A program made the translations under genes and the position numbers. Source: a virus. From it: DNA of 64,000 nt. The notes below the pieces were generated by a model. The model ran no database searches and was not told the DNA's origin. It was given only the letters and a program-made list of their open reading frames with translations. Positions 1 to 64,000 of the stretch are shown here, piece by piece (the stretch's first letter is position 1; each line of letters opens with the position of its first letter). Location: positions 1 through 64,000 of IMG/VR virus record IMGVR_UViG_3300024307_000003, one strand, 5' to 3'.

Positions 1-27
1 TCTTCTGTTTGGAAAAAATCTGTAATG

Positions 28-279
28 TCAAGTTCTAACATTGTTATTGCCTCTTTTTGTCGGCACATATCCACAATAATCAGGGGAATTAACCAAACGA
101 GTTATCAAACGTTTCGCACCCAAAAACGTCTTACACTGGTATTGTGTATAATGGTCAATTTCCGGAATATGCCGAAACAATACCAAAACATCCTCTTTTG
201 TTGTTCCGTTAACTCTCACAAAATGTGTATTAATGAAATGACCCTTATATTCTATAGTTCTAAAACAGTCCTTAGTCAT
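28..279 (-). CDS. Hypothetical protein, 83 aa
   Basis: I do not recognise this small protein. It is basic and soluble-looking, with no membrane segment or signal peptide. Its ATG overlaps the stop of the upstream gene (ATGA) and has an AAGGA ribosome site, so the two are translationally coupled. It is the last visible gene of a minus-strand run of small genes. Function unknown. Confidence 0.6.
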   Translation of the reverse strand: MTKDCFRTIEYKGHFINTHFVRVNGTTKEDVLVLFRHIPEIDHYTQYQCKTFLGAKRLITRLVNSPDYCGYVPTKRGNNNVRT

Positions 280-437
280 TTCTTTCTATCCTTAATTACC
301 AGAATTGAAGAGTAGTATACTTTACCATTATTCGCCGCATCATGTAAAGCATCCTGTACAATGTCTTTCTTGTGTTCACACAATCCCTTTAGTTCGTGAA
401 CATTGTCTTGGCTATCAATCCAGCTGATTGAATACAT
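276..437 (-). CDS. Hypothetical protein, 53 aa
   Basis: Unknown small protein beginning MYSISWIDSQD. The start at 437 is chosen because GAGGT lies 7 nt before that ATG, while the longer in-frame start at 506 has no visible ribosome site. Starting at 506 would add a hydrophobic N-terminus (LILLTALFIMSGIM) and make it a membrane protein of 76 aa. The tight spacing to the upstream gene (12 nt) favours the longer form, so the start is uncertain. It overlaps the next gene by 4 nt. Confidence 0.5.
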   Translation of the reverse strand: MYSISWIDSQDNVHELKGLCEHKKDIVQDALHDAANNGKVYYSSILVIKDRKK

Positions 438-518
438 TGTTTTACCTCTTGACATTATCCCTGACATAATGAATAGAGCGGTTAATAGAATCAGCATTGT
501 ATCCATTTCATTAATCTA

Positions 519-1097
519 TCAGTTTGTTTGATAAATGTAGAAGTATTCGTTTTGCCCCGTTACGTCAAACAGATTTATTTCGTGTTCGTGGCCATCGTAT
601 GTGGCGAGGAAATGCCCGCGACCATCGGCGGAAATAGCGTCTTGCGTGAACTCTTCTATACGGTCCCCAATCAGGGCAGCAATAATTTCGTTAGCATCCT
701 CACATAATTCCCGCTGCATCTTTTCAAGCGCGCTTTCTACGCGACTACTCAAACCGAGAAACCCGCAAATGAACGACGAACGGAACGCCCACAAAGAATC
801 CGCAATGTACTGTTGTGTTTGTTCGTCCGCTTCTTCATCAGTTAAAACTAGATAATCATCGTCCAGGTCTTCCGACAACGGGCTGCATTCGGATTGCACG
901 TATTCCAGGAAACGTGATTCCACCGTTTCGGGATTCTTGCCTTCGCCGTGGGCGTATTGGTGCCAGTCTTCGAAAGCGCGCTCAACGTCGCCCCTATCGC
1001 CTTCATACGCCACACCATTCAGGATAAAGAAATCGTCGCCTTTGTGGGTTGCCAGCGCGATTACCTTTTTCATTTCATCGGTAAATTGTGCTCTCAT
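519..1097 (-). CDS. Hypothetical protein, 192 aa, GC-rich gene
   Basis: An acidic soluble protein starting MRAQFTDEMKK. ATG at 1097 is preceded by AGGAGT with 7-nt spacing, which decides against the longer start at 1169. No family is recognised. Sampled stretches are about 53-55 percent GC and rich in GCG and CGC codons, against roughly 38 percent in the gene beside it. That suggests the gene was acquired separately from a donor of different composition. Confidence 0.65.
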   Translation of the reverse strand: MRAQFTDEMKKVIALATHKGDDFFILNGVAYEGDRGDVERAFEDWHQYAHGEGKNPETVESRFLEYVQSECSPLSEDLDDDYLVLTDEEADEQTQQYIADSLWAFRSSFICGFLGLSSRVESALEKMQRELCEDANEIIAALIGDRIEEFTQDAISADGRGHFLATYDGHEHEINLFDVTGQNEYFYIYQTN

Positions 1098-1122
1098 TTT
1101 CTGTACTCCTGTTTGTTGGTGT

Positions 1123-1383
1123 TTAATCTGCATATTTGCCAATATAAGTATATTGTTTGTATTGTTCATCGTGAATTATATTATCTTTACAAAGGCAATC
1201 AGCCCAATCATTAAAAGCTTGATCAATTGCACATTGATCGTTCTCACCGTATTGAGCAATAACAGATGGAGCTATATCAGAATCAAACAAGTCTGACAAT
1301 TCTTTTTCCGAACTAATGCAGCCATTATCGGCTGCCCACAACTCTATAGCTTCTAATAGATCAAAACTGTTAAAATTTGTCAT
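1123..1383 (-). CDS. Hypothetical protein, 86 aa
   Basis: A small, very acidic protein (beginning MTNFNSFDLLEAIELW) with no recognised family. AGGA lies upstream of the ATG. It shares a rough layout with the gene at 519-1097, which also has a central AFxDW-like stretch (AFNDWADCL here, AFEDWHQYA there). The two may be distantly related. It sits in a loose group of minus-strand genes with 25-50 nt gaps. Confidence 0.55.
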   Translation of the reverse strand: MTNFNSFDLLEAIELWAADNGCISSEKELSDLFDSDIAPSVIAQYGENDQCAIDQAFNDWADCLCKDNIIHDEQYKQYTYIGKYAD

Positions 1384-1428
1384 ATATTTTATTCCTGTTT
1401 AGTTGATATCATTTAATAAATGTTTTGA

Positions 1429-1659
1429 TTAGCTATCGCTTTCTACATAATCAACAAAGCAACAAATAGCGCATCCTTTGAGATTATATCGAGCGTGCAT
1501 ACTATCACTATACTCTAATTTCCAACCTTTTGCATACTCTTTAGCTAATAATTGGATAGCGCCTCGAATAGATTTTGCCTTGACTGTATAGCGCCTCACC
1601 CAACAATAATTAGGATCGCCGCCGAATGTGTCTGTTACTTCAATCTGGTATGTATTCAT
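1429..1659 (-). CDS. Hypothetical protein, 76 aa
   Basis: Small soluble protein (MNTYQIEVTDTFGGDPNYC) of unknown function. An AAGG site lies upstream of the ATG. It contains four cysteines, one in the N-terminal part and three near the C-terminus. No motif identifies a function. Confidence 0.55.
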   Translation of the reverse strand: MNTYQIEVTDTFGGDPNYCWVRRYTVKAKSIRGAIQLLAKEYAKGWKLEYSDSMHARYNLKGCAICCFVDYVESDS

Positions 1660-1938
1660 GATTCTATCAACCTTTAGATCAAATTACTAATAGGGTATGT
1701 TAGCTTAGTTACTTCTGTACGTCTAGCTTCTTTTCAACAAATTGCACCCAATACATAACTATTCCCTTCTGTTTGTGTGAGACAACTATTACCTAACACA
1801 AACATAAAAGCAAATAGAATTTTATAATTAAATGCTATATCTATTATTCCAAAAGATTATTTAGCATTTTCTTCTGTTGTAGAGTATATTTGATTTGTCA
1901 GAACAAGCTAACTAACAGGAAAGGATAGGTAGGATAAT

Positions 1939-2064
1939 ATGAAAATTCACTTTATCGCTGTTGTAATCGCTATTGCTACTGGCTTTTGGTTTGCGGCTGG
2001 TGCTGCTACAATGATTGAACACAACCGGAAAGCACAATCGGCTTATTTGGAGTCAATCAAATGA
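1939..2064 (+). CDS. Small single-span membrane protein, 41 aa
   Basis: This gene is too short for most ORF callers. It starts with ATG after a purine-rich AGGATAGGTAGGA stretch and encodes one hydrophobic helix (FIAVVIAIATGFWFAAGAA) with a charged tail. Its stop overlaps the next start as ATGA, so it is coupled to the gene at 2061. It may sit in the inner membrane. Function unknown. Confidence 0.55.
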   Translation: MKIHFIAVVIAIATGFWFAAGAATMIEHNRKAQSAYLESIK

Positions 2065-2264
2065 CCACACAATCACATTATGAAATCAATGTTTCTCTTA
2101 ATGGTCGGCATTTCTTTGCAACTAACCCTAGATCATTTCTTCTCGGGGATGAATTAAAAGTCAAGATAGCAGCAACGGAAATACAAAAGCGCTTTCCTGA
2201 ATCAGAAGGTTTTAAGGTTACTATTACAAGGTGGTGTAGCTCGGGGCAAAGTGTAGATTTTTAA
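2061..2264 (+). CDS. Hypothetical protein, 67 aa
   Basis: A small soluble protein beginning MTTQSHYEINVSLNGRHFFA. It is coupled to the membrane peptide upstream by a 4-nt overlap. The alternating polar and hydrophobic pattern suggests a beta-rich fold. No family is recognised. The pair forms an isolated plus-strand island between minus-strand genes. Confidence 0.5.
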   Translation: MTTQSHYEINVSLNGRHFFATNPRSFLLGDELKVKIAATEIQKRFPESEGFKVTITRWCSSGQSVDF

Positions 2265-2273
2265 AAAGAGTTG

Positions 2274-2303
2274 TTGACAGGGGCACACAATGTGCCCCAT
2301 AAT
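2274..2303 (+). promoter_or_regulatory. Possible sigma70 promoter with palindrome in spacer
   Basis: TTGACA at 2274-2279 is followed 18 nt later by CATAAT (2298-2303). The spacer holds a perfect inverted repeat, GGGGCAC and GTGCCCC (2280-2298) around 5 nt. The repeat could be an operator. It could instead be the stem of a terminator for the plus-strand pair, though no T-run follows. No gene is seen downstream on this strand, only two 62-nt repeats, so any transcript would be non-coding. Confidence 0.35.
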
Positions 2304-2385
2304 TCCAACTATAGAAAGCTATGGCGCTCGAGGCTGGCGGAGACAATCACCGAAGCTGCCCGTCTTTTGAGCTTTTACGCAAGAA

Positions 2386-2447
2386 AGAAATCCGCAAAAT
2401 ATTCTGGAAAAATCTGAAATTTTCTGGGAAAGTCGCGTTTGTAATTT
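2386..2447. repeat. 62-nt direct repeat, copy 1
   Basis: This 62-nt stretch starts AGAAATCCG and ends CGTTTGTAATTT. A second copy of exactly the same length lies at 2460-2521. By hand alignment 48 of 62 positions match without gaps. The copies lie in a stretch without a convincing gene between oppositely oriented genes. Function unknown: regulatory element, small RNA or decayed mobile unit are all possible. Confidence 0.6.
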
Positions 2448-2459
2448 CGGTGGGCAAAA

Positions 2460-2521
2460 AGAAATCCGTAATTTATTCCCAAATAATCTGAAAATTTTTA
2501 GAAACATCACGTTTGTAATTT
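2460..2521. repeat. 62-nt direct repeat, copy 2
   Basis: Second copy of the repeat at 2386-2447, offset by 74 nt. The best-conserved parts are the two ends (AGAAATCCG and CGTTTGTAATTT) and the central AATCTGAAA. Confidence 0.6.
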
Positions 2522-2554
2522 TAAGAATGCACATCCTTGTGCTCTCCTTGTCCA

Positions 2555-2902
2555 TTAGTGTTTGGTTGTAGGGATGATAGTCTCTACAAACAGGATAGTA
2601 TTAGCAATCACTTCAGTGGGGATATAAATCCTGCTGATTGTGTCTTCCATGATAAACTCATAATGCCCTTTCTCGTCTGTCATGTAGTGCTCCAGATACA
2701 CATCATATCGAGCATTCAGTTCTGAATAGGGCCACGCGGCCCCCCGGAATTGAAGCCCAGAAGTTGTATCAATAAGAATAAACCTTCCAAACAGTTCCTC
2801 ATGTGAGACAAAATATTCCTTATCTGACTCTGAGAGAATCTCAGGAGACTTCTCCCCTGTTGGTTTCTTCCTACGCTTTGTTGGCTTATCGCTTGGCATC
2901 AT
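2555..2902 (-). CDS. Hypothetical protein, 115 aa
   Basis: A protein with a lysine-rich N-terminus (PTKRRKKPTGEK) followed by a soluble mixed-fold domain. The ATG overlaps the stop of the gene at 2902-3750 (TAATG) and has GGAGG upstream, so it is coupled to that gene. No family is recognised. Confidence 0.6.
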   Translation of the reverse strand: MMPSDKPTKRRKKPTGEKSPEILSESDKEYFVSHEELFGRFILIDTTSGLQFRGAAWPYSELNARYDVYLEHYMTDEKGHYEFIMEDTISRIYIPTEVIANTILFVETIIPTTKH

Positions 2903-3750
2903 TAATCCAGTCCTCCGTTCTTAATAATCTCAAGAGCTTTCTTGGTTGTATTTACATCCTTAAAATAAACACCACCAACTGTCTGATGAGAATTATGGTA
3001 GCAGTAATCATATTTTTTACTTCCATGATCATAGTAAATATAAAACTTTTGATCAGTCTCTTCCCAATCAGGTTCCCATCCTTCGTTTAGCTCTTCAGCT
3101 AGTTTGTAAAGACGATGATAACGACGATAGGCTGCACTGGCTTTATCAGCCGAACTCGATGTTTCAAACTCTAATCCAGCAGCTCTGGAGTTTTTATGGT
3201 TAACATACCAATCCCCTCCCTTTGGCTCCCACTTCTTGTTCTTCTCTTCATCCAGCTTCTTCTGAAGCTGATTCAATGTCTCTTGTGCTTTAGCAATTTC
3301 TTTCTGGATGTCTTCTACAGATGTTGTCATTGGTTCCTCCTCAACAACGTGAACTATTGCGTGCTTATCAAATGTATTAATCCACGCTTCGTATTGGTTT
3401 TTAACTGGTGATGAGTGTATTTGTACTGTCCCATGTTCATTGTGCTCTACAGCTTTTACTTTGTAAATTATAGAACGATCTGTCCCTAAACACAAGTCTC
3501 CCACTTTAATGTCTTTTGCAAATACTCTCTTGTATTTCTTTTCATCCACAGGCCAAACCTGCTCTAAATTCCTTTCTTCATACCACCAAGCATCAATGCC
3601 GTCGTATTTTGTGTTAAATTTAACACCATACCAATAAACCCCATCTTGTTCTGTAATTTCTATTATGTGTCCTCTACTCTCCATAGTCATTTTAGGGGCA
3701 CTACCGTAATTTATGACTTTAACAGTCCAGCCTATTTTAAACTTGGACAT
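2902..3750 (-). CDS. Conserved phage-type protein with coiled coil, 282 aa
   Basis: Start MSKFKIGW at 3750 follows GGGAGGAAT and is preferred over the longer reading. The N-terminal 90 or so residues look like small beta domains (KVKAVEHNEHGTVQI type). Residues about 145-175 form a short charged coiled coil (VEDIQKEIAKAQETLNQLQK). The C-terminal part ends in a pattern I have seen in uncharacterised phage and prophage proteins (GGVYFKDVNTTKKALEIIK). Function unknown. It is the first gene of a coupled pair. Confidence 0.65.
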   Translation of the reverse strand: MSKFKIGWTVKVINYGSAPKMTMESRGHIIEITEQDGVYWYGVKFNTKYDGIDAWWYEERNLEQVWPVDEKKYKRVFAKDIKVGDLCLGTDRSIIYKVKAVEHNEHGTVQIHSSPVKNQYEAWINTFDKHAIVHVVEEEPMTTSVEDIQKEIAKAQETLNQLQKKLDEEKNKKWEPKGGDWYVNHKNSRAAGLEFETSSSADKASAAYRRYHRLYKLAEELNEGWEPDWEETDQKFYIYYDHGSKKYDYCYHNSHQTVGGVYFKDVNTTKKALEIIKNGGLD

Positions 3751-3818
3751 TATTCCTCCCATTCATATGTAACTGTGGTTATAAAAGGACCAAGACCAAG
3801 CCCTTCATTGCTCTCCTA

Positions 3819-4013
3819 TTAATATTCCACATTAGAATCTTTAGAACAATCTTTTGGAACTTCCAACCCTCTCCCCAAGAACCAACCAGCCAAATAAGCC
3901 TGATACTCTACTTCTTTAACATTTTCAAAAACCATTTGTCTCGTGAAGGATAGGTCTGCCTTTTGTACCATCTCAACAAGAGCGGCATTAGCCTCAGCAA
4001 TCTCTTTGTGCAT
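3819..4013 (-). CDS. Hypothetical protein, 64 aa
   Basis: Small helical protein. Two starts compete. ATG at 4013 (MHKEIAEANAALVEMV) has AAGGAG with 6-nt spacing and lies about 30 nt downstream of a promoter-like sequence. ATG at 4055 also follows GGAGGGAG, but that sequence is one arm of an 8-bp palindrome and overlaps the promoter's -10. I prefer 4013. The longer form would add 14 residues. Function unknown. Confidence 0.5.
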   Translation of the reverse strand: MHKEIAEANAALVEMVQKADLSFTRQMVFENVKEVEYQAYLAGWFLGRGLEVPKDCSKDSNVEY

Positions 4014-4045
4014 AACAATCTCCTTGTGGGGTTCATAAACGACAA

Positions 4046-4079
4046 GAGGGAGCATATCGCTCCCTCCTTTCCCTGTCAA
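4046..4079 (-). promoter_or_regulatory. Promoter overlapped by a 21-nt palindrome
   Basis: On the minus strand TTGACA (4079-4074) is followed after 17 nt by TATGCT (4056-4051). A palindrome with 8-bp arms GAGGGAGC and GCTCCCTC (4046-4066) covers the -10 and the expected start of transcription. This is a typical place for a repressor. If a longer transcript passes through, the same sequence could fold as RNA and mask the ribosome site at 4055. Confidence 0.45.
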
Positions 4080-4122
4080 CTGTTTTTAACTAGAAATCCG
4101 GGAAGATTAGAAATCTGGTGTA

Positions 4123-4139
4123 CGTAGATTTCATCTACG
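4123..4139 (-). terminator. Hairpin after the SSB-like gene
   Basis: CGTAGAT and ATCTACG form a perfect 7-bp stem with a 3-nt loop, just past the stop of the SSB-like gene on its strand. No U-run follows directly, so it may be a weak or factor-dependent terminator or an RNA end stabiliser. Confidence 0.3.
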
Positions 4140-4147
4140 CCCCACAA

Positions 4148-4840
4148 CTAGAAGTCGGGGGTGTCATCAAATCCATCTTCAAACGGAGAAGAAGCTGGTT
4201 CCTCTACTACAACAGCAGGCTCAGGCTGCTTCACAGGGGCTACAGGAGCCTTTTGTTCAGCAGGAGCTACGGGAGCAGCGGGGGCTGGAGCTATCGCCTT
4301 CAGAGCCTCTTCCAGAGCGTTCTTGGCCTTAACAACAGCTGTAATGTCAAGGACATTTACTCCCTTGAATGCTGTGTGGTAGGCTTTGATGCCCTCTGGG
4401 CCTGCCTTAACGGCTTTAATAAGGTACTCGGAAATGTAATACTGAGCCAGAGACGCAGTAGGAACTTCCTCAGCCTTGATCCGACCAGCTGCCAGAAGCT
4501 CATTAGCGCGATTTACGGCTCCGCCGACAGCATTACCTGTCTGGTCATACTCCTTCTTCTCGAAAGGAGCCTTGCCACCTCCGTAAGAGCCACCGGCCTT
4601 GGGAGCATCCTTCACAGTGCCAGACACGAAGTTATTGTATTGTCCCTCTACCTCAGCATCAATCAACATTCCTTTCTTAGGCTCTACACCATTGATCAAG
4701 AGTGTGTCGCCTTTCTCTTTGAAAGAGATGTTAGCCCATGTTGTCTTCCCATCTGAACCCTTCCCTGTGCCAACAGAGATAGCCCAATAACCAAACTTGT
4801 TCTTCTCTGCTTTCGAAATAAACCCTTTTACATTTGCCAT
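4148..4840 (-). CDS. Single-stranded DNA-binding protein (SSB-like)
   Basis: A 230-aa protein whose first 85 or so residues look like an OB-fold (FGYWAISVGTGKGSDGKTTWANISF). A helical middle follows, then an Ala/Pro/Val-rich linker (about 185-215), then an acidic tail ending DGFDDTPDF. SSB proteins bind single-stranded DNA through the OB-fold and recruit replication enzymes through such an acidic tail. Its place at the head of the block leading to DNA polymerase and primase-helicase fits this role. Assignment rests on architecture and context, not on a diagnostic motif. Confidence 0.65.
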   Translation of the reverse strand: MANVKGFISKAEKNKFGYWAISVGTGKGSDGKTTWANISFKEKGDTLLINGVEPKKGMLIDAEVEGQYNNFVSGTVKDAPKAGGSYGGGKAPFEKKEYDQTGNAVGGAVNRANELLAAGRIKAEEVPTASLAQYYISEYLIKAVKAGPEGIKAYHTAFKGVNVLDITAVVKAKNALEEALKAIAPAPAAPVAPAEQKAPVAPVKQPEPAVVVEEPASSPFEDGFDDTPDF

Positions 4841-4863
4841 TCTATTTGTTTCTCCTTCTGTTG

Positions 4864-5142
4864 TTAATTACTGAATTTTCTTTTGATTGTTGCAGCCTGA
4901 TCCAAGCTGAACTGTGCTCTTACTTTCTCCACTACTTCATGTGCCTGTTCCAAGAATGTCCGCTTCTCTGCCTTGGTCATTCCCTTCATCTTCTTCTTAT
5001 CAAAGATTTCGATAGTGCCTAGCAGCTTTGCTTTACAAGGAAGATTTGTGTAAGAGTTCCTTGGGCGGATGAATACAGGCTTTGCTACAGCTTCTGCTTC
5101 TAAATTCTCAATAGTTTCTATCTGTTCTTGTTGGTTATCCAT
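4864..5142 (-). CDS. Hypothetical protein, 92 aa
   Basis: Small basic-acidic mixed protein (MDNQQEQIETIENLEAEAV) with a strong GGAGG start, lying between the polymerase and SSB-like genes. A replication accessory role is possible from position only. No motif is recognised. Confidence 0.6.
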   Translation of the reverse strand: MDNQQEQIETIENLEAEAVAKPVFIRPRNSYTNLPCKAKLLGTIEIFDKKKMKGMTKAEKRTFLEQAHEVVEKVRAQFSLDQAATIKRKFSN

Positions 5143-5150
5143 CTATCCTC

Positions 5151-5381
5151 CTATTCTACGTGTACTGATACGACTAAATGACCACTGAACATCTCATCCT
5201 TTGTCACTCCCTCTTTAACCTTTGGCCAGACAGCAATCCTCACTTCCTCTCCTTTCTTGAGAGCTTCTGTGAGCTTGATGCGTCCTTCAAAGATAGGAGC
5301 TGTATTACTTCCCTCATTGAAACGCTTACCGTGATAGAAGTCGATGTATCCTACACGTTTCTCTTTGTATTTATCTGTCAC
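5151..5381 (-). CDS. Hypothetical protein, 76 aa, GTG start
   Basis: GTG at 5381 is placed 4 nt after AGGAGG and reads VTDKYKEKRVGYIDF. An ATG one base earlier in another frame hits a stop at once. The gene begins just after the polymerase stop and is probably co-translated. The C-terminal half looks beta-rich (GEEVRIAVWPKVKEGVTK). Function unknown. Confidence 0.6.
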   Translation of the reverse strand: MTDKYKEKRVGYIDFYHGKRFNEGSNTAPIFEGRIKLTEALKKGEEVRIAVWPKVKEGVTKDEMFSGHLVVSVHVE

Positions 5382-5392
5382 ATTTCCTCCTG

Positions 5393-7630
5393 TTAGCAAA
5401 CATATTGTTGTCCTAACAAAGGATCAACAAGCTTTCTAGCTTCTTCAATGTAATAATCATAATTAATGTCCCAACTAAAATCTTTTATGTTATTACACGT
5501 TTTAACTTTCCATCCTTTATCAACAGCCATTCGTCTATCACCAAGTTCTTCCTTGCCCTCCAACGGAGGCATAATCTTGATTAACTGTCCTCCTTCTTTG
5601 CTAATATAATATCGACAAATATTTTGTTGTGATACTTCTTGTCCGTCATCCATAACCATAACTAACTTACTTGAACGTGGAACTTTGGTTCTTAACAAGA
5701 AATCCCAATGATCCCTATGTGTAATAACATAGTCTTCAATGAATCCATTACCAAGCAACTCATGTTCAACAGCTTTCTGAACAACTAAACATGATTGGTT
5801 CTGGTGCCACCCAAGATTCTCATATTCATATGCACCTTTACGTTTTACTTTACCGTTTGTGTATTGAGCTATGTAATTATTAACATCACGAATGAACATT
5901 GATTTGTAGTTGTTAAACTCCAACTCAAGCTTTACATCTTGTTCCCACTGTTTGCATATCGAATCATATTGTTCTCTTGTACTTCTCTTTATCTTAACAG
6001 TGACACCATCTGTATTAGCTTGAATGATTGAACAACCATCGATCTTTAATAGTCTTTCAACTAATAAACAAAGCGTAAGTTGACCATTAATGGTGATGGC
6101 CATTGTGTATTGAGGATCGTAGAACGGACTGTATTGATTATTCGAATCACCATATACACCATTCAATGCCAACTTCAACACAGCATTCTCGGGACTCTCT
6201 TTCTTATGTTTCTTTCTTTCCAAATAGATGTCTTTGTATATATCACAGAACTTTTCCCCTAAGTGTTCCGGATATACACGATTACTAATCGCAATGTTAG
6301 GATACATACTGGCAACATCCGCATCTACAATCTCATGCTCATCGTCTTCTTTGATAATCTGAGATTCAATACTTCCGTGTATCCCACCTGTTCCAAAGTA
6401 AAATCTAAATCCATCTACTGTGCAGTTTAAAGTTTCAGCAACTCTCCAACATCCCCAATATGATTTCTTTGGTGCCTTCACTTTCTTTGGTTTTCTTTTA
6501 AGGTTAGGCATCCCATCCGAACCAAGAGGATATTCGTATACGGGATTCCCTTGCTCATCCAGCAAGTCTTCTTTCCCTTTTAAATCCTCTGTCTCAATCC
6601 AGCCCAAAGGATGTTGTTGCATGAAGTCCATACACTCATCTTCGGTTGGTTTTGATTTAAACTTCTTACGTTTAATCACCAGCTCAGAATATTGAGCAAG
6701 ATCACCTAACGCATATTCTTCAATGTCACTGAACACTCCTTTTGTTTCAGTGATTATTTGTTGTCTAAACCAAGAAAGAAGAATCTGAAATTCCTTTCGT
6801 TCAAACTTCACATAAGGAAAGATTATATTATTAACATCGATATACTCTCGTTTAGTTTGCCTAAGCTCTCGTCCTCTACGTGTGATCTTATAGCAACTAC
6901 CCGGCATAATCTTTTCAAGACGATTGATGAAATACTGCTTACCGATCTTTGTGTCGTTGAAGTTAGTACAATCAAATCCATACTTATCAGTTAAGATGGC
7001 ACGAAAGCGAATAGCATCTATCGACTTCAAATAAAATTTCAAGGTTTCCATTACATCGTGTCCGTTGTAATGAATTAAAACGTCCATCTCTTCTGAAGTG
7101 AGATACTTCCCTACGGGAAAAGGAAGGTCTTCAATGTTGTCAGACTTCATGTTGAACTCCAACATCTTCAGAGAAGTGGCTTTAGCTTTGTTATCAAAGT
7201 GGTGTATCTTAAATAAATCCACCTGAGGAACAATTACCTCATCTTCTCTTACGGTTTTTCCAAACTTGTCATTTCTCATGGACTGGATAACAGACTGAGC
7301 GAAATCAAATATATCTTGTGCTGTAAGAACAAGCTTTTGTCCAAGAACTTTTGCCGCTCTGGCCTGCTCCAGTATCCAGTGAAGAATGGGATAATCGAAT
7401 CCTTGATTATTGAAACCGATAAAGCGGTGTTTGTTTTTTACAACATTTCTTATAAATTCAAGTAACTCTTCAGTTTGATTTTTACGATCACTTATTTCAT
7501 ATACTCTTAATGATTTTCCATTTGCATAAACAGCACAGAAAGTGAATATGTTTGGATAAGTTTCAGTATCATAAATCCATGATCCAGAGATATAATTTTT
7601 ATTGATTTTTACTGGTGTATCCTGCTCCAT
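5393..7630 (-). CDS. DNA polymerase, family B, with 3'-5' exonuclease
   Basis: The 745-aa replicative polymerase. The exonuclease motifs are visible: Exo I YDTET (D21, E23), Exo II FNNQGFDYP (D79) and Exo III HYNGHDVMET (D192). The polymerase motifs follow: A DADVASMYPN (436-445), B KLALNGVYGD (486-495) and C QANTDGVTV (537-545). Motif C has NTDG where most family B enzymes have DTDS; the catalytic aspartate D541 is kept. It should copy and proofread phage DNA with the adjacent primase-helicase. ATG at 7630 has GGAGG upstream. Its first 31 nt overlap the end of an HNH endonuclease gene, and the N-terminus seems to have been rebuilt after that insertion. Confidence 0.92.
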   Translation of the reverse strand: MEQDTPVKINKNYISGSWIYDTETYPNIFTFCAVYANGKSLRVYEISDRKNQTEELLEFIRNVVKNKHRFIGFNNQGFDYPILHWILEQARAAKVLGQKLVLTAQDIFDFAQSVIQSMRNDKFGKTVREDEVIVPQVDLFKIHHFDNKAKATSLKMLEFNMKSDNIEDLPFPVGKYLTSEEMDVLIHYNGHDVMETLKFYLKSIDAIRFRAILTDKYGFDCTNFNDTKIGKQYFINRLEKIMPGSCYKITRRGRELRQTKREYIDVNNIIFPYVKFERKEFQILLSWFRQQIITETKGVFSDIEEYALGDLAQYSELVIKRKKFKSKPTEDECMDFMQQHPLGWIETEDLKGKEDLLDEQGNPVYEYPLGSDGMPNLKRKPKKVKAPKKSYWGCWRVAETLNCTVDGFRFYFGTGGIHGSIESQIIKEDDEHEIVDADVASMYPNIAISNRVYPEHLGEKFCDIYKDIYLERKKHKKESPENAVLKLALNGVYGDSNNQYSPFYDPQYTMAITINGQLTLCLLVERLLKIDGCSIIQANTDGVTVKIKRSTREQYDSICKQWEQDVKLELEFNNYKSMFIRDVNNYIAQYTNGKVKRKGAYEYENLGWHQNQSCLVVQKAVEHELLGNGFIEDYVITHRDHWDFLLRTKVPRSSKLVMVMDDGQEVSQQNICRYYISKEGGQLIKIMPPLEGKEELGDRRMAVDKGWKVKTCNNIKDFSWDINYDYYIEEARKLVDPLLGQQYVC

Positions 7631-8183
7631 TTAATTCCTCCAATTTACTCTTTCTCCAAGCTACTGCTAATTTCATAGCTTCTTTCTTTCCATATTTCTT
7701 TTCAGAAAAGAATTTTCTATGTAATTTAGAATTAATATCTTTAAAACAAGCAACGTAACCAAAAGAAGTATTAGTTTTAGTAAAGGATACACCTATATGA
7801 CCGGTCTTGTTATTTTTGTTCATATTTTTATTTTTCATATTAATAGATTTAGAACATTCTCTAAGATTATCAATTTTATTATTAAGACCATTACCATCAA
7901 TATGATCAATATCATTTTTAATACTAACTTTCTTATTCTTCATAACCCAGATTATTCTATGGATAAGGTATGTTTTCCTACCGGAAATACCATCACCGAG
8001 TCCTACCACCCAATACTTTCTTCCGTTACCGCTTGGAACACAATAACCAACAGGATTTCCAATTCTATCGTAATTTGGTTTACCTTTGTATATTTTGGGA
8101 ACAACCCAAACTAATCCACTTGGGCTTTCTTCAGAATATACAAAAAGTTTATGCCAATTTTTATTATAATTTTTAGGTTTCAT
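7599..8183 (-). CDS. HNH homing endonuclease with AP2-like C-terminus
   Basis: A 194-aa protein with an HNH core (LIHRIIWVMKN, then IDHIDGNGLNNKIDNLRE) and a C-terminal DNA-binding stretch of AP2 type (GHIGVSFTKTNTSFGYVACF). Such proteins cut DNA at a fixed target and spread their own gene. It lies between primase-helicase and polymerase, and its last codons overlap the polymerase start. ATG at 8183 (MKPKNYNKNW) is chosen. ATG at 8201 is also possible, and neither has a well-placed ribosome site. The gene is AT-rich and Asn/Lys-rich, unlike its neighbours, as expected of a mobile gene. Confidence 0.85.
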   Translation of the reverse strand: MKPKNYNKNWHKLFVYSEESPSGLVWVVPKIYKGKPNYDRIGNPVGYCVPSGNGRKYWVVGLGDGISGRKTYLIHRIIWVMKNKKVSIKNDIDHIDGNGLNNKIDNLRECSKSINMKNKNMNKNNKTGHIGVSFTKTNTSFGYVACFKDINSKLHRKFFSEKKYGKKEAMKLAVAWRKSKLEELNGAGYTSKNQ

Positions 8184-8217
8184 TGAAAATCCAATCCCCA
8201 TCAATATACGGCTTCAA
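8173..8217 (-). pseudogene. Relic of the original DNA polymerase start
   Basis: Directly after the primase-helicase stop, GGAGGA is followed by TTG and a 14-codon frame reading LKPYIDGDWIFNET before a stop. This resembles residues 11-24 of the present polymerase (KNYISGSWIYDTET): identical at K, YI, G, WI and ET. The simplest reading is that the HNH gene inserted into the 5' end of the polymerase gene, left this stump, and brought or created a replacement start. Confidence 0.55.
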
Positions 8218-8226
8218 TACTCCTCC

Positions 8227-9966
8227 TTAGAAGTTCAGTTTATGTTTCTCCACCCACTCATCTTTATCCCATAACGTATGTGTTTCATTGTCGTAATAGA
8301 AGTCTCCTGCCGGTCCAGTGAACCCTGACCATCGACACTTACTAATAACCGAGTGGGTTGTATTACGAACAATCTCATCCTCAGCATACTTATTACGCAT
8401 AGCTAAGAAGTTAAGATCAGCACTCTTGAAGATTGTAGAAGAGCCTGAGAAATCTTCTTCTGTTATAAATCCACCAGCGCTTCCAGCTTCTGAATTGTTT
8501 CCAGATTTCCTGACGTGATTAATATTGATGAATGTTACGTTATGACTTTTCTTTAAACTCTTCTGCCACTTCATAAACATGGATTGTTCTTCGTTTGTCA
8601 ATCCATCAAGAATATCCTGCAAAGGATCAAGAACTATCACTTTACAATCACACGCAATTACCAACTCCTCAACCGTCTTCTGAAGGTCTTTAAGACTACC
8701 ATCCCGATCATCAACAAGATACCATCTTGGACTACCATCTTCTTTATGAAACAGGATGGCTGCTTCTGCTGCAACTGCTGGTGAAGTAAGATACTTATGT
8801 TTCTCTTCTGGTGAAGTTATCAAAGATATTTTCTTGTGCAGGTGTCGTGAGAGCATCACTTCACCATACTCTTCCTTGTCCAACTCCATAGATACAACAC
8901 CGATCATATATGGGCTATTGAACACCCACCAATAGATCATTTCATTCACTAAAGAAGTCTTACCAATACCACTGGCTGCACCAAAATTAACAATCTTACC
9001 TAACGGAATACCTCCTGATGTCTTTTCATTCAGCCCCTTCATGAAAGGAGGGAACTGCATCTTAGGAGCAAGAGACTTGTCAATTATTCCCTGCATCAGT
9101 TGGTCGCTACCCACTACACCCATTGGGGTATAAGACTTTGCAGCATAAAAAGCAGAAACAAATTGCCTTTCTCGTCCTTGTGTTAAATATTCATTGGGGT
9201 CTTTAAGTTCCATATCCATAATAAAGACCTTTCCTTTAGGTAACACCTTAACACACACTTCTGTTGCTTTCTTCCCTGCTTCATCGTTATCCAAACACAG
9301 AACAATCTTATCAAAACGATTAATCCAATCATATTGTGATTTCAGTTGTTTCCATGTTCCGCTTTCTCCGAGAATAGAAGATACGACAGGGATAGGACCG
9401 TAACTCTGATCTTTGTCTCTGCGTTTAATATCGTCATATAACATTTGAAATGCAGAATGTTGGTCTATCTCCCCACCAACAATTAAAAGATATTTACTTG
9501 GAGAGTTTTTAAATTTGTGTTGTCCGAACAGATCACAATCCTGCCCAACACCATTCTCTACCAACTTTAAAGGATTACCAAACGTCTTTGGAGGCTTGCG
9601 ACATTTGTACCCAGACAACGCATAGTTGATAGTGCAAGCATAATATTGTCCAAGCAAATCCCCTGTGTTTGCATCATACATGTGACGTGTTCCAAACGTC
9701 CTGTATGTTTCATCCCTGATCCCTCTGAAGCCTCTCCCTTCGTATGTGCTATTCTCCTTGAACACATTTAATTCTTGTTCTGTTAGCAAATCTCCTCCTT
9801 CAAACACGATTTCAGAATCTTCTTCCTCCTGTTTAGATTTGATTGTGTAGCCACAAGCAAAACAGAAAGCGCCCCCGTCCTCATAAAGAGCTAGATTGTT
9901 TTTACTTTTGTCTAACCCTCGGGAGGCACATTTAGGGCACTGTACTTTAGATACTACTAGTCCCAT
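8227..9966 (-). CDS. Primase-helicase, T7 gp4-like
   Basis: The 579-aa protein has a zinc-binding N-terminus (C10, C13, C35, C38), a TOPRIM primase centre (VGGEID with E167; LCLDNDEAG with D226 and D228) and a RecA/DnaB-type helicase half with Walker A GAASGIGKT (329-337) and Walker B VIVLDPLQD. This matches the bifunctional gp4 type that unwinds DNA ahead of the fork and lays RNA primers. ATG at 9966 has GGAGGA upstream. Its natural partner, the polymerase, follows on the same strand, separated by the HNH insertion. Confidence 0.93.
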   Translation of the reverse strand: MGLVVSKVQCPKCASRGLDKSKNNLALYEDGGAFCFACGYTIKSKQEEEDSEIVFEGGDLLTEQELNVFKENSTYEGRGFRGIRDETYRTFGTRHMYDANTGDLLGQYYACTINYALSGYKCRKPPKTFGNPLKLVENGVGQDCDLFGQHKFKNSPSKYLLIVGGEIDQHSAFQMLYDDIKRRDKDQSYGPIPVVSSILGESGTWKQLKSQYDWINRFDKIVLCLDNDEAGKKATEVCVKVLPKGKVFIMDMELKDPNEYLTQGRERQFVSAFYAAKSYTPMGVVGSDQLMQGIIDKSLAPKMQFPPFMKGLNEKTSGGIPLGKIVNFGAASGIGKTSLVNEMIYWWVFNSPYMIGVVSMELDKEEYGEVMLSRHLHKKISLITSPEEKHKYLTSPAVAAEAAILFHKEDGSPRWYLVDDRDGSLKDLQKTVEELVIACDCKVIVLDPLQDILDGLTNEEQSMFMKWQKSLKKSHNVTFININHVRKSGNNSEAGSAGGFITEEDFSGSSTIFKSADLNFLAMRNKYAEDEIVRNTTHSVISKCRWSGFTGPAGDFYYDNETHTLWDKDEWVEKHKLNF

Positions 9967-9974
9967 GCTCCTCC

Positions 9975-10277
9975 TTAATCTTTTTCTACCAACCCAAGAG
10001 ATTGGCTATAAGTCAAGTATTTCTCTACTTTATTAATCTTTTCATTCTGAAGACCGTAGTCTTCCATTAATATTGGATGCTCGTAACCGAGGTTACGTAA
10101 CATAGACCTAGCGCTAAGAAGATCGTTATATTCTTTTGTCATCCGTCCTTCGTTTGTTTCATTAGTTCCTTCGATCATTTCAAACAAACCAAATTGAGAA
10201 GCTTTCAGAGCGGCTTGCGCCAGCTCTGTAGCCTCCTCAGCAATCCTGATAAGATAGAACTGTTCCAGTGTCATCAT
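9975..10277 (-). CDS. MazG-like nucleotide pyrophosphohydrolase family protein
   Basis: A 100-aa helical protein with EEATELAQAALK near the start and KEYNDLL about 35 residues on. These match the EExxE and ExxD metal-binding pattern of the all-alpha MazG/dUTPase superfamily. Such enzymes hydrolyse NTPs or dNTPs, and in phages may clean nucleotide pools or tune host stress signals. The start overlaps the upstream stop (ATGA) with AAGGAG 8 nt away. The substrate cannot be told from sequence. Confidence 0.65.
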   Translation of the reverse strand: MMTLEQFYLIRIAEEATELAQAALKASQFGLFEMIEGTNETNEGRMTKEYNDLLSARSMLRNLGYEHPILMEDYGLQNEKINKVEKYLTYSQSLGLVEKD

Positions 10278-10543
10278 ACTCTGTGCTCCTTAAGTAGTTT
10301 TTCGTATTCTGTTTTAATCTCTTCATCTAAATCAGAAGCTTTTTTGTAGACAGATAGAAAGTATTTCAAAAGGTCGTATGTAACTCCCCAATCACAAGAC
10401 ATTAAATCTATGTGCTTAACAAGTTCTACAATCTCTTCGTGAGTTAGGTTATGTAAAACTTGGTCGATAACATAACCAACATTGGATTCGACAACTATAG
10501 GAACTTCCCTTTCGAGAAGGTCTTTAGGTACTGATGTCGTCAT
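10274..10543 (-). CDS. Hypothetical protein, 89 aa
   Basis: Acidic helical protein (MTTSVPKDLLEREVPIVVES) of unknown function. It is coupled to the MazG-like gene by a 4-nt overlap. Its ribosome site is weak (ACGGAT). Confidence 0.6.
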   Translation of the reverse strand: MTTSVPKDLLEREVPIVVESNVGYVIDQVLHNLTHEEIVELVKHIDLMSCDWGVTYDLLKYFLSVYKKASDLDEEIKTEYEKLLKEHRV

Positions 10544-10552
10544 ATCCGTTTC

Positions 10553-10870
10553 TCACACATCAATAGTGACACGAGTAACTTCATCCTTCTTGCGGTGCAG
10601 ACGTACAGCCTCTACACGATTACCTCCGTGTTCACGAACAATGAACAACTCAATATCCGCTGTAGGAATCTTCTCAATAATCTCAGTCTTACGCTTCTTG
10701 TTGAAATAGTGCACTACCAATCGAGACTCTTTATGATCAGGATCAAGCATCACTTGGTTGTTAGGAACTATTTCTTCTGCTCCCTTGTACCAATACTCCT
10801 TCACTCCGTCCAATTTATATGTCTCTCCAGACAAGTAAAGAATATGCAGCTTGCTTTTATTCTTAGACAT
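10553..10870 (-). CDS. Hypothetical protein, 105 aa
   Basis: A basic, beta-rich small protein (MSKNKSKLHILYLSGETYK). Two tandem ATGs occur; the second (10870) has the better 7-nt spacing from GGAG. It overlaps the small acidic gene upstream. No family is recognised; the basic charge leaves nucleic-acid binding possible. Confidence 0.6.
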   Translation of the reverse strand: MSKNKSKLHILYLSGETYKLDGVKEYWYKGAEEIVPNNQVMLDPDHKESRLVVHYFNKKRKTEIIEKIPTADIELFIVREHGGNRVEAVRLHRKKDEVTRVTIDV

Positions 10871-11030
10871 CATCTTTCTCCTCTCCTGACCACTCTTGTA
10901 GAATCTCTATTGCAAAATCCCAGCCATCCCAGTTATCCACTCCAGCGGCACGCAAAGCCTCTAGGAATAGTTGGTCGTCTAGCAACTTGTGGTATTCCTT
11001 CTCAGGAATTGTTACTGTTTTTTCTGTCAT
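10863..11030 (-). CDS. Small acidic protein, 55 aa
   Basis: A short gene with a strong site (AGGAGG, 4 nt, ATG) reading MTEKTVTIPEKEYHKLLDD and ending in an acidic tail rich in W and E. It overlaps the start of the next gene by 8 nt, so translation is coupled. Unknown function. Confidence 0.65.
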   Translation of the reverse strand: MTEKTVTIPEKEYHKLLDDQLFLEALRAAGVDNWDGWDFAIEILQEWSGEEKDDV

Positions 11031-11039
11031 GCTTCCTCC

Positions 11040-11426
11040 TTACAGAGATGCCAGCAGTTTATCAATTTCTTCCAGAGACAATTCTTCCAGAGCTTTATTC
11101 TGCTTGGCTGCTTTGATTGTCAGCAGTTTTTCCTTCTCTGCTTTCTTGGCTGCTGCGTTCTTAGCTTCTTCTGTAGCTTCCAGACGTTTGGCAATAATAT
11201 GCTTCACGATGTCCAGCTTCAGGGCGAGCAGGCTGTTAGCCTTGCTCGGGGTTTCTACAAAGCTTTCTTCAGAAGACTCACGCAGGGAACGGTTAATTCC
11301 TTTTGCAATATCATCCAAAGACACACCATTTTTGCTAGTGAGAGGCAAATCCCACAGCTCTTCTGTTGTCAGATCACCTTTCTTGGTTTCAAAACGCAGT
11401 TTCATTTGACTAGCTTTCTCGAACAT
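11040..11426 (-). CDS. Conserved phage-type protein, 128 aa
   Basis: The protein has an N-terminal domain (MKLRFETKKGDLTTEELWD) and a lysine-rich helical C-terminus likely to form a coiled coil (EATEEAKNAAAKKAEKEKL). From memory, similar proteins are common beside replication genes of many phages, with no known role. AAAGGAG precedes the ATG. It is followed by the gene at 10863. Confidence 0.65.
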   Translation of the reverse strand: MFEKASQMKLRFETKKGDLTTEELWDLPLTSKNGVSLDDIAKGINRSLRESSEESFVETPSKANSLLALKLDIVKHIIAKRLEATEEAKNAAAKKAEKEKLLTIKAAKQNKALEELSLEEIDKLLASL

Positions 11427-11441
11427 ATATTTCTCCTTTCG

Positions 11442-13451
11442 TTAGAAGTTCACTTTTAATACACGGTTAAAACTACCACTCACTTTCACATAAGCACTAT
11501 TCCTTTGTGTGGATGAGAAGCCAAGTCCTGAGAGTTGATTTTCCGAGTCCTCAACTTTCATCTTGCTTCCCAACACTTCAAACACTTTACGATGCTCAGT
11601 AAGTTCATCCTTCAGGAACTCATTGTAGAATCCACGGCTCTGGCCTTCCTGCTTGCATTTATCCAGAATGAAGAACAAATGACGATTGCCTGTCTGATTA
11701 CCATCCCAATGGTTAGGAGAGTTCATAATCATTTTCACTTTATGGAAAGTCCCGGTTGGAACATTCCAGAGTTCTTTACTCTTCGAGGTGGAAGGAAGAG
11801 AGGTGATAATTTGCATCCCACCGTTCTTACCAATTGAGAATTCAACAACATTCACAGAGCCAGATACTTTTTTGTCATAGGCAAAGTGATACACCTGCCC
11901 TTCATATTCCATTTCCAACTCAAAACCAACATCAATAGCTTCTCGTTGAATAAACTGATTGACGTACACACGGTAGGTGTGGTTCTTAATCTTGTTTGCG
12001 TCTGTCCACACAATATTTTCTACAGGAGTACGTGATCGTGGACCACCAGCATTCATATCCACGTCCAACTGACCACCTGTCAGCGGCCCTTTAGAGCTAC
12101 GGGTTGCGTAGTAAAGATGTTCTTTATTCCCATCCACTGCTACGTGCAAATCCAAATCATCTCCGTTATACCAAGACAAGGAACAACGCAGAACACCGTT
12201 CACATTGCCGCCAGCAGCCTTTACCCGTTCCTTAATGGAGTCTGTCACTTCACCCGCATAAGACCAACTGAAGTTGTTGTTCCACTTGAAGATGGGCTTA
12301 GCATCAGGATGCTTAGGAGCAATCAAGCTCACCAAGTTATTTTGGTGTTTGTTCTCAAACAACAGCTCAATACTGGAAGCTTTAGGAACCACATTGGTCA
12401 AGAAAGAATCAACATCAATCTCCTCCACTTTCTTAAGGTTATCAACCTTCGTAGGAGCTGCTTCAGCCATTTCATCAAAGACATTCATTGCTTTCTTAAT
12501 ACTGCGATCAGCAAACAACACATTATTGATAGTGATGTCCGTTTCTACAGCATAGCGCCGTTCCAGCGCTGTGTCAATACCCAATTCTTCCACTTTCTTC
12601 TGAGCATTCTGGATCATAGCCTTGGTTACAAGGGCAGTAGGACGTTTATAGTTGGTGGGGGCCACCTTAGCTTCAAAGCTGGCAACAGCTTGATCCAAGT
12701 CCTTCCCTTCCTCAATGTCCACCAGCAACGTACCAATTACAGTGTTACGAATTTTACTAGCTCCGCCAAGCTCTTTGGACTTAATCCAGACATACCCTTC
12801 TTTCTGCTCAGGAGACAGCTTGTTAAACTCCTTCTTCAGTTTGATGAAGCCTTCCACTGTCCGCTTATGCTCCTCACCACGGTAGAGAGAGCCTTGTTCA
12901 ATAAGCTCCATCACTGTCTGTGCTGTGCCCAGCGACAGCTCTTCCAGAGAGCGCAGGAGAACGTCTTTGTTCGACCGCATATCACCCTTGCGGGAGGGGA
13001 TCATGTCCTTACGTAGGACATACTGTGAAGCCAGAGGGGTGTAGAAGTGCTCCCACTTACGTGGCTTACCATCAATCTCTTCGTGATTGAAGTCCGTTCC
13101 CACTTTGTTCTCATAGTGAAAGTATGGATCAGCAATTGAGCAACTATTAACATATTGTTTCATTGCTTCAATAACAGGTTGGTAGTAGCCACCCACTTGA
13201 ATATCCCAGATGCTGACACGTTGATTGTTCACGATGGTTACAACACCACCAATGTTCTTGATGAACTGCCGGCAGCAAGAACAATCATATTCCCGACGCT
13301 CACGGAAGATTTTGTTAGTTCCCGCTGGGAAGCTGTCAAGATATGTGTTCCATAGAACATCGTTATCTACGTTAGTGGTGTAGAGGCCAGTTGGTTCCAT
13401 TTGTTTCAGTTGTCGCTGGATAGCGTTTTTAAACTCAGTGAAATTAGTCAT
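11442..13451 (-). CDS. Large protein with C-terminal DUF2135-like domain, 669 aa
   Basis: Residues about 1-330 are helical and include a cysteine cluster near residue 55 (YDCSCCRQF). The region from about 400 carries CSLSWYNGDDLDLHV, a signature of DUF2135/YfaP-like beta domains, followed by further beta structure to the end. From memory, similar proteins occur in other phages and prophages with no assigned function. It is the largest gene of the replication-side operon after the polymerase and overlaps the next gene by one base. No catalytic motif is seen. Confidence 0.65.
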   Translation of the reverse strand: MTNFTEFKNAIQRQLKQMEPTGLYTTNVDNDVLWNTYLDSFPAGTNKIFRERREYDCSCCRQFIKNIGGVVTIVNNQRVSIWDIQVGGYYQPVIEAMKQYVNSCSIADPYFHYENKVGTDFNHEEIDGKPRKWEHFYTPLASQYVLRKDMIPSRKGDMRSNKDVLLRSLEELSLGTAQTVMELIEQGSLYRGEEHKRTVEGFIKLKKEFNKLSPEQKEGYVWIKSKELGGASKIRNTVIGTLLVDIEEGKDLDQAVASFEAKVAPTNYKRPTALVTKAMIQNAQKKVEELGIDTALERRYAVETDITINNVLFADRSIKKAMNVFDEMAEAAPTKVDNLKKVEEIDVDSFLTNVVPKASSIELLFENKHQNNLVSLIAPKHPDAKPIFKWNNNFSWSYAGEVTDSIKERVKAAGGNVNGVLRCSLSWYNGDDLDLHVAVDGNKEHLYYATRSSKGPLTGGQLDVDMNAGGPRSRTPVENIVWTDANKIKNHTYRVYVNQFIQREAIDVGFELEMEYEGQVYHFAYDKKVSGSVNVVEFSIGKNGGMQIITSLPSTSKSKELWNVPTGTFHKVKMIMNSPNHWDGNQTGNRHLFFILDKCKQEGQSRGFYNEFLKDELTEHRKVFEVLGSKMKVEDSENQLSGLGFSSTQRNSAYVKVSGSFNRVLKVNF

Positions 13452-13795
13452 TATTCCTCATCCTCATCAATAATTTCGAAGTCTTCCCCTACAATGTCAC
13501 GCAATTCTTTCATTGTAAGAATTTTCTTAGCCTTTCTTTGCCATACACACAAATGTGCATCCAGCCTCTTTAAATTTGAGAACCTTGTTGTATTTACTTG
13601 ATAAACCGCATCAATACTCAGGCGTTCATCAGGAGGATAAGAAAGGTCTTCTTTCTGGTCTGACAGATCCATATAACTATCATCGAAAAACAAAACTGCC
13701 AGCTCACCACATTCATCCTCAATAACCAAGCCAGCACACTTATCTCTGCATTCTACAATATGCTTTCCTGCTTTCAAATCTTTCAGAGTAAACAT
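13451..13795 (-). CDS. Small protein, paralogue of 13806-14174
   Basis: The 114-aa protein starts MFTLKDLKAGKHIVEC at 13795, where GGAGGATAAT precedes the ATG. It shares a plan with the next gene: a leading L..GKH.V segment, a central FF.D strand pair and a C-terminal helix before a short (D/H)-(F/K)-(E/I)-I stretch. It ends in an acidic tail. Role unknown, but a paired arrangement suggests a hetero-oligomer or a duplicated regulator. Confidence 0.6.
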   Translation of the reverse strand: MFTLKDLKAGKHIVECRDKCAGLVIEDECGELAVLFFDDSYMDLSDQKEDLSYPPDERLSIDAVYQVNTTRFSNLKRLDAHLCVWQRKAKKILTMKELRDIVGEDFEIIDEDEE

Positions 13796-13805
13796 ATTAT
13801 CCTCC

Positions 13806-14174
13806 TTATCCTGTAATCCTGATTTTATGTCCCAAGATTTCTTCAATCTCTGAGATTGTTATGTCTCGTACATCTTCTTCTTCTTTGTCTTCCACCTTCT
13901 CATGTAAATCCAGAGCCTTCCACAAAACAATATCAGAAACACATGCTGCATAAGGGTCTTCAATTTCATACGCATGAGTAATTTTAAGATCACCATCTAT
14001 AGCTGAGCCTGTGGAATCAAAATCAGAAGCCAGCGTGAAAATCTCGGTTTTATCTTCCCAGAAGAAAATTTCCCCGTTTCCAGTTGTTAGCACAAGGGCG
14101 TTGTCTCCGTTAGAATATTGTACGAAATGTTTACCCGGAACTAAGTCATCAGGGAATTTGAAATTAGTTTTCAT
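13806..14174 (-). CDS. Small protein, paralogue of 13451-13795
   Basis: A 122-aa acidic protein with LVPGKHFVQYSNG near its start and ITISEIEEILGHKI at its end, matching the layout of its downstream neighbour. It is the first gene behind a good promoter at 14207-14235. No family is recognised. Confidence 0.6.
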   Translation of the reverse strand: MKTNFKFPDDLVPGKHFVQYSNGDNALVLTTGNGEIFFWEDKTEIFTLASDFDSTGSAIDGDLKITHAYEIEDPYAACVSDIVLWKALDLHEKVEDKEEEDVRDITISEIEEILGHKIRITG

Positions 14175-14206
14175 ATTGTTTCCTCTTGTTTGTTGTGATG
14201 AGGGAA

Positions 14207-14235
14207 GATTAACTTGTGTGTTTTCTCATGTCAAC
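14207..14235 (-). promoter_or_regulatory. Sigma70-type promoter
   Basis: On the minus strand TTGACA (14235-14230) is followed after exactly 17 nt by TAATCT (14212-14207). It points at the gene starting at 14174 and would serve the whole replication operon. Confidence 0.6.
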
Positions 14236-14238
14236 ATT

Positions 14239-14430
14239 TTATTTTAAACTTTTTAAACAATGTTCTGTGATACAGATACAATCGTAACCATTACTTAGCA
14301 TTGTATTAATCTCTACAATGTAAACAGTGAGTTCAGGGAATTTAGAAGCTATCCCTCTTACATACCCTGTTTGTCCTGATAACTCTTCTCCACAATTAAC
14401 AAGCTCAACACATTCTAAATATTTTAACAT
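14239..14430 (-). CDS. Hypothetical protein, 63 aa
   Basis: Starts MLKYLECVELVNCGEE at 14430, 7 nt after AGGAG, rather than at the upstream ATG 14505. The pattern ELV...GQTGYVRGI resembles the small beta-barrel proteins common in phages, but this is only a resemblance. It is the first gene behind the promoter at 14464-14493. Confidence 0.6.
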   Translation of the reverse strand: MLKYLECVELVNCGEELSGQTGYVRGIASKFPELTVYIVEINTMLSNGYDCICITEHCLKSLK

Positions 14431-14463
14431 ATCTATTCTCCTATTTAAACCAAACGAATCTGT

Positions 14464-14498
14464 ATTATAATACATAGGAGAGTTGCTGTGCAACTCTC
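14464..14498 (-). promoter_or_regulatory. Sigma70 promoter with -35 inside a palindrome
   Basis: On the minus strand TTGCAC (14493-14488) and a perfect TATAAT (14469-14464) are 18 nt apart. The -35 lies inside a 21-nt palindrome (14478-14498) with 9-bp arms GAGAGTTGC and GCAACTCTC around 3 nt. A dimeric repressor bound there would block this promoter. It faces away from the plus-strand promoter at 14709. Confidence 0.65.
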
Positions 14499-14708
14499 TA
14501 TACATAGCTATCTATTAACCTAACAAGAAAACAATCCAATAAATTGTCTTGTTTTATTCCTTGCTTTGTTCTAACCTTCGTGGGCGACTACGCCGCTATT
14601 CCCTGCTATAGCGATACATGGCTTAAGCCTAGCACATAAAGAACTTAGTGTAAAGAACTATTTTATCTAAATTACTTAGTGTGTTAGGAAAAGAATACTA
14701 AATATGTG
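14499..14708. other. Non-coding divergent control region
   Basis: No gene is seen. A possible bidirectional terminator lies at 14522-14556 (ACAAG, ACAAT paired with ATTGT, CTTGT, then TTTATT). A palindrome GGCTTAAGCC lies further on. The stretch separates the leftward replication operon from the rightward early operon. Confidence 0.4.
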
Positions 14709-14737
14709 TTGACACCTACAAAGTAGGTTGATATAGT
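14709..14737 (+). promoter_or_regulatory. Main early promoter (rightward)
   Basis: TTGACA (14709-14714) and TATAGT (14732-14737) are 17 nt apart. The spacer contains an inverted repeat CCTAC and GTAGG around AAA (14715-14727), a possible operator. The first gene follows at 14770 behind AGGAGG. The long gene run to 25899 has tight overlaps, and I see no other strong promoter in it. Confidence 0.7.
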
Positions 14738-14769
14738 GTGTTACACAAACTAACTAGGAGGTAATTATT

Positions 14770-14853
14770 ATGGAAGGTATTATGTTTTTACTAGGTGTAG
14801 CTGGCGGGGTTGGGTTGATAGCCTGCCTTATCCTATATTGTCTACTGTCTTGA
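14770..14853 (+). CDS. Tiny membrane peptide, 27 aa
   Basis: Starts after AGGAGG with 7-nt spacing and is almost entirely one hydrophobic helix (MFLLGVAGGVGLIACLILY). It is the first gene behind the early promoter. Such early peptides often act on the host membrane or on another phage, but nothing in the sequence shows that here. Confidence 0.6.
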   Translation: MEGIMFLLGVAGGVGLIACLILYCLLS

Positions 14854-14864
14854 AGGAGATAAAG

Positions 14865-15119
14865 ATGTATTCAACAACCAATAAACCGACAGTGGGAAGC
14901 ACTGTATATCATGTCGCACATCCCACTATCCCTGCAAGGGTGTTGAAAATACTCCCTTTGTGTGACTACGGGCTACATACGGTGTTTGTACAGTTTGACC
15001 AGTCTGTTGCATTTTCAGGTAATCCGGGCAGAGGAAGAAGTGAGTTTTGGGTTTGTAACCCGGAATTGCTGTATGACTCAGAAGCTGAGGCATTCAAACA
15101 TAACAAGGAGAATGTATGA
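14865..15119 (+). CDS. Hypothetical protein, 84 aa
   Basis: ATG at 14865 follows AAGGAG; the longer start at 14838 lies inside the preceding gene. The protein (MYSTTNKPTVGSTVYHVAH) looks like a small SH3-like or beta-barrel domain (VGSTVYH, ARVLKI, TVFVQFD). It is coupled to the phosphoesterase downstream. Confidence 0.6.
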   Translation: MYSTTNKPTVGSTVYHVAHPTIPARVLKILPLCDYGLHTVFVQFDQSVAFSGNPGRGRSEFWVCNPELLYDSEAEAFKHNKENV

Positions 15120-15871
15120 AAATTGCTATTCACTCCGATTTACATACAGAATTTGGGAATGGATTTCCAGAAGGATTTCTTGAGAACAAAGATTTTGATG
15201 TTCTTGTGCTTGCTGGAGACTTCAGTAATGTAGATGTGATTGAGCCTTATCTTTGTGAAGTGAGGAGTATGACAGACAAGCCTATTCTGTTTGTTCCCGG
15301 TAATCATGATTTTTACTCAAAACATCTCTACTTCGATGATGCTCTGACTGTAATCCAAGGAATGTGTCTTGCTAATGGGGTTATTCCGCTTTACAGGGCC
15401 TCCTACGAACTTTCTGGGGTGAGATTTGTAGGGTGTGCAGGGTGGCCTAATATGAAAGCTGTAAAAGGCTATGTAGACGAGTGGGATAAGATTGTTGTAA
15501 AGAAAAGCATTAGTGACTTCCGCTGGATTAAGGATTGGAGTGTGGATAGGATGCTTAAAGAGGCTGAGGAAGACTACAACTGGCTTCGATGTGCTTTGTC
15601 TATTCCTCAACCTAAGACAGTAGTGATAACACATTATCCTCCTAGTTTGTTGTTGAACGCTGGGCACTTCCCTATTGGTCCCTTGACAAACTATTTCCAC
15701 AATGACTACCCTGAGCTCTTTGAGACAGAGAATAAACCAAAGGCTTGGGTATATGGACATACACATTTTGGTGTCAATCGTGAAATTAATGGTGTACAAT
15801 GCTATTCGAATCAGTTAGGCTACAAGGGTGAGAGCACAAATTACTGTCCTAATAGAATTATTGAAGTTTAA
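15116..15871 (+). CDS. Calcineurin-like metallophosphoesterase
   Basis: The 251-aa protein has the full metal-site series of this family: SDLH at the start, GDF near residue 34, GNHD near residue 62, a histidine in ITHYPPS and GHTH near residue 220. These enzymes use two metals to cut phosphoester bonds. The phage substrate (cyclic nucleotide, nucleic acid or protein phosphate) is unknown. It overlaps the preceding gene by 4 nt, with AAGGAG upstream. All catalytic positions look intact. Confidence 0.88.
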   Translation: MKIAIHSDLHTEFGNGFPEGFLENKDFDVLVLAGDFSNVDVIEPYLCEVRSMTDKPILFVPGNHDFYSKHLYFDDALTVIQGMCLANGVIPLYRASYELSGVRFVGCAGWPNMKAVKGYVDEWDKIVVKKSISDFRWIKDWSVDRMLKEAEEDYNWLRCALSIPQPKTVVITHYPPSLLLNAGHFPIGPLTNYFHNDYPELFETENKPKAWVYGHTHFGVNREINGVQCYSNQLGYKGESTNYCPNRIIEV

Positions 15872-15881
15872 GGAGAGCACA

Positions 15882-16166
15882 ATGCAGCGTAAACAGAAGC
15901 ACGATTTGATTATGTCTACAGGAGGGAAGTTCTTCTCTGTTGTGTTTGAGAAGAAAGATAAGAGCGTTAGGGAGATGACGTGTCGCCTTGGGGTACAGAA
16001 ACATCTGAAAGGGGGTGAAAGTACATTAACAGCTTATCCTCAATATGTGACAGTGTTTGATGTAGAGAAAGAAGATTACAGGGCAATCAATCTCGACACA
16101 CTGTTGCAGATCAAAACAGGCGGTGTTACTATCTCTTTCAAAGAGGAGAACAAAGATGTGGCATGA
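15882..16166 (+). CDS. SH3-like small phage protein, 94 aa
   Basis: Starts MQRKQKHDLIMSTGGKFF after AAGGAGAG. The pattern GGKFFSVVFEKKD, TLTAYPQYVTVFD and YRAINLDTL is one I associate with a widespread family of small beta-barrel phage proteins of unknown role. It overlaps the next gene by 11 nt. Confidence 0.65.
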   Translation: MQRKQKHDLIMSTGGKFFSVVFEKKDKSVREMTCRLGVQKHLKGGESTLTAYPQYVTVFDVEKEDYRAINLDTLLQIKTGGVTISFKEENKDVA

Positions 16167-16383
16167 AGCAGAGATAATCATTGCAGGAGTTAAGCTAACA
16201 TCAGCACAATCTATGACTGTGCGCGTAGCTCTATCAAGCTTCATCTCGGATATGTATGTTCATGGCTTGGGAGAAGATCAGACAGGGAAAGAAATAGCTC
16301 AGGGCTACTTGTGTAATGGAGCAGAAGTGTGTAGACTAATCAGTAAATCCATTGATAAACAAAACGAAGGAGAAACAGAATGA
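16156..16383 (+). CDS. Hypothetical protein, 75 aa
   Basis: ATG at 16156 (MWHEAEIIIAGVKLT) follows GAGGAG. The phrase GVKLTSAQSMTVRVALSSF suggests a helical small protein. The stop overlaps the next start (ATGA). Function unknown. Confidence 0.6.
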   Translation: MWHEAEIIIAGVKLTSAQSMTVRVALSSFISDMYVHGLGEDQTGKEIAQGYLCNGAEVCRLISKSIDKQNEGETE

Positions 16384-16772
16384 CTTATTTTATGTTGTAT
16401 ATTCTTGCTATTATAGATTATATTAATATTACTTTCGGAATTGCCGCAGGTATTGTTGTGTGTATGTGGGTAGTTGGTTTTATTGTTTGGTGTTGTACAA
16501 CCGAGTCTTATAGTGAATCAGATCAGAAAATTAATTCCTACCTTCAGAAAATTGTGTCTAAAGCTGCATGGATTACAGGTGTTATTGTTCTTCTGAATAT
16601 TTTAATTCCTTCTCAGAAGTCTGTCGTTATGATTCTGGCAGGAGGAACCACGTTTGATGTCATCACTTCTCCTCAAGCTAAAGAAGTAGGTGGAAAGAGT
16701 CTTGATTTGCTTAATAAGTTTCTTGATGAACAACTACAAGAAAAAACCAAGAAGGACAAGAAAGATGAGTAA
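16380..16772 (+). CDS. Membrane protein, 130 aa
   Basis: Two clear hydrophobic stretches lie at about 3-40 (FMLYILAIIDYINITF and IVVCMWVVGFIVWC, possibly two helices), and another at about 60-90. A lysine-rich cytoplasmic tail follows (EKTKKDKKDE). Unknown role in the host inner membrane. It overlaps the methyltransferase start by 8 nt. Confidence 0.65.
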   Translation: MTYFMLYILAIIDYINITFGIAAGIVVCMWVVGFIVWCCTTESYSESDQKINSYLQKIVSKAAWITGVIVLLNILIPSQKSVVMILAGGTTFDVITSPQAKEVGGKSLDLLNKFLDEQLQEKTKKDKKDE

Positions 16773-17664
16773 GCATTTAGATAAATTAGTTCTTGGCGAC
16801 AGCATCAATGGAATCAAAGAAATTCCCGATGAATTTGTGCACCTTATTTTAAGTGATATTCCTTATGGGATTGGCGCCGAAGATTGGGACGTTCTTCATG
16901 ACAACAAAAATTCTGCTTACTTAGGCTCAAGCCCCGCACAAATTAAGGCTGGAGCAGTTTTCAAGAAACGCGGGAAACCCATCAATGGATGGTCTGAAGC
17001 AGACCGAGAAATACCAAAGCAATATTATGAATGGTGTTCTACTTGGGCGGCAGAATGGTTGCGCGTTGTAAAGCCGGGCGGTTCTGTTTTCATATTTGCA
17101 GGTCGTCGCTACGCTCACAGATGTATTTCCGCACTCGAAGACGCAGGTTTTAGTTTTAAAGATATGTTCTCTTGGATGCGCCAGCGCGCTCCACACAGGG
17201 CACAACGTGTTAGCGTTGTTTATGAGCGGCGAGGAGATTTGGAAAACTCGCAAAAATGGGATGGTTGGCGCGTTGGAAATCTTCGCCCAACATTTGAGCC
17301 TGTTCTTTGGTTTACCAAACCATACAAAATTGGAACCACTATCGCAGATAATGTTTTAACTCACGGGGTCGGTGCATTTAACGAAGAGGCATTTTTAAAA
17401 TATGAGAAATCACCTGATAATGTGCTAATGAGTGGTTTTATTTCTGGTGAAACAGGTTATCACCCGACCCAAAAACCAATAAGACTAATGCAGGCACTGA
17501 TTGAACTTACAACTCAAGAAGGCCAAGTTGTTTTAGATCCATTTAGCGGCAGTGGCTCTACACTTATTGCTGCAAAATCACTTGGAAGAAAATATATCGG
17601 TTTCGAAGCAAACGAGGAATACGCAAAAATTGCAGAGGAAAGGTTAGAATGCAACAACGTCTGA
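16765..17664 (+). CDS. DNA methyltransferase (adenine-N6 or cytosine-N4)
   Basis: The 299-aa protein has motif IV SDIPYG near residue 30 and motif I DPFSGSGST near the C-terminus. In this order (IV before I) it belongs to the beta class of amino-methyltransferases. Motif IV is DIPY instead of the usual DPPY. It probably modifies phage DNA so that host restriction enzymes cannot cut it; the target is unknown. No endonuclease partner is next to it. ATG at 16765 is coupled to the upstream gene. Parts of the gene are richer in GCG codons than its neighbours. Confidence 0.85.
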   Translation: MSKHLDKLVLGDSINGIKEIPDEFVHLILSDIPYGIGAEDWDVLHDNKNSAYLGSSPAQIKAGAVFKKRGKPINGWSEADREIPKQYYEWCSTWAAEWLRVVKPGGSVFIFAGRRYAHRCISALEDAGFSFKDMFSWMRQRAPHRAQRVSVVYERRGDLENSQKWDGWRVGNLRPTFEPVLWFTKPYKIGTTIADNVLTHGVGAFNEEAFLKYEKSPDNVLMSGFISGETGYHPTQKPIRLMQALIELTTQEGQVVLDPFSGSGSTLIAAKSLGRKYIGFEANEEYAKIAEERLECNNV

Positions 17665-17744
17665 TTCGTTCTGGAAATCTTTTCTTCTATCCTGACAAAA
17701 GCATGTATATCTATTACACCCCAACACATTGGAGGTATTTGTGA
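17649..17744 (+). CDS. Possible small protein, 31 aa
   Basis: A short frame MQQRLIRSGNLFFYPDK that starts inside the methyltransferase end (16-nt overlap) and ends at the start of the next gene. AAAGG lies upstream. Its fit between two overlapping genes supports it; its small size does not. Confidence 0.4.
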   Translation: MQQRLIRSGNLFFYPDKSMYIYYTPTHWRYL

Positions 17745-17932
17745 ATAAACACGTAGAGAAAGTTGATCTATATTTTCAGTCTGGTAATTCTGTGCCTGTT
17801 AAGCGTGCCAGTATTCCCGTTGAAGACTGGGATGCTGTTCTGAGCTACATTGAATATCTTGAAAAGCGTGTCTCTGATTATGGGTGGGAAGCATCAGCTC
17901 GTTATGCTGCAATGACAGGAGGAACATTGTGA
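17741..17932 (+). CDS. Hypothetical protein, 63 aa, GTG start
   Basis: GGAGG lies 5 nt before GTG at 17741, giving VNKHVEKVDLYFQSGNSV. A TTG further up would overlap the ribosome site. The pattern (GNSVPVKRASIP, LSYIEYLEKRV) is typical of small helical phage proteins. Function unknown. Confidence 0.55.
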   Translation: MNKHVEKVDLYFQSGNSVPVKRASIPVEDWDAVLSYIEYLEKRVSDYGWEASARYAAMTGGTL

Positions 17933-18294
17933 ACAGGATTCAACAGATTATTGACAATCATGGAGTTAAGAGTATTGAAGATTATGATGATCTTCCTGAG
18001 CGTAAGAAACACTTGTTAGTGACAGAACTTCGACACCATCTTCACACCATTTGTGATTATGACACTGACTGGGATATTATGGCTAACAAAGCAGAAGAGG
18101 TGGTTAAACGGCAGCTACTACAGAGTAGCTTACAATATAGCTTCTTCTTGGAGGATTTATATATGGAAGGCTATCGCTCTTTCATTAAAGATCATATCTA
18201 TGTTCCATATCAAGGAGAGGAGGAAGAGAACATTCTTTCCAACAAAGCAGATGATCTATATAATTCTCAAGACGAGTGGTATAATTTCCGATGA
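17929..18294 (+). CDS. Hypothetical protein, 121 aa, GTG start
   Basis: GTG at 17929 overlaps the previous stop and follows AGGAGGAACATT. The protein is charged and helical (VNRIQQIIDNHGVKS; acidic tail). No family recognised. Confidence 0.55.
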   Translation: MNRIQQIIDNHGVKSIEDYDDLPERKKHLLVTELRHHLHTICDYDTDWDIMANKAEEVVKRQLLQSSLQYSFFLEDLYMEGYRSFIKDHIYVPYQGEEEENILSNKADDLYNSQDEWYNFR

Positions 18295-18521
18295 ACACTA
18301 AGAAATGTCCTATTTGTAGGGTAGGAAAGCTGGAGGACATGATAGATTGGAATTTCATTGATAAAATTGAGATTGATATTCCTGTGTTCTTTTCAAAGTG
18401 CGACGTGTGTGACAGCGAACAGGCTGATAGTTTCCAAGTGGCCTTGAATAAAGAAGTATACAAACAACTATTAGAACGGGAGAAGCATTATGATAATCTA
18501 CACCAATCGTCATCCAACTAA
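18291..18521 (+). CDS. Small zinc-ribbon protein, 76 aa
   Basis: Two CxxC knuckles (KKCPICRVGK at 5-8 and SKCDVCDSE near 37-40) form a zinc ribbon. The pattern recalls the N-terminal part of MqsA/YgiT-type proteins, but the DNA-binding half is missing and no toxin gene is beside it. A DNA or RNA contact role is possible. Start overlaps the previous stop. Confidence 0.6.
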   Translation: MNTKKCPICRVGKLEDMIDWNFIDKIEIDIPVFFSKCDVCDSEQADSFQVALNKEVYKQLLEREKHYDNLHQSSSN

Positions 18522-19002
18522 ATGTGCCAATGACATTGCAAAGCAAGATTGGAGCCTGTACATCCTACATTATCAGAAAATACTGAGTGCTGTTCACAAG
18601 TTGTTGGATGATACAGACATCCCCGACATCACTCCTTGCTCTGTAAACTCCCCTGATGTGTTGTGGGTGAGGAATAGTAAACAACACTATGAGTGGTTAT
18701 TTGATTGCATGTGTCAGCTTATGGTGTTGCATCATAAGTATTCAGGAGAAGAGAAGAAGGACAACTCTGGAGCTATTATGGCTCTAGCTCGGCCTCCTCA
18801 CAACCTTCTCAATCATGGCTGGGCTGATCCCTATAGCCCAGATCAAAAGCCTTACAGGAAGCCTGCTGTGGACGTATGGCGCTATCAGCTTCTCAGTTGG
18901 TGGAACACAGGGGAACGTAAGAGTACATGGCCACAGGGACAACCGGAGTGGGTTGAATACAACAATGATAAGTGTGGGTATGTTATGAGGATTCCTAAAT
19001 GA
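18490..19002 (+). CDS. Conserved phage protein of the pyrimidine-dimer-glycosylase-annotated group
   Basis: The 170-aa protein has MIIYTNRHPTKCANDIAKQD, then HYQKILSAVHKLL, SPDVLWVRNSKQHYEWLF and HHKYSGE. This spacing matches a common phage family that databases sometimes label pyrimidine dimer DNA glycosylase. I recognise the pattern but not proof of that activity. GGGAGAAG precedes ATG. It could act in repair of phage DNA, or be something else. Confidence 0.55.
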   Translation: MIIYTNRHPTKCANDIAKQDWSLYILHYQKILSAVHKLLDDTDIPDITPCSVNSPDVLWVRNSKQHYEWLFDCMCQLMVLHHKYSGEEKKDNSGAIMALARPPHNLLNHGWADPYSPDQKPYRKPAVDVWRYQLLSWWNTGERKSTWPQGQPEWVEYNNDKCGYVMRIPK

Positions 19003-19094
19003 ATTACATGAATAGTTTTCTTTTGGGGGTTGTAATCCTTGTTGTTGTAACGTATATTATATCCAGTATATTTGATAAAGAGGATAAGAAATGA
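18999..19094 (+). CDS. Tiny membrane protein, 31 aa
   Basis: One transmembrane helix (FLLGVVILVVVTYIISSIF) with a charged tail DKEDKK. Both ends overlap neighbouring genes in the ATGA manner, which supports it as a real gene in the coupled series. Confidence 0.55.
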   Translation: MNYMNSFLLGVVILVVVTYIISSIFDKEDKK

Positions 19095-19309
19095 GTATTG
19101 TCAAACTGAATCTGGAGGAGTTCACCTCCAACCATACCAACAATATCCTTGACGCTTTGGATGTAATGTCCGATACTGAGCTTGGGATTTTGGAAACCTG
19201 CTGTAGCATCATCCTTGCTGAGCGATATACGACAGGGCGAGGGAAGATTGTCAATTCCTTCGTAATGTCCCAGCTGGAAGAAACTAACTTTGAGGAGCTA
19301 TTGAAATGA
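19091..19309 (+). CDS. Hypothetical protein, 72 aa
   Basis: Soluble helical protein (MSIVKLNLEEFTSNHTNNIL) with GAGGATAAG upstream. It overlaps both neighbours by 4 nt. Unknown function. Confidence 0.55.
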   Translation: MSIVKLNLEEFTSNHTNNILDALDVMSDTELGILETCCSIILAERYTTGRGKIVNSFVMSQLEETNFEELLK

Positions 19310-19443
19310 CAGACGAAAGTAAAACCAAAACTTACGTTTTCCGTGCTGATTCCGTATTCTGGATTGTTGTCGGTATCTAGGTAGTGTTGTTTGCAGGTAC
19401 GCCCGACCTAATGGACAGTATTGTTGCCTATCTTAGTAAATAA
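19306..19443 (+). pseudogene. Small membrane-protein gene with in-frame amber stop
   Basis: ATG at 19306 overlaps the previous stop. The frame reads MTDESKTKTYVFRADS then VFWIVVGI, hits TAG at 19378-19380, and goes on in the same frame with VVLFAGTPDLMDSIV to TAA at 19441. The hydrophobic helix is cut in its middle by the amber codon. Either the gene is inactivated by one substitution, or the codon is read through. I see no tRNA with a CTA anticodon. Confidence 0.5.
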
Positions 19444-19453
19444 GGAGAACGAA

Positions 19454-19678
19454 ATGACTACTACACTACATTTCAAACCTATTGACACCGTTCCTTACGA
19501 GAAAGAAGTGTTGCTGTATTGGGAGAAAACTAAGCACTACGAAAAGGGACAAGTGTCTGTCGATACATACGGCTCAACTATTGATAAACCGTATCACTGG
19601 TTGTCTATAGATGGCGAGTCTATTAACTCATTCCCTACGCACTGGGCAGAATGCCCTGTCCTTGTGTTTGGAGGGTAG
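19454..19678 (+). CDS. Hypothetical protein, 74 aa
   Basis: ATG at 19454 follows AAGGAGAACGA. The sequence (MTTTLHFKPIDTVPYEKEV, YWEK, HWLSIDGESI, FPTHWAECP) is compact and aromatic-rich. It resembles the small DUF551-like domain seen in phages, with a PTHW motif near the C-terminus. Function unknown. Confidence 0.6.
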   Translation: MTTTLHFKPIDTVPYEKEVLLYWEKTKHYEKGQVSVDTYGSTIDKPYHWLSIDGESINSFPTHWAECPVLVFGG

Positions 19679-19679
19679 A

Positions 19680-19865
19680 ATGATCAGTAAACGAGTGGGA
19701 GCCTTTGTGGTTAATGTTTATACAGAAGAAGGAAGGGCAATGTGTAATGTGAACACTAGTCTCCAAGACTCCATCTGTTTCTATCCTAGAGACTTGGAAG
19801 ACTTGGCCTACGTTATTAAGTGGATGAAAGAAGAAGTCCGAAAACTTGAACGAGGTGTGAAATGA
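19680..19865 (+). CDS. Hypothetical protein, 61 aa
   Basis: ATG at 19680 lies just after GGAGGGTAGA and reads MISKRVGAFVVNVYTEE. Its stop overlaps the hydrolase start by 4 nt. Unknown function. Confidence 0.55.
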   Translation: MISKRVGAFVVNVYTEEGRAMCNVNTSLQDSICFYPRDLEDLAYVIKWMKEEVRKLERGVK

Positions 19866-20485
19866 ACTCCCTAAAACACTTAGCTTTATCTGTAACAATG
19901 TTCGTTGGAGCTTGTACTGGTTTTGCCACTGTTCCTGTCATGGCATTCAATTGGGGCTGGGAGGGCAATAGAGCTTCACAAGAGGCTCCCCAATACACTG
20001 ATGGCTCCCTATCTACAGAAACGTCTCCTGAGCCTTCCTATGAGCCTACAGAGGCTCCTTCCTACACACAGAAAGATGTTGGGTGTATGGCTGAAGCTAT
20101 CTACTTTGAGGCACGAGGGGAATCTATCGCTGGACAAACAGCTGTGGGATTGGTTATACTGAAGCGAGCTAAAAGTGGACGCTATCCAACGTCTGTGTGT
20201 AATGTGATCAGTCAGAATGACCACAAGCCTAATAAGTGTATGTTTAGCTATCGGTGTGATGGGAAGTCAGAGTATATTCAGAAAGAGAACAATATTGCTT
20301 ACAATCTTGCCCTTAGCGTTTCTGAATGTGTTCTGTCTGGAGAGTGTTCCCTTGTAGGGGTGGAACAGGCTACGATGTATTATGCCTGCGATGGGGAGAA
20401 TAGAATCTCTCGTCCTGATTGGAACTTCAATAAACTCCGTATTATGGGTAAAATTGAGAACCATTGTTTTTATCGGGAGGTTTAA
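19862..20485 (+). CDS. Secreted cell-wall hydrolase, SleB/Hydrolase_2-like
   Basis: A 207-aa protein with an N-terminal signal peptide (about 1-28, hydrophobic, ending near VMA). A Pro/Glu/Ser-rich linker (about 40-68) follows. The catalytic domain begins CMAEAIYFEARGESIAGQ and includes CMFSYRCDG, as in spore-cortex-type lytic hydrolases. It probably cuts peptidoglycan and is exported by the host Sec system. This is a likely endolysin, though it sits in the early or middle operon, far from the holin at 26786. It may instead help late entry or superinfection control. Confidence 0.8.
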   Translation: MNSLKHLALSVTMFVGACTGFATVPVMAFNWGWEGNRASQEAPQYTDGSLSTETSPEPSYEPTEAPSYTQKDVGCMAEAIYFEARGESIAGQTAVGLVILKRAKSGRYPTSVCNVISQNDHKPNKCMFSYRCDGKSEYIQKENNIAYNLALSVSECVLSGECSLVGVEQATMYYACDGENRISRPDWNFNKLRIMGKIENHCFYREV

Positions 20486-20492
20486 TCTTGTT

Positions 20493-21143
20493 ATGCGCAT
20501 CATATCCAAGTTTCAGGACTACTATGATTCTGCTTTAGGCTACGGAGTAGATATGGCTCAAGTATTACCAAGAAAGACAGAGACTATATTTTTATCTGGA
20601 GAGCATGGCGCGCATATTGGAAGACACAATAAACTACTTTTGGAACTTTTCATTGTAGGTTTCTGTGGAGAATTCTTCCAAGGTGTTAAAATAGAGTACG
20701 ATACATGCCACTCCAAAAGTTTTGGAAGTGATTGGTCAGAAATAGTTTATTCTAGGGAAGAACTAGATCAGTGCGTAAAAGAAAGAGAAGAAACTGGCAG
20801 GTATTTCGATAATGATCGTAGATTCAATAAATTACTGAAAGAACCTGTTAACTTAGATAAAGAGATGTTCTTCGAACATAAGTGTCCATTTTTTGTTATA
20901 GAATACCAATTCATACATGGTAAAGGCTGGAAGAAAATCCTTTCTCTTTGGCCTTGTTTAAAGAACTATAAATTTCAGAAAGTAAAAGACCCGTTCACAG
21001 CATTTCAAGAAATTAGCCAATATTATTTCGGAGTGATAGGGTGCACAGAGAAAGATATTTGTGTAGTGTCAGACAAAGATCGGTTGGATCAAAGAGGATT
21101 TGATCCTAAATACGGATTCAGGAAACGTCCTAAAGAGGTGTGA
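20493..21143 (+). CDS. Conserved phage protein, 216 aa
   Basis: Starts MRIISKFQDYYDSALGYG 12 nt after GGGAGG. The KFxDYYD opening, a middle with FCGEFFQGVK, and the end DPKYGFRKRPKEV match a phage protein family I have seen repeatedly without a known function. No active-site motif is obvious. It is mid-operon and followed 1 nt later by the next gene. Confidence 0.65.
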   Translation: MRIISKFQDYYDSALGYGVDMAQVLPRKTETIFLSGEHGAHIGRHNKLLLELFIVGFCGEFFQGVKIEYDTCHSKSFGSDWSEIVYSREELDQCVKEREETGRYFDNDRRFNKLLKEPVNLDKEMFFEHKCPFFVIEYQFIHGKGWKKILSLWPCLKNYKFQKVKDPFTAFQEISQYYFGVIGCTEKDICVVSDKDRLDQRGFDPKYGFRKRPKEV

Positions 21144-21144
21144 T

Positions 21145-21318
21145 ATGAGTTATAGAGCTGTCCTTACTGCTTATGATAAAGAAGGGGAAATTGTTGCCCG
21201 TTTCAATGGGTATAAAGAATACTACAACAAGGCTGTAGAAGAAGTTATGGTATTGGTAGTACAGTATGGAGGCAGGTGGGTGAGATTCACTGTTGAGGTG
21301 GTAAGTGATGGATTGTAA
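21145..21318 (+). CDS. Hypothetical protein, 57 aa
   Basis: ATG at 21145 follows AAAGAGGTG. Small protein MSYRAVLTAYDKEGEIVAR with a beta-rich pattern. Overlaps the zinc-finger gene. Confidence 0.5.
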   Translation: MSYRAVLTAYDKEGEIVARFNGYKEYYNKAVEEVMVLVVQYGGRWVRFTVEVVSDGL

Positions 21319-21523
21319 ATGTACGTTTGCTCAGAAGATGGTAGGAGATGGATGTGACATCTGCAATCCTGACTACCAAAAGCAACTACAAGAGGAAGCA
21401 GAGAACACTTGTGCAGAATGTGGGGAGCTGTTTGGTCCTTCGGAAGAGAAAGTACACAGCCCTTTTACAGACCACAAAGAGTATTACCATAAATATTGTT
21501 TTAATTGGATCGGAGGAGACTAA
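21308..21523 (+). CDS. Small zinc-finger protein, 71 aa
   Basis: Eight cysteines and several histidines are arranged as CKC, CDIC and CAEC, then HKYC at the end. This suggests two zinc sites, the second in the style of a LIM or treble-clef knuckle. It may bind DNA or a host protein. ATG at 21308 lies 10 nt after GAGGTGG. Confidence 0.55.
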   Translation: MDCKCTFAQKMVGDGCDICNPDYQKQLQEEAENTCAECGELFGPSEEKVHSPFTDHKEYYHKYCFNWIGGD

Positions 21524-21790
21524 ATGGGTATTCTATCCTTTTTTAAAACGACAAAATCAGATACACCTGAACACCAATTAAGTATTAATAGGGATTTGAT
21601 TGATACGTGTAAAGCACAAAGCCAATCCATTGGTCATCTGATGTCTGTTATTTATGCTTTGCAGAGCAGGGTTAATAGTATTGAAAACTATTTTGAGAGA
21701 TTAATCCTCGTTGACGATCAACAAGCTATGAGAATTGGTGAGTTGCAAGAAGCGGTAGTTGAAATTAATAAATTATTAACTAAGGAGTAG
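21524..21790 (+). CDS. Coiled-coil protein, 88 aa
   Basis: MGILSFFKTTKSD is followed by a long helical region with heptad spacing of Leu, Ile and Val (about 20-85). It starts directly after the previous stop, behind GGAGGAG. Likely oligomeric; function unknown. Confidence 0.6.
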   Translation: MGILSFFKTTKSDTPEHQLSINRDLIDTCKAQSQSIGHLMSVIYALQSRVNSIENYFERLILVDDQQAMRIGELQEAVVEINKLLTKE

Positions 21791-21793
21791 TAA

Positions 21794-22090
21794 ATGAAAC
21801 AAGCTATTGAACAAAAAACACAATCACAAAATGTGAACCAACGTACACAGAAAGAGAACCTTGATAATAGTGTTCGTCGTATGGCTGGGAAGACAGAGAA
21901 AGCTCTTATCAAGAAAGGCAATCGTCAAGCTATTGTCGATACACAAGACAAGAGCCATGCTCCTTATTTCTACACACTAATTGATGGGCAAGAGCAATGG
22001 CAGCTTGTTCATCAAGATCGCTACAAGCTTAACAAACGTATTGGGAAGATTGGTAGCCTCCCTATCTCTCGATTGAGGATCAAAGGATGA
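21794..22090 (+). CDS. Basic protein, 98 aa
   Basis: Very Gln- and Lys-rich (MKQAIEQKTQSQNVNQRTQKEN), ending ISRLRIKG. Positively charged, so nucleic-acid binding is possible. Coupled to the next gene by a 4-nt overlap. Confidence 0.55.
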   Translation: MKQAIEQKTQSQNVNQRTQKENLDNSVRRMAGKTEKALIKKGNRQAIVDTQDKSHAPYFYTLIDGQEQWQLVHQDRYKLNKRIGKIGSLPISRLRIKG

Positions 22091-22305
22091 TTGAAGATCA
22101 ATATCCCCGTGTCTACACTGTAGAAAGTGTTGAGGGCAATAGATTGCACAATTATTCTACAGGGACACGAATATACACAAAGAGACACAACGCGGAACGA
22201 CTAGCTAAACGCAGAGGATGGAGACAAGACGATATAGTTAAAGAATATGTGTTGGTTCCAATCGAAGTTTGGCAGACACTCCAGAACGCGGACGTAAAGA
22301 TATGA
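22087..22305 (+). CDS. Hypothetical protein, 72 aa
   Basis: Small basic protein (MIEDQYPRVYTVESVEGNR; HNAERLAKRRGW). The layout resembles small phage proteins with one basic helix. Overlaps both neighbours by 4 nt. Confidence 0.55.
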   Translation: MIEDQYPRVYTVESVEGNRLHNYSTGTRIYTKRHNAERLAKRRGWRQDDIVKEYVLVPIEVWQTLQNADVKI

Positions 22306-22505
22306 GATTTGGTTTACTAGCTGCTGAGTATTGTGGTATGTACCTTCCTCTGATGGTGTGTAGGAGTTCGGCTGGGTATTACATTGGAACAATGAGTAAC
22401 GAACTTGGTCCTGTCAGCAGGGAGTCTGTGGAGTATTATCCAACATGGAAAGAAGCCAATAACGCTTTAAGAGATAATACATTTACACAACGTTATCACC
22501 CGTAA
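22302..22505 (+). CDS. Hypothetical protein, 67 aa
   Basis: ATG at 22302 overlaps the previous stop (MRFGLLAAEYCGMYLPL). The middle SSAGYYIGT and SREST-like YYPTWKEA parts resemble small phage domains that wrap a beta sheet. A terminator follows. Confidence 0.55.
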   Translation: MRFGLLAAEYCGMYLPLMVCRSSAGYYIGTMSNELGPVSRESVEYYPTWKEANNALRDNTFTQRYHP

Positions 22506-22518
22506 GGATGATTTTAAT

Positions 22519-22541
22519 AAGGAGCCTTTTTGCTCCTTCTT
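22519..22541 (+). terminator. Intrinsic terminator or attenuator
   Basis: AAGGAGC (22519-22525) and GCTCCTT (22532-22538) form a 7-bp stem with a T-rich loop and a short CTTT after it. It separates the small-gene run from the exonuclease gene. The short U-run suggests partial termination, giving lower expression downstream. Confidence 0.45.
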
Positions 22542-22555
22542 TATAAGGAGAATAA

Positions 22556-23524
22556 ATGAAGAAGATGAAATTTGCATTGGATGCAGACACTCTGCTACAC
22601 AGGAGTGCTGCTCTATGTCAGAATAACTACGATGTTATTCATAAAGAAACAGGGAACATAGTAACAAGCGTAACAAGCATGAAAGCTTTTAAAGATAATA
22701 TCCCCAAGGATGCTCCAGAGGGGTATTTAGACTTGTTCGAGTTTCGTGCCAACATCACTCCTATCATCCCAGCAGGAAGTGATAAGCCTGAGATTGTTGG
22801 CTATCATGCTTTGAAGCTACAGATAGAGAAGATCATTAATGACAACCGTAAATGGATAGACGACTTCAAGATTGTCCTTCATGGCGAAGGCAACTTCCGT
22901 AATGATATAGCTACGATAGCTCCCTACAAGGGACAGCGGAAAGAGAAGCCTCTGTTCTGGCAAGCTGTTAAAGACTGGGCATTCAAGACATATAAAGACT
23001 CCTTGATTATTGCTCAAGGGGAAGAATCAGATGATATTGTCTCTCAGATGGCTTTTACTGAGTATATGCGTGTCGGAGAGAACCCCAAGAAATTCTCTGT
23101 GTGTATTGCTGGGGTGGATAAAGACCTTCTACAAGTGGTTAGTCACCACTACAACTTCGACAAAAACACATATCAATGGGTGGGACGTAAGGAAGCAGCT
23201 TACAACTTCTATGTTCAACTCCTAATGGGCGATGTCTCAGACAACATCAAAGGGCTTGTAGACCTTCCTCCAGAGGCTAGAAAGGAATACGGATTGAAGG
23301 GTAAGGGGATAGGAGAAAAGGCAGCAGAGAGGATTCTGGAAGGCTTGGAAACCCCCAAAGAGATGATGGAACGTTGTGTCTCTTGTTATGAAATGCAATA
23401 TAAAGAAAAGTGGTATGACGTGATGGAAGAGAACTGCCGTCTGCTATATCTACGAAAGCTCCCTAATGAGATGTACGACCTTGGAGAAAGATTAACTAGA
23501 ATGGGGATTAGTTATGAACGCTGA
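22556..23524 (+). CDS. 5'-3' exonuclease, T7 gp6/FEN-like
   Basis: The 322-aa protein has a PIN/FEN N-terminus (KFALDADTLLHRS), an acidic cluster QGEESDDIVSQ, the motif GVDKDLLQVVS and the helix-three-turn-helix region GDVSDNIKGL with GIGEKAAERIL. This fits 5' exonucleases that remove RNA primers or degrade host DNA. AAGGAG precedes the ATG. It probably works with the polymerase and primase-helicase of the leftward operon. Confidence 0.88.
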   Translation: MKKMKFALDADTLLHRSAALCQNNYDVIHKETGNIVTSVTSMKAFKDNIPKDAPEGYLDLFEFRANITPIIPAGSDKPEIVGYHALKLQIEKIINDNRKWIDDFKIVLHGEGNFRNDIATIAPYKGQRKEKPLFWQAVKDWAFKTYKDSLIIAQGEESDDIVSQMAFTEYMRVGENPKKFSVCIAGVDKDLLQVVSHHYNFDKNTYQWVGRKEAAYNFYVQLLMGDVSDNIKGLVDLPPEARKEYGLKGKGIGEKAAERILEGLETPKEMMERCVSCYEMQYKEKWYDVMEENCRLLYLRKLPNEMYDLGERLTRMGISYER

Positions 23525-23747
23525 TATTATTGATAAACTGAAAACCAGAATTATTGGTATTCAACAACAATATGGAACTGATTTTATTGGGGATGGGCAT
23601 GTGGATTTTAATCCTCATGATTGGTCTGGTGGGAACTTCGATGACTGTTTCAGTCAAGGAAGCAGCCAAGGAATATACGATGCTTGTGAGATGATCTTGT
23701 TTGATATTTCAGACTTATTGAAAGAGCAAGGAGAATGTATTGAGTAA
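23514..23747 (+). CDS. Hypothetical protein, 77 aa
   Basis: Overlaps the exonuclease end by 11 nt and the next gene by 8 nt. MNADIIDKLKTRIIGIQQQ is followed by an aspartate- and glycine-rich middle (DGHVDFNPHDWSGGNFDD) and a helix. No family is recognised. Confidence 0.55.
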   Translation: MNADIIDKLKTRIIGIQQQYGTDFIGDGHVDFNPHDWSGGNFDDCFSQGSSQGIYDACEMILFDISDLLKEQGECIE

Positions 23748-24279
23748 GACGCCGTGGAGAGATGTACCCTCCTTGTGGAAGGATGAGAAAGCCTTCCTAC
23801 AATGGCTCAGGGGAGCTGCTAGACGACTTTGGAATCGTCACCCACTAAAGATAGAGTATAAACGCTCAAGACGTTATAAAGCCCCTGTAGGGAAGGCTGG
23901 AAAGGAAGTGTGGGTGAGTGATTGCGAGAAGTGTGGCAAGATAGAGTGTCGCAAAACAGAGATTGATCACTTAGAACAAGCAGGCAGCACGTTGACTCTG
24001 GAGCAATGGAAGGAGTGGATGGTGAGGTTGCTTGTAGTCGATTTCGATGACGTTCGGGAAGTATGCTTAGACTGTCACGCTGCAATCAATTTAAGCCAGA
24101 AGCTAGGCATCTCTTTCGAAGAAGCTGTTATTCACAAGCAGATAATTCAAATATGTAAAGAGAAGAGAGATAAGGAATGGCTTAAGAAGTGTGGAGCTGT
24201 TCCGGCTAAGAACGCTAAGCTGCGTAGGAAACAAATTGAAGAAATATTGCTTGGGACAGTTGACAAGAGGGAAGGATAG
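23740..24279 (+). CDS. HNH-type nuclease, TTG start
   Basis: TTG at 23740 lies 6 nt after AAGGAG and overlaps the previous stop. The 179-aa protein has a zinc knuckle CEKCGK with a second half CLDCHAAI, and the catalytic-style TEIDHLEQ between them, the layout of HNH or recombination endonucleases. Basic flanks would hold DNA. It is next to the 5' exonuclease and so more likely a resident DNA-processing nuclease than a homing enzyme. Whether it cuts junctions or simple duplexes is unknown. Confidence 0.65.
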   Translation: MSKTPWRDVPSLWKDEKAFLQWLRGAARRLWNRHPLKIEYKRSRRYKAPVGKAGKEVWVSDCEKCGKIECRKTEIDHLEQAGSTLTLEQWKEWMVRLLVVDFDDVREVCLDCHAAINLSQKLGISFEEAVIHKQIIQICKEKRDKEWLKKCGAVPAKNAKLRRKQIEEILLGTVDKREG

Positions 24280-24318
24280 GAATATCCTTCTTCTCATCAA
24301 ATACAAAGGAGAGAAATT

Positions 24319-24534
24319 ATGATGATGTTTCCTCTTAGCAGATACAACGACTTCTGCAAGAAGCTTAAAGAGGGCTGCTACCCACATCTCAGAGTAGGAC
24401 AAGCTTTTCATAATTACATGGAGCTTGGTAAGATAACCTCTTCCGAAGAAAGGAAGTTCTGTGATAAACTATACGAAGCAGATAATGAAAAAGCTGTTGA
24501 TCTTATCGCCGCCCGTATTGACGAAAACTGTTAA
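24319..24534 (+). CDS. Hypothetical protein, 71 aa
   Basis: Starts with three tandem ATGs behind AAAGGAG. Helical (FPLSRYNDFCKKLKEGCYPH; GQAFHNYMELGK). This resembles small phage proteins of unknown role that occur near nucleases. Confidence 0.6.
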   Translation: MMMFPLSRYNDFCKKLKEGCYPHLRVGQAFHNYMELGKITSSEERKFCDKLYEADNEKAVDLIAARIDENC

Positions 24535-24545
24535 GGAGAAATATT

Positions 24546-25016
24546 ATGGGATACGAAGTTAAGTTGTTTGTTGTTCAACCGTCTACATCCAAAGAGAAAG
24601 TTTCAGTTCTGAATGGAAAGACTTACAACGCCTACCCTAGAGACAATTCTTGGTATGGGTATATGGATGATGGGGATACTGAAATTGTCCTTCCTCCCCC
24701 CTCATTGGAGTTGTCTTATAGTAGTATTATTGCTATGGTGGACCTGTGCAAACCCGGATATGATGCTAAAATCAGCAAGCTGATAAGTAGTTCTCCTGTC
24801 TCCTCTTCTTATATTCACTATGAAAATAGTTTATGCTATTTTGACCGTTATGGAGACGAGATGCGAGAAGCTGAGGTGAAAGATGTCGTATCTGCTCTTA
24901 AAGAGGATATTAAGGAGGAACCATACCGTAGATTTGTAACAGCGTTGGGGTTGCTTAAGACTATTACTCCAAAGGCTTATGGTACTACCGTTAAAGTTTT
25001 GTTTTTCGGATATTAA
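24546..25016 (+). CDS. Hypothetical protein, 156 aa
   Basis: MGYEVKLFVVQPSTSKEK begins a soluble mixed-fold protein behind AAGGAG. No motif identifies it. Most of the sequence alternates short strands and helices. Confidence 0.6.
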   Translation: MGYEVKLFVVQPSTSKEKVSVLNGKTYNAYPRDNSWYGYMDDGDTEIVLPPPSLELSYSSIIAMVDLCKPGYDAKISKLISSSPVSSSYIHYENSLCYFDRYGDEMREAEVKDVVSALKEDIKEEPYRRFVTALGLLKTITPKAYGTTVKVLFFGY

Positions 25017-25031
25017 ACAGGAGATAACAAA

Positions 25032-25451
25032 ATGTTTGCACAGGCTAAATTCAAAGAAGGGCAGAAAGTACGAGTTCTCTCTGTGGAAGAGGGAGACTAT
25101 GAGTTTGAATCCTTTACTAAATCTATGGTAGAGATGATTGGTAAAGTATTTACTATTGTAAATGTGGATTTATATAATTACCATGTGCTTTATGTTTTAG
25201 TTGCTGATGACGGTGAATCTTGGAATTTCCAAGAAGATTGGTTGGAGGCTGAACTAATCGTGGATCATCCTATTGAAAATTTCAAAGATAAACGTGGACG
25301 GGAGTGGGAATGTTTTGTAGACTTGTCCTACTTCGATCTTATCTGTGTAAGAACAACACACGACAGATGTTTTAACAGCCCTACAAGCTTTCATTTCAAT
25401 CTTCACGAAGAAGCGATAGCTTTCTGTGAACTACTTAAGAGGAGCAGCTAA
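25032..25451 (+). CDS. Hypothetical protein, 139 aa
   Basis: The N-terminal 75 residues look like an SH3-type barrel (KFKEGQKVRVLSVEE, VGKVFTIVNV-like, WLEAEL). The C-terminal half is distinct (HLHEEAIAFC-like NLHEEAIAFCELL). AGGAG lies upstream. Overlaps the next gene by one base. Confidence 0.6.
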   Translation: MFAQAKFKEGQKVRVLSVEEGDYEFESFTKSMVEMIGKVFTIVNVDLYNYHVLYVLVADDGESWNFQEDWLEAELIVDHPIENFKDKRGREWECFVDLSYFDLICVRTTHDRCFNSPTSFHFNLHEEAIAFCELLKRSS

Positions 25452-25678
25452 TGTGGCCATTTAAGAAGAAAATTAAACGGTATGTGACGTTCGACACTGC
25501 TTCTGGATATAGAACAGAAGAGATTAAAGAAGATGTTGAGGGACAATACTACATAGACTGTCGTGGTGTACTACATAAAGTAATCATCACAGATTATTGG
25601 TCTACTTGTAAAGTGTACTTCTTTGGTTTTGAGAAAGAAGGTGTTATCTTTTCCTTGGAGGAAGAATGGACAATTTGA
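25451..25678 (+). CDS. Hypothetical protein, 75 aa
   Basis: MWPFKKKIKRYVTFDTAS: basic N-terminus followed by beta strands. It overlaps the next gene by 13 nt. Unknown function. Confidence 0.55.
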   Translation: MWPFKKKIKRYVTFDTASGYRTEEIKEDVEGQYYIDCRGVLHKVIITDYWSTCKVYFFGFEKEGVIFSLEEEWTI

Positions 25679-25899
25679 ATTGTACTATCAATCCTGAAGA
25701 TATTGAGAAGATGAGAGAAAAACTTCTTGAGAAAGTAAGACAAAGAGATGATAATGCTTGGATTGTAGTGGATAAGGTGAGGGGAATAATCGGAGAACGA
25801 TACATCTTCAATATCCATCATTCAAAAGGAATTGAGAAGTATGTTGTAGAGGAGAATCCATTTACAGGACTTGGATGGGTGTATTCAGGAAGCCAATGA
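25666..25899 (+). CDS. Hypothetical protein, 77 aa
   Basis: Starts inside the previous gene behind GGAGGAAG (MDNLNCTINPEDIEK). Helix first, then a beta-rich half. Last protein gene of the early run before the tRNA-like genes. Confidence 0.55.
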   Translation: MDNLNCTINPEDIEKMREKLLEKVRQRDDNAWIVVDKVRGIIGERYIFNIHHSKGIEKYVVEENPFTGLGWVYSGSQ

Positions 25900-25993
25900 T
25901 TTACAGAAAGATCATAGAGATGTAATATGATCTGTATATAGTACAAAGGGTTTGTAGTTCAAAATTAGAATGCTAAACAATAAAGGAGAAAAC

Positions 25994-26085
25994 GGACGTA
26001 ATACAGGTATTGGCTTTCCTGTGCCCAACTCATAATTGGTTCTCTAATTGCTAGAGTCTCGGTTCGATTCCGAGTGCGTCCACCA
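25994..26085 (+). tRNA. tRNA-like gene, anticodon CAT (Met), atypical
   Basis: Acceptor GGACGTA pairs with TGCGTCC, followed by A and an encoded CCA. The T arm (CTCGG, TTCGATT, CCGAG) is perfect. The anticodon loop CTCATAA is like that of elongator tRNA-Met. Oddities: bases 8-9 are AT, the D-arm position holds an unusual hairpin (CAGG/CCTG), the top anticodon pair is C-T, and a 15-nt hairpin fills the variable region, where a Met tRNA should have 5 nt. Confidence 0.6.
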
Positions 26086-26090
26086 TAAAC

Positions 26091-26570
26091 ATGAAAATAG
26101 AACTTGAAGAACCATTTAAAAGTAAATGGAAATTTGGCTATCTAGTAGTAAATAAAGAGCCAAGAAGAAATGTAATTCTGTTTAATACTGATAAAGATAG
26201 AACTACAGTATCTTACGCTAGATATTTAATGTCTGTACACTTAGAAAGAGAGCTAAGAAAAGATGAACACGTTGACCACATTAATGGTGACAGGTTAGAC
26301 GATAGGTTAGAAAATTACCAAATATTGTCTCCTGATGATAACACAAGAAAAGGAATGAAAAGCAACAATATTAAGAAAGCAATGGTTGAAATCGAGTGTG
26401 GAAATTGTGGCAGAATATTCTCTAAACCTAGAAACTGTACCCATTTAGTTATTAAAACAAAGAAATCAACTTATTGTTCTAGGCAATGTTCTGGTAGACG
26501 TGGAAATAAGGGACAATCGAAAATAATAAAAGAATATATGCTAGGTTTTTGGGAAACAAACGAGGGCTAA
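26091..26570 (+). CDS. HNH endonuclease with extra zinc knuckles
   Basis: The 159-aa protein has HNH core residues (DEHVDHINGDRLDDRLENYQ) and a C-terminal four-cysteine element (CGNCGRIF, then YCSRQC). Typical of free-standing phage homing endonucleases. Its ATG lies only 5 nt after the CCA of the preceding tRNA, with no ribosome site, so translation must begin on an unprocessed transcript or at a later start. It sits between two tRNA genes, a common landing place for such genes. Confidence 0.75.
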   Translation: MKIELEEPFKSKWKFGYLVVNKEPRRNVILFNTDKDRTTVSYARYLMSVHLERELRKDEHVDHINGDRLDDRLENYQILSPDDNTRKGMKSNNIKKAMVEIECGNCGRIFSKPRNCTHLVIKTKKSTYCSRQCSGRRGNKGQSKIIKEYMLGFWETNEG

Positions 26571-26606
26571 AGCATGGTTAGATTCCATGATGGCCTACCA
26601 AACAAC

Positions 26607-26683
26607 GCTCTGGTATCCCAATAGGCAGAGGAACAAAATTTAAAATTTTGTAAGTGTGGATTCGAATTCCACCCAGAGCACCA
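26607..26683 (+). tRNA. tRNA with TAA anticodon, short variable loop
   Basis: Acceptor GCTCTGG/CCAGAGC, T arm GTGGA/TCCAC and anticodon stem CAAAA/TTTTG are all perfect, and CCA is encoded. The loop TTTAAAA gives anticodon TAA, which reads UUA (Leu). Bacterial Leu tRNAs normally have a long variable arm, but here it is only 5 nt (TAAGT). The identity is therefore uncertain. Confidence 0.75.
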
Positions 26684-26689
26684 TAAAAA

Positions 26690-26768
26690 GGGGTTGTATC
26701 ACAACGAGCTTCTACCTCGTAGACGTGTAATTGGATCAATGGGTGTTCGAGTCACCCCAACCCCGCCA
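26690..26768 (+). tRNA. tRNA-like gene, anticodon TCT (Arg), D-arm displaced
   Basis: Acceptor GGGGTTG/CAACCCC, discriminator G, encoded CCA and T arm GGGTG/CACCC are perfect. The anticodon arm ACGAG/CTCGT with loop CTTCTAC gives TCT. Only 7 nt lie between acceptor and anticodon arm, so no D arm fits there. A D-loop-like block (GTGTAATTGGATCA) lies after the anticodon arm, in the variable region. Confidence 0.55.
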
Positions 26769-26773
26769 TCAAA

Positions 26774-26804
26774 AGAAAGGGGCTATTAAGCCCCTTTTTG
26801 TTTT
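26774..26804. terminator. Bidirectional terminator between early and late operons
   Basis: AAAGGGGCT (26776-26784) and AGCCCCTTT (26789-26797) form a 9-bp stem with a T-run (TTTTTGTTTTG) on the plus side and a T-rich flank on the minus side. It ends the rightward early and tRNA transcript and the leftward late transcript. The holin stop codon lies in its loop. Confidence 0.8.
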
Positions 26805-27334
26805 GTAAGCTCTTTAACTACATCATCCTTGCTCTTGGAACTAGCTGAGCTTCCATAGAAGAACTGAAAGATAGCTCCCAACACTGTACCAATCAACACC
26901 CCTACCACTGTATCCACCACCCGAAGGTTGGCTTGAGGGATAGGGTATATTGTCACTAATGTTAGATAAAGGCCGATGAACAAACTCCATCCACCAGCAA
27001 AGTAATACACAAATCTCTTGCTAAACACATCATCCTGTGCCAGCGCAGCTTTCTGCATATCTCTAGCGTCTTTAACATCAGCCAAGCGCATTTGCTCAGC
27101 TATGTGCTCATTGGCCATTACAGCTTCTCTAAGCCTTACAACTAATTCAGGCTGTGTAGCTAAGGCTTTGTCCACATCATTTAATGTAGACATTCCTGTA
27201 ACGTCCTGAACGATATTACTGAAAGCAGAGGCAGCCTTAGCTGCCTTTGTTTCCTTTCCAGAGAAAATTCCTACGATCTCCGGGAGATATTTAGCTGCCA
27301 ATCCTACGACAGCAGCAGAAACAGGCTCCATCAT
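26786..27334 (-). CDS. Holin of the three-helix GTA type
   Basis: The protein of about 182 aa has a hydrophobic N-terminal stretch (VSAAVVGLAAKYLPEIVGIF) and a C-terminal pair of helices (YYFAGGWSLFIGLYLTLVTI; VVGVLIGTVLGAIFQFFYG) with a charged tail. This is the plan of the GTA_holin_3TM family. Holins open the inner membrane at the end of infection. It is the last gene of the late operon. Several tandem ATGs overlap the upstream stop, so the exact start is a guess among them. Confidence 0.75.
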   Translation of the reverse strand: MMEPVSAAVVGLAAKYLPEIVGIFSGKETKAAKAASAFSNIVQDVTGMSTLNDVDKALATQPELVVRLREAVMANEHIAEQMRLADVKDARDMQKAALAQDDVFSKRFVYYFAGGWSLFIGLYLTLVTIYPIPQANLRVVDTVVGVLIGTVLGAIFQFFYGSSASSKSKDDVVKELTKQKGA

Positions 27335-27336
27335 CA

Positions 27337-27669
27337 TCACTCCTGTTCTGCTTTACGCTTTGGGAGAGAGCGTAATATTTCTGTAAGGGTTTTATCCATC
27401 TTGTCTATCTTTCCCTCTAGTTTTTCTTCCATCTTCCCTAGTTTGTCTTCCATGTAGTCCCGCAGATAGGTGTCTGTGATAGAAGTCTTCTCTAGCACAG
27501 CCATCTGAATCTTCAGAGCAGAAACCTCCTCCGTCTGCCGGAGTTTATCTGCCTCTTCTGTTTCTTTCCCTCGTTTCTCTTTTTCCAACCACCACCAGAG
27601 GATGGGCGCCCACAAAAACTGGGCGAGAAAGTTTAACCATTCTGGGATCATTATTGCTTCCGCTGTCAT
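27337..27669 (-). CDS. Membrane-anchored coiled-coil protein, probable lysis gene
   Basis: One N-terminal helix rich in Trp (WLNFLAQFLWAPILWWW), then a long charged coiled coil (about 30-100). It lies directly before the holin and is coupled to the tail gene upstream (ATGA). The shape fits an inner-membrane spanin or holin partner, but no outer spanin lipoprotein is seen next to it. Assignment by shape and place only. Confidence 0.5.
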   Translation of the reverse strand: MTAEAIMIPEWLNFLAQFLWAPILWWWLEKEKRGKETEEADKLRQTEEVSALKIQMAVLEKTSITDTYLRDYMEDKLGKMEEKLEGKIDKMDKTLTEILRSLPKRKAEQE

Positions 27670-28271
27670 GCTGTTCTAATCCACATATAAGCTATTAAGG
27701 TGGGCTGCATGTTGTTGTGTGCCTGACCACTACCTGTGGCAGTAGTGAGAGCTTGTGGGCCAACACCAACACTTGAAAGTTCAGCACCATTAACAATAGG
27801 AGATTTAATAGCTGCATCCACTCCCTTCTGATTACCAACATAGTGGGCGTGAGAGGGGAGCTGAGCTGTGGTAATGATCTCTTGGTAGGAACCAACAATT
27901 TCTCCAGCAGTGAGAGTTCTTGATTCCCCACGAGAGTCAGTGTACGTTCCAGCACCAGCGATGGTTAATCCTGGACGTGCTGTCCAAGTTCCATATCCAA
28001 GTATTACACCGGGATTCCTATTATCAGTTGCATTGATATAAATACTCCCTATTGGAAGCTGTCCAGCAACAATTGTTCTACTATCCAAATCTTCAATGGC
28101 TTTGTAAAGCTTGTAGAACATCCAGTTCAGCTCTTCAGCATTCAAAAGCTGTTCCCAATCTACACCCGAAGTTTTTAATCCAGCAACAGGCTCTATCTTG
28201 TTAGGGCCGTTTGCATTAGGGAGGGTGACATCGTTGATGGCCCATTCTAATTCTGTGAGATCAATAGCCAT
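27666..28271 (-). CDS. Tail-fibre/tail-collar-like protein
   Basis: The 201-aa protein has a short N-terminal attachment part (ELEWAINDVTLPNANGPNKI), a middle with LPIGSIYINATDNRNP, typical of tail-collar domains, and an end HNNMQPTLIAYMWIRTA seen in many receptor-binding tail proteins. Likely at the distal end of a fibre or baseplate, where it may contact the host. Located right after other baseplate genes. Confidence 0.65.
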   Translation of the reverse strand: MAIDLTELEWAINDVTLPNANGPNKIEPVAGLKTSGVDWEQLLNAEELNWMFYKLYKAIEDLDSRTIVAGQLPIGSIYINATDNRNPGVILGYGTWTARPGLTIAGAGTYTDSRGESRTLTAGEIVGSYQEIITTAQLPSHAHYVGNQKGVDAAIKSPIVNGAELSSVGVGPQALTTATGSGQAHNNMQPTLIAYMWIRTA

Positions 28272-28864
28272 TATGCAGCCTCCCCTCTACAAAGCACTTC
28301 AATAAAAAATCCTCTAACCACAACGGTAGCGTTGGCATCCGAATTAATTTGAATACCACTAGGATCATCTCGTGTTGAAACATTTCCAACAGGGAAATTC
28401 ACCCTTGCTGAAATTTGTTGTTCTCCCGCAGTTTTAAAGTGTAAAGATAACATCGGGAGAAGGAACTCGTCTCCACCACCGGGGTCTGTAATAACTCGGA
28501 GGTTCACTGTCTGATTAGCTCCAGTGGTGGTGACATTCGCCAGAACATTTAAATGAACCATGTCCCCAAGACTCAACTCACTCAAACTCAATCTGTTAGT
28601 GGAAGAATTCCAAAGATCCGTTACACCTTCAGGGAGATACGCATCTTCGGACATTGTTCCGGCATCATCATTCGTGAGATAATACCAAGTGCTTCCACCT
28701 GTCACCGCAATGGGAGAACCTGTTGTAGCTGTGTCAAATACAGATTGCCAACCACCACGTAATTTATCTGTTTTTGCTACACGCGTGTGCAGCTCAAAGA
28801 TATTGTTATCCAGTTCAGCATACGTCAAGGACGCGCCTTTATCTTGTCTATATACGATTGTCAT
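28271..28864 (-). CDS. Fibre-type structural protein, 197 aa
   Basis: Opens with YRQDKGASLTYAELDNNIFEL, a variant of the (L)T.AELDNNF motif by which many phage fibres attach to the baseplate. The rest is beta-rich. Overlaps the collar-like gene by one base. Probably a short fibre or its adaptor. Confidence 0.55.
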   Translation of the reverse strand: MTIVYRQDKGASLTYAELDNNIFELHTRVAKTDKLRGGWQSVFDTATTGSPIAVTGGSTWYYLTNDDAGTMSEDAYLPEGVTDLWNSSTNRLSLSELSLGDMVHLNVLANVTTTGANQTVNLRVITDPGGGDEFLLPMLSLHFKTAGEQQISARVNFPVGNVSTRDDPSGIQINSDANATVVVRGFFIEVLCRGEAA

Positions 28865-29554
28865 TTAAATAGGCTCTACATATCCAGCGTCCACATATCC
28901 GATTTGGACATACGGTAATTTGTTTGTTGTTCTTTGTGTCGGAACAGGAACTGATGCTCTTAATGATGGCATTCCTCCAGCATCTCCTCCCACTTGACTT
29001 CTACTTCCAAACCCCAGAGCGTTCGCGTTATTTGCAAACCCAAAAGGTGATCCTGTACGAGGAAGCTTGATTACACGATAAGCGGTGTTAAGAGGAAGGA
29101 TTCCAATAATCTCTTGGATGGTTTCATAAGAAGGAAGTATTTCTCCTCTCAATCCAATATCCACTTGGCGATATAATCCAGAATAGAGCAAAGGATAAAA
29201 CCCTGTACTAACGTACAAAGCTTGTGACACAGAGTCTCTTGTTCCATCTGCTCTTCTTTTTATAGAAGCCAAATAGATAGCAGATCTGAAATCATTATCA
29301 TCGTCTACAGTACGTTGTAACCCTATCTGTCTTCCAATCTCTGTAAGTTGTTCTCCAACAGCTAATGGTAATCTACGAGCTTCAGCAAGCTCCACTAACA
29401 ACGCCTCAAACTGTTGTTGTGTTTTGGCCACCAAGTTAATGATGGCCATGTAGATTTGTTTGTCTTGGAATTCATTCAGGACAAGAGCTGTAGCATCGTC
29501 AATATAGATAGGATTTGTCTTTATGAAATCAACAGTGTTTACATTTGTTGTCAT
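28865..29554 (-). CDS. Baseplate protein, DUF2612/P2 gpI-like
   Basis: The 229-aa protein has a helical N-terminus (FQDKQIYMAIINLVAKTQQQFEALL broken into two helices), then GEQLTEIGRQIGLQR and FRSAIYLASIKRRADGTRDSV. These patterns fit the baseplate wedge protein that follows the J-type protein in Mu- and P2-like baseplates. Gene order agrees. The C-terminal third is variable and may hold a fibre. Confidence 0.65.
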   Translation of the reverse strand: MTTNVNTVDFIKTNPIYIDDATALVLNEFQDKQIYMAIINLVAKTQQQFEALLVELAEARRLPLAVGEQLTEIGRQIGLQRTVDDDNDFRSAIYLASIKRRADGTRDSVSQALYVSTGFYPLLYSGLYRQVDIGLRGEILPSYETIQEIIGILPLNTAYRVIKLPRTGSPFGFANNANALGFGSRSQVGGDAGGMPSLRASVPVPTQRTTNKLPYVQIGYVDAGYVEPI

Positions 29555-29567
29555 TTGTCAATTCCCA

Positions 29568-31055
29568 CTACACTAATTGATTGAAAGATACACCCCCCGG
29601 ACGAAGCACAAAGAGTTCTGTGAAGTCTGGAGTTTGATCTGCTGTTATGAAAAGAGAATCTGCATCAGAAGACCTCTTGGTGTAAACATTCACAGCTACA
29701 ATTCTATTACGAGTGGCTGTGTTAAGGGCTACGAATACAAGTTGTGTGTTATACAACATCTCTCCTATCCGAATTTCATCAAAGAAATCCTGAAGGCCAG
29801 CAACCATTGCCGACCTCTCTAAATTAGAGAGGGGAACTCTATCTGTCGTTCTGTAGTCAATTCTAACATCAACATTCACTTGAACTGCTTTGGAATGTCG
29901 GATTGTCTCCGTTCCACCATCAAGGGTGTTGACTGTGTAGCTTGTGCTTCCACTTGTCTGCGTGTTAATTGGTTTAGACGCATATATAGCTTGTGAGATT
30001 TCCGCAGTAGAACCACCAAGCACCACAACATGAAAAGACAGAGCATCAGCATCATCCCGGTTAACAGCCGTAGGGTTGTCATAGATAGTTACCTTCTCTA
30101 CTCCACCAACACGAAAGACATTACTCACTACGCCATCTCGGGTAGAAGCCCCTATAGCTTGTATTTCAGAGAAATATCTGTTTCTGTATTCAGCATCTGT
30201 CTCCACCTCACTACCAGAGTAGAAAGGAAGGACATTTGTGGCATCTACAAAGCCCGTAAATGTTGGAGTCATTGCATCAATACCACCAGAAGCCAGAGGA
30301 TAAAATCCGTCTGTCAAACTAGTGACACCCACTGCTGCCCACTTGTGACCAATAACGGGTGTTATCTGAAACTCTGTTTGTTCCGAAAGTCCTATCAATT
30401 GCTTTGAAACGACATAGAATCCAACGTATAAAGTGTCTTCTGTTGTGTCTACAAATACTCTGTCAATATTCCCATCTGTGTAAGTGAGAAACATTGAAGA
30501 AATTGCATCAAGCATTAGTCTCTTACTAGCATCTGTTCCATCATTCGTAAACACGAAGTTCTGGGTAGCTCCGTCAATAGTACTCAACAGGACAACAGAA
30601 TAGGATGTATCTGTGATTTCAGAGATTGAAAGCTTATATGCAACCACTGTAGTGGTTAATAGAAAATCATCATCAGCTTGATACACTTTACCATTAGAAG
30701 ATGTAAACTGAGTTGTGTCTGGGAGGATTGTATTGTTAGGAGCATCTTCGTCCATTTCAATGTAGACAATCCCTGTCCCCGGTTGCTTCCCTCTTCGATA
30801 CACCCCATTCTTTGAGAAGATGTCATCAAGGTAGATCCCCTCAGCACCATCCAGACGCTGAGAAGACCAAATAGCTTCCGCTACACGATTATTGTCATTT
30901 TGAAGCTTTGCCAGAATAGCCGCAATTTGTCCTAGAGGATTATCATCCCCAAGTTGGGCTTCCACTCCCATATCTTGCCGAAACATATTCTTGATCGTTT
31001 CAAGCACTTCTTCATAGGTTTCTCTTTCAAAACCATATCTTGTTATTTCAGCCAT
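29568..31055 (-). CDS. Baseplate wedge protein, J-like (Mu gp47 type)
   Basis: The 495-aa protein has the Baseplate_J pattern: a helical start (YEEVLETIKNMFRQDMG, then LGQIAAILAKLQND), LDGAEGIYLDDIFSKNGV, a middle beta domain, and the C-terminal VNVDVRIDYRT and VFVALNTATRNRIV. It builds the ring of wedges around the hub. AAGGA precedes ATG. Its neighbours are the expected W-like protein upstream and gpI-like protein downstream. Confidence 0.85.
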   Translation of the reverse strand: MAEITRYGFERETYEEVLETIKNMFRQDMGVEAQLGDDNPLGQIAAILAKLQNDNNRVAEAIWSSQRLDGAEGIYLDDIFSKNGVYRRGKQPGTGIVYIEMDEDAPNNTILPDTTQFTSSNGKVYQADDDFLLTTTVVAYKLSISEITDTSYSVVLLSTIDGATQNFVFTNDGTDASKRLMLDAISSMFLTYTDGNIDRVFVDTTEDTLYVGFYVVSKQLIGLSEQTEFQITPVIGHKWAAVGVTSLTDGFYPLASGGIDAMTPTFTGFVDATNVLPFYSGSEVETDAEYRNRYFSEIQAIGASTRDGVVSNVFRVGGVEKVTIYDNPTAVNRDDADALSFHVVVLGGSTAEISQAIYASKPINTQTSGSTSYTVNTLDGGTETIRHSKAVQVNVDVRIDYRTTDRVPLSNLERSAMVAGLQDFFDEIRIGEMLYNTQLVFVALNTATRNRIVAVNVYTKRSSDADSLFITADQTPDFTELFVLRPGGVSFNQLV

Positions 31056-31063
31056 ACGATTCC

Positions 31064-34000
31064 TTAAATCTTCCCTGAGTCATACAGAGAAATTATTTTT
31101 GCGTCACTCAAGACAGATTCAAATGTTGCTGCTCGTTCAATAGTTCCAGAGAAAAGAACAGTGACATTTGGCACTATTAAGCTATCTGCTCCATAGAACA
31201 CATGTTGTGCCCCTGTTGGAATATTCTCCGCCGAGGACCAAGAACCATCTGTTGTAGAAACAGTAGATACACACTCAACTCCATTTATAAATAGCCGCAG
31301 AGTATTAACAGCATCAAGATCAACAATAGCGGTTATATGGTATGTCGTGTTCAAAGATAAAACATTATTTCCATAGTTTTCACTGAAACTTCCGCTTGTT
31401 CCTTCCGTTACTAGACTAAGAACCCCAGTGTTACTCATTGCTAGAGTTAACCCTGTACGCCCAGCAGAAATCCCATTACCGTTATCTGACAGTCCCATAA
31501 TCGGAACAGGGAAAGTGCTAGGAGCAAATGCTGTTGGTCTCACCCAAACGCTGAATGTCCGCTGTCTTCCGTTTGTGGCTGTGAAGTTAGTTCTTGGTGA
31601 ACTATTAAATCCACTTATCCCACCAATGCTCCCACGAGTAAGGTCAGTTCCAGAGAAGCTACCATTTCCGTTGTAAGACAACCTGAATCCAGCAGTAAGA
31701 GATATATCACTCTGATAAGCATAGTCCTGCTCCAATTCAAATCTAATATAAGAACTTGGGGTGGATTCAAAAATATAATTGTCATGCAGTGTACGATTAC
31801 CAGTGTTGAATAACAGTCTTGCATTGGCTTCAGATATTGTACTGTTGTAGGTACTTATCTTCTCGAAAGTTCCTGTATAGTTTCTTCCAACTTGAATACT
31901 GTCATAATCACTATTTCCGGGACTCAAAGATTGGAAATATCCTCCAAAGGTTTGTACAGCAGAAACTCTGCTAGCAATAGTTCCCGGCCAGTTTCCAGTG
32001 TATATCTGACACTTGTTAGTTGTGTTGATCTGGTTTGTATCCAAACTCACAGCAATGAAAGTATTCCATCCTGCTGCTAACACTCCATTACCTGATGACC
32101 ATTGAATATAAGCTCCGTTATCGTGGGTATTGTAGTTATAGAGTCTAAACAGAATAGCACCAGCACTGGTGATTCTCAGATCCCAATACACCCAGTTTGT
32201 TGTACCATCAAAGTTGTACCCAGCCATTAAAGACGCGTCTGTTAATGTTGCCGGTAAAGATGTCCAGAAAGAGATTCCTAATTTACCGGAGCCAACTACT
32301 GGAGCAACAGGTAACACATCTGTGGGATAAAGGAACACAACAGGTTCAATTCCATTTAGAGAATTAGCTCTTGCTGAGGTTGTTCTACTGCCGTCTCGAA
32401 TGGTTCCAGCTTGACCCACCAAAGCAACTGATCCATATGTTGCAAGATTTGCTAATGGGTTAACATACTCTCTAACATCTGCTGTGCTGTAATCATTCAT
32501 CGGATAGAGTGTTTGAGGAATACGAGAAGCTTTCATAGCTTCTAGGTCATAAAGACCACCGGGGAAAATGTTCCCAGTTGTCACACTATTTCCATTTAGG
32601 ATAGTTGCGGACATTGGTTTAACTTTTCCAATTATCCCAGAGGTTGTGCTTATTCCAGATATGGTACTAGATAATCTCTTAGTTGCCGAGCCAGTTAATG
32701 CTCCAGTTCCTGTTATAGTAGCTACCAAGCGTTTTCTCATTGTCCCAGATAACGCACCACTACCTCCAATAGAGGAACTAACAAAAGTTCTCAGTCCAGA
32801 TGCTGTGGTTGTGCTAGAGCCAACTATTGTAGCTGCCATCTGCTTCACTTTAGTGAAATTAGCTGTAATGCTCCCTAAACCACTAATTGAAGATGAGCCA
32901 TATTTAATCTTTCTCAGATTAGCACTTACTGTAGAAGTACCAGCGATAGTTGTGTTACTTCCTTTATTAATAGAAGCTACGACACTGTGGACACTTGCAA
33001 TGTTAGCGCTAAACCGCTTGGTGATATTGGCCACTACGTTGGAAGTACCAACCATTACCAATCCAGAAGACTTGTTGATGCTTCCTGTAATGGCTCCATT
33101 TCCTGCTATAGTGGAAACCAATCGCTTGTTCAGAACACCGGAGGTTGTTGTGGTTCCTGTCAGAGTTGCAGACAAGGAGTATGCCGGGCCTGCGCTTACT
33201 AAACTTGTTCCAGCAATTGTAGCAACCATGTTCTTTGCTATAGCTGCTGTTACGTTGGAAGTTCCAGAAATAACTGTTCCGCCACCAAACGCTGGGGCTG
33301 CTGTTACATCCGCTGTTCCAGAAATTGTGCTGCTCATCTGTTTGGACACAGACGCTGTTACAACTCCAGCTCCTGTTATGGTGCTGGCTACTGGTTTATA
33401 CACAGTAGCAGTTAATGCTCCGCTTGCTGAAATAGCAGCAGACATCACTGTAGACATATTGGCAGTAATAGCGCCAGAAGCTGTTATCGTAGCAGATATG
33501 GCTTTAACACCATTACCCGCTGACAATGCGCCACTTCCTGTAATTGTAACGCTCTGGAATGTTCTGACAGCCGTTGCTGTAACAGAAGAAACTCCTGCTA
33601 TAGGAGCGGAAACAAACGATATATCATCCTTGGTGAGGATAGCTGATATTCCAGAGGTACCTGCAATGAACGCCGCCATAGATTTGATAGACGGAGTGAC
33701 AGGCGGTAAATATTCTTCTTGCGGAGGAAGAGTGTACACAACTTCCTGTGATGGGGTGAGGGCTACACGTCCGCGCTCTGTTCCACCAAGTGTTCTCACA
33801 ACAAATTCTAAATCATATTGTCTGGAGTTTCTGTTGTATCTGGATTCAAAGAACACCAGCTCCAGCACTTCGGGGTTCAAGAGAATTGTTCTTCGATACC
33901 AAGCATCCACTTCCAATTTGGTGATTCCGGGCTGTGCAATATAATCCCGGTTAATTCCACCAAACTGTGTGTTATTAAACCATTCCCCCTTAAAAGCTCT

Positions 34001-34114
34001 CAGCGTAACCTCAAGCTCTTGTCTGACACGTTTGTTCGTGTCTCTAACAAGGGACAACCCACCATTCTGGTAGGATAAATCCCCCGTAGTGGGGTCGATA
34101 TATAAATCGAACAT
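31064..34114 (-). CDS. Baseplate gp46/W-like protein fused to repeats and two LamG-like domains
   Basis: This 1016-aa protein combines three parts. Residues 1-130 match Mu gp46-type baseplate proteins (YIDPTTGDLSYQNGG, VTLRAFKGEWFNN). Residues about 147-515 hold some 20 tandem units, the central eleven exactly 18 aa long, of the form ATIxGxGxVTAxIxK. Residues about 520-1016 look like two concanavalin/LamG-type beta-sandwich domains (SGKLGISFWTSLP; RQRTFSVWVRP). A baseplate protein of this family is usually about 150 aa. The extension probably forms an arm carrying carbohydrate-binding heads on each wedge. The 5' ribosome site is weak. Confidence 0.75.
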   Translation of the reverse strand: MFDLYIDPTTGDLSYQNGGLSLVRDTNKRVRQELEVTLRAFKGEWFNNTQFGGINRDYIAQPGITKLEVDAWYRRTILLNPEVLELVFFESRYNRNSRQYDLEFVVRTLGGTERGRVALTPSQEVVYTLPPQEEYLPPVTPSIKSMAAFIAGTSGISAILTKDDISFVSAPIAGVSSVTATAVRTFQSVTITGSGALSAGNGVKAISATITASGAITANMSTVMSAAISASGALTATVYKPVASTITGAGVVTASVSKQMSSTISGTADVTAAPAFGGGTVISGTSNVTAAIAKNMVATIAGTSLVSAGPAYSLSATLTGTTTTSGVLNKRLVSTIAGNGAITGSINKSSGLVMVGTSNVVANITKRFSANIASVHSVVASINKGSNTTIAGTSTVSANLRKIKYGSSSISGLGSITANFTKVKQMAATIVGSSTTTASGLRTFVSSSIGGSGALSGTMRKRLVATITGTGALTGSATKRLSSTISGISTTSGIIGKVKPMSATILNGNSVTTGNIFPGGLYDLEAMKASRIPQTLYPMNDYSTADVREYVNPLANLATYGSVALVGQAGTIRDGSRTTSARANSLNGIEPVVFLYPTDVLPVAPVVGSGKLGISFWTSLPATLTDASLMAGYNFDGTTNWVYWDLRITSAGAILFRLYNYNTHDNGAYIQWSSGNGVLAAGWNTFIAVSLDTNQINTTNKCQIYTGNWPGTIASRVSAVQTFGGYFQSLSPGNSDYDSIQVGRNYTGTFEKISTYNSTISEANARLLFNTGNRTLHDNYIFESTPSSYIRFELEQDYAYQSDISLTAGFRLSYNGNGSFSGTDLTRGSIGGISGFNSSPRTNFTATNGRQRTFSVWVRPTAFAPSTFPVPIMGLSDNGNGISAGRTGLTLAMSNTGVLSLVTEGTSGSFSENYGNNVLSLNTTYHITAIVDLDAVNTLRLFINGVECVSTVSTTDGSWSSAENIPTGAQHVFYGADSLIVPNVTVLFSGTIERAATFESVLSDAKIISLYDSGKI

Positions 34115-34136
34115 CGTTGTTCTCGTTTAAAATGTA

Positions 34137-34721
34137 TTACGGAATGGGAGTGCTTGTTGGGCTACCCGGAGAAGCTGAAGTGTGTTTATGTGTTTCAATC
34201 GGTAAACCATTCAGAATATAACTTCCTGTGTGTGTAATCGTTCCAACGATCTCAATATTCCCATCCAAGCCAAGAGCAATACGAGAAGCACCACTCTCAA
34301 TAACAATCTTCCCCGGCTCTATAGGCTTCTCATCAGGGAGAGCGAAGATACAAGGGAGGGCAGCTATAGGGTGAAACTCATGTGTCTTCAGATCATCAGG
34401 GATAGAGACAGAAGCCCCATTCTGAAGCAGGCTACCGTAGTCCCTATCTGAGAACAACACCAGCACCATATCCCCTACACTCACAGGAACGGTTATACGG
34501 CTCGTTCCACCTCCCCCGCTATACACCATAAGGGGTACGTTAGAAATAGGCGGGAAGGGCTGGATATGGCCATCCTTGTACTTGGTTTGTGTCAGGATAG
34601 TGCCTGAGATTCTGTTCCCCACCACTTTAGTGACAACAGCCGGCTTGATCGTGTGAATGTGCCGCATGTAGTTCATTAGGAACTTGTTTAAAATATACAC
34701 AGGATCATTTGTATTAGACAT
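34137..34721 (-). CDS. Baseplate central spike protein
   Basis: The 194-aa protein has an OB-like N-terminal domain (VTKVVGNRISGTILTQ, PVSVGDMVLVLFSDRD) as in Gp138/gpV-type spikes. A repetitive strand region follows (RIALGLDGNIEIVGTITH), then an end HKHTSASPGSPTSTP, whose HxH is typical of a metal-binding tip. It pierces the outer membrane. Confidence 0.75.
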   Translation of the reverse strand: MSNTNDPVYILNKFLMNYMRHIHTIKPAVVTKVVGNRISGTILTQTKYKDGHIQPFPPISNVPLMVYSGGGGTSRITVPVSVGDMVLVLFSDRDYGSLLQNGASVSIPDDLKTHEFHPIAALPCIFALPDEKPIEPGKIVIESGASRIALGLDGNIEIVGTITHTGSYILNGLPIETHKHTSASPGSPTSTPIP

Positions 34722-34774
34722 TTGTTACCACTTGTGAAAATCGTTTACGATTGAACAAGAAGGAGGGTATGTGT

Positions 34775-35707
34775 TTACACATACACGACTACTTCATCCG
34801 CTTCCATGTTCGTTACCCATTCCCCGCCTTCCAAGGTTCCAGAGTGAACCACTGAGGTCACTTTATACCCACCCTTGTAAAATCCATCTGAGGATTCCAC
34901 ATACACGGTTTGATTAGGCATAATGGCTCCATTCAGGAGACACTTGATTCTAACGCTCTTCTTGGGGGACGTTTTGTCTTCTGGGTTGGTGCCCTCACTC
35001 TTGTTCAGAGGAGCAATCTCCAATAACCCGCTTTGAGCGGTTAGCTTGATGATTTCTTGTCTGGTGCCTTTATCTTTAGGCATCCAACAGACAGCTCCCT
35101 CTTGCACACTGAAATCCGAGTTGGTTATCTTGGCTATTCTCCGGAGCTGTTCACAGCTACTCCCGGCAGCATAGAAGTCACTCTTCGTCACCATCTCTGG
35201 GACGTTCAGCAAGCCTCCAGCTTTAGGAAGGCCCATATCCCCTACGATGTCTTCTACAATCGTCTTGTAGGGCGTCCCAAGAGGGTAGGAGCGTACAGAA
35301 ACAGTTTCCCGCATGTTGACACTACCATCCCCAAGAGAAAGCTCTAGAATGCTGTCAGGACTATTGAATGTATATGTGTAGCTTTCAACTGTTCCCTTGA
35401 ATATCTCTTTGATTCCAGATTCATACCCAGCAGAGAGGATTGCCCCCAAGGGCTTACCATTCAAGTTTTCAAGATACCCGAGAATTTCCTTGGGCATGTT
35501 GTAGATTGTGATGGAACCACTATTGGGGGAATCTGTGACGCTCTTGCGGATATTGAATGAGATGTTGTGTTCTGTCAGGCGGTAGGCATTGGTGGGACTC
35601 TTGGAGTCTACTAACTTCCCAATATCCACCACTTCCGGTGTGACGTAGGTGCGCTTCACTTCAATCGGTTTACCAAAATCCAATTGATACTTACGATTAA
35701 ACAGCAT
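34775..35707 (-). CDS. Baseplate hub protein (gp27/Mu gp44-like)
   Basis: The 310-aa protein lies between the Dit-like genes and the spike, the usual place of the hub. The pattern of an N-terminal barrel (SFNIRKSVTDSPNSGSITIY), a middle helical-beta part (YKTIVEDIVGDMG) and a C-terminal barrel (MPNQTVYVESSDG) agrees. It overlaps the upstream gene by 11 nt. It would join tube, spike and wedges. Confidence 0.65.
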   Translation of the reverse strand: MLFNRKYQLDFGKPIEVKRTYVTPEVVDIGKLVDSKSPTNAYRLTEHNISFNIRKSVTDSPNSGSITIYNMPKEILGYLENLNGKPLGAILSAGYESGIKEIFKGTVESYTYTFNSPDSILELSLGDGSVNMRETVSVRSYPLGTPYKTIVEDIVGDMGLPKAGGLLNVPEMVTKSDFYAAGSSCEQLRRIAKITNSDFSVQEGAVCWMPKDKGTRQEIIKLTAQSGLLEIAPLNKSEGTNPEDKTSPKKSVRIKCLLNGAIMPNQTVYVESSDGFYKGGYKVTSVVHSGTLEGGEWVTNMEADEVVVYV

Positions 35708-36077
35708 CTCCTACACTCTCCGCCCAAGCGTTGATATCTTCATCTTCGCTAACAAAAATTAAAAAGAATCTACCATCCCGGAAAGTTCCTTCTTTAGAAG
35801 GTCTTCCCCATTGATCATCCATATCTATTACTTTTAGTAGTCCTTTAGGAACTTCATCATAAGCTTTATAAGGAACAAGAAGATCAATACCATTCACAAT
35901 CTTGAACTTCACTCTGGGGTCTTGCCCCAAGAGACCAACGTAGCAATACCAAGCATCTTCAAATGAGTTGTAACGATACCGGAAAGCATAATATTGATTT
36001 CCTATCTGAACACGTACACGTTGATCCTGATAGAGGTTGTTTGAATCAGGCCCACGCATTGGGAGGACAATCGGCAT
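35697..36077 (-). CDS. Tail/baseplate protein, 126 aa
   Basis: Small beta-rich protein (RVQIGNQYYAFRYRYNSFEDAWY) of a type commonly found between Dit-like and hub genes in myoviruses with DUF3383 sheaths. Function in assembly is inferred from order alone. Confidence 0.6.
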   Translation of the reverse strand: MPIVLPMRGPDSNNLYQDQRVRVQIGNQYYAFRYRYNSFEDAWYCYVGLLGQDPRVKFKIVNGIDLLVPYKAYDEVPKGLLKVIDMDDQWGRPSKEGTFRDGRFFLIFVSEDEDINAWAESVGDAV

Positions 36078-36697
36078 TAGTTGCTCTCCTGTGATTTCAT
36101 GTTAGCTTCATATTGTGCATCAGCAGCTTCTTTGTCATTAAGGAGAGGAACTATTTGGGAATGGTTCTTACCATCATTGAGATCGGTTGGTTGTTCTGCT
36201 CCGTTGTCAGTTGTCCCTTTCCCACTTTCTCCTATTTTAGCAGAGTCAATAATTGTCACTGTTATAGATTGGCTCTCAGCTAAACGAATAACTTGGATGT
36301 CACAATTGAAGTTCAAGGCTTCCATAGACTGTGCTGTGAAATCTGTTGTGTAGGTTTGAAGAATACAATTAGTAAACAGATCAAACTCAGTGACAACATC
36401 AAAAGGAGTTCTTGAGAACCAAAGTTCTTTCAACAAAGCATGAGCTTCGTCAGCCCTATTAATGTTGTTATAACCCACTTCATTATTAGGGTACTCAAAC
36501 ACTGGATGATTGGAGACACTTCCTACAATACTGATCGTAGGATTCTCATTGAACACATGGTCACTAATATTGGAACGAGTGTCCACAGGATAGGAGGTTA
36601 TTTGATTGGTAAATGTCTCCTTAACACTCATCACTGCATCAGCAACAAATGATTTTCTGGAGTCATTTCCTCCTGCCATAAAAACTGTTATTGGCAT
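36077..36697 (-). CDS. Dit-like tail protein
   Basis: The 206-aa protein has a beta-rich core (ISDHVFNENPTISIVGSVSNH and NFNCDIQVIRLAES) and a low-complexity, charged C-terminus (about 160-206). Its place between tape measure and hub and its sheet pattern suggest a Dit-like or tube-initiator ring protein that connects the tube to the baseplate. Confidence 0.55.
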   Translation of the reverse strand: MPITVFMAGGNDSRKSFVADAVMSVKETFTNQITSYPVDTRSNISDHVFNENPTISIVGSVSNHPVFEYPNNEVGYNNINRADEAHALLKELWFSRTPFDVVTEFDLFTNCILQTYTTDFTAQSMEALNFNCDIQVIRLAESQSITVTIIDSAKIGESGKGTTDNGAEQPTDLNDGKNHSQIVPLLNDKEAADAQYEANMKSQESN

Positions 36698-36701
36698 AAT
36701 A

Positions 36702-38561
36702 TTATTCCGTTGTTGCTGTGTTAATGGCTGGCCAAGGATTACTCTGCTTTATTCTTGTTTTTAAATCTTCAGAGGGAGTAATCTGAATACTGAGGTTATT
36801 TTTGATAGATTCAGCAATCGTAGACCCCATCTTTTCTATATAGCCAAGAATTGCTTGGTCTGAAATCGGGGAAGCAAGTCCCATAGCTCCAGAAACTTTA
36901 GAACCTAAGTTCCCACTAGCTATTCCCAAATAATCATGAATCTCCTTGCGAACATTTTCATCCCCAGCAAGGTAATAAAAGACATCATGAAATAGAGCAG
37001 GAAGAAGTCTAGCATATGTAGTGACCATCGTAACTAACCAAGATATGGCACTACCAAAAGCATTAAGTAATGGACTAACCATCTTTAAGAAGAATCCAAG
37101 GTTGTCAAACAGGAGCATTAACCTTGGTTCCATTGATTTAAAGAAGGAGTTCATTGTGTCTGCCCACACCATTCCAAGCTTTGATTTCTTTTGCTCATAA
37201 GCAAAGAACTCACTATTCTTGAAATCTCCGGATCTTTCTCGCAATACTTTAGCTAACGCTTTAGCAAATTTCTCTGGAGTGAATTCTTTATTCTTTAATG
37301 CGGCATTAAACTCCGCTCCGTTCCCTTTATATCCTAATGCGTTTTGAAGCAACGCAGAGATACCCGGAATGTGTTCTGACATCTGACCATATAATTCTTC
37401 AGAGGTAAGAGCACCCTTACCATACGTCTGCATTAAGGCGTGTAAAGTCAAAGCCAACTGTTCTGCTGATAAACCCATAGCCTTAGAAAAACCAAGCATA
37501 GCTGAGAAGAGTTCACGGGTTTCACCCATATTAAACCCACCGAGATCAGCAGATAATCCAATTTTTGTCCATGCTCTTGCTGTATCAAGAAGACTGGTTC
37601 CCAGCGCCTCAGATTCTTTACGAATGTATGCCAACTCTTTTGCAGAGTTTTTTCCAAAGGCTGTTTGCATCATCATATTCATCTGGTTAAACTTAACACC
37701 AGTTTGTTCAGCGCTCATTGCAAGAGAACCAAAACCCACAGCAGCAAGTCCAACCATTCCGGCTTTTACACTACGCAATCCAGCCATCATTCCAGCAAAG
37801 CCTTGTTTCCCAGCTTTTCTCATCTGAAAGTCAAGGCTAGTTATGCTTTCTTTAAACTTGTTTACTGCGTGCGGGGCATCTCTATATTCTCTAATAATCC
37901 CTTGCAGAGTTTCATGATGGCGTTTCCATAACCCAGAATCGCTCGAAATATTAAGTTCTCGTGTTGATCTTTCAAATGCTGCGCGAGCGCGAAAGATCTG
38001 CATGTCCTGTTTGCTCTTTGCTCTAGCAATAGCCGCAAGCTGGTTAACAGAACCTTTATTAATATCCTTAGTGTATTTAGGAGGAGGAACGTTCAGTTGC
38101 TTATGAAGGTCACGGGCTTCGCTCTTTATCTTCTTGAGCTGAACAGCAAACTCAGCAGAGATCATTTCTCCGCTCTTTAATCTTTCCCCATACTTAGCTA
38201 CAGATTCTGTGAGACGATCCATGTCTGCTTTAGGAATCTTTAGGGTGCGGAAGGTGTTGTGCATACCAGCCTTAGCTGATTCCACCATAGCCTCACGCTT
38301 ACGCATGTTATAGGCAACCTTACCTATGGTGTTCCAATACCACCCTTCTCCTTGTCTTCCACCACCACTTCCTCTGCCCGTTCCTCCAGAGACAGCGGAG
38401 CTTACACGCCCACCAACAGAAATATTAGGAGAGCTTAGGCTCTCCAATTTCTTCTTGAGCTTGTCGATTTTCTTTTCAAACCGATCAATGTTCCGATAAG
38501 CAGATTGATTGATCCTAAAATCTGCTTCAGCGTAAACACTCGCTGCTCTTATTCCATCCAC
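36702..38561 (-). CDS. Tail tape measure protein
   Basis: The 619-aa protein starts at GTG 38561 (AGGGG, 7 nt). Residues about 20-45 are coiled coil and 45-75 are Gly/Ser-rich. The central part has the tape-measure-domain signature (GVKFNQMNMMMQTAFG, GALTSEELYGQMSEHIPG), and hydrophobic helices follow (about 465-515). It sets tail length and may leave the tail during DNA entry. At 619 aa it implies a rather short tail. It sits after the frameshifted chaperones as expected. Confidence 0.85.
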   Translation of the reverse strand: MDGIRAASVYAEADFRINQSAYRNIDRFEKKIDKLKKKLESLSSPNISVGGRVSSAVSGGTGRGSGGGRQGEGWYWNTIGKVAYNMRKREAMVESAKAGMHNTFRTLKIPKADMDRLTESVAKYGERLKSGEMISAEFAVQLKKIKSEARDLHKQLNVPPPKYTKDINKGSVNQLAAIARAKSKQDMQIFRARAAFERSTRELNISSDSGLWKRHHETLQGIIREYRDAPHAVNKFKESITSLDFQMRKAGKQGFAGMMAGLRSVKAGMVGLAAVGFGSLAMSAEQTGVKFNQMNMMMQTAFGKNSAKELAYIRKESEALGTSLLDTARAWTKIGLSADLGGFNMGETRELFSAMLGFSKAMGLSAEQLALTLHALMQTYGKGALTSEELYGQMSEHIPGISALLQNALGYKGNGAEFNAALKNKEFTPEKFAKALAKVLRERSGDFKNSEFFAYEQKKSKLGMVWADTMNSFFKSMEPRLMLLFDNLGFFLKMVSPLLNAFGSAISWLVTMVTTYARLLPALFHDVFYYLAGDENVRKEIHDYLGIASGNLGSKVSGAMGLASPISDQAILGYIEKMGSTIAESIKNNLSIQITPSEDLKTRIKQSNPWPAINTATTE

Positions 38562-38579
38562 TTAATTTCCCCTAGCTTC

Positions 38580-38882
38580 TTATCTGTGAAGCTTGCTGGC
38601 TTGTTGTGCTTTCTCAATTTCTTCTTTGGCCTGTTCATGGTGTAACAATTCAACAGAATTTCTGATTCTCCGAAACTCATTTATCTTCGATAGAAGATCA
38701 AGATCAAGGTCCAGAAGGTTTACAGTTACATTACATTTTTCATCAAAGATGGGTTCAAGCCATAACATATCTTGCGCTGTTAGCGATGACTCTTTGTCTA
38801 TCCTTTCATACAGCGCGGCCTCCTTCCTACTTAGCTCTCGATTGGAGCTGCCGGGAGGAAGAAAGCCAATAAATCTTTTTTT
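38580..38882 (-). CDS. Tail assembly chaperone, -1 frameshift extension (gpGT-like)
   Basis: This frame is reached by a -1 slip on the run of seven A (minus strand, 38882-38876) near the end of the chaperone gene. The extension reads RFIGFLPPGSSNREL and continues without a stop through DMLWLEPIFDEK to the end. The fused product would be about 230 aa (132 + 98). Such fusions (lambda G-GT) load the tape measure protein during tail assembly. The short ATG frame at 38768 alone has no good ribosome site. Confidence 0.75.
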   Translation of the reverse strand, partial: KKRFIGFLPPGSSNRELSRKEAALYERIDKESSLTAQDMLWLEPIFDEKCNVTVNLLDLDLDLLSKINEFRRIRNSVELLHHEQAKEEIEKAQQASKLHR

Positions 38883-39271
38883 AGCAGTGTACCGTAATTC
38901 TGATTGATGATCTCAACACACAGTTGAAGAACACCAGTAAGCCCTACACCTTGTTCTGCCAAAATATCCAGCGTTGCTGGTTTCTTGGATGCGCCATTTT
39001 TGGGACGATACCAAACGCCGTCAATCAAACGATCTGCCAGTTTTTCTAAATCAATTCCAGCTAATGCCCCCATAATCCCTTCGATCATGGCAATCACTTG
39101 CATTCCTTCTTCAAAGCTTCCTGACACTGCCAGAGCATTTACAAAAGGTTCTTTAATGAGAGGGATAACAATGTTGTTCTCACGGAGCTGACGACGCAAG
39201 TCCCACGAGTTGAGCGTAACTTCTAATTGTGTCCCATCTTCACACGGGACGTGAATAATTTTCTCTTGCAT
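38831..39271 (-). CDS. Tail assembly chaperone (gpG-like)
   Basis: The 146-aa unshifted product lies between tube and tape measure genes, the classic place of gpG. Near its 3' end CTA AAA AAA GAT provides a slippery A-AAA-AAA site. The protein is mostly helical after an N-terminal beta part (VPCEDGTQLEVTLNSWDL). Confidence 0.8.
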   Translation of the reverse strand: MQEKIIHVPCEDGTQLEVTLNSWDLRRQLRENNIVIPLIKEPFVNALAVSGSFEEGMQVIAMIEGIMGALAGIDLEKLADRLIDGVWYRPKNGASKKPATLDILAEQGVGLTGVLQLCVEIINQNYGTLLKKDLLAFFLPAAPIES

Positions 39272-39298
39272 ATTTATCTACCTACAAAAATTTAAACA

Positions 39299-39337
39299 AT
39301 AAAAAGGAGGAATGCGATTCCTCACATCCTCCTTTAT
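39299..39337 (-). terminator. Intrinsic terminator after the tail tube gene
   Basis: On the minus strand AAAGGAGGA pairs with TCCTCCTTT and a run TTTTTATT follows. It would limit transcription past the tube gene, so tube protein is made in excess over the tail chaperones and tape measure. Confidence 0.7.
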
Positions 39338-39388
39338 AATCTCCACTTACAGGAGCGATTTACAACTAGCTAGTTATAGCTATTTACT

Positions 39389-39892
39389 TCAAGTTCCCGG
39401 AATTCCACCAGAGATTAAATCTGCTGTTTGCGCTGCTACGCTCAGAGCGCTGTTAGACGCAGTGATCAGAGCTACACCAAACAGGCTATACTCCCTAGCT
39501 TCTACGTTATTACTCCAAACCCGTTGAGGGTCTTTCTGAATCCAGCAGTTAGCTACAAACACGGTTTCAAAAGCCGCAGGATCGTAGATTTCCAGAGTCA
39601 TCAGAGGAGGAACGGACAAGATGTTCCCTACAACTTTTAAATCTTCAAGCTTCTTAATGGAAGGAGAAGTTTGTTGCAAGCGAAGGGTGATAGTACAAGT
39701 GGCATCACGGTTAGCAGCTCGGCTAACTTCCCCACGAGTTCCAACATGATTATTGAAGAATTCTTGATTGCGTTCAACTGTGATCATTTCCCCTTCAGGA
39801 AACCCCACCAACTCAACTTTTGCACCAAGTGCTTTCAATGTGATTATAACGTCATTAGGATCATAAGTCCCAAGTAATGCAGGTATTGGCAT
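39389..39892 (-). CDS. Tail tube protein, DUF3277-like
   Basis: The 167-aa protein follows the sheath. Its pattern (YDPNDVIITLKAL, VGFPEGEMITVERNQEFF, GEVSRAANRDATCTITLRLQQTS split over two strands) fits the tube proteins of this myovirus type. It stacks as hexamers inside the sheath. Confidence 0.75.
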   Translation of the reverse strand: MPIPALLGTYDPNDVIITLKALGAKVELVGFPEGEMITVERNQEFFNNHVGTRGEVSRAANRDATCTITLRLQQTSPSIKKLEDLKVVGNILSVPPLMTLEIYDPAAFETVFVANCWIQKDPQRVWSNNVEAREYSLFGVALITASNSALSVAAQTADLISGGIPGT

Positions 39893-39909
39893 ATTTTATT
39901 CTCCTAATA

Positions 39910-41232
39910 TCACAATTTGACAAAACCGGAAATTTTGAAAGTATGCCAAACTGGATTAATCGTTGCTTCAAACGGAATATCCGGCAGGAAGCGATTAGCC
40001 TTGTTGTTTGTGCTGATGTCAGATGCTTTAGGTGGGAACACTTTGTAAGAAGCAAGCCACCCGTATTTAACAAACTCATCCAGCACAACATTCATTTCAC
40101 TGACAACTTCACGAATACCTTCATCTCCAGCCAGACGTTTCCCCAAGTCGGAAACACGTTTGATCAAACCAAACACGCCTTCCTGCATACGGGCTTCAAG
40201 AGCCAGAGAACCGTGGATATTATCGAAGAACCTCCCGCTAGAAACCTTACCGTCTTCCATCCAACCCACACCGCCACGACGAACATAAATATTCGCAGAC
40301 TTACCTTTAGCAAAAGTAGCTTCAGTGGTGGAGATAGAATCAACAGCAACACCTATCAGGGTCTTGGCAAACAAGTCACCAGTTCCGGGGAAGGAAGTTG
40401 CGATAGTTCCAAGAGCAGCACCCTCGGCAAATTCTTTATCCGCACCTTTATACGCAACCAACATAACGTTGTCATATTGTGCAGCATTCAGAATAGAGGC
40501 GATGTCAACAGTGGAGCTAGTGAAGATTGCGCTTTCCTGCGAAGACACAAAATAAATCTTCTTATTGGCAGCAGCATATTCTGCAAAGTCTTCAATGTCT
40601 GTTCCATCGTGGCTATCAGACAAAATGAAGAACCATTGATCATTCACATCCACAATTGCACTCAGAGCCTGAGTTGCAGTTTCACTCGAAGTGAAGGACA
40701 GAGTGATGTTGGAAGTGGAAGCTCCCAAGCTCACCTTACCAGTAGAAGCAGGGGCTACAATCAATGTAGAGGTACTATTGGTTGCAGTGACAAAAGAGTT
40801 GATATCTGTGTCAGCTTCAATCAAAGCAGCCAGCCCAGCAGCAATCTCTGTTCCTGTTGCATCAGCATCGGAAGTGTAAGTAAATGCTTTATCATAAGAA
40901 GCACTACCAGTGTTGACACTCAAGGTGATCGTGTAAGCAGTGGTGTTAGCAACGTCAAAGGTTGCTCTGTAATCAGTGAGCGCTCTGCGACCAATTACAA
41001 CTTGATTCGGAGCTTTGATACCTGCAAAAATATCAGCTACCATTTTATAAACCGGGCTACCATCGGCAAAACCATCAGCCAGCAGATCATCAGCATCCGT
41101 ATAAATACGAACACGATCTGTCCACACATTATGTGCAGAAACAATCACTGGGATGTCAAACGATGCTACAGATATTGGTCGATCACCAAGGGTGATAACG
41201 ACATCTACAATATCTTCAATATCAAATGCCAT
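39910..41232 (-). CDS. Tail sheath protein, DUF3383-like
   Basis: The 440-aa protein starts MAFDIEDIVDVVITLGD after AGGAGAAATTG. The phrases ISVASFDIPVIVSAHN, YKMVADIFAGIKAPNQVVIG and a C-terminal segment with GWLASYKVFPP are those of the DUF3383 sheath family. It forms the contractile outer tube. The neighbouring tube gene supports it. Length is normal for the family. Confidence 0.85.
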   Translation of the reverse strand: MAFDIEDIVDVVITLGDRPISVASFDIPVIVSAHNVWTDRVRIYTDADDLLADGFADGSPVYKMVADIFAGIKAPNQVVIGRRALTDYRATFDVANTTAYTITLSVNTGSASYDKAFTYTSDADATGTEIAAGLAALIEADTDINSFVTATNSTSTLIVAPASTGKVSLGASTSNITLSFTSSETATQALSAIVDVNDQWFFILSDSHDGTDIEDFAEYAAANKKIYFVSSQESAIFTSSTVDIASILNAAQYDNVMLVAYKGADKEFAEGAALGTIATSFPGTGDLFAKTLIGVAVDSISTTEATFAKGKSANIYVRRGGVGWMEDGKVSSGRFFDNIHGSLALEARMQEGVFGLIKRVSDLGKRLAGDEGIREVVSEMNVVLDEFVKYGWLASYKVFPPKASDISTNNKANRFLPDIPFEATINPVWHTFKISGFVKL

Positions 41233-41247
41233 CAATTTCTCCTATTA

Positions 41248-41751
41248 TTATATACTGTAAGAGCCAGTGGCTCCTTCAAATGTTTCGATGGTGAAAGGAG
41301 CTTCGCCCTTTTCAGGTCCACCTTGAATAAATCTAAACTGGCATAGAAACTCATAACGCTTTTCACGTTTGTCTAACCACGAAATAGATGTGTCTCTAAC
41401 TGGTGTGCTATTGAAATAAGCAACCCCTTTAGGACGTAGTGTGTTTCTTAAAAGATTCTTATCCCGTAGGGAGCAAGAAATAACTTGAGCTTTCGTGATG
41501 GCATTCTTACCAATAGCAAGAATTCTCATTGTGGTTTCATACGTTGTGTAGTTGTGATAGACTCCGTTGGAGTCGGTGTCATAAGCACTATTTCCCCAAG
41601 CAATTGGGTTGATAGTCTCAATCTTCACAGCAACATAATCCCCGCAAGGAGGATTGAAATCTTCATCCATCAAATAAGGACGTTCTTGAATAGCAACGAG
41701 AATGAAATCAGAGACAGGATTGAAAAGGAATTCCTCAAGACGTGAACGCAT
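41248..41751 (-). CDS. Tail terminator / neck protein
   Basis: The 167-aa protein precedes the sheath gene in transcription order, where tail terminators occur. Features such as VAIQERPYLMDEDFNPPCGDYVAVKI and RILAIGKNAITKAQ suit the LIC_12616-like neck family (pattern memory, not certain). Confidence 0.55.
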   Translation of the reverse strand: MRSRLEEFLFNPVSDFILVAIQERPYLMDEDFNPPCGDYVAVKIETINPIAWGNSAYDTDSNGVYHNYTTYETTMRILAIGKNAITKAQVISCSLRDKNLLRNTLRPKGVAYFNSTPVRDTSISWLDKREKRYEFLCQFRFIQGGPEKGEAPFTIETFEGATGSYSI

Positions 41752-41753
41752 TG

Positions 41754-42119
41754 TTATCTCCCATTCTCACTTACCATGTAAACACAATAGTGAGCATCCA
41801 AACCATCGAGCCAAGGCTCAACCTTGAACACTGAATACCACACGTCTCTATATTTGATTTTGTCTGGGAGATTAATTGAACCTTCCTTTCCAGCAATGAC
41901 TTCTGTTGGAGTGTAAACCTTGAACACAGACTTCACTCTGTATCCTTCTTCCAACGTTAAAAGCTCATTTCCTTTAACAGGTTGAACATCCGCATCTTTC
42001 ACAGTGAAAGAAAATTCTTTTCTTGTGACAGCGTGATACTCATCCTCTTCTTGGAACACACGCTTGGCTTCAAGCTCAATCATTGGGATAAATTTTCTTA
42101 CCCAAATACTTCTACTCAT
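41754..42119 (-). CDS. Head-tail connector protein, 121 aa
   Basis: The start at 42119 (MSRSIWVRKFIPMIELE) has AGGA 9 nt upstream and overlaps the previous gene by 8 nt. An ATG two codons earlier is too close to AGGA. Small beta-rich protein in the connector cluster; exact role unknown. Confidence 0.5.
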   Translation of the reverse strand: MSRSIWVRKFIPMIELEAKRVFQEEDEYHAVTRKEFSFTVKDADVQPVKGNELLTLEEGYRVKSVFKVYTPTEVIAGKEGSINLPDKIKYRDVWYSVFKVEPWLDGLDAHYCVYMVSENGR

Positions 42120-42603
42120 CTGCATCTTTCCTGCGTGTCTTGGTTTTAACGTTCTCAGAGAGCCAGCCAGTTTCATACAACGGCCTATCAAAGCCTTTCT
42201 GTTCGACTGTATAAGGAGCATTTCTGGAGTAGTTATTAAACAAAATTCTAGTTGCTATCCATCGGGCCATGGCGTCTGCCATTGGTTTCAGAATAGCTCT
42301 TGGTGTTTTCTTTCTTTCTACAAAATTGTAGAAAGCTGAAACATACATAGACCTTAGTTCTATTAAGCTATCCATAGCCCCATCATGTATGAAAGGACGA
42401 GGAGGAATAAACCCCGGCTTACCGTAGTTGGCTCCATACTCAAGAATATTTGCCAGCTCGGCAGCATTAAGCTTCTTGTTGGGATGTTTCTGTTCTTGCC
42501 AGAATCCAGCCTTACCTGACCAGTCGTCTAGGTTCTTCAGTCTGGCTCGGAGGTTAAGCAACTCTTTCTTGTCACACTTAACCTTAACTCTCACAGAGGA
42601 CAT
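42112..42603 (-). CDS. Head-tail connector / tail completion protein (HK97 gp10-like)
   Basis: The 163-aa protein has NAAELANILEYGANYGKPGFIPPRPF broken over two stretches. The combination of an LEYG turn and PPRPF is a hallmark of the HK97 gp10-like and related completion proteins. It probably sits at the neck. Confidence 0.65.
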   Translation of the reverse strand: MSSVRVKVKCDKKELLNLRARLKNLDDWSGKAGFWQEQKHPNKKLNAAELANILEYGANYGKPGFIPPRPFIHDGAMDSLIELRSMYVSAFYNFVERKKTPRAILKPMADAMARWIATRILFNNYSRNAPYTVEQKGFDRPLYETGWLSENVKTKTRRKDADE

Positions 42604-42612
42604 CTAAACTCC

Positions 42613-43059
42613 CTATGACAAATCGTCATAGAACCAACCAATCTCAGCATTCGCTGGGACATAAGCTGGGTCACATTTCAAATCATCCACATAACTCTTC
42701 ATTGTCCCACCAAACACCGGGAGAACAAAACCACTGGCTCCGGACTCGCTCGGGGGATTCTCTTCCAACCAATCCAAGAGATCAGAGACAGCTTTATATT
42801 TTTCTTGTCTGTATTCTTCTACTTCCCGTCCACCTTCTCTCTCACGTCTACGTGAGCCTTGGACAGCAAACTTGGATTTAATCCACTTCAAACACTGAAT
42901 ACTGGATTTATAAACCCTAGTTGTTTGTGTGTCCGAAGAAAACATATCCAAAGAATGAAGAACCATAATATCGGGAAGTTCATAGGGGACATCAACATCC
43001 CCTATGGAAAACCTCACCAACCAACTTTCATCTGTTGCATCAATGACTGGATCAGCCAT
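42613..43059 (-). CDS. Head-tail adaptor protein
   Basis: A 148-aa protein (MADPVIDATDESWLVRFSIG) located between the capsid-fibre genes and the completion protein, where head-tail adaptors are found. It contains a highly charged middle segment (GSRRREREGGREVEEYRQE). Role inferred from position. Confidence 0.5.
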   Translation of the reverse strand: MADPVIDATDESWLVRFSIGDVDVPYELPDIMVLHSLDMFSSDTQTTRVYKSSIQCLKWIKSKFAVQGSRRREREGGREVEEYRQEKYKAVSDLLDWLEENPPSESGASGFVLPVFGGTMKSYVDDLKCDPAYVPANAEIGWFYDDLS

Positions 43060-43087
43060 AAATCTTCTCCAATCTCATTGTTGGTTA

Positions 43088-43468
43088 TTAATCTTCAGTG
43101 ATGGTGATCTGACCAATCGCGAAGGTACCACTCTCACCGTTGTTCAGGGTGATGTTGGAAGTCAGCGGGCCGTAGTACTTAACATTTCCACCTGAACCTG
43201 TTGCTGCTGAAACAATAAAAATATGCGTAGCTGTTGCCCATGCGCCTCCAGAGGCGGTAAAAGTTACAGCTCCTGTATTGGTAGCAGTACTCCCAGTTAC
43301 TGTAAAACTTACAGACTGACGTGTGTAACCATTACCAGTAAGCTCCACAGCCGATATAGTGGTACCAGTGTGAGCATCTGTAGGGGTTGCACTGCACAGT
43401 CCAACCCAGTTGGAACCACCCAGTAAGTTGGTAAGGGCCGCATTTTCTGCGTAATCTGATTTTGGCAT
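43088..43468 (-). CDS. Structural protein, paralogue of 43845-44252
   Basis: 126 aa: MPKSDYAENAALTNLLGG, then GLCSATPTDAHTGTTI, NGYTRQSVSF, NTGAVTFTASGG, ATHIFIV. The same order of motifs appears in the gene at 43845. Such proteins occur as head or tail fibre bases in many phages. Strong SD upstream. Confidence 0.6.
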   Translation of the reverse strand: MPKSDYAENAALTNLLGGSNWVGLCSATPTDAHTGTTISAVELTGNGYTRQSVSFTVTGSTATNTGAVTFTASGGAWATATHIFIVSAATGSGGNVKYYGPLTSNITLNNGESGTFAIGQITITED

Positions 43469-43478
43469 TTAATCCTCC

Positions 43479-43823
43479 TTAACAAACAGAAACGTAAAGC
43501 AGAGGAGATTCACATCCCTCTCCCAATACAATCCCGTTTGGTGTTAAAATATCGTAAATAGTTAGACGTGCAGGAAGTGGTGTACAATTCCTTGACGTAA
43601 GATAAGGGCCTAGTTTTAACCAGATTTCCCCTGTCTCAAATGGGTCTTCAGGAGTTCCTATCCAAGTGAAAGCATCATCATCAACATCGCTGTCAACAAA
43701 TTCACCATCACACTCAAGGGTCATCCTGAGAACACCAGAGAGGTCTACCGGAATCTCTTTATCCAACACCTTAATTCGGGTTGTTGTATCTGATCCTGCA
43801 TAGACTGAAACGAAAATGGTCAT
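43479..43823 (-). CDS. Small beta-sandwich structural protein
   Basis: Start MTIFVSVYAGSDTTTRI at 43823 follows GGAGG. The pattern of an N-terminal strand pair, a long acidic loop (DGEFVDSDVDDDAF) and GEIWLKLG suits the BppU-like N-terminal fold of phage attachment proteins, as does the gene at 59910. It lies between two paralogous genes. Confidence 0.5.
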   Translation of the reverse strand: MTIFVSVYAGSDTTTRIKVLDKEIPVDLSGVLRMTLECDGEFVDSDVDDDAFTWIGTPEDPFETGEIWLKLGPYLTSRNCTPLPARLTIYDILTPNGIVLGEGCESPLLYVSVC

Positions 43824-43844
43824 ACAAACCTCCAAATGAAGGAG

Positions 43845-44252
43845 TTACGCCACTTCCAGACGCAGTTCACCGATAGGAAACTGACGTACTTGACCAGAAA
43901 GAACAGTAACCGGAGAAGTTAATGCAAAGTGCATAATGACATTACCAGCACCATGTGTGGCACTATCAGTGATAAAAGCATGTGTTGCAGTTACCCAATC
44001 AGCCGATGCTGTAAAGTTTACTGCACCCGTATTTGCAATACGGTTGTTTGCACCTCCAGACGGGGCACCAAAAGTAACCGCTTGACGAGCATAGCCGTTA
44101 GAGTTGGCCAGCTCGGGAATGGTTGCTCCTGTGTGAGCATCTGTTGTGGCAGACGAAGCCAAACCAACGTACACAGTTGTTGGGGCTGTAATGTTGGTGC
44201 CACGAATCCAATTAAGGATTGCGTTTTCCATATAATCTGAAAAAGCGGACAT
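43845..44252 (-). CDS. Structural protein, paralogue of 43088-43468
   Basis: 135 aa: MENAILNWIRGTNI, VYVGLASSATTDAHTGAT, NGYARQAVTFG, NTGAVNFTASADW, ATHAFIT. The shared motif order and lengths show duplication followed by divergence. Likely a virion fibre or decoration base. Confidence 0.6.
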   Translation of the reverse strand: MSAFSDYMENAILNWIRGTNITAPTTVYVGLASSATTDAHTGATIPELANSNGYARQAVTFGAPSGGANNRIANTGAVNFTASADWVTATHAFITDSATHGAGNVIMHFALTSPVTVLSGQVRQFPIGELRLEVA

Positions 44253-44280
44253 CTGTTATTGTTTTCCTCTATGTTGTGCC

Positions 44281-45156
44281 CTAAAGAGCGTTCCTGTTAA
44301 TTGAATGAACAAGACGAATTTTTTGTAATCTTTGGAGACGAAGCGATGGGGAACGAATTGTTCCTGAAGCAAATCCACTTCCTAATAGCGATCCTGCTAA
44401 ATCAGACCCAGTAGCCAAGAATGTGGAGTTAACCACTCCAGTTCCTGTTCCAGAAGCTGTCCCTGCAAGGTCAGCAGCTTGAGAAAGGATTGTGTTTCCT
44501 GTTCCAGTGGCTACCCCTTGGCTTTGTCCAGCAAAGCCCGTGTAGAGGCCCCCAGAGGCTATAGCTGTCCCTACGGAGTCCCCAGAGATATAATCAGGTT
44601 GGTCAATTCCCCCTTCTACTAACCCGCTTCCCAGAGCAGAAGCCCTGAAGGTCAGAAGAACTGTTCCTGTTGCGGTAGAGGATGCCACTCCAGAGGCTCG
44701 TAGAGGCTCATAGAGACCTCCTGATACAAACCCGCTACCTAAGCCTTGGGCACTCCATATTTCGCTAAGGGAAGCTCCACCAGAGCCTGTGCCTACAGCA
44801 TCAGCCTTGATGTCTTGGATTGTTGTAACAGAAGCAACGCTTCCAATTCCAACCCCTAGAACCTCTGCTCTAAATACATCATCGTCTATATTTCCATCAG
44901 CTACACCCGAGCCAAGGGCTACGGACTGTAGGGCTGGATAACTTGTGGCCTCTCCTGATCCAACTCCAGAAGCATCAGCTTCCAAGACAGAATAGATTCC
45001 CCCAGAAGCTAACGCTTGTCCTACAGGGGCGGCAGTGAAGTATTGAACGAGGTTGGCAGTGGCAAATCCACTACCGAGAGCATCAGCTTCAAACGCGGGT
45101 AAGTAATCAAACCCACTATCTTCAGGTGTTAGAAAGCTGCGATCTAAGACAGCCAT
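44281..45156 (-). CDS. Repeat-rich fibre protein, Gly/Ala/Ser-rich
   Basis: The 291-aa protein consists of about 13 units of 16-21 aa with the form AxALGSGxAxGxIxxxF, between a short N-terminal tag (MAVLDRSFLTPEDSGFDYLP) and a basic C-terminal tail (LRLQRLQKIRLVH). Short Gly-Ser-Gly turns and alternating small and hydrophobic residues suggest a beta-helix or beta-roll fibre. The basic tail could bind the capsid. Confidence 0.6.
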   Translation of the reverse strand: MAVLDRSFLTPEDSGFDYLPAFEADALGSGFATANLVQYFTAAPVGQALASGGIYSVLEADASGVGSGEATSYPALQSVALGSGVADGNIDDDVFRAEVLGVGIGSVASVTTIQDIKADAVGTGSGGASLSEIWSAQGLGSGFVSGGLYEPLRASGVASSTATGTVLLTFRASALGSGLVEGGIDQPDYISGDSVGTAIASGGLYTGFAGQSQGVATGTGNTILSQAADLAGTASGTGTGVVNSTFLATGSDLAGSLLGSGFASGTIRSPSLRLQRLQKIRLVHSINRNAL

Positions 45157-45212
45157 ATTATTCTCCTGAGACTTTTAAAGTCGAAGACAGCGTGAACATC
45201 TTTATGGACACG

Positions 45213-45569
45213 CTACACCTCAACTACTGTGCCTGTTAATCTGAAGTAATGACTCTCATCATCATCAAATGCCACCAAACGGTACACTTGTCCTGTTGTA
45301 GCAGCACTCAGCGTTATTTCTCCAATCCCGTTAGTGATAACTAGGTTGGTTCCTTTATCCACAGCAGTGATTGCTTGCCCGTTGTAATTCGCTATATCAA
45401 TGTCCGTCTGAGTGATAAACCAGTATTGAAACGTGTGGGTAACAGGATTCCCGGCAGTATTAACTACCGGGTTTCCGCTTCCAATGATAATCTTCTTTGG
45501 AACATCACCAACTTGAAGAGCACCAGTTAACCATCCATTCTCAACTAAACTACCTGTTAACCATGCCAT
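45213..45569 (-). CDS. Small virion protein, 118 aa
   Basis: MAWLTGSLVENGWLTGALQ contains a doubled WLTG phrase, followed by a beta-rich domain (GEITLSAATTGQVYRLVAF). Located among fibre genes. Function unknown. Confidence 0.55.
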   Translation of the reverse strand: MAWLTGSLVENGWLTGALQVGDVPKKIIIGSGNPVVNTAGNPVTHTFQYWFITQTDIDIANYNGQAITAVDKGTNLVITNGIGEITLSAATTGQVYRLVAFDDDESHYFRLTGTVVEV

Positions 45570-45579
45570 TTAAATCCCC

Positions 45580-47943
45580 TTATAATGTGTAGCTAAAACC
45601 GGAATAACTTCCGCTTCCGCTATCAGGAAACTCAACGTATACAGTTTCACCAGTAACACCCATCACATTGTTAGTTAATGTCCAGATTCCCGAACCATTT
45701 GTATTAACTGTGGTACTAAGTGCTATAGTTCCATCTGCTCTACGAATACGTACAGGGATGTTAGATACGCTAGCTCTTATTTGTTTTGTAGAAGCGTCTC
45801 TCATCACTTGACTAGTGATTGTTACGTTTGCGGGGTTAACTGTCAAACCAACTGTGTTGGAATAGACAATACCACCTTCAGAGCTTGTCACTCGACAATA
45901 GAAAGATTTTCCATTATCTCCAAGAACTGTTGTTCTAGCATAAGTAGAAGAAGTTGCTCCTGACACTAATATATCAGTTGTACCATTTTCTTCAAACCAT
46001 TGATAAGCAGAAGCTCCTGTAGCAGACAGAACGAACGAGGCTACTTGACCTGCTGTTACGTTTTGAGCCGAAGGTTGAACAGTGATAGTGGGTACGCTAG
46101 CTGCCCGTGTAGTTACGCTTACAGAGTCTGTTACTCCTCCCGAAGCTACGCCACCTGTTACAACAGCACCATAAGTACCAGAAGTCAGTTTCATATAAAC
46201 TGTCTGACCAAGCTGTCTTACTACAGAACTTCCATATGTTCCGTTGCTTGCATCAGACACTGTAGCACTTCCTGTAGCAGCAAAAGTAACGTTTGTAGCT
46301 GCTGTAGTTCCTGCTACAACAAAAGAACGTATTGTGTCTGTATTAGGATTGGCTCCTGTTACATCAGCTCCAAGATCAAACTGTGTTGGAATAATGTCTG
46401 CTGGTGGATCATAATTTATAGTAGCAAAAGCTGAATGTGCTCCATCCGTCTGATCTACAACTGCAACACTCATCGTTCCATCAAAAGCGCCCGTGAAGGT
46501 TGGAATACCATTCGCAGCAATACTAATTGTGTTGGTTTCATTGTTGTAAACCAACTGATCCCCATTCGCTGCTGCTGGGGATGTCTCCACCTCTCCTGTA
46601 GTAGAAGCTGGATTGTAGCCAGATAAAGTTACATGACTATATCCTGTAGCAGGAGTCATTGATGTTGACCCAGAAGCACTTCCACTAGTAAGGGTTACAG
46701 TTGCACCATAAAGAGTGGCAGGCCAGTTAGAGGATGTTCTAGCTACAGCGGTTGTTGTAGAATTTACAGCAGTGTGTGCACCTTGTGCAACTCCGTTAAT
46801 TGTAACTGCCGATAACGACCCCGGCGCTTCATCCCATGTAATCTGAAAACTAGTCTGGTCATAACGGATAGGATTTCCGCCATTGATAGACAGGATTGAG
46901 TTACTAACTGCCAAAGTAGTTACGTTGACAGAAGCATATATTTTAGCTCCTAAACCCCCTACTTCTTGAGCACGAACCCAGTATCTTCGTTGTGTATTTG
47001 CCGGTAAATCTATAGTGGTGTCATAGAACACAGTAGCCGCCACACTAGTACCATCAGTTGGTGCAGCATCAAAGGTGGCATCCGAGGGTTGAGCTTGTGA
47101 TATGTTGTCATAACCGATTATCTTAATAGTGGCAGCAAGGGATGTTGTGAGTGCCATCCTGAAACTACTAGCGGTTATCTGGTCCGCAGAAGGAGTAGCC
47201 AACCAAGACAATGTAGGTGTTGTCGATGGCATCGTATCGTCATCAGCTGCGATAGCAAGTAACACATCTTCAATAGTAGCTTCATCTAGGGCTGCTGTTT
47301 CCCACGCAGCACACTTAATCATTCCTTCGCCATTATCAAAAGCTGTCTGGCGATTACCTATAACTAATTGGGCTGTACCAGTAAGACCACTTATGGTAGC
47401 GTTCTGTGGGAGAGTATAACCACCATAACCACCATCAGGTGTTATCGGCGTAAGCACACCACCCGACAACGTATAGAACTTTATTCGTTCCTGAATCGTT
47501 GCCTGAGTGGTGTCGATACGGACAGCAATAAGGGATTGGGAATTGTAAAAATTAAAACTATTACCAGCGAAATTAAAACCATGTAGACCAAAAACACTAC
47601 GCTCATACATTAAGGCCGGTGTACCACCATCTGGTCCAAGTATAAACATAGTGGACCAGTCGTCTACAGAATACCCAGCCCATTTAAGGAAGAATGTTCC
47701 TTGGTTTGTTCCATTAAGTTCCGTAGCTATTGTAGAACCAATTGCAGCCCAAGCCCTAGCGTCACTTGTTTCGCTTGCAGCGGTCCAATTTAAACCGCTA
47801 CCCTCCCCATCAGCCGAGAAGGCCATTCCTCCCGGACCATAATCGAGCGTTAGAGGTAGAGAAGCAGTGCCTTGGTTGGCAGTAGTGGTTGGTGTAGTTC
47901 CGCTAGTAGCTTCGTCTAAACCGTAGAAAAATTTAAAACTCAT
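45580..47943 (-). CDS. Multi-domain adhesin: LamG-like, Fn3-like and Ig-like domains
   Basis: The 787-aa protein starts with a concanavalin/LamG-like region (about 1-235). Beta-sandwich repeats follow, with Fn3-like phrases such as NTQRRYWVRAQEVGG. The region at about 610-700 is a clear bacterial Ig-like domain (PTITVQPSAQNVTAGQVASF and AYQWFEENG with YCRV). A short C-terminal sandwich ends it. Phage Ig and LamG domains sit on virion surfaces and bind sugars or mucus weakly. It lies in the island between capsid and connector genes, so it may decorate the head. Confidence 0.65.
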   Translation of the reverse strand: MSFKFFYGLDEATSGTTPTTTANQGTASLPLTLDYGPGGMAFSADGEGSGLNWTAASETSDARAWAAIGSTIATELNGTNQGTFFLKWAGYSVDDWSTMFILGPDGGTPALMYERSVFGLHGFNFAGNSFNFYNSQSLIAVRIDTTQATIQERIKFYTLSGGVLTPITPDGGYGGYTLPQNATISGLTGTAQLVIGNRQTAFDNGEGMIKCAAWETAALDEATIEDVLLAIAADDDTMPSTTPTLSWLATPSADQITASSFRMALTTSLAATIKIIGYDNISQAQPSDATFDAAPTDGTSVAATVFYDTTIDLPANTQRRYWVRAQEVGGLGAKIYASVNVTTLAVSNSILSINGGNPIRYDQTSFQITWDEAPGSLSAVTINGVAQGAHTAVNSTTTAVARTSSNWPATLYGATVTLTSGSASGSTSMTPATGYSHVTLSGYNPASTTGEVETSPAAANGDQLVYNNETNTISIAANGIPTFTGAFDGTMSVAVVDQTDGAHSAFATINYDPPADIIPTQFDLGADVTGANPNTDTIRSFVVAGTTAATNVTFAATGSATVSDASNGTYGSSVVRQLGQTVYMKLTSGTYGAVVTGGVASGGVTDSVSVTTRAASVPTITVQPSAQNVTAGQVASFVLSATGASAYQWFEENGTTDILVSGATSSTYARTTVLGDNGKSFYCRVTSSEGGIVYSNTVGLTVNPANVTITSQVMRDASTKQIRASVSNIPVRIRRADGTIALSTTVNTNGSGIWTLTNNVMGVTGETVYVEFPDSGSGSYSGFSYTL

Positions 47944-47944
47944 A

Positions 47945-49237
47945 TTATCTAGTCCCTAAATCATAGACTTCATATCCCGGCGCGGAAGCTCCGAATCTAC
48001 TATCAGCACCATAATCTACGGAAGTCACTAGAAGATTCTGTTCGTAATCGTAGTAAGCACCGCCAATACGATGGTAGTATGCACTTCGCATAGTGCTATG
48101 GTTCCAGTAACCATGCTTGTATGGGCGTATCATGTGCGGAGGATTCAAACTTGGATTACCAAATGAATCTGCTAAATCCTGCAAATCAAATAACCAGTAA
48201 TAGTTTGCGTATGCTTGATGATAATAAGCGCGGTAAGCTTGCGAGGTATCACCATTATCACTAGGTTGACTTGCACCGTAGCAGATGAATAAACCACCGG
48301 GAGGATTATTGTATGGGGCACGACGGTCTAAATTAGACCCGATACACATCAGTGTATTTGTGTTTGGAAGAATGAAGGCCCCTGCGATTGCTGATAGGTG
48401 ATTCCACAGTTGCGATTGTAAATCATCAGATAGTTGTGTTCCCGGGCCAAAGGGAAAATCCATGGCAGGAGTTGTGCTGATAAGCGTAGGAGTATCGCTT
48501 ACTTGCATATCGTCAAAATTAACCGGCCATGCCGTTGGACCAACAGCCATCCGGGAGATGATAGGCCAATATCCTACCCCACCACACATTAAGTGGGATG
48601 CCCCACCAAACGATGATCGCCATGATGCAGGTAATTTAACTGCGCGCCCAGCACTGCGGGCAGCACCAGAAATCTGGAACATACCGTAACGTGTGAACGT
48701 TGAAAGTGCTGCTGCGTTACGCAATAACGCAGAGTTATATGCATCAAGTGTGTTACTGTAGTAGCTATGACCGCCTAAATGTAATTGTCCTGTTCCTACA
48801 TAACTTGGATCAAGCGGATGCGAAACTGCATCATAGGAAATGGCAGCCAGCTTGAAATCGGCGCTCATGTTGGTGAACTGAGTGTGTAAACGTTTGAACC
48901 CCTGCCGATTAGTTCCAACGTTCATCGCCGCACGATTAGTTGTGTTGACCAGCGCCGGAATGTTGAATTCACCCACCGACTGGCGACCATTTGTTTCAGT
49001 GCCCTGCACAAAAATACGGCCAGTTGCTGTACCTTTGCTGATGCACTGACGACCGATGTAAAACATATCATCTTCGCCGGCAGTGTTTGGGTCCAGTAAA
49101 AAATGACCGATGACGACAGGCGCGGTAACGTCTGGGTCATACAACCCAGCAGAAGCTTGGGGATAAGGTCTGTAAAAACTGTCTGTATGTTCGTAAAGAG
49201 GAACAGTTGAGCCGGGTACAACAATAGTCTTAGACAT
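47945..49237 (-). CDS. Virion protein with N-terminal anchor shared with 49230-50471
   Basis: The 430-aa protein opens MSKTIVVPGSTVPLYEH, nearly the same as the opening of the next gene, but the rest is unrelated to it. The body is aromatic-rich and beta-like, with no enzyme motif recognised. The shared start is probably a capsid- or fibre-docking segment. Confidence 0.6.
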   Translation of the reverse strand: MSKTIVVPGSTVPLYEHTDSFYRPYPQASAGLYDPDVTAPVVIGHFLLDPNTAGEDDMFYIGRQCISKGTATGRIFVQGTETNGRQSVGEFNIPALVNTTNRAAMNVGTNRQGFKRLHTQFTNMSADFKLAAISYDAVSHPLDPSYVGTGQLHLGGHSYYSNTLDAYNSALLRNAAALSTFTRYGMFQISGAARSAGRAVKLPASWRSSFGGASHLMCGGVGYWPIISRMAVGPTAWPVNFDDMQVSDTPTLISTTPAMDFPFGPGTQLSDDLQSQLWNHLSAIAGAFILPNTNTLMCIGSNLDRRAPYNNPPGGLFICYGASQPSDNGDTSQAYRAYYHQAYANYYWLFDLQDLADSFGNPSLNPPHMIRPYKHGYWNHSTMRSAYYHRIGGAYYDYEQNLLVTSVDYGADSRFGASAPGYEVYDLGTR

Positions 49238-50471
49238 AATGGTGTGCCCCTCTCTTAGTTGTGGTTGGTCTTACTGTGTCGTCAACATCGTACAGAACAT
49301 CCGCTGATCTATTAGAAGATGGGACAGCTGCGCCTCCTGTGGAGTTCAATCTTAGGTTCCCTGTTGAGGGATTTACAAACCACGATGAACTTGCGTTTAA
49401 TGTATTATTGTCTCCAGTATAGTTAGCAGAATCTCTCATTCTTATACTGTCATCAGATAGATTATTATCCACTACTAAACCACTAGACCATCTACCTTGG
49501 AAAGCATCATTAACTTGGCCATTTGTTACCACGGTATTGTTTATGGCTTTACCATTAGGACAATCCCACAGATTAATTGCTCCATCTGACCCAGCTATTG
49601 TTTCAGCACTGAACCTGCCTGCGGCCATATAAACCATATTGTTTCTAGCAATACCACCATAGCAATCATTTTCTCCGCCGCCCCTTAAAATCAAACCTAG
49701 AGATATAGATCGGGCACAATTAATAAAAGTGTTCTGTTCCACAATAGGGTTTGTTGATCTGTTCCAGAAATAAACGGCTGGGCTATATAAGTAGTAGGTT
49801 GCTCCTCCGGGAAGAGCTGCAATTTCTGCTGCTGTTGGAGTGTTCTCAATAAATTGATTCTTTCGTACTACCCAACCACTACTATTGTGGACATCTATCA
49901 TTCCACCATAAAAATAACCTGCACCTTCATGGTCTGTTGTAGGGCGTCCGTTTGTATATGCAAAATAACTATTTTCTACAAGTCCATTATTAATGGCGTC
50001 GGGAAATGCGCTGACTTTCAAAAACTGTTGGCCCATATCCAACATTCTTACGTTTCTTAATGTAGGGCTAGTTGCTCCGGCTCCGAAGGTAACACCGTGA
50101 AAATAAAATTGCTCTATTGTTAAATCTTCTACTGTCAAACCGGGGTATTGGGAATATATACCGTGAGGACAACCACCGTAGCTGGAGTTGTCCATTCCCC
50201 TTCCCCTCAATACAATATCTGAAGCTACTCCAGAGGCACCTTTTATTGTTACATTGCTAGCTGCTGGAACTAAAGTATTATTGAGAACATAAACACCCGG
50301 CCAGACAATTTCAATTATGTCGTTTGGTTGGGCAGAACTTATAGCCGCCTCTAACCCGGACAAGGTGCCTACTTGTACAATACGCCCGTTGTATGGGTAA
50401 GGATACCAGTACGTATCTGGGTGTTGGTATAAAGTTATTGCCGATCCCGGCACCGTTATTGTTTTAGCCAT
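49230..50471 (-). CDS. Parallel beta-helix (pectate-lyase-like) virion protein
   Basis: Start MAKTITVPGSAITLYQH at 50471 follows GAGGGAAT. After the anchor, residues about 30-410 show right-handed beta-helix periodicity (ASNVTIKGASG, LTVEDLTIEQF, NTFINCARSIS, NNTVVTNGQV). Such folds in phages are polysaccharide depolymerases or receptor-binding fibres. No catalytic residues can be assigned by eye. First gene after the capsid gene on this strand. Confidence 0.7.
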   Translation of the reverse strand: MAKTITVPGSAITLYQHPDTYWYPYPYNGRIVQVGTLSGLEAAISSAQPNDIIEIVWPGVYVLNNTLVPAASNVTIKGASGVASDIVLRGRGMDNSSYGGCPHGIYSQYPGLTVEDLTIEQFYFHGVTFGAGATSPTLRNVRMLDMGQQFLKVSAFPDAINNGLVENSYFAYTNGRPTTDHEGAGYFYGGMIDVHNSSGWVVRKNQFIENTPTAAEIAALPGGATYYLYSPAVYFWNRSTNPIVEQNTFINCARSISLGLILRGGGENDCYGGIARNNMVYMAAGRFSAETIAGSDGAINLWDCPNGKAINNTVVTNGQVNDAFQGRWSSGLVVDNNLSDDSIRMRDSANYTGDNNTLNASSSWFVNPSTGNLRLNSTGGAAVPSSNRSADVLYDVDDTVRPTTTKRGAHHYV

Positions 50472-50544
50472 ATTCCCTCTTCTTATTTTGGGGAATGCAC
50501 ATTCGTGCAAAGAAGACCCGTCTTGTGCGTGTCTTCGGAATTCT

Positions 50545-50572
50545 ATAAAGAAAAGGAGGGATTGCTCCCTCC
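50545..50572 (-). terminator. Intrinsic terminator after the major capsid gene
   Basis: On the minus strand GGAGGGA and TCCCTCC form a perfect 7-bp stem with a 4-nt loop, followed by TTTTCTTT. It would keep capsid transcripts abundant relative to the fibre genes downstream. Confidence 0.8.
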
Positions 50573-50591
50573 TCTTGTTCTTTAACTACTA

Positions 50592-51617
50592 TTAGGTAAT
50601 AGTAGCTTTTACAATCAACTGAGGCTTGGCACAGAAGTGTGCGAAGTTGGATTCAGTTTCAATGTCATAACCTTGACCACGGTCATTCTCATAAACAAAA
50701 GCGTACATCGGAACACCAACGGTGTTGACATAGCTGTTGTGTGACATTGGAGCATAAATAGTCTTGAACAGACCACTTACCATCGGGATAATACGAGCTT
50801 CACCAGCAGGAATCAGTGGGGTGCCTTTCATCTGACCGCGATATTCGATGTGCAGAATACCAGCTTGATCAACGAAGGTACGATGGCCACGACCAACAGT
50901 CGGCAGACGATCCCGCAGGAAGTTACCGTTAGCGTTAGTAGCAGCAAACTGACTGTAAGCTTCTTTAACGTTAGTGTTGGTAGTCAGCTTAGCGAAGAAC
51001 TCTGGAGAGTCCAGAGAAATAAAGTCAGTTACAATCATACCGTCTTGCAGGTTGTCTTGAATGTAAGCAATAACTTCTTCAGACTTAGCTTGAGGAACAC
51101 CAGTACCACCAGTGTCGATATCATAATCTACAACTTTCTGAGTTACACCCAGATCAGTGAAATAGTTGGTAGATACAGTTCCGTTAGGAGCGTACACAGT
51201 ACCGTCTTTAATCAGTTGCAGACGCGACCATTCGCGCAGTTGTGCCCAAGAGTTATTGATGCGCAGCAACTCTTCTGCTACTTTAGCGTCAAAGCTGGAG
51301 AACTCCTGATCAGTACCCGGAGCGCGCTGGCTTTGAACGTCTTCTGGCATAATGCGGCCATCAAACGGGAAGTGAGGAATAGAGAAAGAGAAGGTTTTTA
51401 CAATCCCTTTATCTACGAACTGATCACGACGGCTTCCCCACATGCGATCTTCTGGCAGACTGAAACCAGACTCAATTTGATCGTACTGGAAAGTACGGGT
51501 GCGAACACCAGTTTCTTCAAACAAACCCAACTGGTTAACAAGACCATACATATTCTCAATCTTGTTAACGTCCGGGGTACGGTCCTCAAGGAAATTTGTG
51601 TCTTTACGAACTGCCAT
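50592..51617 (-). CDS. Major capsid protein, lambda gpE-like
   Basis: The 341-aa protein has features of the phage_cap_E family: ESGFSLPEDRMWGS, TFSFSIPHFPFDGRIMPEDVQ, VAEELLRINNSWAQLREWSR, an internal insertion, and GEARIIPMVSGLFKTIYAPMSH near the end. Next to it are the decoration protein and the protease-scaffold gene, as in lambda. A strong terminator follows. Confidence 0.9.
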   Translation of the reverse strand: MAVRKDTNFLEDRTPDVNKIENMYGLVNQLGLFEETGVRTRTFQYDQIESGFSLPEDRMWGSRRDQFVDKGIVKTFSFSIPHFPFDGRIMPEDVQSQRAPGTDQEFSSFDAKVAEELLRINNSWAQLREWSRLQLIKDGTVYAPNGTVSTNYFTDLGVTQKVVDYDIDTGGTGVPQAKSEEVIAYIQDNLQDGMIVTDFISLDSPEFFAKLTTNTNVKEAYSQFAATNANGNFLRDRLPTVGRGHRTFVDQAGILHIEYRGQMKGTPLIPAGEARIIPMVSGLFKTIYAPMSHNSYVNTVGVPMYAFVYENDRGQGYDIETESNFAHFCAKPQLIVKATIT

Positions 51618-51642
51618 TAATTATTCTCCTTATTATTCTAAA

Positions 51643-52347
51643 TTACAGCAATGGGCCAAAAGCTTTGGTTTCTGCAACAACAATCGAAGCAGCTTCCATC
51701 GCATCATAGATAACTTGTTTTTTGGTGGCGTTATCGTAAGTGGCATCAAGAATCATGCCTTCTGCGCTCACCATTGCATCCCGTACCAGAACAACTACTT
51801 GGTAGTCAGTGTTGGCAGCAAAAGTTTGTTCCAATTGTGCATCTTGTGTGCACATAAAAATACCCGCAAAAACTTTACTACCATCAGTAGCAGTTTCTAC
51901 AGCAGGCTTGTACTTTTCAGAAGTCTTAACTACAGTGATGTCAAAAGCATCGCCGCCAGCGAAATCGGTAGAACCGTCTGCCAGAGTAAATGCCAAACCA
52001 CCAGCAGAGAACGCGGAAGCTACAACACCATAACCGATGATAATACCGTCCGGGTCTTCTACAGAGAAGTCACCGAGGTTAGTACCGGGTTCCAGAATAG
52101 TAAGTTTATATACACCAGCTTTAGCACCACCGGATACAGTTACAGCACCCATGGTTCCGTTACCAGTGTTACCAGCAACAGCTGCGCCGGAAGCAGTACC
52201 AGCAAACAACTTGCCCAGTACAGTACCAACTTTAACTGTGGTTTCTGCGGCTACGCGCAGGGTTACAGTTTTACGGCTCATTCCTTTCGGCAGTTCAAAT
52301 TTGACTACGTTAGAAATAGGCTTGATAGAGGTTTCGAGTAATCCCAT
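51643..52347 (-). CDS. Head decoration protein, lambda gpD-like with extension
   Basis: The 234-aa protein has KVGTVLGKLFAG near the start and a C-terminal VFAGIFMCTQDA and VVVLVRDAMVSAEGMIL, the pattern of HDPD decoration proteins. These trimers cement the capsid. It is about twice the lambda length, with a Gly-rich middle (about 60-150), so it may carry an exposed loop domain. The gene lies between protease and capsid genes. Confidence 0.75.
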   Translation of the reverse strand: MGLLETSIKPISNVVKFELPKGMSRKTVTLRVAAETTVKVGTVLGKLFAGTASGAAVAGNTGNGTMGAVTVSGGAKAGVYKLTILEPGTNLGDFSVEDPDGIIIGYGVVASAFSAGGLAFTLADGSTDFAGGDAFDITVVKTSEKYKPAVETATDGSKVFAGIFMCTQDAQLEQTFAANTDYQVVVLVRDAMVSAEGMILDATYDNATKKQVIYDAMEAASIVVAETKAFGPLL

Positions 52348-52357
52348 TTTCCACTCC

Positions 52358-53641
52358 TTATTGTTTTACTTTGATATTTTTGTTTTTAGCTGCTTGCGCT
52401 TGCAAGGCAGCATTAAATCCATCTTTCTTGACTTCTGGTTTGATTTCAGAATCACTAACACCAACTTCCTTCATTGCTTCAACTTCGTCTTTCATTTTAG
52501 CAATAGTGGCGTCTTTAGTGGCGATAACGTCAGCAGCCATTTTCATAGCAGCATCAAACATATCAATAGAGACAGACCCATTGAGAGCGGAACTTGCATA
52601 GGCATTTACATCAACCCCGGCAAACGCCCATTCTTGTGCTTTGGCTTTGAAACCTTCCAGTTTCAGATTATCAGCTTCATCTTTAGCTGCTTTAAGTTGA
52701 GCAGCGAATTCTTCTTTTTGTTTTTCAAAAGCGGCTTGAAGATCAGCAAACTGAGCTTTCAGTTCATTATCTACACCAGCTTTAGCAGTAGGTTCTGCCA
52801 TTGGTTTATTTACCCCTTCTTTCAAATAGGAATTAAATTCATCACGGGTCATTAGCTTGTGAACCAAACCCTTTTCTTGTGCTTCTTGGGCAAGGAACAC
52901 ACCAGCTTTGGTGTTTATAATTGCCTCTTCAGAAAGCCCCATCATTTCAGACGTATATCCAACAAACTCTGAATACAACGTACTCACCTTGTTTTGAATA
53001 TCAGTCAGAAACTCCTCTCTCCATCCACCATCTGCATTGAACGGGATCTTGTTATCCCCAGCAAAGATGTAAGTTCTTTCAACTCCAGCTTTCTCCAGAG
53101 CCTTATTAACGTTCGTGAGCTGTACAACAACTCCAATACTTCCTGCTTGTGCTGAAGGATTCATAATTACTTCATGAGCAGAAACAGCCAAACCATAAGC
53201 AGCAGAAGCAGCATATCCGTCAACATAGGAAATCAGACGAACACCAAACTCGTCTGCTTTAGATCGCATGTAGCGGCCAGTCTCAAACATTCCGTAGGCT
53301 TCTCCACCCGGAGAATCCACAATCAAAGCAATCGTTTTGTACCCAGCAGCAACTGCTGTATCAAATTGAGTGACAATGGATTGGTAAGATGTATTCTCTG
53401 TGCAGGTGGCCATATCAAAATAAGATTTGTATGTCAGCACACCATCAACATTAATAGCCCCAATCTTGTCATCTCCCGGAATAGGATTCCGACGAGCTTC
53501 CTTGGTTTGGATGTTGGCAAACTCAATAGCTTCGTCATTACGAGAAGCCAGATACTGCTCAATCCTTTCCAATACATCTGGAGACACTAAGTGTGGGGTG
53601 TTGTATAATGCTTTTGTAATTCTTAATAGCTGTCGTGCCAT
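52358..53641 (-). CDS. Head maturation protease (S49) fused to scaffold
   Basis: In this 427-aa protein residues about 55-270 form a ClpP/crotonase-type S49 peptidase (IALIVDSPGGEAYG; YVDGYAASAAYGLAVSA with the catalytic Ser; NPSAQAGSIGVVV). Residues about 285-345 are a charged coiled coil (LQAAFEKQKEEFAAQLK) acting as scaffold. This is the lambda C/Nu3 plan: the protein directs shell assembly and then removes itself and trims other proteins. An internal start for a separate scaffold (MAEPTAKAG near residue 279) is possible. Confidence 0.88.
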   Translation of the reverse strand: MARQLLRITKALYNTPHLVSPDVLERIEQYLASRNDEAIEFANIQTKEARRNPIPGDDKIGAINVDGVLTYKSYFDMATCTENTSYQSIVTQFDTAVAAGYKTIALIVDSPGGEAYGMFETGRYMRSKADEFGVRLISYVDGYAASAAYGLAVSAHEVIMNPSAQAGSIGVVVQLTNVNKALEKAGVERTYIFAGDNKIPFNADGGWREEFLTDIQNKVSTLYSEFVGYTSEMMGLSEEAIINTKAGVFLAQEAQEKGLVHKLMTRDEFNSYLKEGVNKPMAEPTAKAGVDNELKAQFADLQAAFEKQKEEFAAQLKAAKDEADNLKLEGFKAKAQEWAFAGVDVNAYASSALNGSVSIDMFDAAMKMAADVIATKDATIAKMKDEVEAMKEVGVSDSEIKPEVKKDGFNAALQAQAAKNKNIKVKQ

Positions 53642-55116
53642 TATTTACTCCTGTTCCCGGCAGCTTTATCACCACCACCTGTTCCTGATCCAGTACCCGA
53701 TCCCAATCCAGACTCCATACCTTGTCCGGCCTTGGAAGCAGCAGGAGGCTCTTTCACAACCTCTTCAGGATCACCATCAATACTCTCAAGACCCAACACC
53801 TTACGAACACGGTTGTACTCGTCTCTACGGCCTTCTACAGCACCTACAGCGAATATCCGTTGAATGGCTTGGGACATCACATCTACATCTTCTTTCTCAA
53901 TGTCTCCGTACTTCAGGATAGGAGTTTCTTCCTTGGTCCATTCATTGTAGAGAGCCAGTTGCTCAATCAATTGTTTCTGAAGAGTGTGGGTGATAAAGGA
54001 CAAATGTTCTTCTGCGGCTTGTGCTACAAGATTTGTTTTGCTGTCTGCCAGAGAGAAACTACCGTGAGAGTCGTTGCCGAGATTGATAAGGTCAGCAAAA
54101 TAAGCCATCAGTATCTCTGTCTTACGACGCTGTATGATAGCTCCTACATCATGGTTTTTCTTACCTCCGTCAACACCCATAAGGGATACGTTGTACAGAG
54201 GCTTACCTGTGTCGGTGTAATCTACAGGGCACACAATGCACGATTGGTTTCCATTCTGGAAAGCCTGTGCCTGATTGAACATGGTGTTGTAGAGAACAGC
54301 TTCTTCACTCTTAGGGTCCATAGTGGCCTTAACCATTACAGACTTGGGAAGGTCTACTTTCAGAACACCTGACATGTCCTTGCTGATACCTGTTCCTTCA
54401 ATATCTTCAAAAAGACATTTGAATTTCCAAGTGACGTAAGCTTTAAGTAGAGGAGAGCGCCCTTCTGGATTATTCTTTGTTGAGTTGTAAGAGAACAATA
54501 AGAGTTTAGAGAGTGGAATATCTACTGTTGTAGATACAATCCCATTACCATAAAGCCTACTGGATTTGACGTTCTGTCTAACACCCTTAAGCTTTCTTCC
54601 TGTCTCTTTGTCCCAGAGCCATTTATCAATAGATATTTGTGCTCTTGGTTCTAATCCTTTAACACGATACCAACCTTCGTATTCCCCTTCTTTGATAGTC
54701 TCAAATATCTTTTCAAGGATTGAGAATCCTGCCCAAGAATAGGTTAGAATGTCGTTCTTAACTGTCTGGAAAGATTGTCCATCCAGATTGTCAAACATCC
54801 AGTTTACGAAGTCAGCGTTGGCTTTCGCCTTTTCGTTTGTTTTATCAAGAGGCTCTGCATAGATAGGGACTTTCTTCACTAGCATTAAGAACAAGTCCAC
54901 TGCTGTAGCGACAGAAACATCATAAAGCATCGTCTTGAACGTCTGAATGCTCTGAGGGAATACTAGTTCCCGTTTAGCTTCTTCATAGATACGGCCATTA
55001 ACGATGTTTAATCCTGAGTCCCCTATTGCAGAGTCCTTGAATCTCATCACCCCTGTTGAAAGGTCATAAGAAATACTATCTAACTCTGACAAGTAACCTC
55101 CGGAGGAAATCTCCAT
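53641..55116 (-). CDS. Portal protein, DUF935/Mu gp29-like
   Basis: The 491-aa protein starts MEISSGGYLSELDS at 55116, overlapping the terminase stop. Phrases such as DVSVATAVDLFLMLVKKVPI, SWAGFSILEKIFE, and a long C-terminal half with RRKTEILMAYFADLINLG fit the DUF935 portal family. The C-terminus is Gly/Ser-rich. Twelve copies form the channel through which DNA is packaged. Confidence 0.85.
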   Translation of the reverse strand: MEISSGGYLSELDSISYDLSTGVMRFKDSAIGDSGLNIVNGRIYEEAKRELVFPQSIQTFKTMLYDVSVATAVDLFLMLVKKVPIYAEPLDKTNEKAKANADFVNWMFDNLDGQSFQTVKNDILTYSWAGFSILEKIFETIKEGEYEGWYRVKGLEPRAQISIDKWLWDKETGRKLKGVRQNVKSSRLYGNGIVSTTVDIPLSKLLLFSYNSTKNNPEGRSPLLKAYVTWKFKCLFEDIEGTGISKDMSGVLKVDLPKSVMVKATMDPKSEEAVLYNTMFNQAQAFQNGNQSCIVCPVDYTDTGKPLYNVSLMGVDGGKKNHDVGAIIQRRKTEILMAYFADLINLGNDSHGSFSLADSKTNLVAQAAEEHLSFITHTLQKQLIEQLALYNEWTKEETPILKYGDIEKEDVDVMSQAIQRIFAVGAVEGRRDEYNRVRKVLGLESIDGDPEEVVKEPPAASKAGQGMESGLGSGTGSGTGGGDKAAGNRSK

Positions 55117-56576
55117 CACTCTCTGTGATGTAAAAATCCACTAATATTTGTAAATTGATTTTGAACTGGTGCCTGTACAGATGCTGACATGGCTCCGGCT
55201 AATCCTTTAATGTCCACTACTTGTTCTCTAGCGAGGAAATTGAAACACGATGCTGAGCTATCCGCCCAATCAATTTTTACCCGCGCTGTAGCTTCTTGAC
55301 CAACAAACTGCTCTAATTCCTTTAAGAAGGCTTCAAGAGATGCTTGGTTTTTGAAAGAGGACTTTACAATCCTCACCAGTCCATTCATACATGCAGCAGA
55401 AAATGGTTCAAAACGTGTAAGCTTGCTTTTATTTCCCGGCATAGGATCAGCTCTTACAACAAAACCTTTCTCTATAAGTTTTTTTGCGGACTCAAGAAAC
55501 TCTGTATCTCCTGCTTGAGCAGGATCGCGGCTGAACACAACGGAACACTCAGGCCCATCTGACTCGGCCTGTTTTTGTATCAGAAGATCACGTTCACCCG
55601 GAAGCCTTCTGAACTTACCAAAAATACCCGTATCTGCGTCTGTACATTCAGGATGATGATTACCCATCAAATAATAATATCCATCTTTATCTTTAGCCAT
55701 ATGCGTTGAGGCTGTGTAGTCTGGATACTTATTAATGTCTGTCGGAACTGAAGAGGCTTTATCCCATGCTCTTGCATGTTTAGCGTTTGCTGGTACTTTA
55801 TCTACTACAGTCAACCAATCCCTATTGAAATAACTTCCTTCGTTAAGGACGTATTTCCAACACCCATCTAACAATGCAGCTTTCTCTGCTTTAGTGTTAG
55901 CATCAAGAACGTCTGCGTATTCGGGGTTGTTGTCCAACAACTTTTGGTTGTCGGTCAGCTTGGAAGGTATGAAGGTGTAGGTAAGAGGATTCTTACCGGG
56001 GAAGTTAGTGCGGAGTTCTTCTTCACTCCAAGAAGTGAAGAGATTTCCTTCGAAGAATATGAAGTAGCGTATTTTTCCAGACAATTCCAGAATTGCATAA
56101 CCATCTTCATCAAGCCAAGGTTCTATCCATTCCTTAATCCAGCAATCAGGTTCAGGGTTACAACTCACCCGAACAAAAGACCTATGTACGGAAGCAGAAC
56201 GTGTTCTTGTTCTAACATAATTGAAATGATCGAACTTGAACTGTGTTCCTTCATCGAAATATATACCTGTATACTGAGCACCTTGATAAGTCTTCTTGTG
56301 CTTATCTAATTCGAGATAAGAAAATTTACAGCTTGCTCCTGAAGGGAATATAATTCTATGGTCTTTCTCTTTTATTCTAGCCTTACCTTTAAACTTACCA
56401 GTAAGGGGTCCAGAAGTATGAACAAGGAAGGGAAGATAAAGCTCCTGAGCTTCTGGCCATAAAGATTCATCCAGCTGTGTTGTGTTCTGTCGAAAATAGA
56501 TAGCTTTGTATTTAGGATCATCTATATACTTCAAGCTATCCATGAGAAGGGCGTAGCTCTTGCCGCCGCCTGCTGC
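55116..56576 (-). CDS. Terminase large subunit, exon 2 (Walker A to C-terminus)
   Basis: Reading in frame across the intron junction, exon 2 begins AAGGGKSYALLMD, the packaging ATPase Walker A. It continues with YTGIYFDEGTQF (Walker B region), RVSCNPEP and a nuclease half with RAWDKASS and VVFSRDPAQAG. With 31 codons of exon 1 the spliced protein is 517 aa, normal for the family. An unspliced reading would start at an internal ATG (56543) without Walker A and be inactive. The motor cuts and pumps DNA through the adjacent portal. Confidence 0.88.
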   Translation of the reverse strand, partial: AAGGGKSYALLMDSLKYIDDPKYKAIYFRQNTTQLDESLWPEAQELYLPFLVHTSGPLTGKFKGKARIKEKDHRIIFPSGASCKFSYLELDKHKKTYQGAQYTGIYFDEGTQFKFDHFNYVRTRTRSASVHRSFVRVSCNPEPDCWIKEWIEPWLDEDGYAILELSGKIRYFIFFEGNLFTSWSEEELRTNFPGKNPLTYTFIPSKLTDNQKLLDNNPEYADVLDANTKAEKAALLDGCWKYVLNEGSYFNRDWLTVVDKVPANAKHARAWDKASSVPTDINKYPDYTASTHMAKDKDGYYYLMGNHHPECTDADTGIFGKFRRLPGERDLLIQKQAESDGPECSVVFSRDPAQAGDTEFLESAKKLIEKGFVVRADPMPGNKSKLTRFEPFSAACMNGLVRIVKSSFKNQASLEAFLKELEQFVGQEATARVKIDWADSSASCFNFLAREQVVDIKGLAGAMSASVQAPVQNQFTNISGFLHHRE

Positions 56577-57351
56577 CTATTTGTTTCTCAAGTCTCCTTG
56601 AGGATCGGACTATATCTTCACCCTTTTAGGGGCACCTTGTTTCGGGCTGTAATTACAGCCCTACTCTACTCCCTTCCAGCTATGCCGTGGTTTCGATAGT
56701 CTCTGAACGTAGTTCTTTTGTCAGGTCGCATAACTTCCTGCCAGTAAGAAGTTCACCAATATAGTCTTGTCTGCAATGTAGCCCAAAGTAATTCTTTATT
56801 TCTTTGTAGCTTTTACCTTGTCTGTGCATAACGAATATTGATGTTATCTCATCCATTGATAGGTGAGAAAAGGTCTTACCTTTTGTTTTTATATTTCCAG
56901 TTCTTACAGCGTGACGCACATTCTCATAACCGCTAACATATTCTAAATTTTCGAGCCTGTTGTTGAGTTTTATGCCGTCTTTATGGTTTACTTGGTGCTT
57001 ACCTTCTGGTTTTAATATAAATGTTTCAGCAATTAGAATATGCGTCCGTACAGAACGTCTTTTATTGCCATCTACAAGTATAATTTCTTCGTATCCGTCC
57101 CATGTAATTTTACCTTTAAGACGGGCACACCTTTTTCCTTGAATAAAACCTTCACTATCTGCAAAATAACCGGGAAAATTAAAAATCTCTTTCTTCAAAA
57201 GAACCTCCGCTGCTGATTGTCTAATCTTATTTGTTTTCATACCTTCACGCTCTATGTTACCATACACGTTGTGGTCAAACAAGCTTTAAAGAGTTTCCAG
57301 CAATTAAAGGTGTTTATTTTGACGCATTACTGCGAAAGGTGGCACATTTCT
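56577..57351 (-). mobile_element. Group I intron in the terminase gene
   Basis: The 775-nt insertion has group I hallmarks on the minus strand. P1 is perfect: exon end GGTGGT pairs with GCCACC, giving the conserved U-G pair at the splice site. An R-like element TTCAGAGACTA overlaps the HNH end. The S element AAGATATAGTCC is at 56618-56607. A P9 stem CTCAAG/CTTGAG has a GAGA loop, and the 3' end is G. Splicing joins YGG to AAGGGKS in frame. It carries the HNH gene 56680-57240. Confidence 0.9.
56680..57240 (-). CDS. Intron-encoded HNH homing endonuclease
   Basis: The 186-aa protein (from MKTNKIRQSAAEVLL) has an NUMOD4-like start region (FPGYFADSEGFIQG) and the HNH core (THILIAETFILKPEGK, QVNHKDGIKLNNRLENLEY), then a helical DNA-binding end (SYKEIKNYFGLHC). 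It cuts intronless terminase genes at the intron site and so spreads the intron. The 3' end of its gene overlaps the intron core. TTG at 57282 is an alternative start. Confidence 0.85.
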   Translation of the reverse strand: MKTNKIRQSAAEVLLKKEIFNFPGYFADSEGFIQGKRCARLKGKITWDGYEEIILVDGNKRRSVRTHILIAETFILKPEGKHQVNHKDGIKLNNRLENLEYVSGYENVRHAVRTGNIKTKGKTFSHLSMDEITSIFVMHRQGKSYKEIKNYFGLHCRQDYIGELLTGRKLCDLTKELRSETIETTA

Positions 57352-57444
57352 ACCACCGTAAAATACTAAATGAATCTCGGTAGGAACATTTATGAAAGCC
57401 GATTGTGGACCGCGCTGTGGTTGTACAATATAGTATTCACTCAT
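57352..57444 (-). CDS. Terminase large subunit, exon 1
   Basis: ATG at 57444 lies behind GGAGGGACA. The exon encodes 31 residues (MSEYYIVQPQRGPQSAF to LVFYGG) and stops exactly at a codon end. Together with exon 2 it restores the usual terminase start, in which a short strand leads into YGGAAGGGKS. Confidence 0.85.
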
Positions 57445-57476
57445 TGTCCCTCCTTAGGTCATAGCCCTTGTATTTA

Positions 57477-58943
57477 TTATTCCCAGTAATAGTCATACTG
57501 GATGTTAGTTGCAATTGTTCCCGAAGTACCTACCGTACCAATATGCTTGACGCACAGCTGAACAAATTCTCCGGGGTTGACATAAATCGGGTTCTTAAAC
57601 GTAGCTACAGGGTTTATTTGAGAAACAATAGTGTTAACAGCTTGTGCAGCTGTCACTGTCTGTGTAAGTTCTGGAAGCAGTACAATACGGCGGGCTTTTG
57701 TTGTAGCAGCTTCTGCTGTAGCCAACGATACTGCTGTATGTCCAAACGCCAGAGTAAATATCCGGTTCATAGGTCCACCAGCCAGTACAGTTTGAACAAA
57801 AGAAGACAACTTAATACCAGTGATAACCAAACGCTTACCTGTTGTGTTGGCACCTGCTGCTGGAACCTGATAAGAATTCAGAATACCGTCTGTGTTAACT
57901 GCCAACGTAAAAGTTTCCCAAGCCTGACCACCAAGACCGCCCGGTAAGTTTGCAGTGAGGGCAGTGTTAGACGGAACGGCTGCGGTTGGGTTGGTGGAGT
58001 TGGTATAGGTAGCCAAACTACCCATTGTTCCGCCAGTTAAACCTTGGTAACTTCCGTATATACCATTAGCTATATTACCTGCTTCGCGGGTAATATTCAT
58101 ACCACCTACACGAACGTTATAGTTGGATAGGTTGCAGTTTAGAGTGGCCGAAGCAGCACCACCTACAATTGCGTGCCGCAAGAAAACCGGGAGAGCTGGG
58201 GAGGCATGTGGTTGTCCTTGACCACTGGGAGTATTTATCACTGCGTAAAGGTCTGTAGATTCACCATCGTTAATCCAGAACTCTGTGGCCCTGTGGTGAA
58301 TATAAACAATAAACTGGTATTTCTGGTTAAGAGAGGGGGTAAAGTTCATTACAGAACTAACTCTCTCTGTACCGTTAAAGTTTGATACCCCAAATAAACC
58401 TGCCGATGTTACACGGAAATATGCCCCGTCTGTAGGAGCATAGGGGTTCGATGTGGCGTTAAGACCTAAACCAAAATCGACAACTGTGTTTGCTACTAAC
58501 CAAGCAGAGAAAGAAATTTCAATATCTGCTGATGTTGTACAAGTTCCGTAAGTAGGAAACGTTGCGTATGTGCGGAAAGATGTTCCTGTGGTGGTGGTTG
58601 TGATATTACCACCATTGGTTTGCATACCAGCAGTACCCCATGTATTTGTCATGGTGGTGTTATGGTATTGATGCTTACCTGTGTTCTGTGCCGTAGAATT
58701 AAGTGTCTCGTCGTCATACATGGTGTCGAGAGCAACCCGAAGACGATAATCTAAATCTGTTTCTGGTGAATACATTTGAGGGTCTGTTGCAAGGACAGTG
58801 CCCGTATCATTCTCAGAATAAATACGAATACCTCCAACAGAGGCAGGTGTATCACTATTTGCTAGAGTAACTTTTGCATAACCGTTGGCGTCAGCCGTAA
58901 GTTCTGTTATTCCACTTCCGAAGCCAATTTTTGCTCCACTCAT
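57477..58943 (-). CDS. Virion-associated protein with LamG-like region, 488 aa
   Basis: The protein opens with a small Ig-like stretch (GSGITELTADANGYAKVTLAN), then a beta-sandwich region (DIEISFSAWLVAN, QKYQFIVYIHH) and a C-terminal domain ending PVATFKNPIYVNPGEFVQLC. Similar C-terminal phrases occur in uncharacterised phage structural proteins (memory only). It precedes the terminase. Likely a surface or fibre protein. Confidence 0.55.
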   Translation of the reverse strand: MSGAKIGFGSGITELTADANGYAKVTLANSDTPASVGGIRIYSENDTGTVLATDPQMYSPETDLDYRLRVALDTMYDDETLNSTAQNTGKHQYHNTTMTNTWGTAGMQTNGGNITTTTTGTSFRTYATFPTYGTCTTSADIEISFSAWLVANTVVDFGLGLNATSNPYAPTDGAYFRVTSAGLFGVSNFNGTERVSSVMNFTPSLNQKYQFIVYIHHRATEFWINDGESTDLYAVINTPSGQGQPHASPALPVFLRHAIVGGAASATLNCNLSNYNVRVGGMNITREAGNIANGIYGSYQGLTGGTMGSLATYTNSTNPTAAVPSNTALTANLPGGLGGQAWETFTLAVNTDGILNSYQVPAAGANTTGKRLVITGIKLSSFVQTVLAGGPMNRIFTLAFGHTAVSLATAEAATTKARRIVLLPELTQTVTAAQAVNTIVSQINPVATFKNPIYVNPGEFVQLCVKHIGTVGTSGTIATNIQYDYYWE

Positions 58944-58944
58944 T

Positions 58945-59913
58945 TTAAATTCCTATACACATAACCGAATACTGGCCTTTAGCCTCTGCTTCGGAATAGA
59001 GGGTTATTGTGAAACCTGTTCCAGCAACAATGTCGCTTACAACAGGTCTGATATTCAGAAGATACATTTCGTCTGGATCAACTCCGGAGGGGGTTAGAAC
59101 ATTACAAACAACTTCGCTGCTAACACCTACCCAAGATTGTCCTGTTACTATTGTCTGCGCTTTGTCCGTAAAGGAACTACCAAAATCACATACAACGTTT
59201 ACACTACTACCACTTACACCAGCTGGACCAGTAGCGCCCGTAGCGCCTGTTGCACCAGTCTCTCCTTGTATCCCCTGAACGCCTTGAATGCCCTGAATAC
59301 CTTGTATTCCCTGCGGACCCTGTAAAGAAGATAATGTTACGATGTTGGTCCACGAAACATCTCCGACATAACGCCACTGAATGTATGTACCATTACTTTG
59401 AAGCTCTACTTCTCTACCATCAACTCCATTTGTACCTGCCGGACCTTGTATTCCTTGAGCACCAGAAGGCCCTTGAGGGCCAACTTCGCCTTGTATACCT
59501 TGGGGTCCGGTGTTACCCTGAATCCCTTGTGAACCTTGCGGTCCTACTTCTCCCTGTATTCCCTGTATTCCTTGTGGGCCTGTAATCTCTGAAAGAAGAA
59601 TTAAGTTTGTCCAGCTAACATCCCCAACATATCTCCACTGGACGTGTGTAGCAGACTTTTGTAATTCAACTTCCCTTCCATCTACTCCATCACTTCCGTC
59701 AACCCCTGCTGCGCCTGTATCTCCTGTTGGTCCAACCGAACCTGTGGGACCAGTGGCTCCAGTAGGGCCTATAGGCCCTCTTATACCTTGTTGGATGGAG
59801 GAGACAACACCTCCAGCGTCAACTCCAAAGGAGAGTGTCCCACTATCCCCTTCCTCAAGAAACACTTTCGTGTCAATTGGAGACGATTGGAGAATCTTTG
59901 TGACAATACTCAC
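58945..59913 (-). CDS. Collagen-like fibre protein
   Basis: The 322-aa protein has two Gly-X-Y collagen-like blocks (about 43-80 and 112-166) and a third (about 200-238), rich in GPQGIQG triplets. Two copies of a short module (DGREVELQ, then QWRYVGDVSWTNI) lie between them. A C-terminal beta domain (SVNVVCDFGSSFTDKAQ) would be the trimer tip. Such proteins form long thin fibres. Confidence 0.8.
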   Translation of the reverse strand: MSIVTKILQSSPIDTKVFLEEGDSGTLSFGVDAGGVVSSIQQGIRGPIGPTGATGPTGSVGPTGDTGAAGVDGSDGVDGREVELQKSATHVQWRYVGDVSWTNLILLSEITGPQGIQGIQGEVGPQGSQGIQGNTGPQGIQGEVGPQGPSGAQGIQGPAGTNGVDGREVELQSNGTYIQWRYVGDVSWTNIVTLSSLQGPQGIQGIQGIQGVQGIQGETGATGATGATGPAGVSGSSVNVVCDFGSSFTDKAQTIVTGQSWVGVSSEVVCNVLTPSGVDPDEMYLLNIRPVVSDIVAGTGFTITLYSEAEAKGQYSVMCIGI

Positions 59914-60221
59914 TGTGTAACACTCCGAAGAACATTGATTTCAAATGTCTCTGTGTATACGACTTCTGTAGAGGGGAGGGTGTAACGAATGTCACAATAG
60001 AGAATACATATGGGCCAATCATCTGTAGAGCTGTCTGAGAGAGTGAAAATCCCGTTAACGTTGTCTGTACGTGTGACAGTTAATTGTGAAACAAGTTTGT
60101 TACTCTTGTCTCTAATTTGTGCTGCAATTGTCCAGCTTGCAAAATCGGATGGAACTACTCCATCGGATTTAACGGATATATCACGGGAGAAGGTGGCTCC
60201 ACGTTTGTGTGAAATCTGCAT
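59910..60221 (-). CDS. Small fibre-attachment protein (BppU-like fold)
   Basis: The 103-aa protein (MQISHKRGATFSRDISV) has the beta pattern of small attachment domains (ASWTIAAQIRDKSNKLV; ILYCDIRYTLPS). It overlaps the collagen-like gene by 4 nt and probably anchors it to the virion. First gene of the late operon. Confidence 0.6.
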   Translation of the reverse strand: MQISHKRGATFSRDISVKSDGVVPSDFASWTIAAQIRDKSNKLVSQLTVTRTDNVNGIFTLSDSSTDDWPICILYCDIRYTLPSTEVVYTETFEINVLRSVTQ

Positions 60222-60233
60222 GTTCTCTCCGAA

Positions 60234-60263
60234 AGAAAAAAGAAGAGCTACATTTGCAGCTCT
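60234..60263 (-). terminator. Intrinsic terminator just before the late operon
   Basis: On the minus strand AGAGCT and AGCTCT (60263-60244) form a stem, followed by TCTTTTTTCTTTC. It lies directly before the ribosome site of the first late gene. Another small stem (GGAGA/TCTCC at 60270-60284) precedes it. Confidence 0.55.
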
Positions 60264-60334
60264 GAGGTAGGAGAGCTAATCTCCTATGAGGAGAAAGCTT
60301 ATCGTTCTTGTTATTGTTCAATGCTTTCTTCGAA

Positions 60335-60373
60335 ACAAAGAAAAGCCCGCAACTAGAAATCTCTAGGCGGGCT
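60335..60373 (-). terminator. Intrinsic terminator of the tRNA/ncRNA unit
   Basis: On the minus strand AGCCCGC (60373-60367) pairs with GCGGGCT (60350-60344), then TTTTCTTTGTTT. This strong stem with a U-rich tail is the likely 3' end of the transcript from the promoter at 62203. Confidence 0.7.
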
Positions 60374-60511
60374 GAAGGCTCTATAACGAGCACCAATAAA
60401 AACGGATACGTTAATGTTGGCTATGTCTGCACGGCTGGCACGGCTGTGCTTGTTGTTATTTCCCAAGAGGAGGGCAATGAAATAGTTGTGGGTAGTCAGG
60501 CCGAACTTCAT
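60353..60511 (-). CDS. Possible small protein, 52 aa
   Basis: A frame starting MKFGLTTHNYFIALLLGN has AGGAG 6 nt upstream and ends inside the terminator stem. The site is good, but the frame lies in a structured non-coding stretch and its tail is formed by the terminator. It may be a leader peptide or chance. Confidence 0.3.
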   Translation of the reverse strand: MKFGLTTHNYFIALLLGNNNKHSRASRADIANINVSVFIGARYRAFSPPRDF

Positions 60512-61356
60512 TTCTGACTCCTGCGACGTTAAGGGTCTGCTTGCAGGCTTTCTCCCTTCGCTTCTACGTGTGGTATCGGATCACCAATTTTACCCACACA
60601 AATACATTCTCCTAACTAGTATTCAGCCGCTAGGAACCTCCCGGCAACTGTGGAAAATGTATTTATATAGGCACTAGATTTACCAACATGCTCTTCGTGG
60701 AAACCCACTGTAATATATCCTATGATCTACTCTGTTCTTTCACCAACCACAAAAGTTAACGAACTACTGAGAGTTAGGATATATTACGGTGAGGGCCTGT
60801 TGATTTCCCTGTTATCAGGCTCAGGGAAGATGCTGGAGGAAATACAGCAAGCATCTCAATTCACTGAATATCTGGATTCTTCCAGTTTAACATTTATTGA
60901 TTATGCAGAGTTATACGCTGCAAATAACAATTCTTATAAACCAGAGGATTTTCTTTCCAACCCCTTGTTGGAAAGCTTATTCCTCACAACCGCAAGGATT
61001 TCTAATTTGTGCAGAACTGGATAACAATCTTTTTTCTCTTGACACGCCATCAATATTTCTATTCATTTCGTGGAATCGGGATTGCTATCTCATTCTCTGT
61101 CGGCTTTCCTGCTCTTCCAACATCATCTTAGGCGCGACCTAAGCACCATCGAATTTACGTTAGGCGTTGTTGTGTTTCAGCAAGCCTAGTCCCGGCAGGC
61201 CACGCGCATAGCGTCCGGTCTTCTCTACTATCATTGATCACTGCATCAACACAAAGCTGTGATTTTCGAGTAGTCTCTACGTAAAACTTTTAATATTCTG
61301 GTGGCGTTTTATGACGCGAATATCAGCAGACGCTGCCCGTCGCACGGGGCCATAAT
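60374..61356 (-). ncRNA. Candidate large structured RNA downstream of the tRNAs
   Basis: About 980 nt without a convincing gene but packed with perfect stems. Examples: AAATACATT/AATGTATTT (60600-60664), a 13-bp inverted repeat (60710-60722 with 60775-60787), TTCCCTG/CAGGGAA (near 60810-60828), CTGGA/TCCAG (near 60872), CTTTCCAAC/GTTGGAAAG (60953-60975), CTTAGG/CCTAAG (near 61127-61143), TAGGC/GCCTA (near 61160-61189), ATATTC/GAATAT (61293-61323) and CCCGT/ACGGG (near 61337). It lies between the tRNA cluster and a terminator. The strand is inferred from those; base-pairing alone does not settle it. Confidence 0.45.
60706..60791. repeat. Long inverted repeat
   Basis: GTAATATATCCTA (60710-60722) and TAGGATATATTAC (60775-60787) are perfect inverses. 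Pairing extends to 17 bp with one G-T, and inner pairs ACTCT/AGAGT and GTTC/GAAC extend the stem inward. It is the longest hairpin seen in the window. Confidence 0.75.
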
Positions 61357-61431
61357 TGGTGTTCGTGCAGAGAATTGAACTCTGATTAACAGGTTGAAAA
61401 CCTGCTGTCCTCACCATTGGACGACACGAAC
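61357..61431 (-). tRNA. tRNA-Glu (TTC)
   Basis: Acceptor GTTCGTG/CACGAAC, D arm GTCC/GGAC, anticodon loop TTTTCAA (TTC) and T arm CAGAG/CTCTG. CCA is encoded. A complete tRNA; the last of the minus-strand cluster. Confidence 0.92.
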
Positions 61432-61437
61432 AATATT

Positions 61438-61511
61438 TGGAGCGGGAAGAGGGGTTCGAACCCTCGCTATCAACTTGGAAGGATGAAGTGCTACCATTAC
61501 ACCATTCCCGC
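61438..61511 (-). tRNA. tRNA-Gly (TCC)
   Basis: Acceptor GCGGGAA/TTCCCGC, D arm GTGT/GCAC, loop CTTCCAA (TCC), T arm GAGGG/CCCTC and encoded CCA. The anticodon stem TCATC/GTTGA has one T-T mismatch. Otherwise standard. Confidence 0.88.
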
Positions 61512-61516
61512 AAATT

Positions 61517-61592
61517 TGGTGCTGCCATCAGGACTCGAACCTGAAACCTACCGCTTACGAAACGGTTGCTCTACCAGTTGAGCTACAGCAGC
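61517..61592 (-). tRNA. tRNA-Thr (CGT)
   Basis: Acceptor GCTGCTG/TGGCAGC (with two G-T pairs), D arm GCTC/GAGC, loop TTCGTAA (CGT), T arm TCAGG/CCTGA and encoded CCA. Confidence 0.9.
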
Positions 61593-61600
61593 ATACTTCG

Positions 61601-61726
61601 TGGGGGAGGCTGGAGTCGAACCAGCAAGCCAGATAAACTACTCACAAGGCTTAAAGCCGGCTGCCTTGTTTTCACTCACGAGACTACCCCTCTCTGGGGC
61701 TGCGTATCCCATTCCGCCACTCCCCC
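61601..61726 (-). tRNA. tRNA-like gene of 126 nt with enlarged middle
   Basis: Acceptor GGGGGAG/CTCCCCC, D arm GCG/CGC with a Leu/Ser-type D loop, and T arm GCTGG/CCAGC are intact. The middle is about 35-40 nt too long and contains two related segments (CTCGTGAGTGA and CTTGTGAGTAG). A stem ACAAGG/CCTTGT encloses CTTTAAG, which would give anticodon TTA if it were the real loop. No CCA is encoded. Probably a rearranged type II tRNA gene or pseudogene. Confidence 0.5.
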
Positions 61727-61732
61727 GTAATT

Positions 61733-61809
61733 TGGTCGGAGATACAGGATTTGAACCTGTGACATTTTGCTCCCAAAGCAAACGCGCTACCAGACTGCGC
61801 TAATCTCCA
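61733..61809 (-). tRNA. tRNA-Pro (TGG)
   Basis: Acceptor TGGAGAT/ATCTCCG (first pair T-G), D arm GCGC/GCGC, anticodon stem TTTGC/GCAAA with loop TTTGGGA (TGG), T arm ACAGG/CCTGT and encoded CCA. First tRNA of the minus-strand cluster. Confidence 0.92.
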
Positions 61810-62168
61810 ATAAACGATCCGGACACCACTTGGAAACAACAACGTTGTCCCTCGGCCCGCCTTGGCGCGAGCACAGGGAAGAGTATGAATCCTCCCTGCT
61901 GGGTAGCGCTCGATCTCATCCGGTGTTCCCTTTTCAGGGAGTCGCTACGTTCGTGTGTCCAGAAGGGGAGGAACTATGTTCCCACGAATCTTCTGGCACG
62001 CAATTGATTAATCTTAAAATGTGCCTACCCGAAGTTACCTTCCGTCTGCAAGCAACAAACTCCCTTGTCAGTTCAAGGGAAGGTAGGGCTTAAGTCATCA
62101 CCGGTATGGAGGCCGGGAGAGGTGTCCTCAGAAGATGGAACACATAATTAACAAACTTCCCTATTTGT
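61810..62168 (-). ncRNA. Structured non-coding leader of the tRNA unit
   Basis: No gene is seen between the promoter at 62203 and the first tRNA. Stems include CCCTTG/CAAGGG (62062-62079), TACCTTCC/GGAAGGTA around it, CAGGGA/TCCCTG (61874-61898) enclosed by CGAGC/GCTCG, and the competing GTAGCG/CGCTAC (61904-61948). The competing helices could allow two folds. Possibly the 5' part of the same large RNA as 60374-61356. Confidence 0.4.
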
Positions 62169-62174
62169 ATTTAC

Positions 62175-62203
62175 ATCCTAGCAGATTATTTTCTGTTTGT
62201 CAA
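62175..62203 (-). promoter_or_regulatory. Sigma70 promoter of the tRNA/ncRNA unit
   Basis: On the minus strand TTGACA (62203-62198) and TAGGAT (62180-62175) are 17 nt apart, with TGC just before the -10 (extended -10). Its sequence closely resembles the promoter at 63065-63093. Confidence 0.75.
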
Positions 62204-62219
62204 CACCCAATCTGAAATT

Positions 62220-62525
62220 TTATACAGCTACAGGGAAGCGTCTGAATTCGGCTACAACACCTTTCCCAACTTCCTGCTTACGCTCTTCTTCCCTGTTGGC
62301 AGGTTCGCCCATAAGCTTCTCAGCAGCTTGGGCGTACAGCCAATGCAGCTTCAGGATTTTATCCAGAATCCCAGCACGAGTAGCAGGATTAACCGCAGGA
62401 TCAAACGCCAGCTTCGACATGGCCTCGTAGGCAGGAACTGCGTCTTTGTTCACCAGATCCTGAAGCTCTGTGATATTGTCAAATGTCTTCTTGGCTGCTC
62501 TTACATTCTTGGATACATTAGCCAT
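62220..62525 (-). CDS. Hypothetical helical protein, 101 aa
   Basis: MANVSKNVRAAKKTFDNITEL, then NPATRAGILDKILKLHWLY and a charged C-terminus. It is small, helical and near the late operon, so a small terminase subunit is conceivable, but no DNA-binding motif is clear. Overlaps the upstream gene by 8 nt. Confidence 0.6.
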   Translation of the reverse strand: MANVSKNVRAAKKTFDNITELQDLVNKDAVPAYEAMSKLAFDPAVNPATRAGILDKILKLHWLYAQAAEKLMGEPANREEERKQEVGKGVVAEFRRFPVAV

Positions 62526-62820
62526 CTAATTCTTCTTCCTCTCCTGAATCTCTTAGGGCTTGTAGAACATTTTCTAATAGCTCTATCAACACCCATGTAT
62601 CTTGTGTATTGCTTTGGATCAGTTTGTAATTGCTATCATCTTGTAACACTGTAAGTCCTACAGTGGGTTTGAAGTCGTATTCGTTCCCCTCCTCGTCTCG
62701 GAGGTAGATAGCGTTCTCTTCAAGGGCTACTACTAAACTAGCTAGGTTGTTTAGGATGTTCTCTATCTCATCGGCAACAGGAGGAGAGGAACGTTTGAAC
62801 TCAAGAATCTTTCCAGACAT
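62518..62820 (-). CDS. Hypothetical protein, 100 aa
   Basis: Acidic protein (MSGKILEFKRSSPPVADEIEN) with a beta part in the middle and an acidic tail EEEELDG. First gene behind the promoter at 63065-63093. Function unknown. Confidence 0.6.
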   Translation of the reverse strand: MSGKILEFKRSSPPVADEIENILNNLASLVVALEENAIYLRDEEGNEYDFKPTVGLTVLQDDSNYKLIQSNTQDTWVLIELLENVLQALRDSGEEEELDG

Positions 62821-62978
62821 ACTACCAATCCTCTTGTTGTTTTAATCCAGATAAGTTAAAATCTAAAAGAAAGAAAAAGAACCAAAAAGAAAGAAAATAA
62901 CTAAATAAGTATATAATACTATAATCTATACATAGCTTTGTACTATACCTTGCTATACTATGCGTTGCTACTTCTTAA

Positions 62979-63050
62979 CCTACTAAGGAAACTCACTACG
63001 TTCGTTTCTATTCCTTGCTTAGGCGGACAATATCGTTTCACTCATTGTCC
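62979..63050. other. Two hairpins in the leader of the leftward operon
   Basis: CCTA-AAGGAA pairs with TTCCTT-TAGG (62979-63023), and GGACAAT pairs perfectly with ATTGTCC (63025-63050). Both would be at the very 5' end of the minus transcript starting near 63058. This is the position of cis-acting antitermination RNAs in some phages, but the fold is not otherwise recognised. Confidence 0.4.
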
Positions 63051-63064
63051 TGTTCAGTAGGACC

Positions 63065-63093
63065 ATTTTAGCAATAATTTTTTAGTTTGTCAA
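63065..63093 (-). promoter_or_regulatory. Sigma70 promoter (leftward)
   Basis: On the minus strand TTGACA (63093-63088) and TAAAAT (63070-63065) are 17 nt apart, with TGC before the -10. It leads to the genes at 62820 and 62525, and by read-through to the tRNA unit and late operon. Confidence 0.75.
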
Positions 63094-63186
63094 TACCTAA
63101 TTACTAATCTTTACAAAATTAATACTAATTAGTTACATTAGTGTATACTTTATTTACTAGTTGGATTAGGAAAAGATTCGTTAGCT

Positions 63187-63247
63187 GTAGACTCTACGCT
63201 TCGCTTCGTAGTCTACTTGAAGCTGTGTCCTAGTGAGTCGGACACAG
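63187..63247. other. Two strong hairpins between divergent promoters
   Basis: GTAGACT...ACG pairs with CGT-AGTCTAC (63187-63216, about 10 bp with a 2-nt bulge), and CTGTGTCC pairs perfectly with GGACACAG (63223-63247). No U-run follows on either strand. They lie between the leftward promoter at 63093 and the rightward promoter at 63321. Otherwise the 62821-63392 stretch is AT-rich and gene-free. Confidence 0.5.
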
Positions 63248-63320
63248 CGAATATAATATAATAATAAAGTAACTTAACTAATATCTTTGGTGTAAATCTC
63301 TTCTTCAAAGAAGAATTGTC

Positions 63321-63348
63321 TTGACTTTGTGTCAGAATCTGCTAAGAT
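63321..63348 (+). promoter_or_regulatory. Sigma70 promoter (rightward)
   Basis: TTGACT (63321-63326) and TAAGAT (63343-63348) are 16 nt apart with an extended TGC element. It drives the small genes from 63393 onward. Confidence 0.65.
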
Positions 63349-63392
63349 TTGAACATGGGAACTGTTTGTAAAACAAACTGAATGGAGGAATA

Positions 63393-63560
63393 ATGATCAG
63401 TTATTACATTGGTGTATTACAGGACTACCTATCCGAATTTGGACATTTCGTAAACTCCTGTGTTGACAGAATTCTGATGTGGGTGTTCAATGCAAAGACC
63501 CCTGACGCATTGTTCGGAAACATGATCGAATGGGTGGAGAGAACTATCGCATCTAACTAA
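63393..63560 (+). CDS. Hypothetical protein, 55 aa
   Basis: Starts behind GGAGGAATA and reads MISYYIGVLQDYLSEFGH. Amphipathic helices. First gene of a rightward run. Unknown function. Confidence 0.6.
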   Translation: MISYYIGVLQDYLSEFGHFVNSCVDRILMWVFNAKTPDALFGNMIEWVERTIASN

Positions 63561-63578
63561 TACAACTAGGAGAATTGA

Positions 63579-63827
63579 GTGAATAAAGATCGAGCATTGG
63601 TGTTACAGATGGCTTTGGAGGAGCAATGCCTCCTACGCACACAGGAAGAAATCATCAAGGACGAGATACGAAAGCTCCCGAGCAAATACATCCCCGAAGC
63701 AGCCAAAGAACGTAATTACATTATGAGCTGTTTCAACCTCTGGACAGAATATGAGCTATACCGTTTCTGTCAATCAACCCAAACTAATATTGGGGAAATC
63801 AAGAAAAGATCACGTTACGAAGAATAA
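63579..63827 (+). CDS. Hypothetical protein, 82 aa, GTG start
   Basis: GTG at 63579 lies 6 nt after AGGAG. The protein is charged and helical (NKDRALVLQMALEEQC; IIKDEIRKLPSKYIPEA). No family is recognised. Confidence 0.6.
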   Translation: MNKDRALVLQMALEEQCLLRTQEEIIKDEIRKLPSKYIPEAAKERNYIMSCFNLWTEYELYRFCQSTQTNIGEIKKRSRYEE

Positions 63828-63844
63828 CTACAACAAGGAGAAGT

Positions 63845-64000
63845 ATGAAATACGCTACAGTTTACAAATGGGTAAGTATCTACGATTTAATGCGTGTAGG
63901 ATATGACTTTAAGATTGTTCCCCCTGAAACATCTCAAGACGATTACAAGATTGAATACATCACCCATTGTGGAATGGGGATGACCCTCGAAACATTCAAA
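63845..64000 (+). CDS. Hypothetical protein, truncated by the window end
   Basis: ATG at 63845 has AAGGAG upstream; 52 codons (MKYATVYKWVSIYDLMRVGY) are open to the last base. Continues outside the window. Confidence 0.55.
   Translation, partial: MKYATVYKWVSIYDLMRVGYDFKIVPPETSQDDYKIEYITHCGMGMTLETFK

Follow-up and report, generated by a model that had tools for sequence, protein, structure and literature searches.

A phage tRNA operon that may have grown into a large structured RNA, similar to GOLLD and ROOL in layout only

Introduction

What is a 1.8-kb stretch around a tRNA cluster doing in a phage genome that is ~85% coding? The question arose from a window of 64,000 bases (bases 1–64,000 of a virus record in IMG/VR that is 93,686 bases long). 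The DNA polymerase of this phage is nearest to those of Limnohabitans phage DC31, Curvibacter phage P26059A, Acinetobacter phage B9 and uncultured freshwater phages (53–59% identity in the alignment), and its terL and capsid protein have ~40% matches to contractile-tailed phages. An earlier note on this DNA described a non-coding unit around the tRNA genes and proposed that it might be a large ornate phage RNA, possibly GOLLD or ROOL. These two are phage RNAs that are found near tRNA islands and assemble into RNA cages (PMC12286853). The GOLLD and ROOL cages, whose use is a puzzle, raise the question of what leads phages to maintain such large non-coding RNAs next to their tRNA genes. Here, we propose, with a probability of about one half, that a phage tRNA operon has here grown into a large structured RNA, which would be similar to GOLLD and ROOL in layout only and whose function we infer.

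Results

Layout of the unit and its setting in the genome

The anatomy of the locus, together with its fold energies and the lack of a coding signal, bore out the 1.8-kb non-coding unit around the tRNA cluster. On the minus strand, its elements follow one another in the order promoter, leader, tRNA-Pro, tRNA-Leu-like element, tRNA-Thr, tRNA-Gly, tRNA-Glu, tail and terminator, so the promoter, the terminator and the five tRNA or tRNA-like genes that had been listed in the earlier note were all found (the latter as four good tRNAs and one tRNA-Leu-like element). The genes that flank the unit on either side are also on the minus strand; the gene before it finishes at 62220, and the gene after it begins at 60221. 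When these flanking genes (62220–62525 and 59910–60221) were tried as search anchors, no relatives were found. The minus strand is favored for the unit by the promoter, the terminators, the neighboring genes and slightly lower fold energies (−126.0 kcal/mol on the minus strand versus −115.9 kcal/mol on the plus strand for the leader, and −297.7 versus −288.8 kcal/mol for the tail).

The promoter (62175–62203, minus strand) is of the sigma-70 type, with the consensus-like arrangement TTGACA-17-TAGGAT, an extended −10 element (TG) and 10 of 12 matches, and similar promoters are found at the tRNA clusters of relatives. Promoter-like sites across the whole region are not above chance (9 versus 7.8 expected), and the strict promoter pattern occurs twice in the 64-kb window (0.93 expected). 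The other strict copy is located at 63093, upstream of neighboring minus-strand genes, and because the two copies have TTGACAAAC...TGCTANNAT in common, both of them are more believable than the near-chance count would suggest. Transcription from the promoter of the unit would start near 62168. At the other end, the intrinsic terminator that the earlier note had placed at 60373–60335 is present at 60344–60373 (minus strand), where the stem and the T-rich tail, AGCCCGC(...)GCGGGCT-TTTTC, can be read directly from the sequence. A second terminator (60244–60263, minus strand) was found beyond it.

Upstream of the unit, a divergent gap (62820–63393) holds the cumulative GC-skew minimum of the genome (~63,000), and this gap, which adjoins the tRNA unit, is a candidate replication origin.

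tRNA genes and a tRNA-Leu-like element

Four tRNA genes, all on the minus strand, were identified both by tRNA calls and by Rfam, with Rfam tRNA scores of 64–68 bits: tRNA-Pro (UGG; 61733–61809), tRNA-Thr (CGU; 61517–61592), tRNA-Gly (UCC; 61438–61511) and tRNA-Glu (UUC; 61357–61431). The element between tRNA-Pro and tRNA-Thr (61600–61726, minus strand) combines a tRNA acceptor stem of 7 bp with a D arm of the Leu type and a perfect T arm, and over the first 37 nt it matches tRNA-Leu genes of phages at 87%. It is 127 nt long versus ~87 nt in tRNA-Leu, and the ~40 extra nt are located between the D arm and the T arm. A normal cloverleaf with a 7-nt anticodon loop is not formed, and the element was not called in standard tRNA and Rfam searches. 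ARAGORN calls it only when permitted to insert a 35-nt 'intron', with an ochre-type UUA anticodon and a poor anticodon stem. Judged from these features, the element is probably a degenerate or unconventional tRNA-Leu. Elsewhere in the window (25994–26683, plus strand), a tRNA-Met and a tRNA-Leu flank a 159-codon HNH-like ORF; the tRNA-Met is a weak call with no Rfam tRNA match, and the tRNA-Leu has just 77 nt and no long variable arm.

Folding of the leader and tail

The tRNA genes are preceded by a non-coding structured 5′ leader of 365 nt (61810–62174, minus strand; ~359 nt past the putative start), which has a fold z of −3.0 and no coding signal, and they are followed by a non-coding structured 3′ tail of 983 nt (60374–61356, minus strand) with a fold z of −5.5. 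The folding excess of the tail over shuffles is −38.8 kcal/mol, compared with +9.9 to −30.4 kcal/mol for 20 other 983-nt windows, which makes it the most excess-stable among 21 ~1-kb windows of the genome. Windows of 200 nt within the region reach folding z values down to ~−4 (the genome background is −0.7 ± 1.1). The unit thus folds more stably than shuffles and the rest of the genome, an effect that is clear but not extreme.

The many perfect hairpins that were reported for the tail in the earlier note exist, and perfect Watson–Crick stems of at least 9 bp are enriched (3 versus 0.26 in shuffles, with a maximum of 2 in 100), but the effect is modest, as the count of stems of at least 8 bp (4 versus 1.02 in shuffles) is also reached in other 1-kb phage windows. 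Taken alone, the hairpin signal and the promoter signal are each modest. The tail contains a 13-bp perfect hairpin stem, GTAATATATCCTA/TAGGATATATTAC, with an inner helix (60706–60791, minus strand; stem search and predicted fold) and a predicted 22-bp imperfect hairpin, GCCTATATAAATACATTTTCC / GGAGAATGTATTTGTGTGGG (60591–60673, minus strand). When the leader is folded alone, the minimum free energy structure is predicted to contain a domain closed by GGACACC / GGTGTCC (61820–62128, minus strand).

In the predicted fold of the whole transcript, two nested leader–tail helices would enclose the tRNAs. In one of them, the 5′ arm (61816–61829, minus strand), located directly before tRNA-Pro, would pair with the 3′ arm in the tail (60570–60582, minus strand; model p 1.00). 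The chance of each such helix is ~2% in shuffled or unrelated sequence, and the same calculation on L178, a relative with a 115-codon ORF in its leader, gave an even longer leader–tail helix of 15 bp. For these two reasons, the helices were dropped as proof of an enclosing domain and are kept as a prediction only, and a leader–tail helix that encloses the tRNA cluster is a weak suggestion of the model, little above chance.

tRNA clusters upstream of terL in related phages

Relatives were compared by position with terL as the anchor (the terminases are 28–49% identical). In many of them, tRNAs share a strand with terL and precede it, as in the window, and promoters of 10–12 matches precede several of their clusters. 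Their non-coding leaders before the first tRNA measure 76–583 nt. The shortest, that of DC31, is closed by a 9-bp helix (TTCAACGTA/TACGTTGAA); the leaders of L136 and L207 have 161 and 432 nt, respectively, and the 583-nt leader of G005, which follows a promoter with 12/12 matches, has a z of −2.9. The fold z of the trailers is −4.8 in L178 and −3.6 in G005, and it reaches −8.3 in L207, where a 420-nt non-coding trailer with very stable long hairpins follows tRNA-Gly upstream of terL (L207:6579–6999). The sequences of these leaders and trailers are unrelated to those of the window, so folded RNA surroundings of terL-linked tRNA clusters recur and their sequences do not. The unit of the window is the largest non-coding example among the relatives examined.

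Two further observations were made in these genomes. The non-coding leaders before the first tRNA can be aligned among L183, L185 and L186, and the long terminal hairpin of the leader keeps its pairing despite a changed sequence (GTTTTAGAGACGA/TCGTCTCTAAAAC in L185 versus GTTTTAGAAGGCA/TGCCTCCTAAAAC in L183). In L136, a group I intron (8223–8455; Rfam RF00028, 99.7 bits) is located inside the terL match.

The folding data and the comparison with relatives bear on the main competing explanation, in which an ordinary tRNA operon carries inert spacer: the leader would be its untranslated 5′ part, the tail would be leftover DNA, rearranged or too decayed to be recognized, with no RNA function, and the tail hairpins would be by-products of composition or terminators. 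tRNA islands are often sites of insertion and loss, no homologue was found for the leader or tail (see below), the tail's stems of at least 8 bp are no commoner than in some coding windows, and the closest relatives, DC31 and G006, get by with short spacers at their tRNAs. However, the tail ranks first in excess stability among the 21 stretches compared, its fold z is −5.5, nearly 1 kb of free DNA would be costly in so densely coding a genome, and the trailers of several relatives are unusually folded as well. Moreover, no trace of decay was found: a decayed gene in the tail was rejected from its read-through frames, and decayed tRNAs were rejected because an Rfam search down to E=10 contained none in the tail. 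We therefore rank a large tRNA-associated RNA, favored but unproven, ahead of inert spacer, which we regard as a real but lesser possibility.

Coding potential

The statement of the earlier note that the region holds no convincing gene was upheld. Clear protein homology of its frames, which that note had named as evidence against a non-coding unit, was searched for in Pfam and PHROGs; none of the ORFs of the unit had a match in either collection, and no family was matched by the stop-read-through frames (all six for the tail and the three minus-strand frames for the leader). A single PHROGs match of the read-through frames (E=0.093), with no significant stretch, was ignored. The codon scores of the ORFs in the region are at the level of shadow ORFs or lower, bar two weak cases.

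These two ORFs are the basis of an explanation in which the tail is partly coding and hides small genes. The better candidate is a 52-codon ORF (60353–60511, minus strand) with a good ribosome site (AGGAG) and a weakly positive codon score of +5.2 bits, but it overruns into the terminator stem; it is a possible small gene. The other, less certain candidate is a 100-codon ORF (60722–61024, plus strand), whose codon score exceeds that of most shadow ORFs but falls to −4.7 bits in a second test. It has no ribosome site and is oriented against the operon, and scans with peptide patterns revealed no relative of it in IMG/VR or GTDB genomes. With neither ORF matched in Pfam or PHROGs, we consider hidden genes an unlikely explanation of the tail.

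Searches for GOLLD, ROOL and other homologues

At gathering thresholds, only the tRNAs of the region were detected with Rfam. A cmscan search of the region (1–2 kb, permissive filters) contained no match to GOLLD or ROOL up to E=10; there was no covariance-model match to GOLLD (RF02032; 416 positions, gathering score of 150 bits), with no conserved 3′ core detected, and none to ROOL (RF03087; 574 positions, gathering score of 99.1 bits). Neither RNA was found in family searches of the whole record and ~90 related records. As these family searches had no positive control above the cut-off (phage K, the intended control, gave nothing), the negative result rests on the cmscan of the region, on which membership of GOLLD or ROOL was rejected. 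The assignment to one of these two classes that the earlier note had considered possible was therefore not borne out.

A very divergent GOLLD or ROOL that has kept the layout of a structured 5′ part, linker tRNAs and a large 3′ domain, and has drifted past the Rfam models, would fit published GOLLD RNAs, in which the linker that joins the variable 5′ part to the 3′ domain sometimes holds tRNAs (PMC12286853). However, the 3′ region of GOLLD is described as universally conserved (PMC12286853), and with both models silent up to E=10 such an origin is very improbable. Least probable of all is that the unit acts as DNA, as a replication origin or packaging site with inverted repeats that mimic RNA hairpins. 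Both terL and the cumulative GC-skew minimum are close by, but the minimum coincides with a switch in gene orientation and with the divergent gap outside the unit, and no iterons or strong direct repeats are present in 60200–62250.

Homologues of the leader and tail were searched for by blastn against GenBank phages and plasmids, in whole related IMG/VR records, by nhmmer and word-7 blastn across every retrieved locus, and by pattern scans (pseudo-ORF peptides) of IMG/VR and GTDB genomes, and none were found. As judged by sequence, the unit is an orphan among the collections searched. The large ornate phage RNA of the earlier note is thus plausible from the anatomy, the fold energy and the non-coding character of the unit but unproven, as it has no homologue in these collections.

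A conserved element in sister phages

An all-against-all comparison of the tRNA regions of relatives revealed a conserved, covarying element of ~90 nt, termed R1, with the consensus GAAATGG-NNN-GACG-N′N′N′-CCTnAAGYCYTCGG ... CGGRGCA (a GACG-loop hairpin and a CGGRGCA partner). A scan of IMG/VR gave 40 stretches, 19 of them with a fully paired stem, and almost all of these 19 are located at most a few hundred nt from tRNA genes. Across 13 distinct sequences, two helices that were picked out by eye show pairing in 100% of cells, and they carry 15 double-sided changes versus 3.6 in shuffles and far fewer when slid. The sites include L185:5675–5765, L186:5944–6039, L190:2069–2187 and L207:6353–6412; R1 is also present in L214, L218, L219, L220, L222, L226, L230, L238, L239 and others, and a covariance model added L180 and probably L144. 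R1 sits in the tRNA operons of phages that are uncultured and belong, for the most part, to the terL clade of the window phage. R1 is absent from Rfam 15, its strict pattern was not found in GTDB genomes, and GenBank phages contained no convincing match. R1 appears to represent a new family of small phage RNAs. In the window, R1 is absent (the best score, 8.8 bits, is off the unit at 50548), and it was rejected as the core of the window's RNA.

Discussion

If the unit is a tRNA operon that has grown into a large structured RNA, one long, mostly non-coding minus-strand transcript would run from the sigma-70-type promoter, from ~62168 to 60340. It would comprise the structured leader of ~360 nt, the tRNAs with the tRNA-Leu-like element and the structured tail of ~980 nt, and the intrinsic terminator would end it. 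Host RNases would release the tRNAs by cutting, and what stays behind would be the leader, stable and structured, and above all the tail as a large RNA, produced in the same burst as the tRNAs. By analogy with the GOLLD and ROOL cages, the tail may serve in lytic infection as a stable RNA that possibly assembles with itself. Transcription, processing and selection on the fold are the steps that we infer here.

A more far-reaching and distinctly tentative proposal is that a new class of giant phage RNA, of which the unit would be the first known member, shares neither sequence nor fold with GOLLD, ROOL and OLE. In this class, a ~1.8-kb transcript would fold around its tRNAs through leader–tail helices and leave an RNA of ~1 kb after tRNA release. 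If this were true, and given that sister phages have leaders and trailers that are folded but unrelated, large structural RNAs would have to arise again and again in terL-linked tRNA operons. A further unrelated RNA at such a site would suggest that the site itself, where tRNAs are released during lytic infection, creates selection for large structured RNAs, and it would offer a third system, besides GOLLD and ROOL, in which to ask about their role.

Among known systems, the tRNA operons of the same clade (DC31, G005, G006, L207, L185 and L186) resemble the unit in position and strand, and several of them also have a sigma-70 promoter and a non-coding leader; the unit differs from them in its 983-nt tail, which is the longest non-coding trailer among those examined. 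GOLLD (RF02032) is a large phage or prophage RNA by tRNA islands, with a transcript of several hundred nt whose level goes up in lysis and which forms a multimeric cage. Here, four tRNAs are located between leader and tail, but the unit differs in having no match to the GOLLD model up to E=10 and no detected conserved 3′ core. ROOL (RF03087) is a large non-coding phage RNA that is often near tRNA islands (PMC12286853), whereas the unit has its tRNAs inside and does not match the ROOL model. Two further cases are non-coding RNAs from lytic phages, each with ~1 kb of ORF-poor space and no Rfam family, as in the window: the ~0.8-kb non-coding RNA that is the most abundant transcript of ICP1 (PMC7567579), a phage whose terL is a distant relative of that of the window (44% over the aligned parts), and the lncRNAs of Herelleviridae, which, like the unit, are near tRNAs (PMC10383478). 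Both are backed by RNA-seq (PMC7567579, PMC10383478), which sets them apart from the unit described here.
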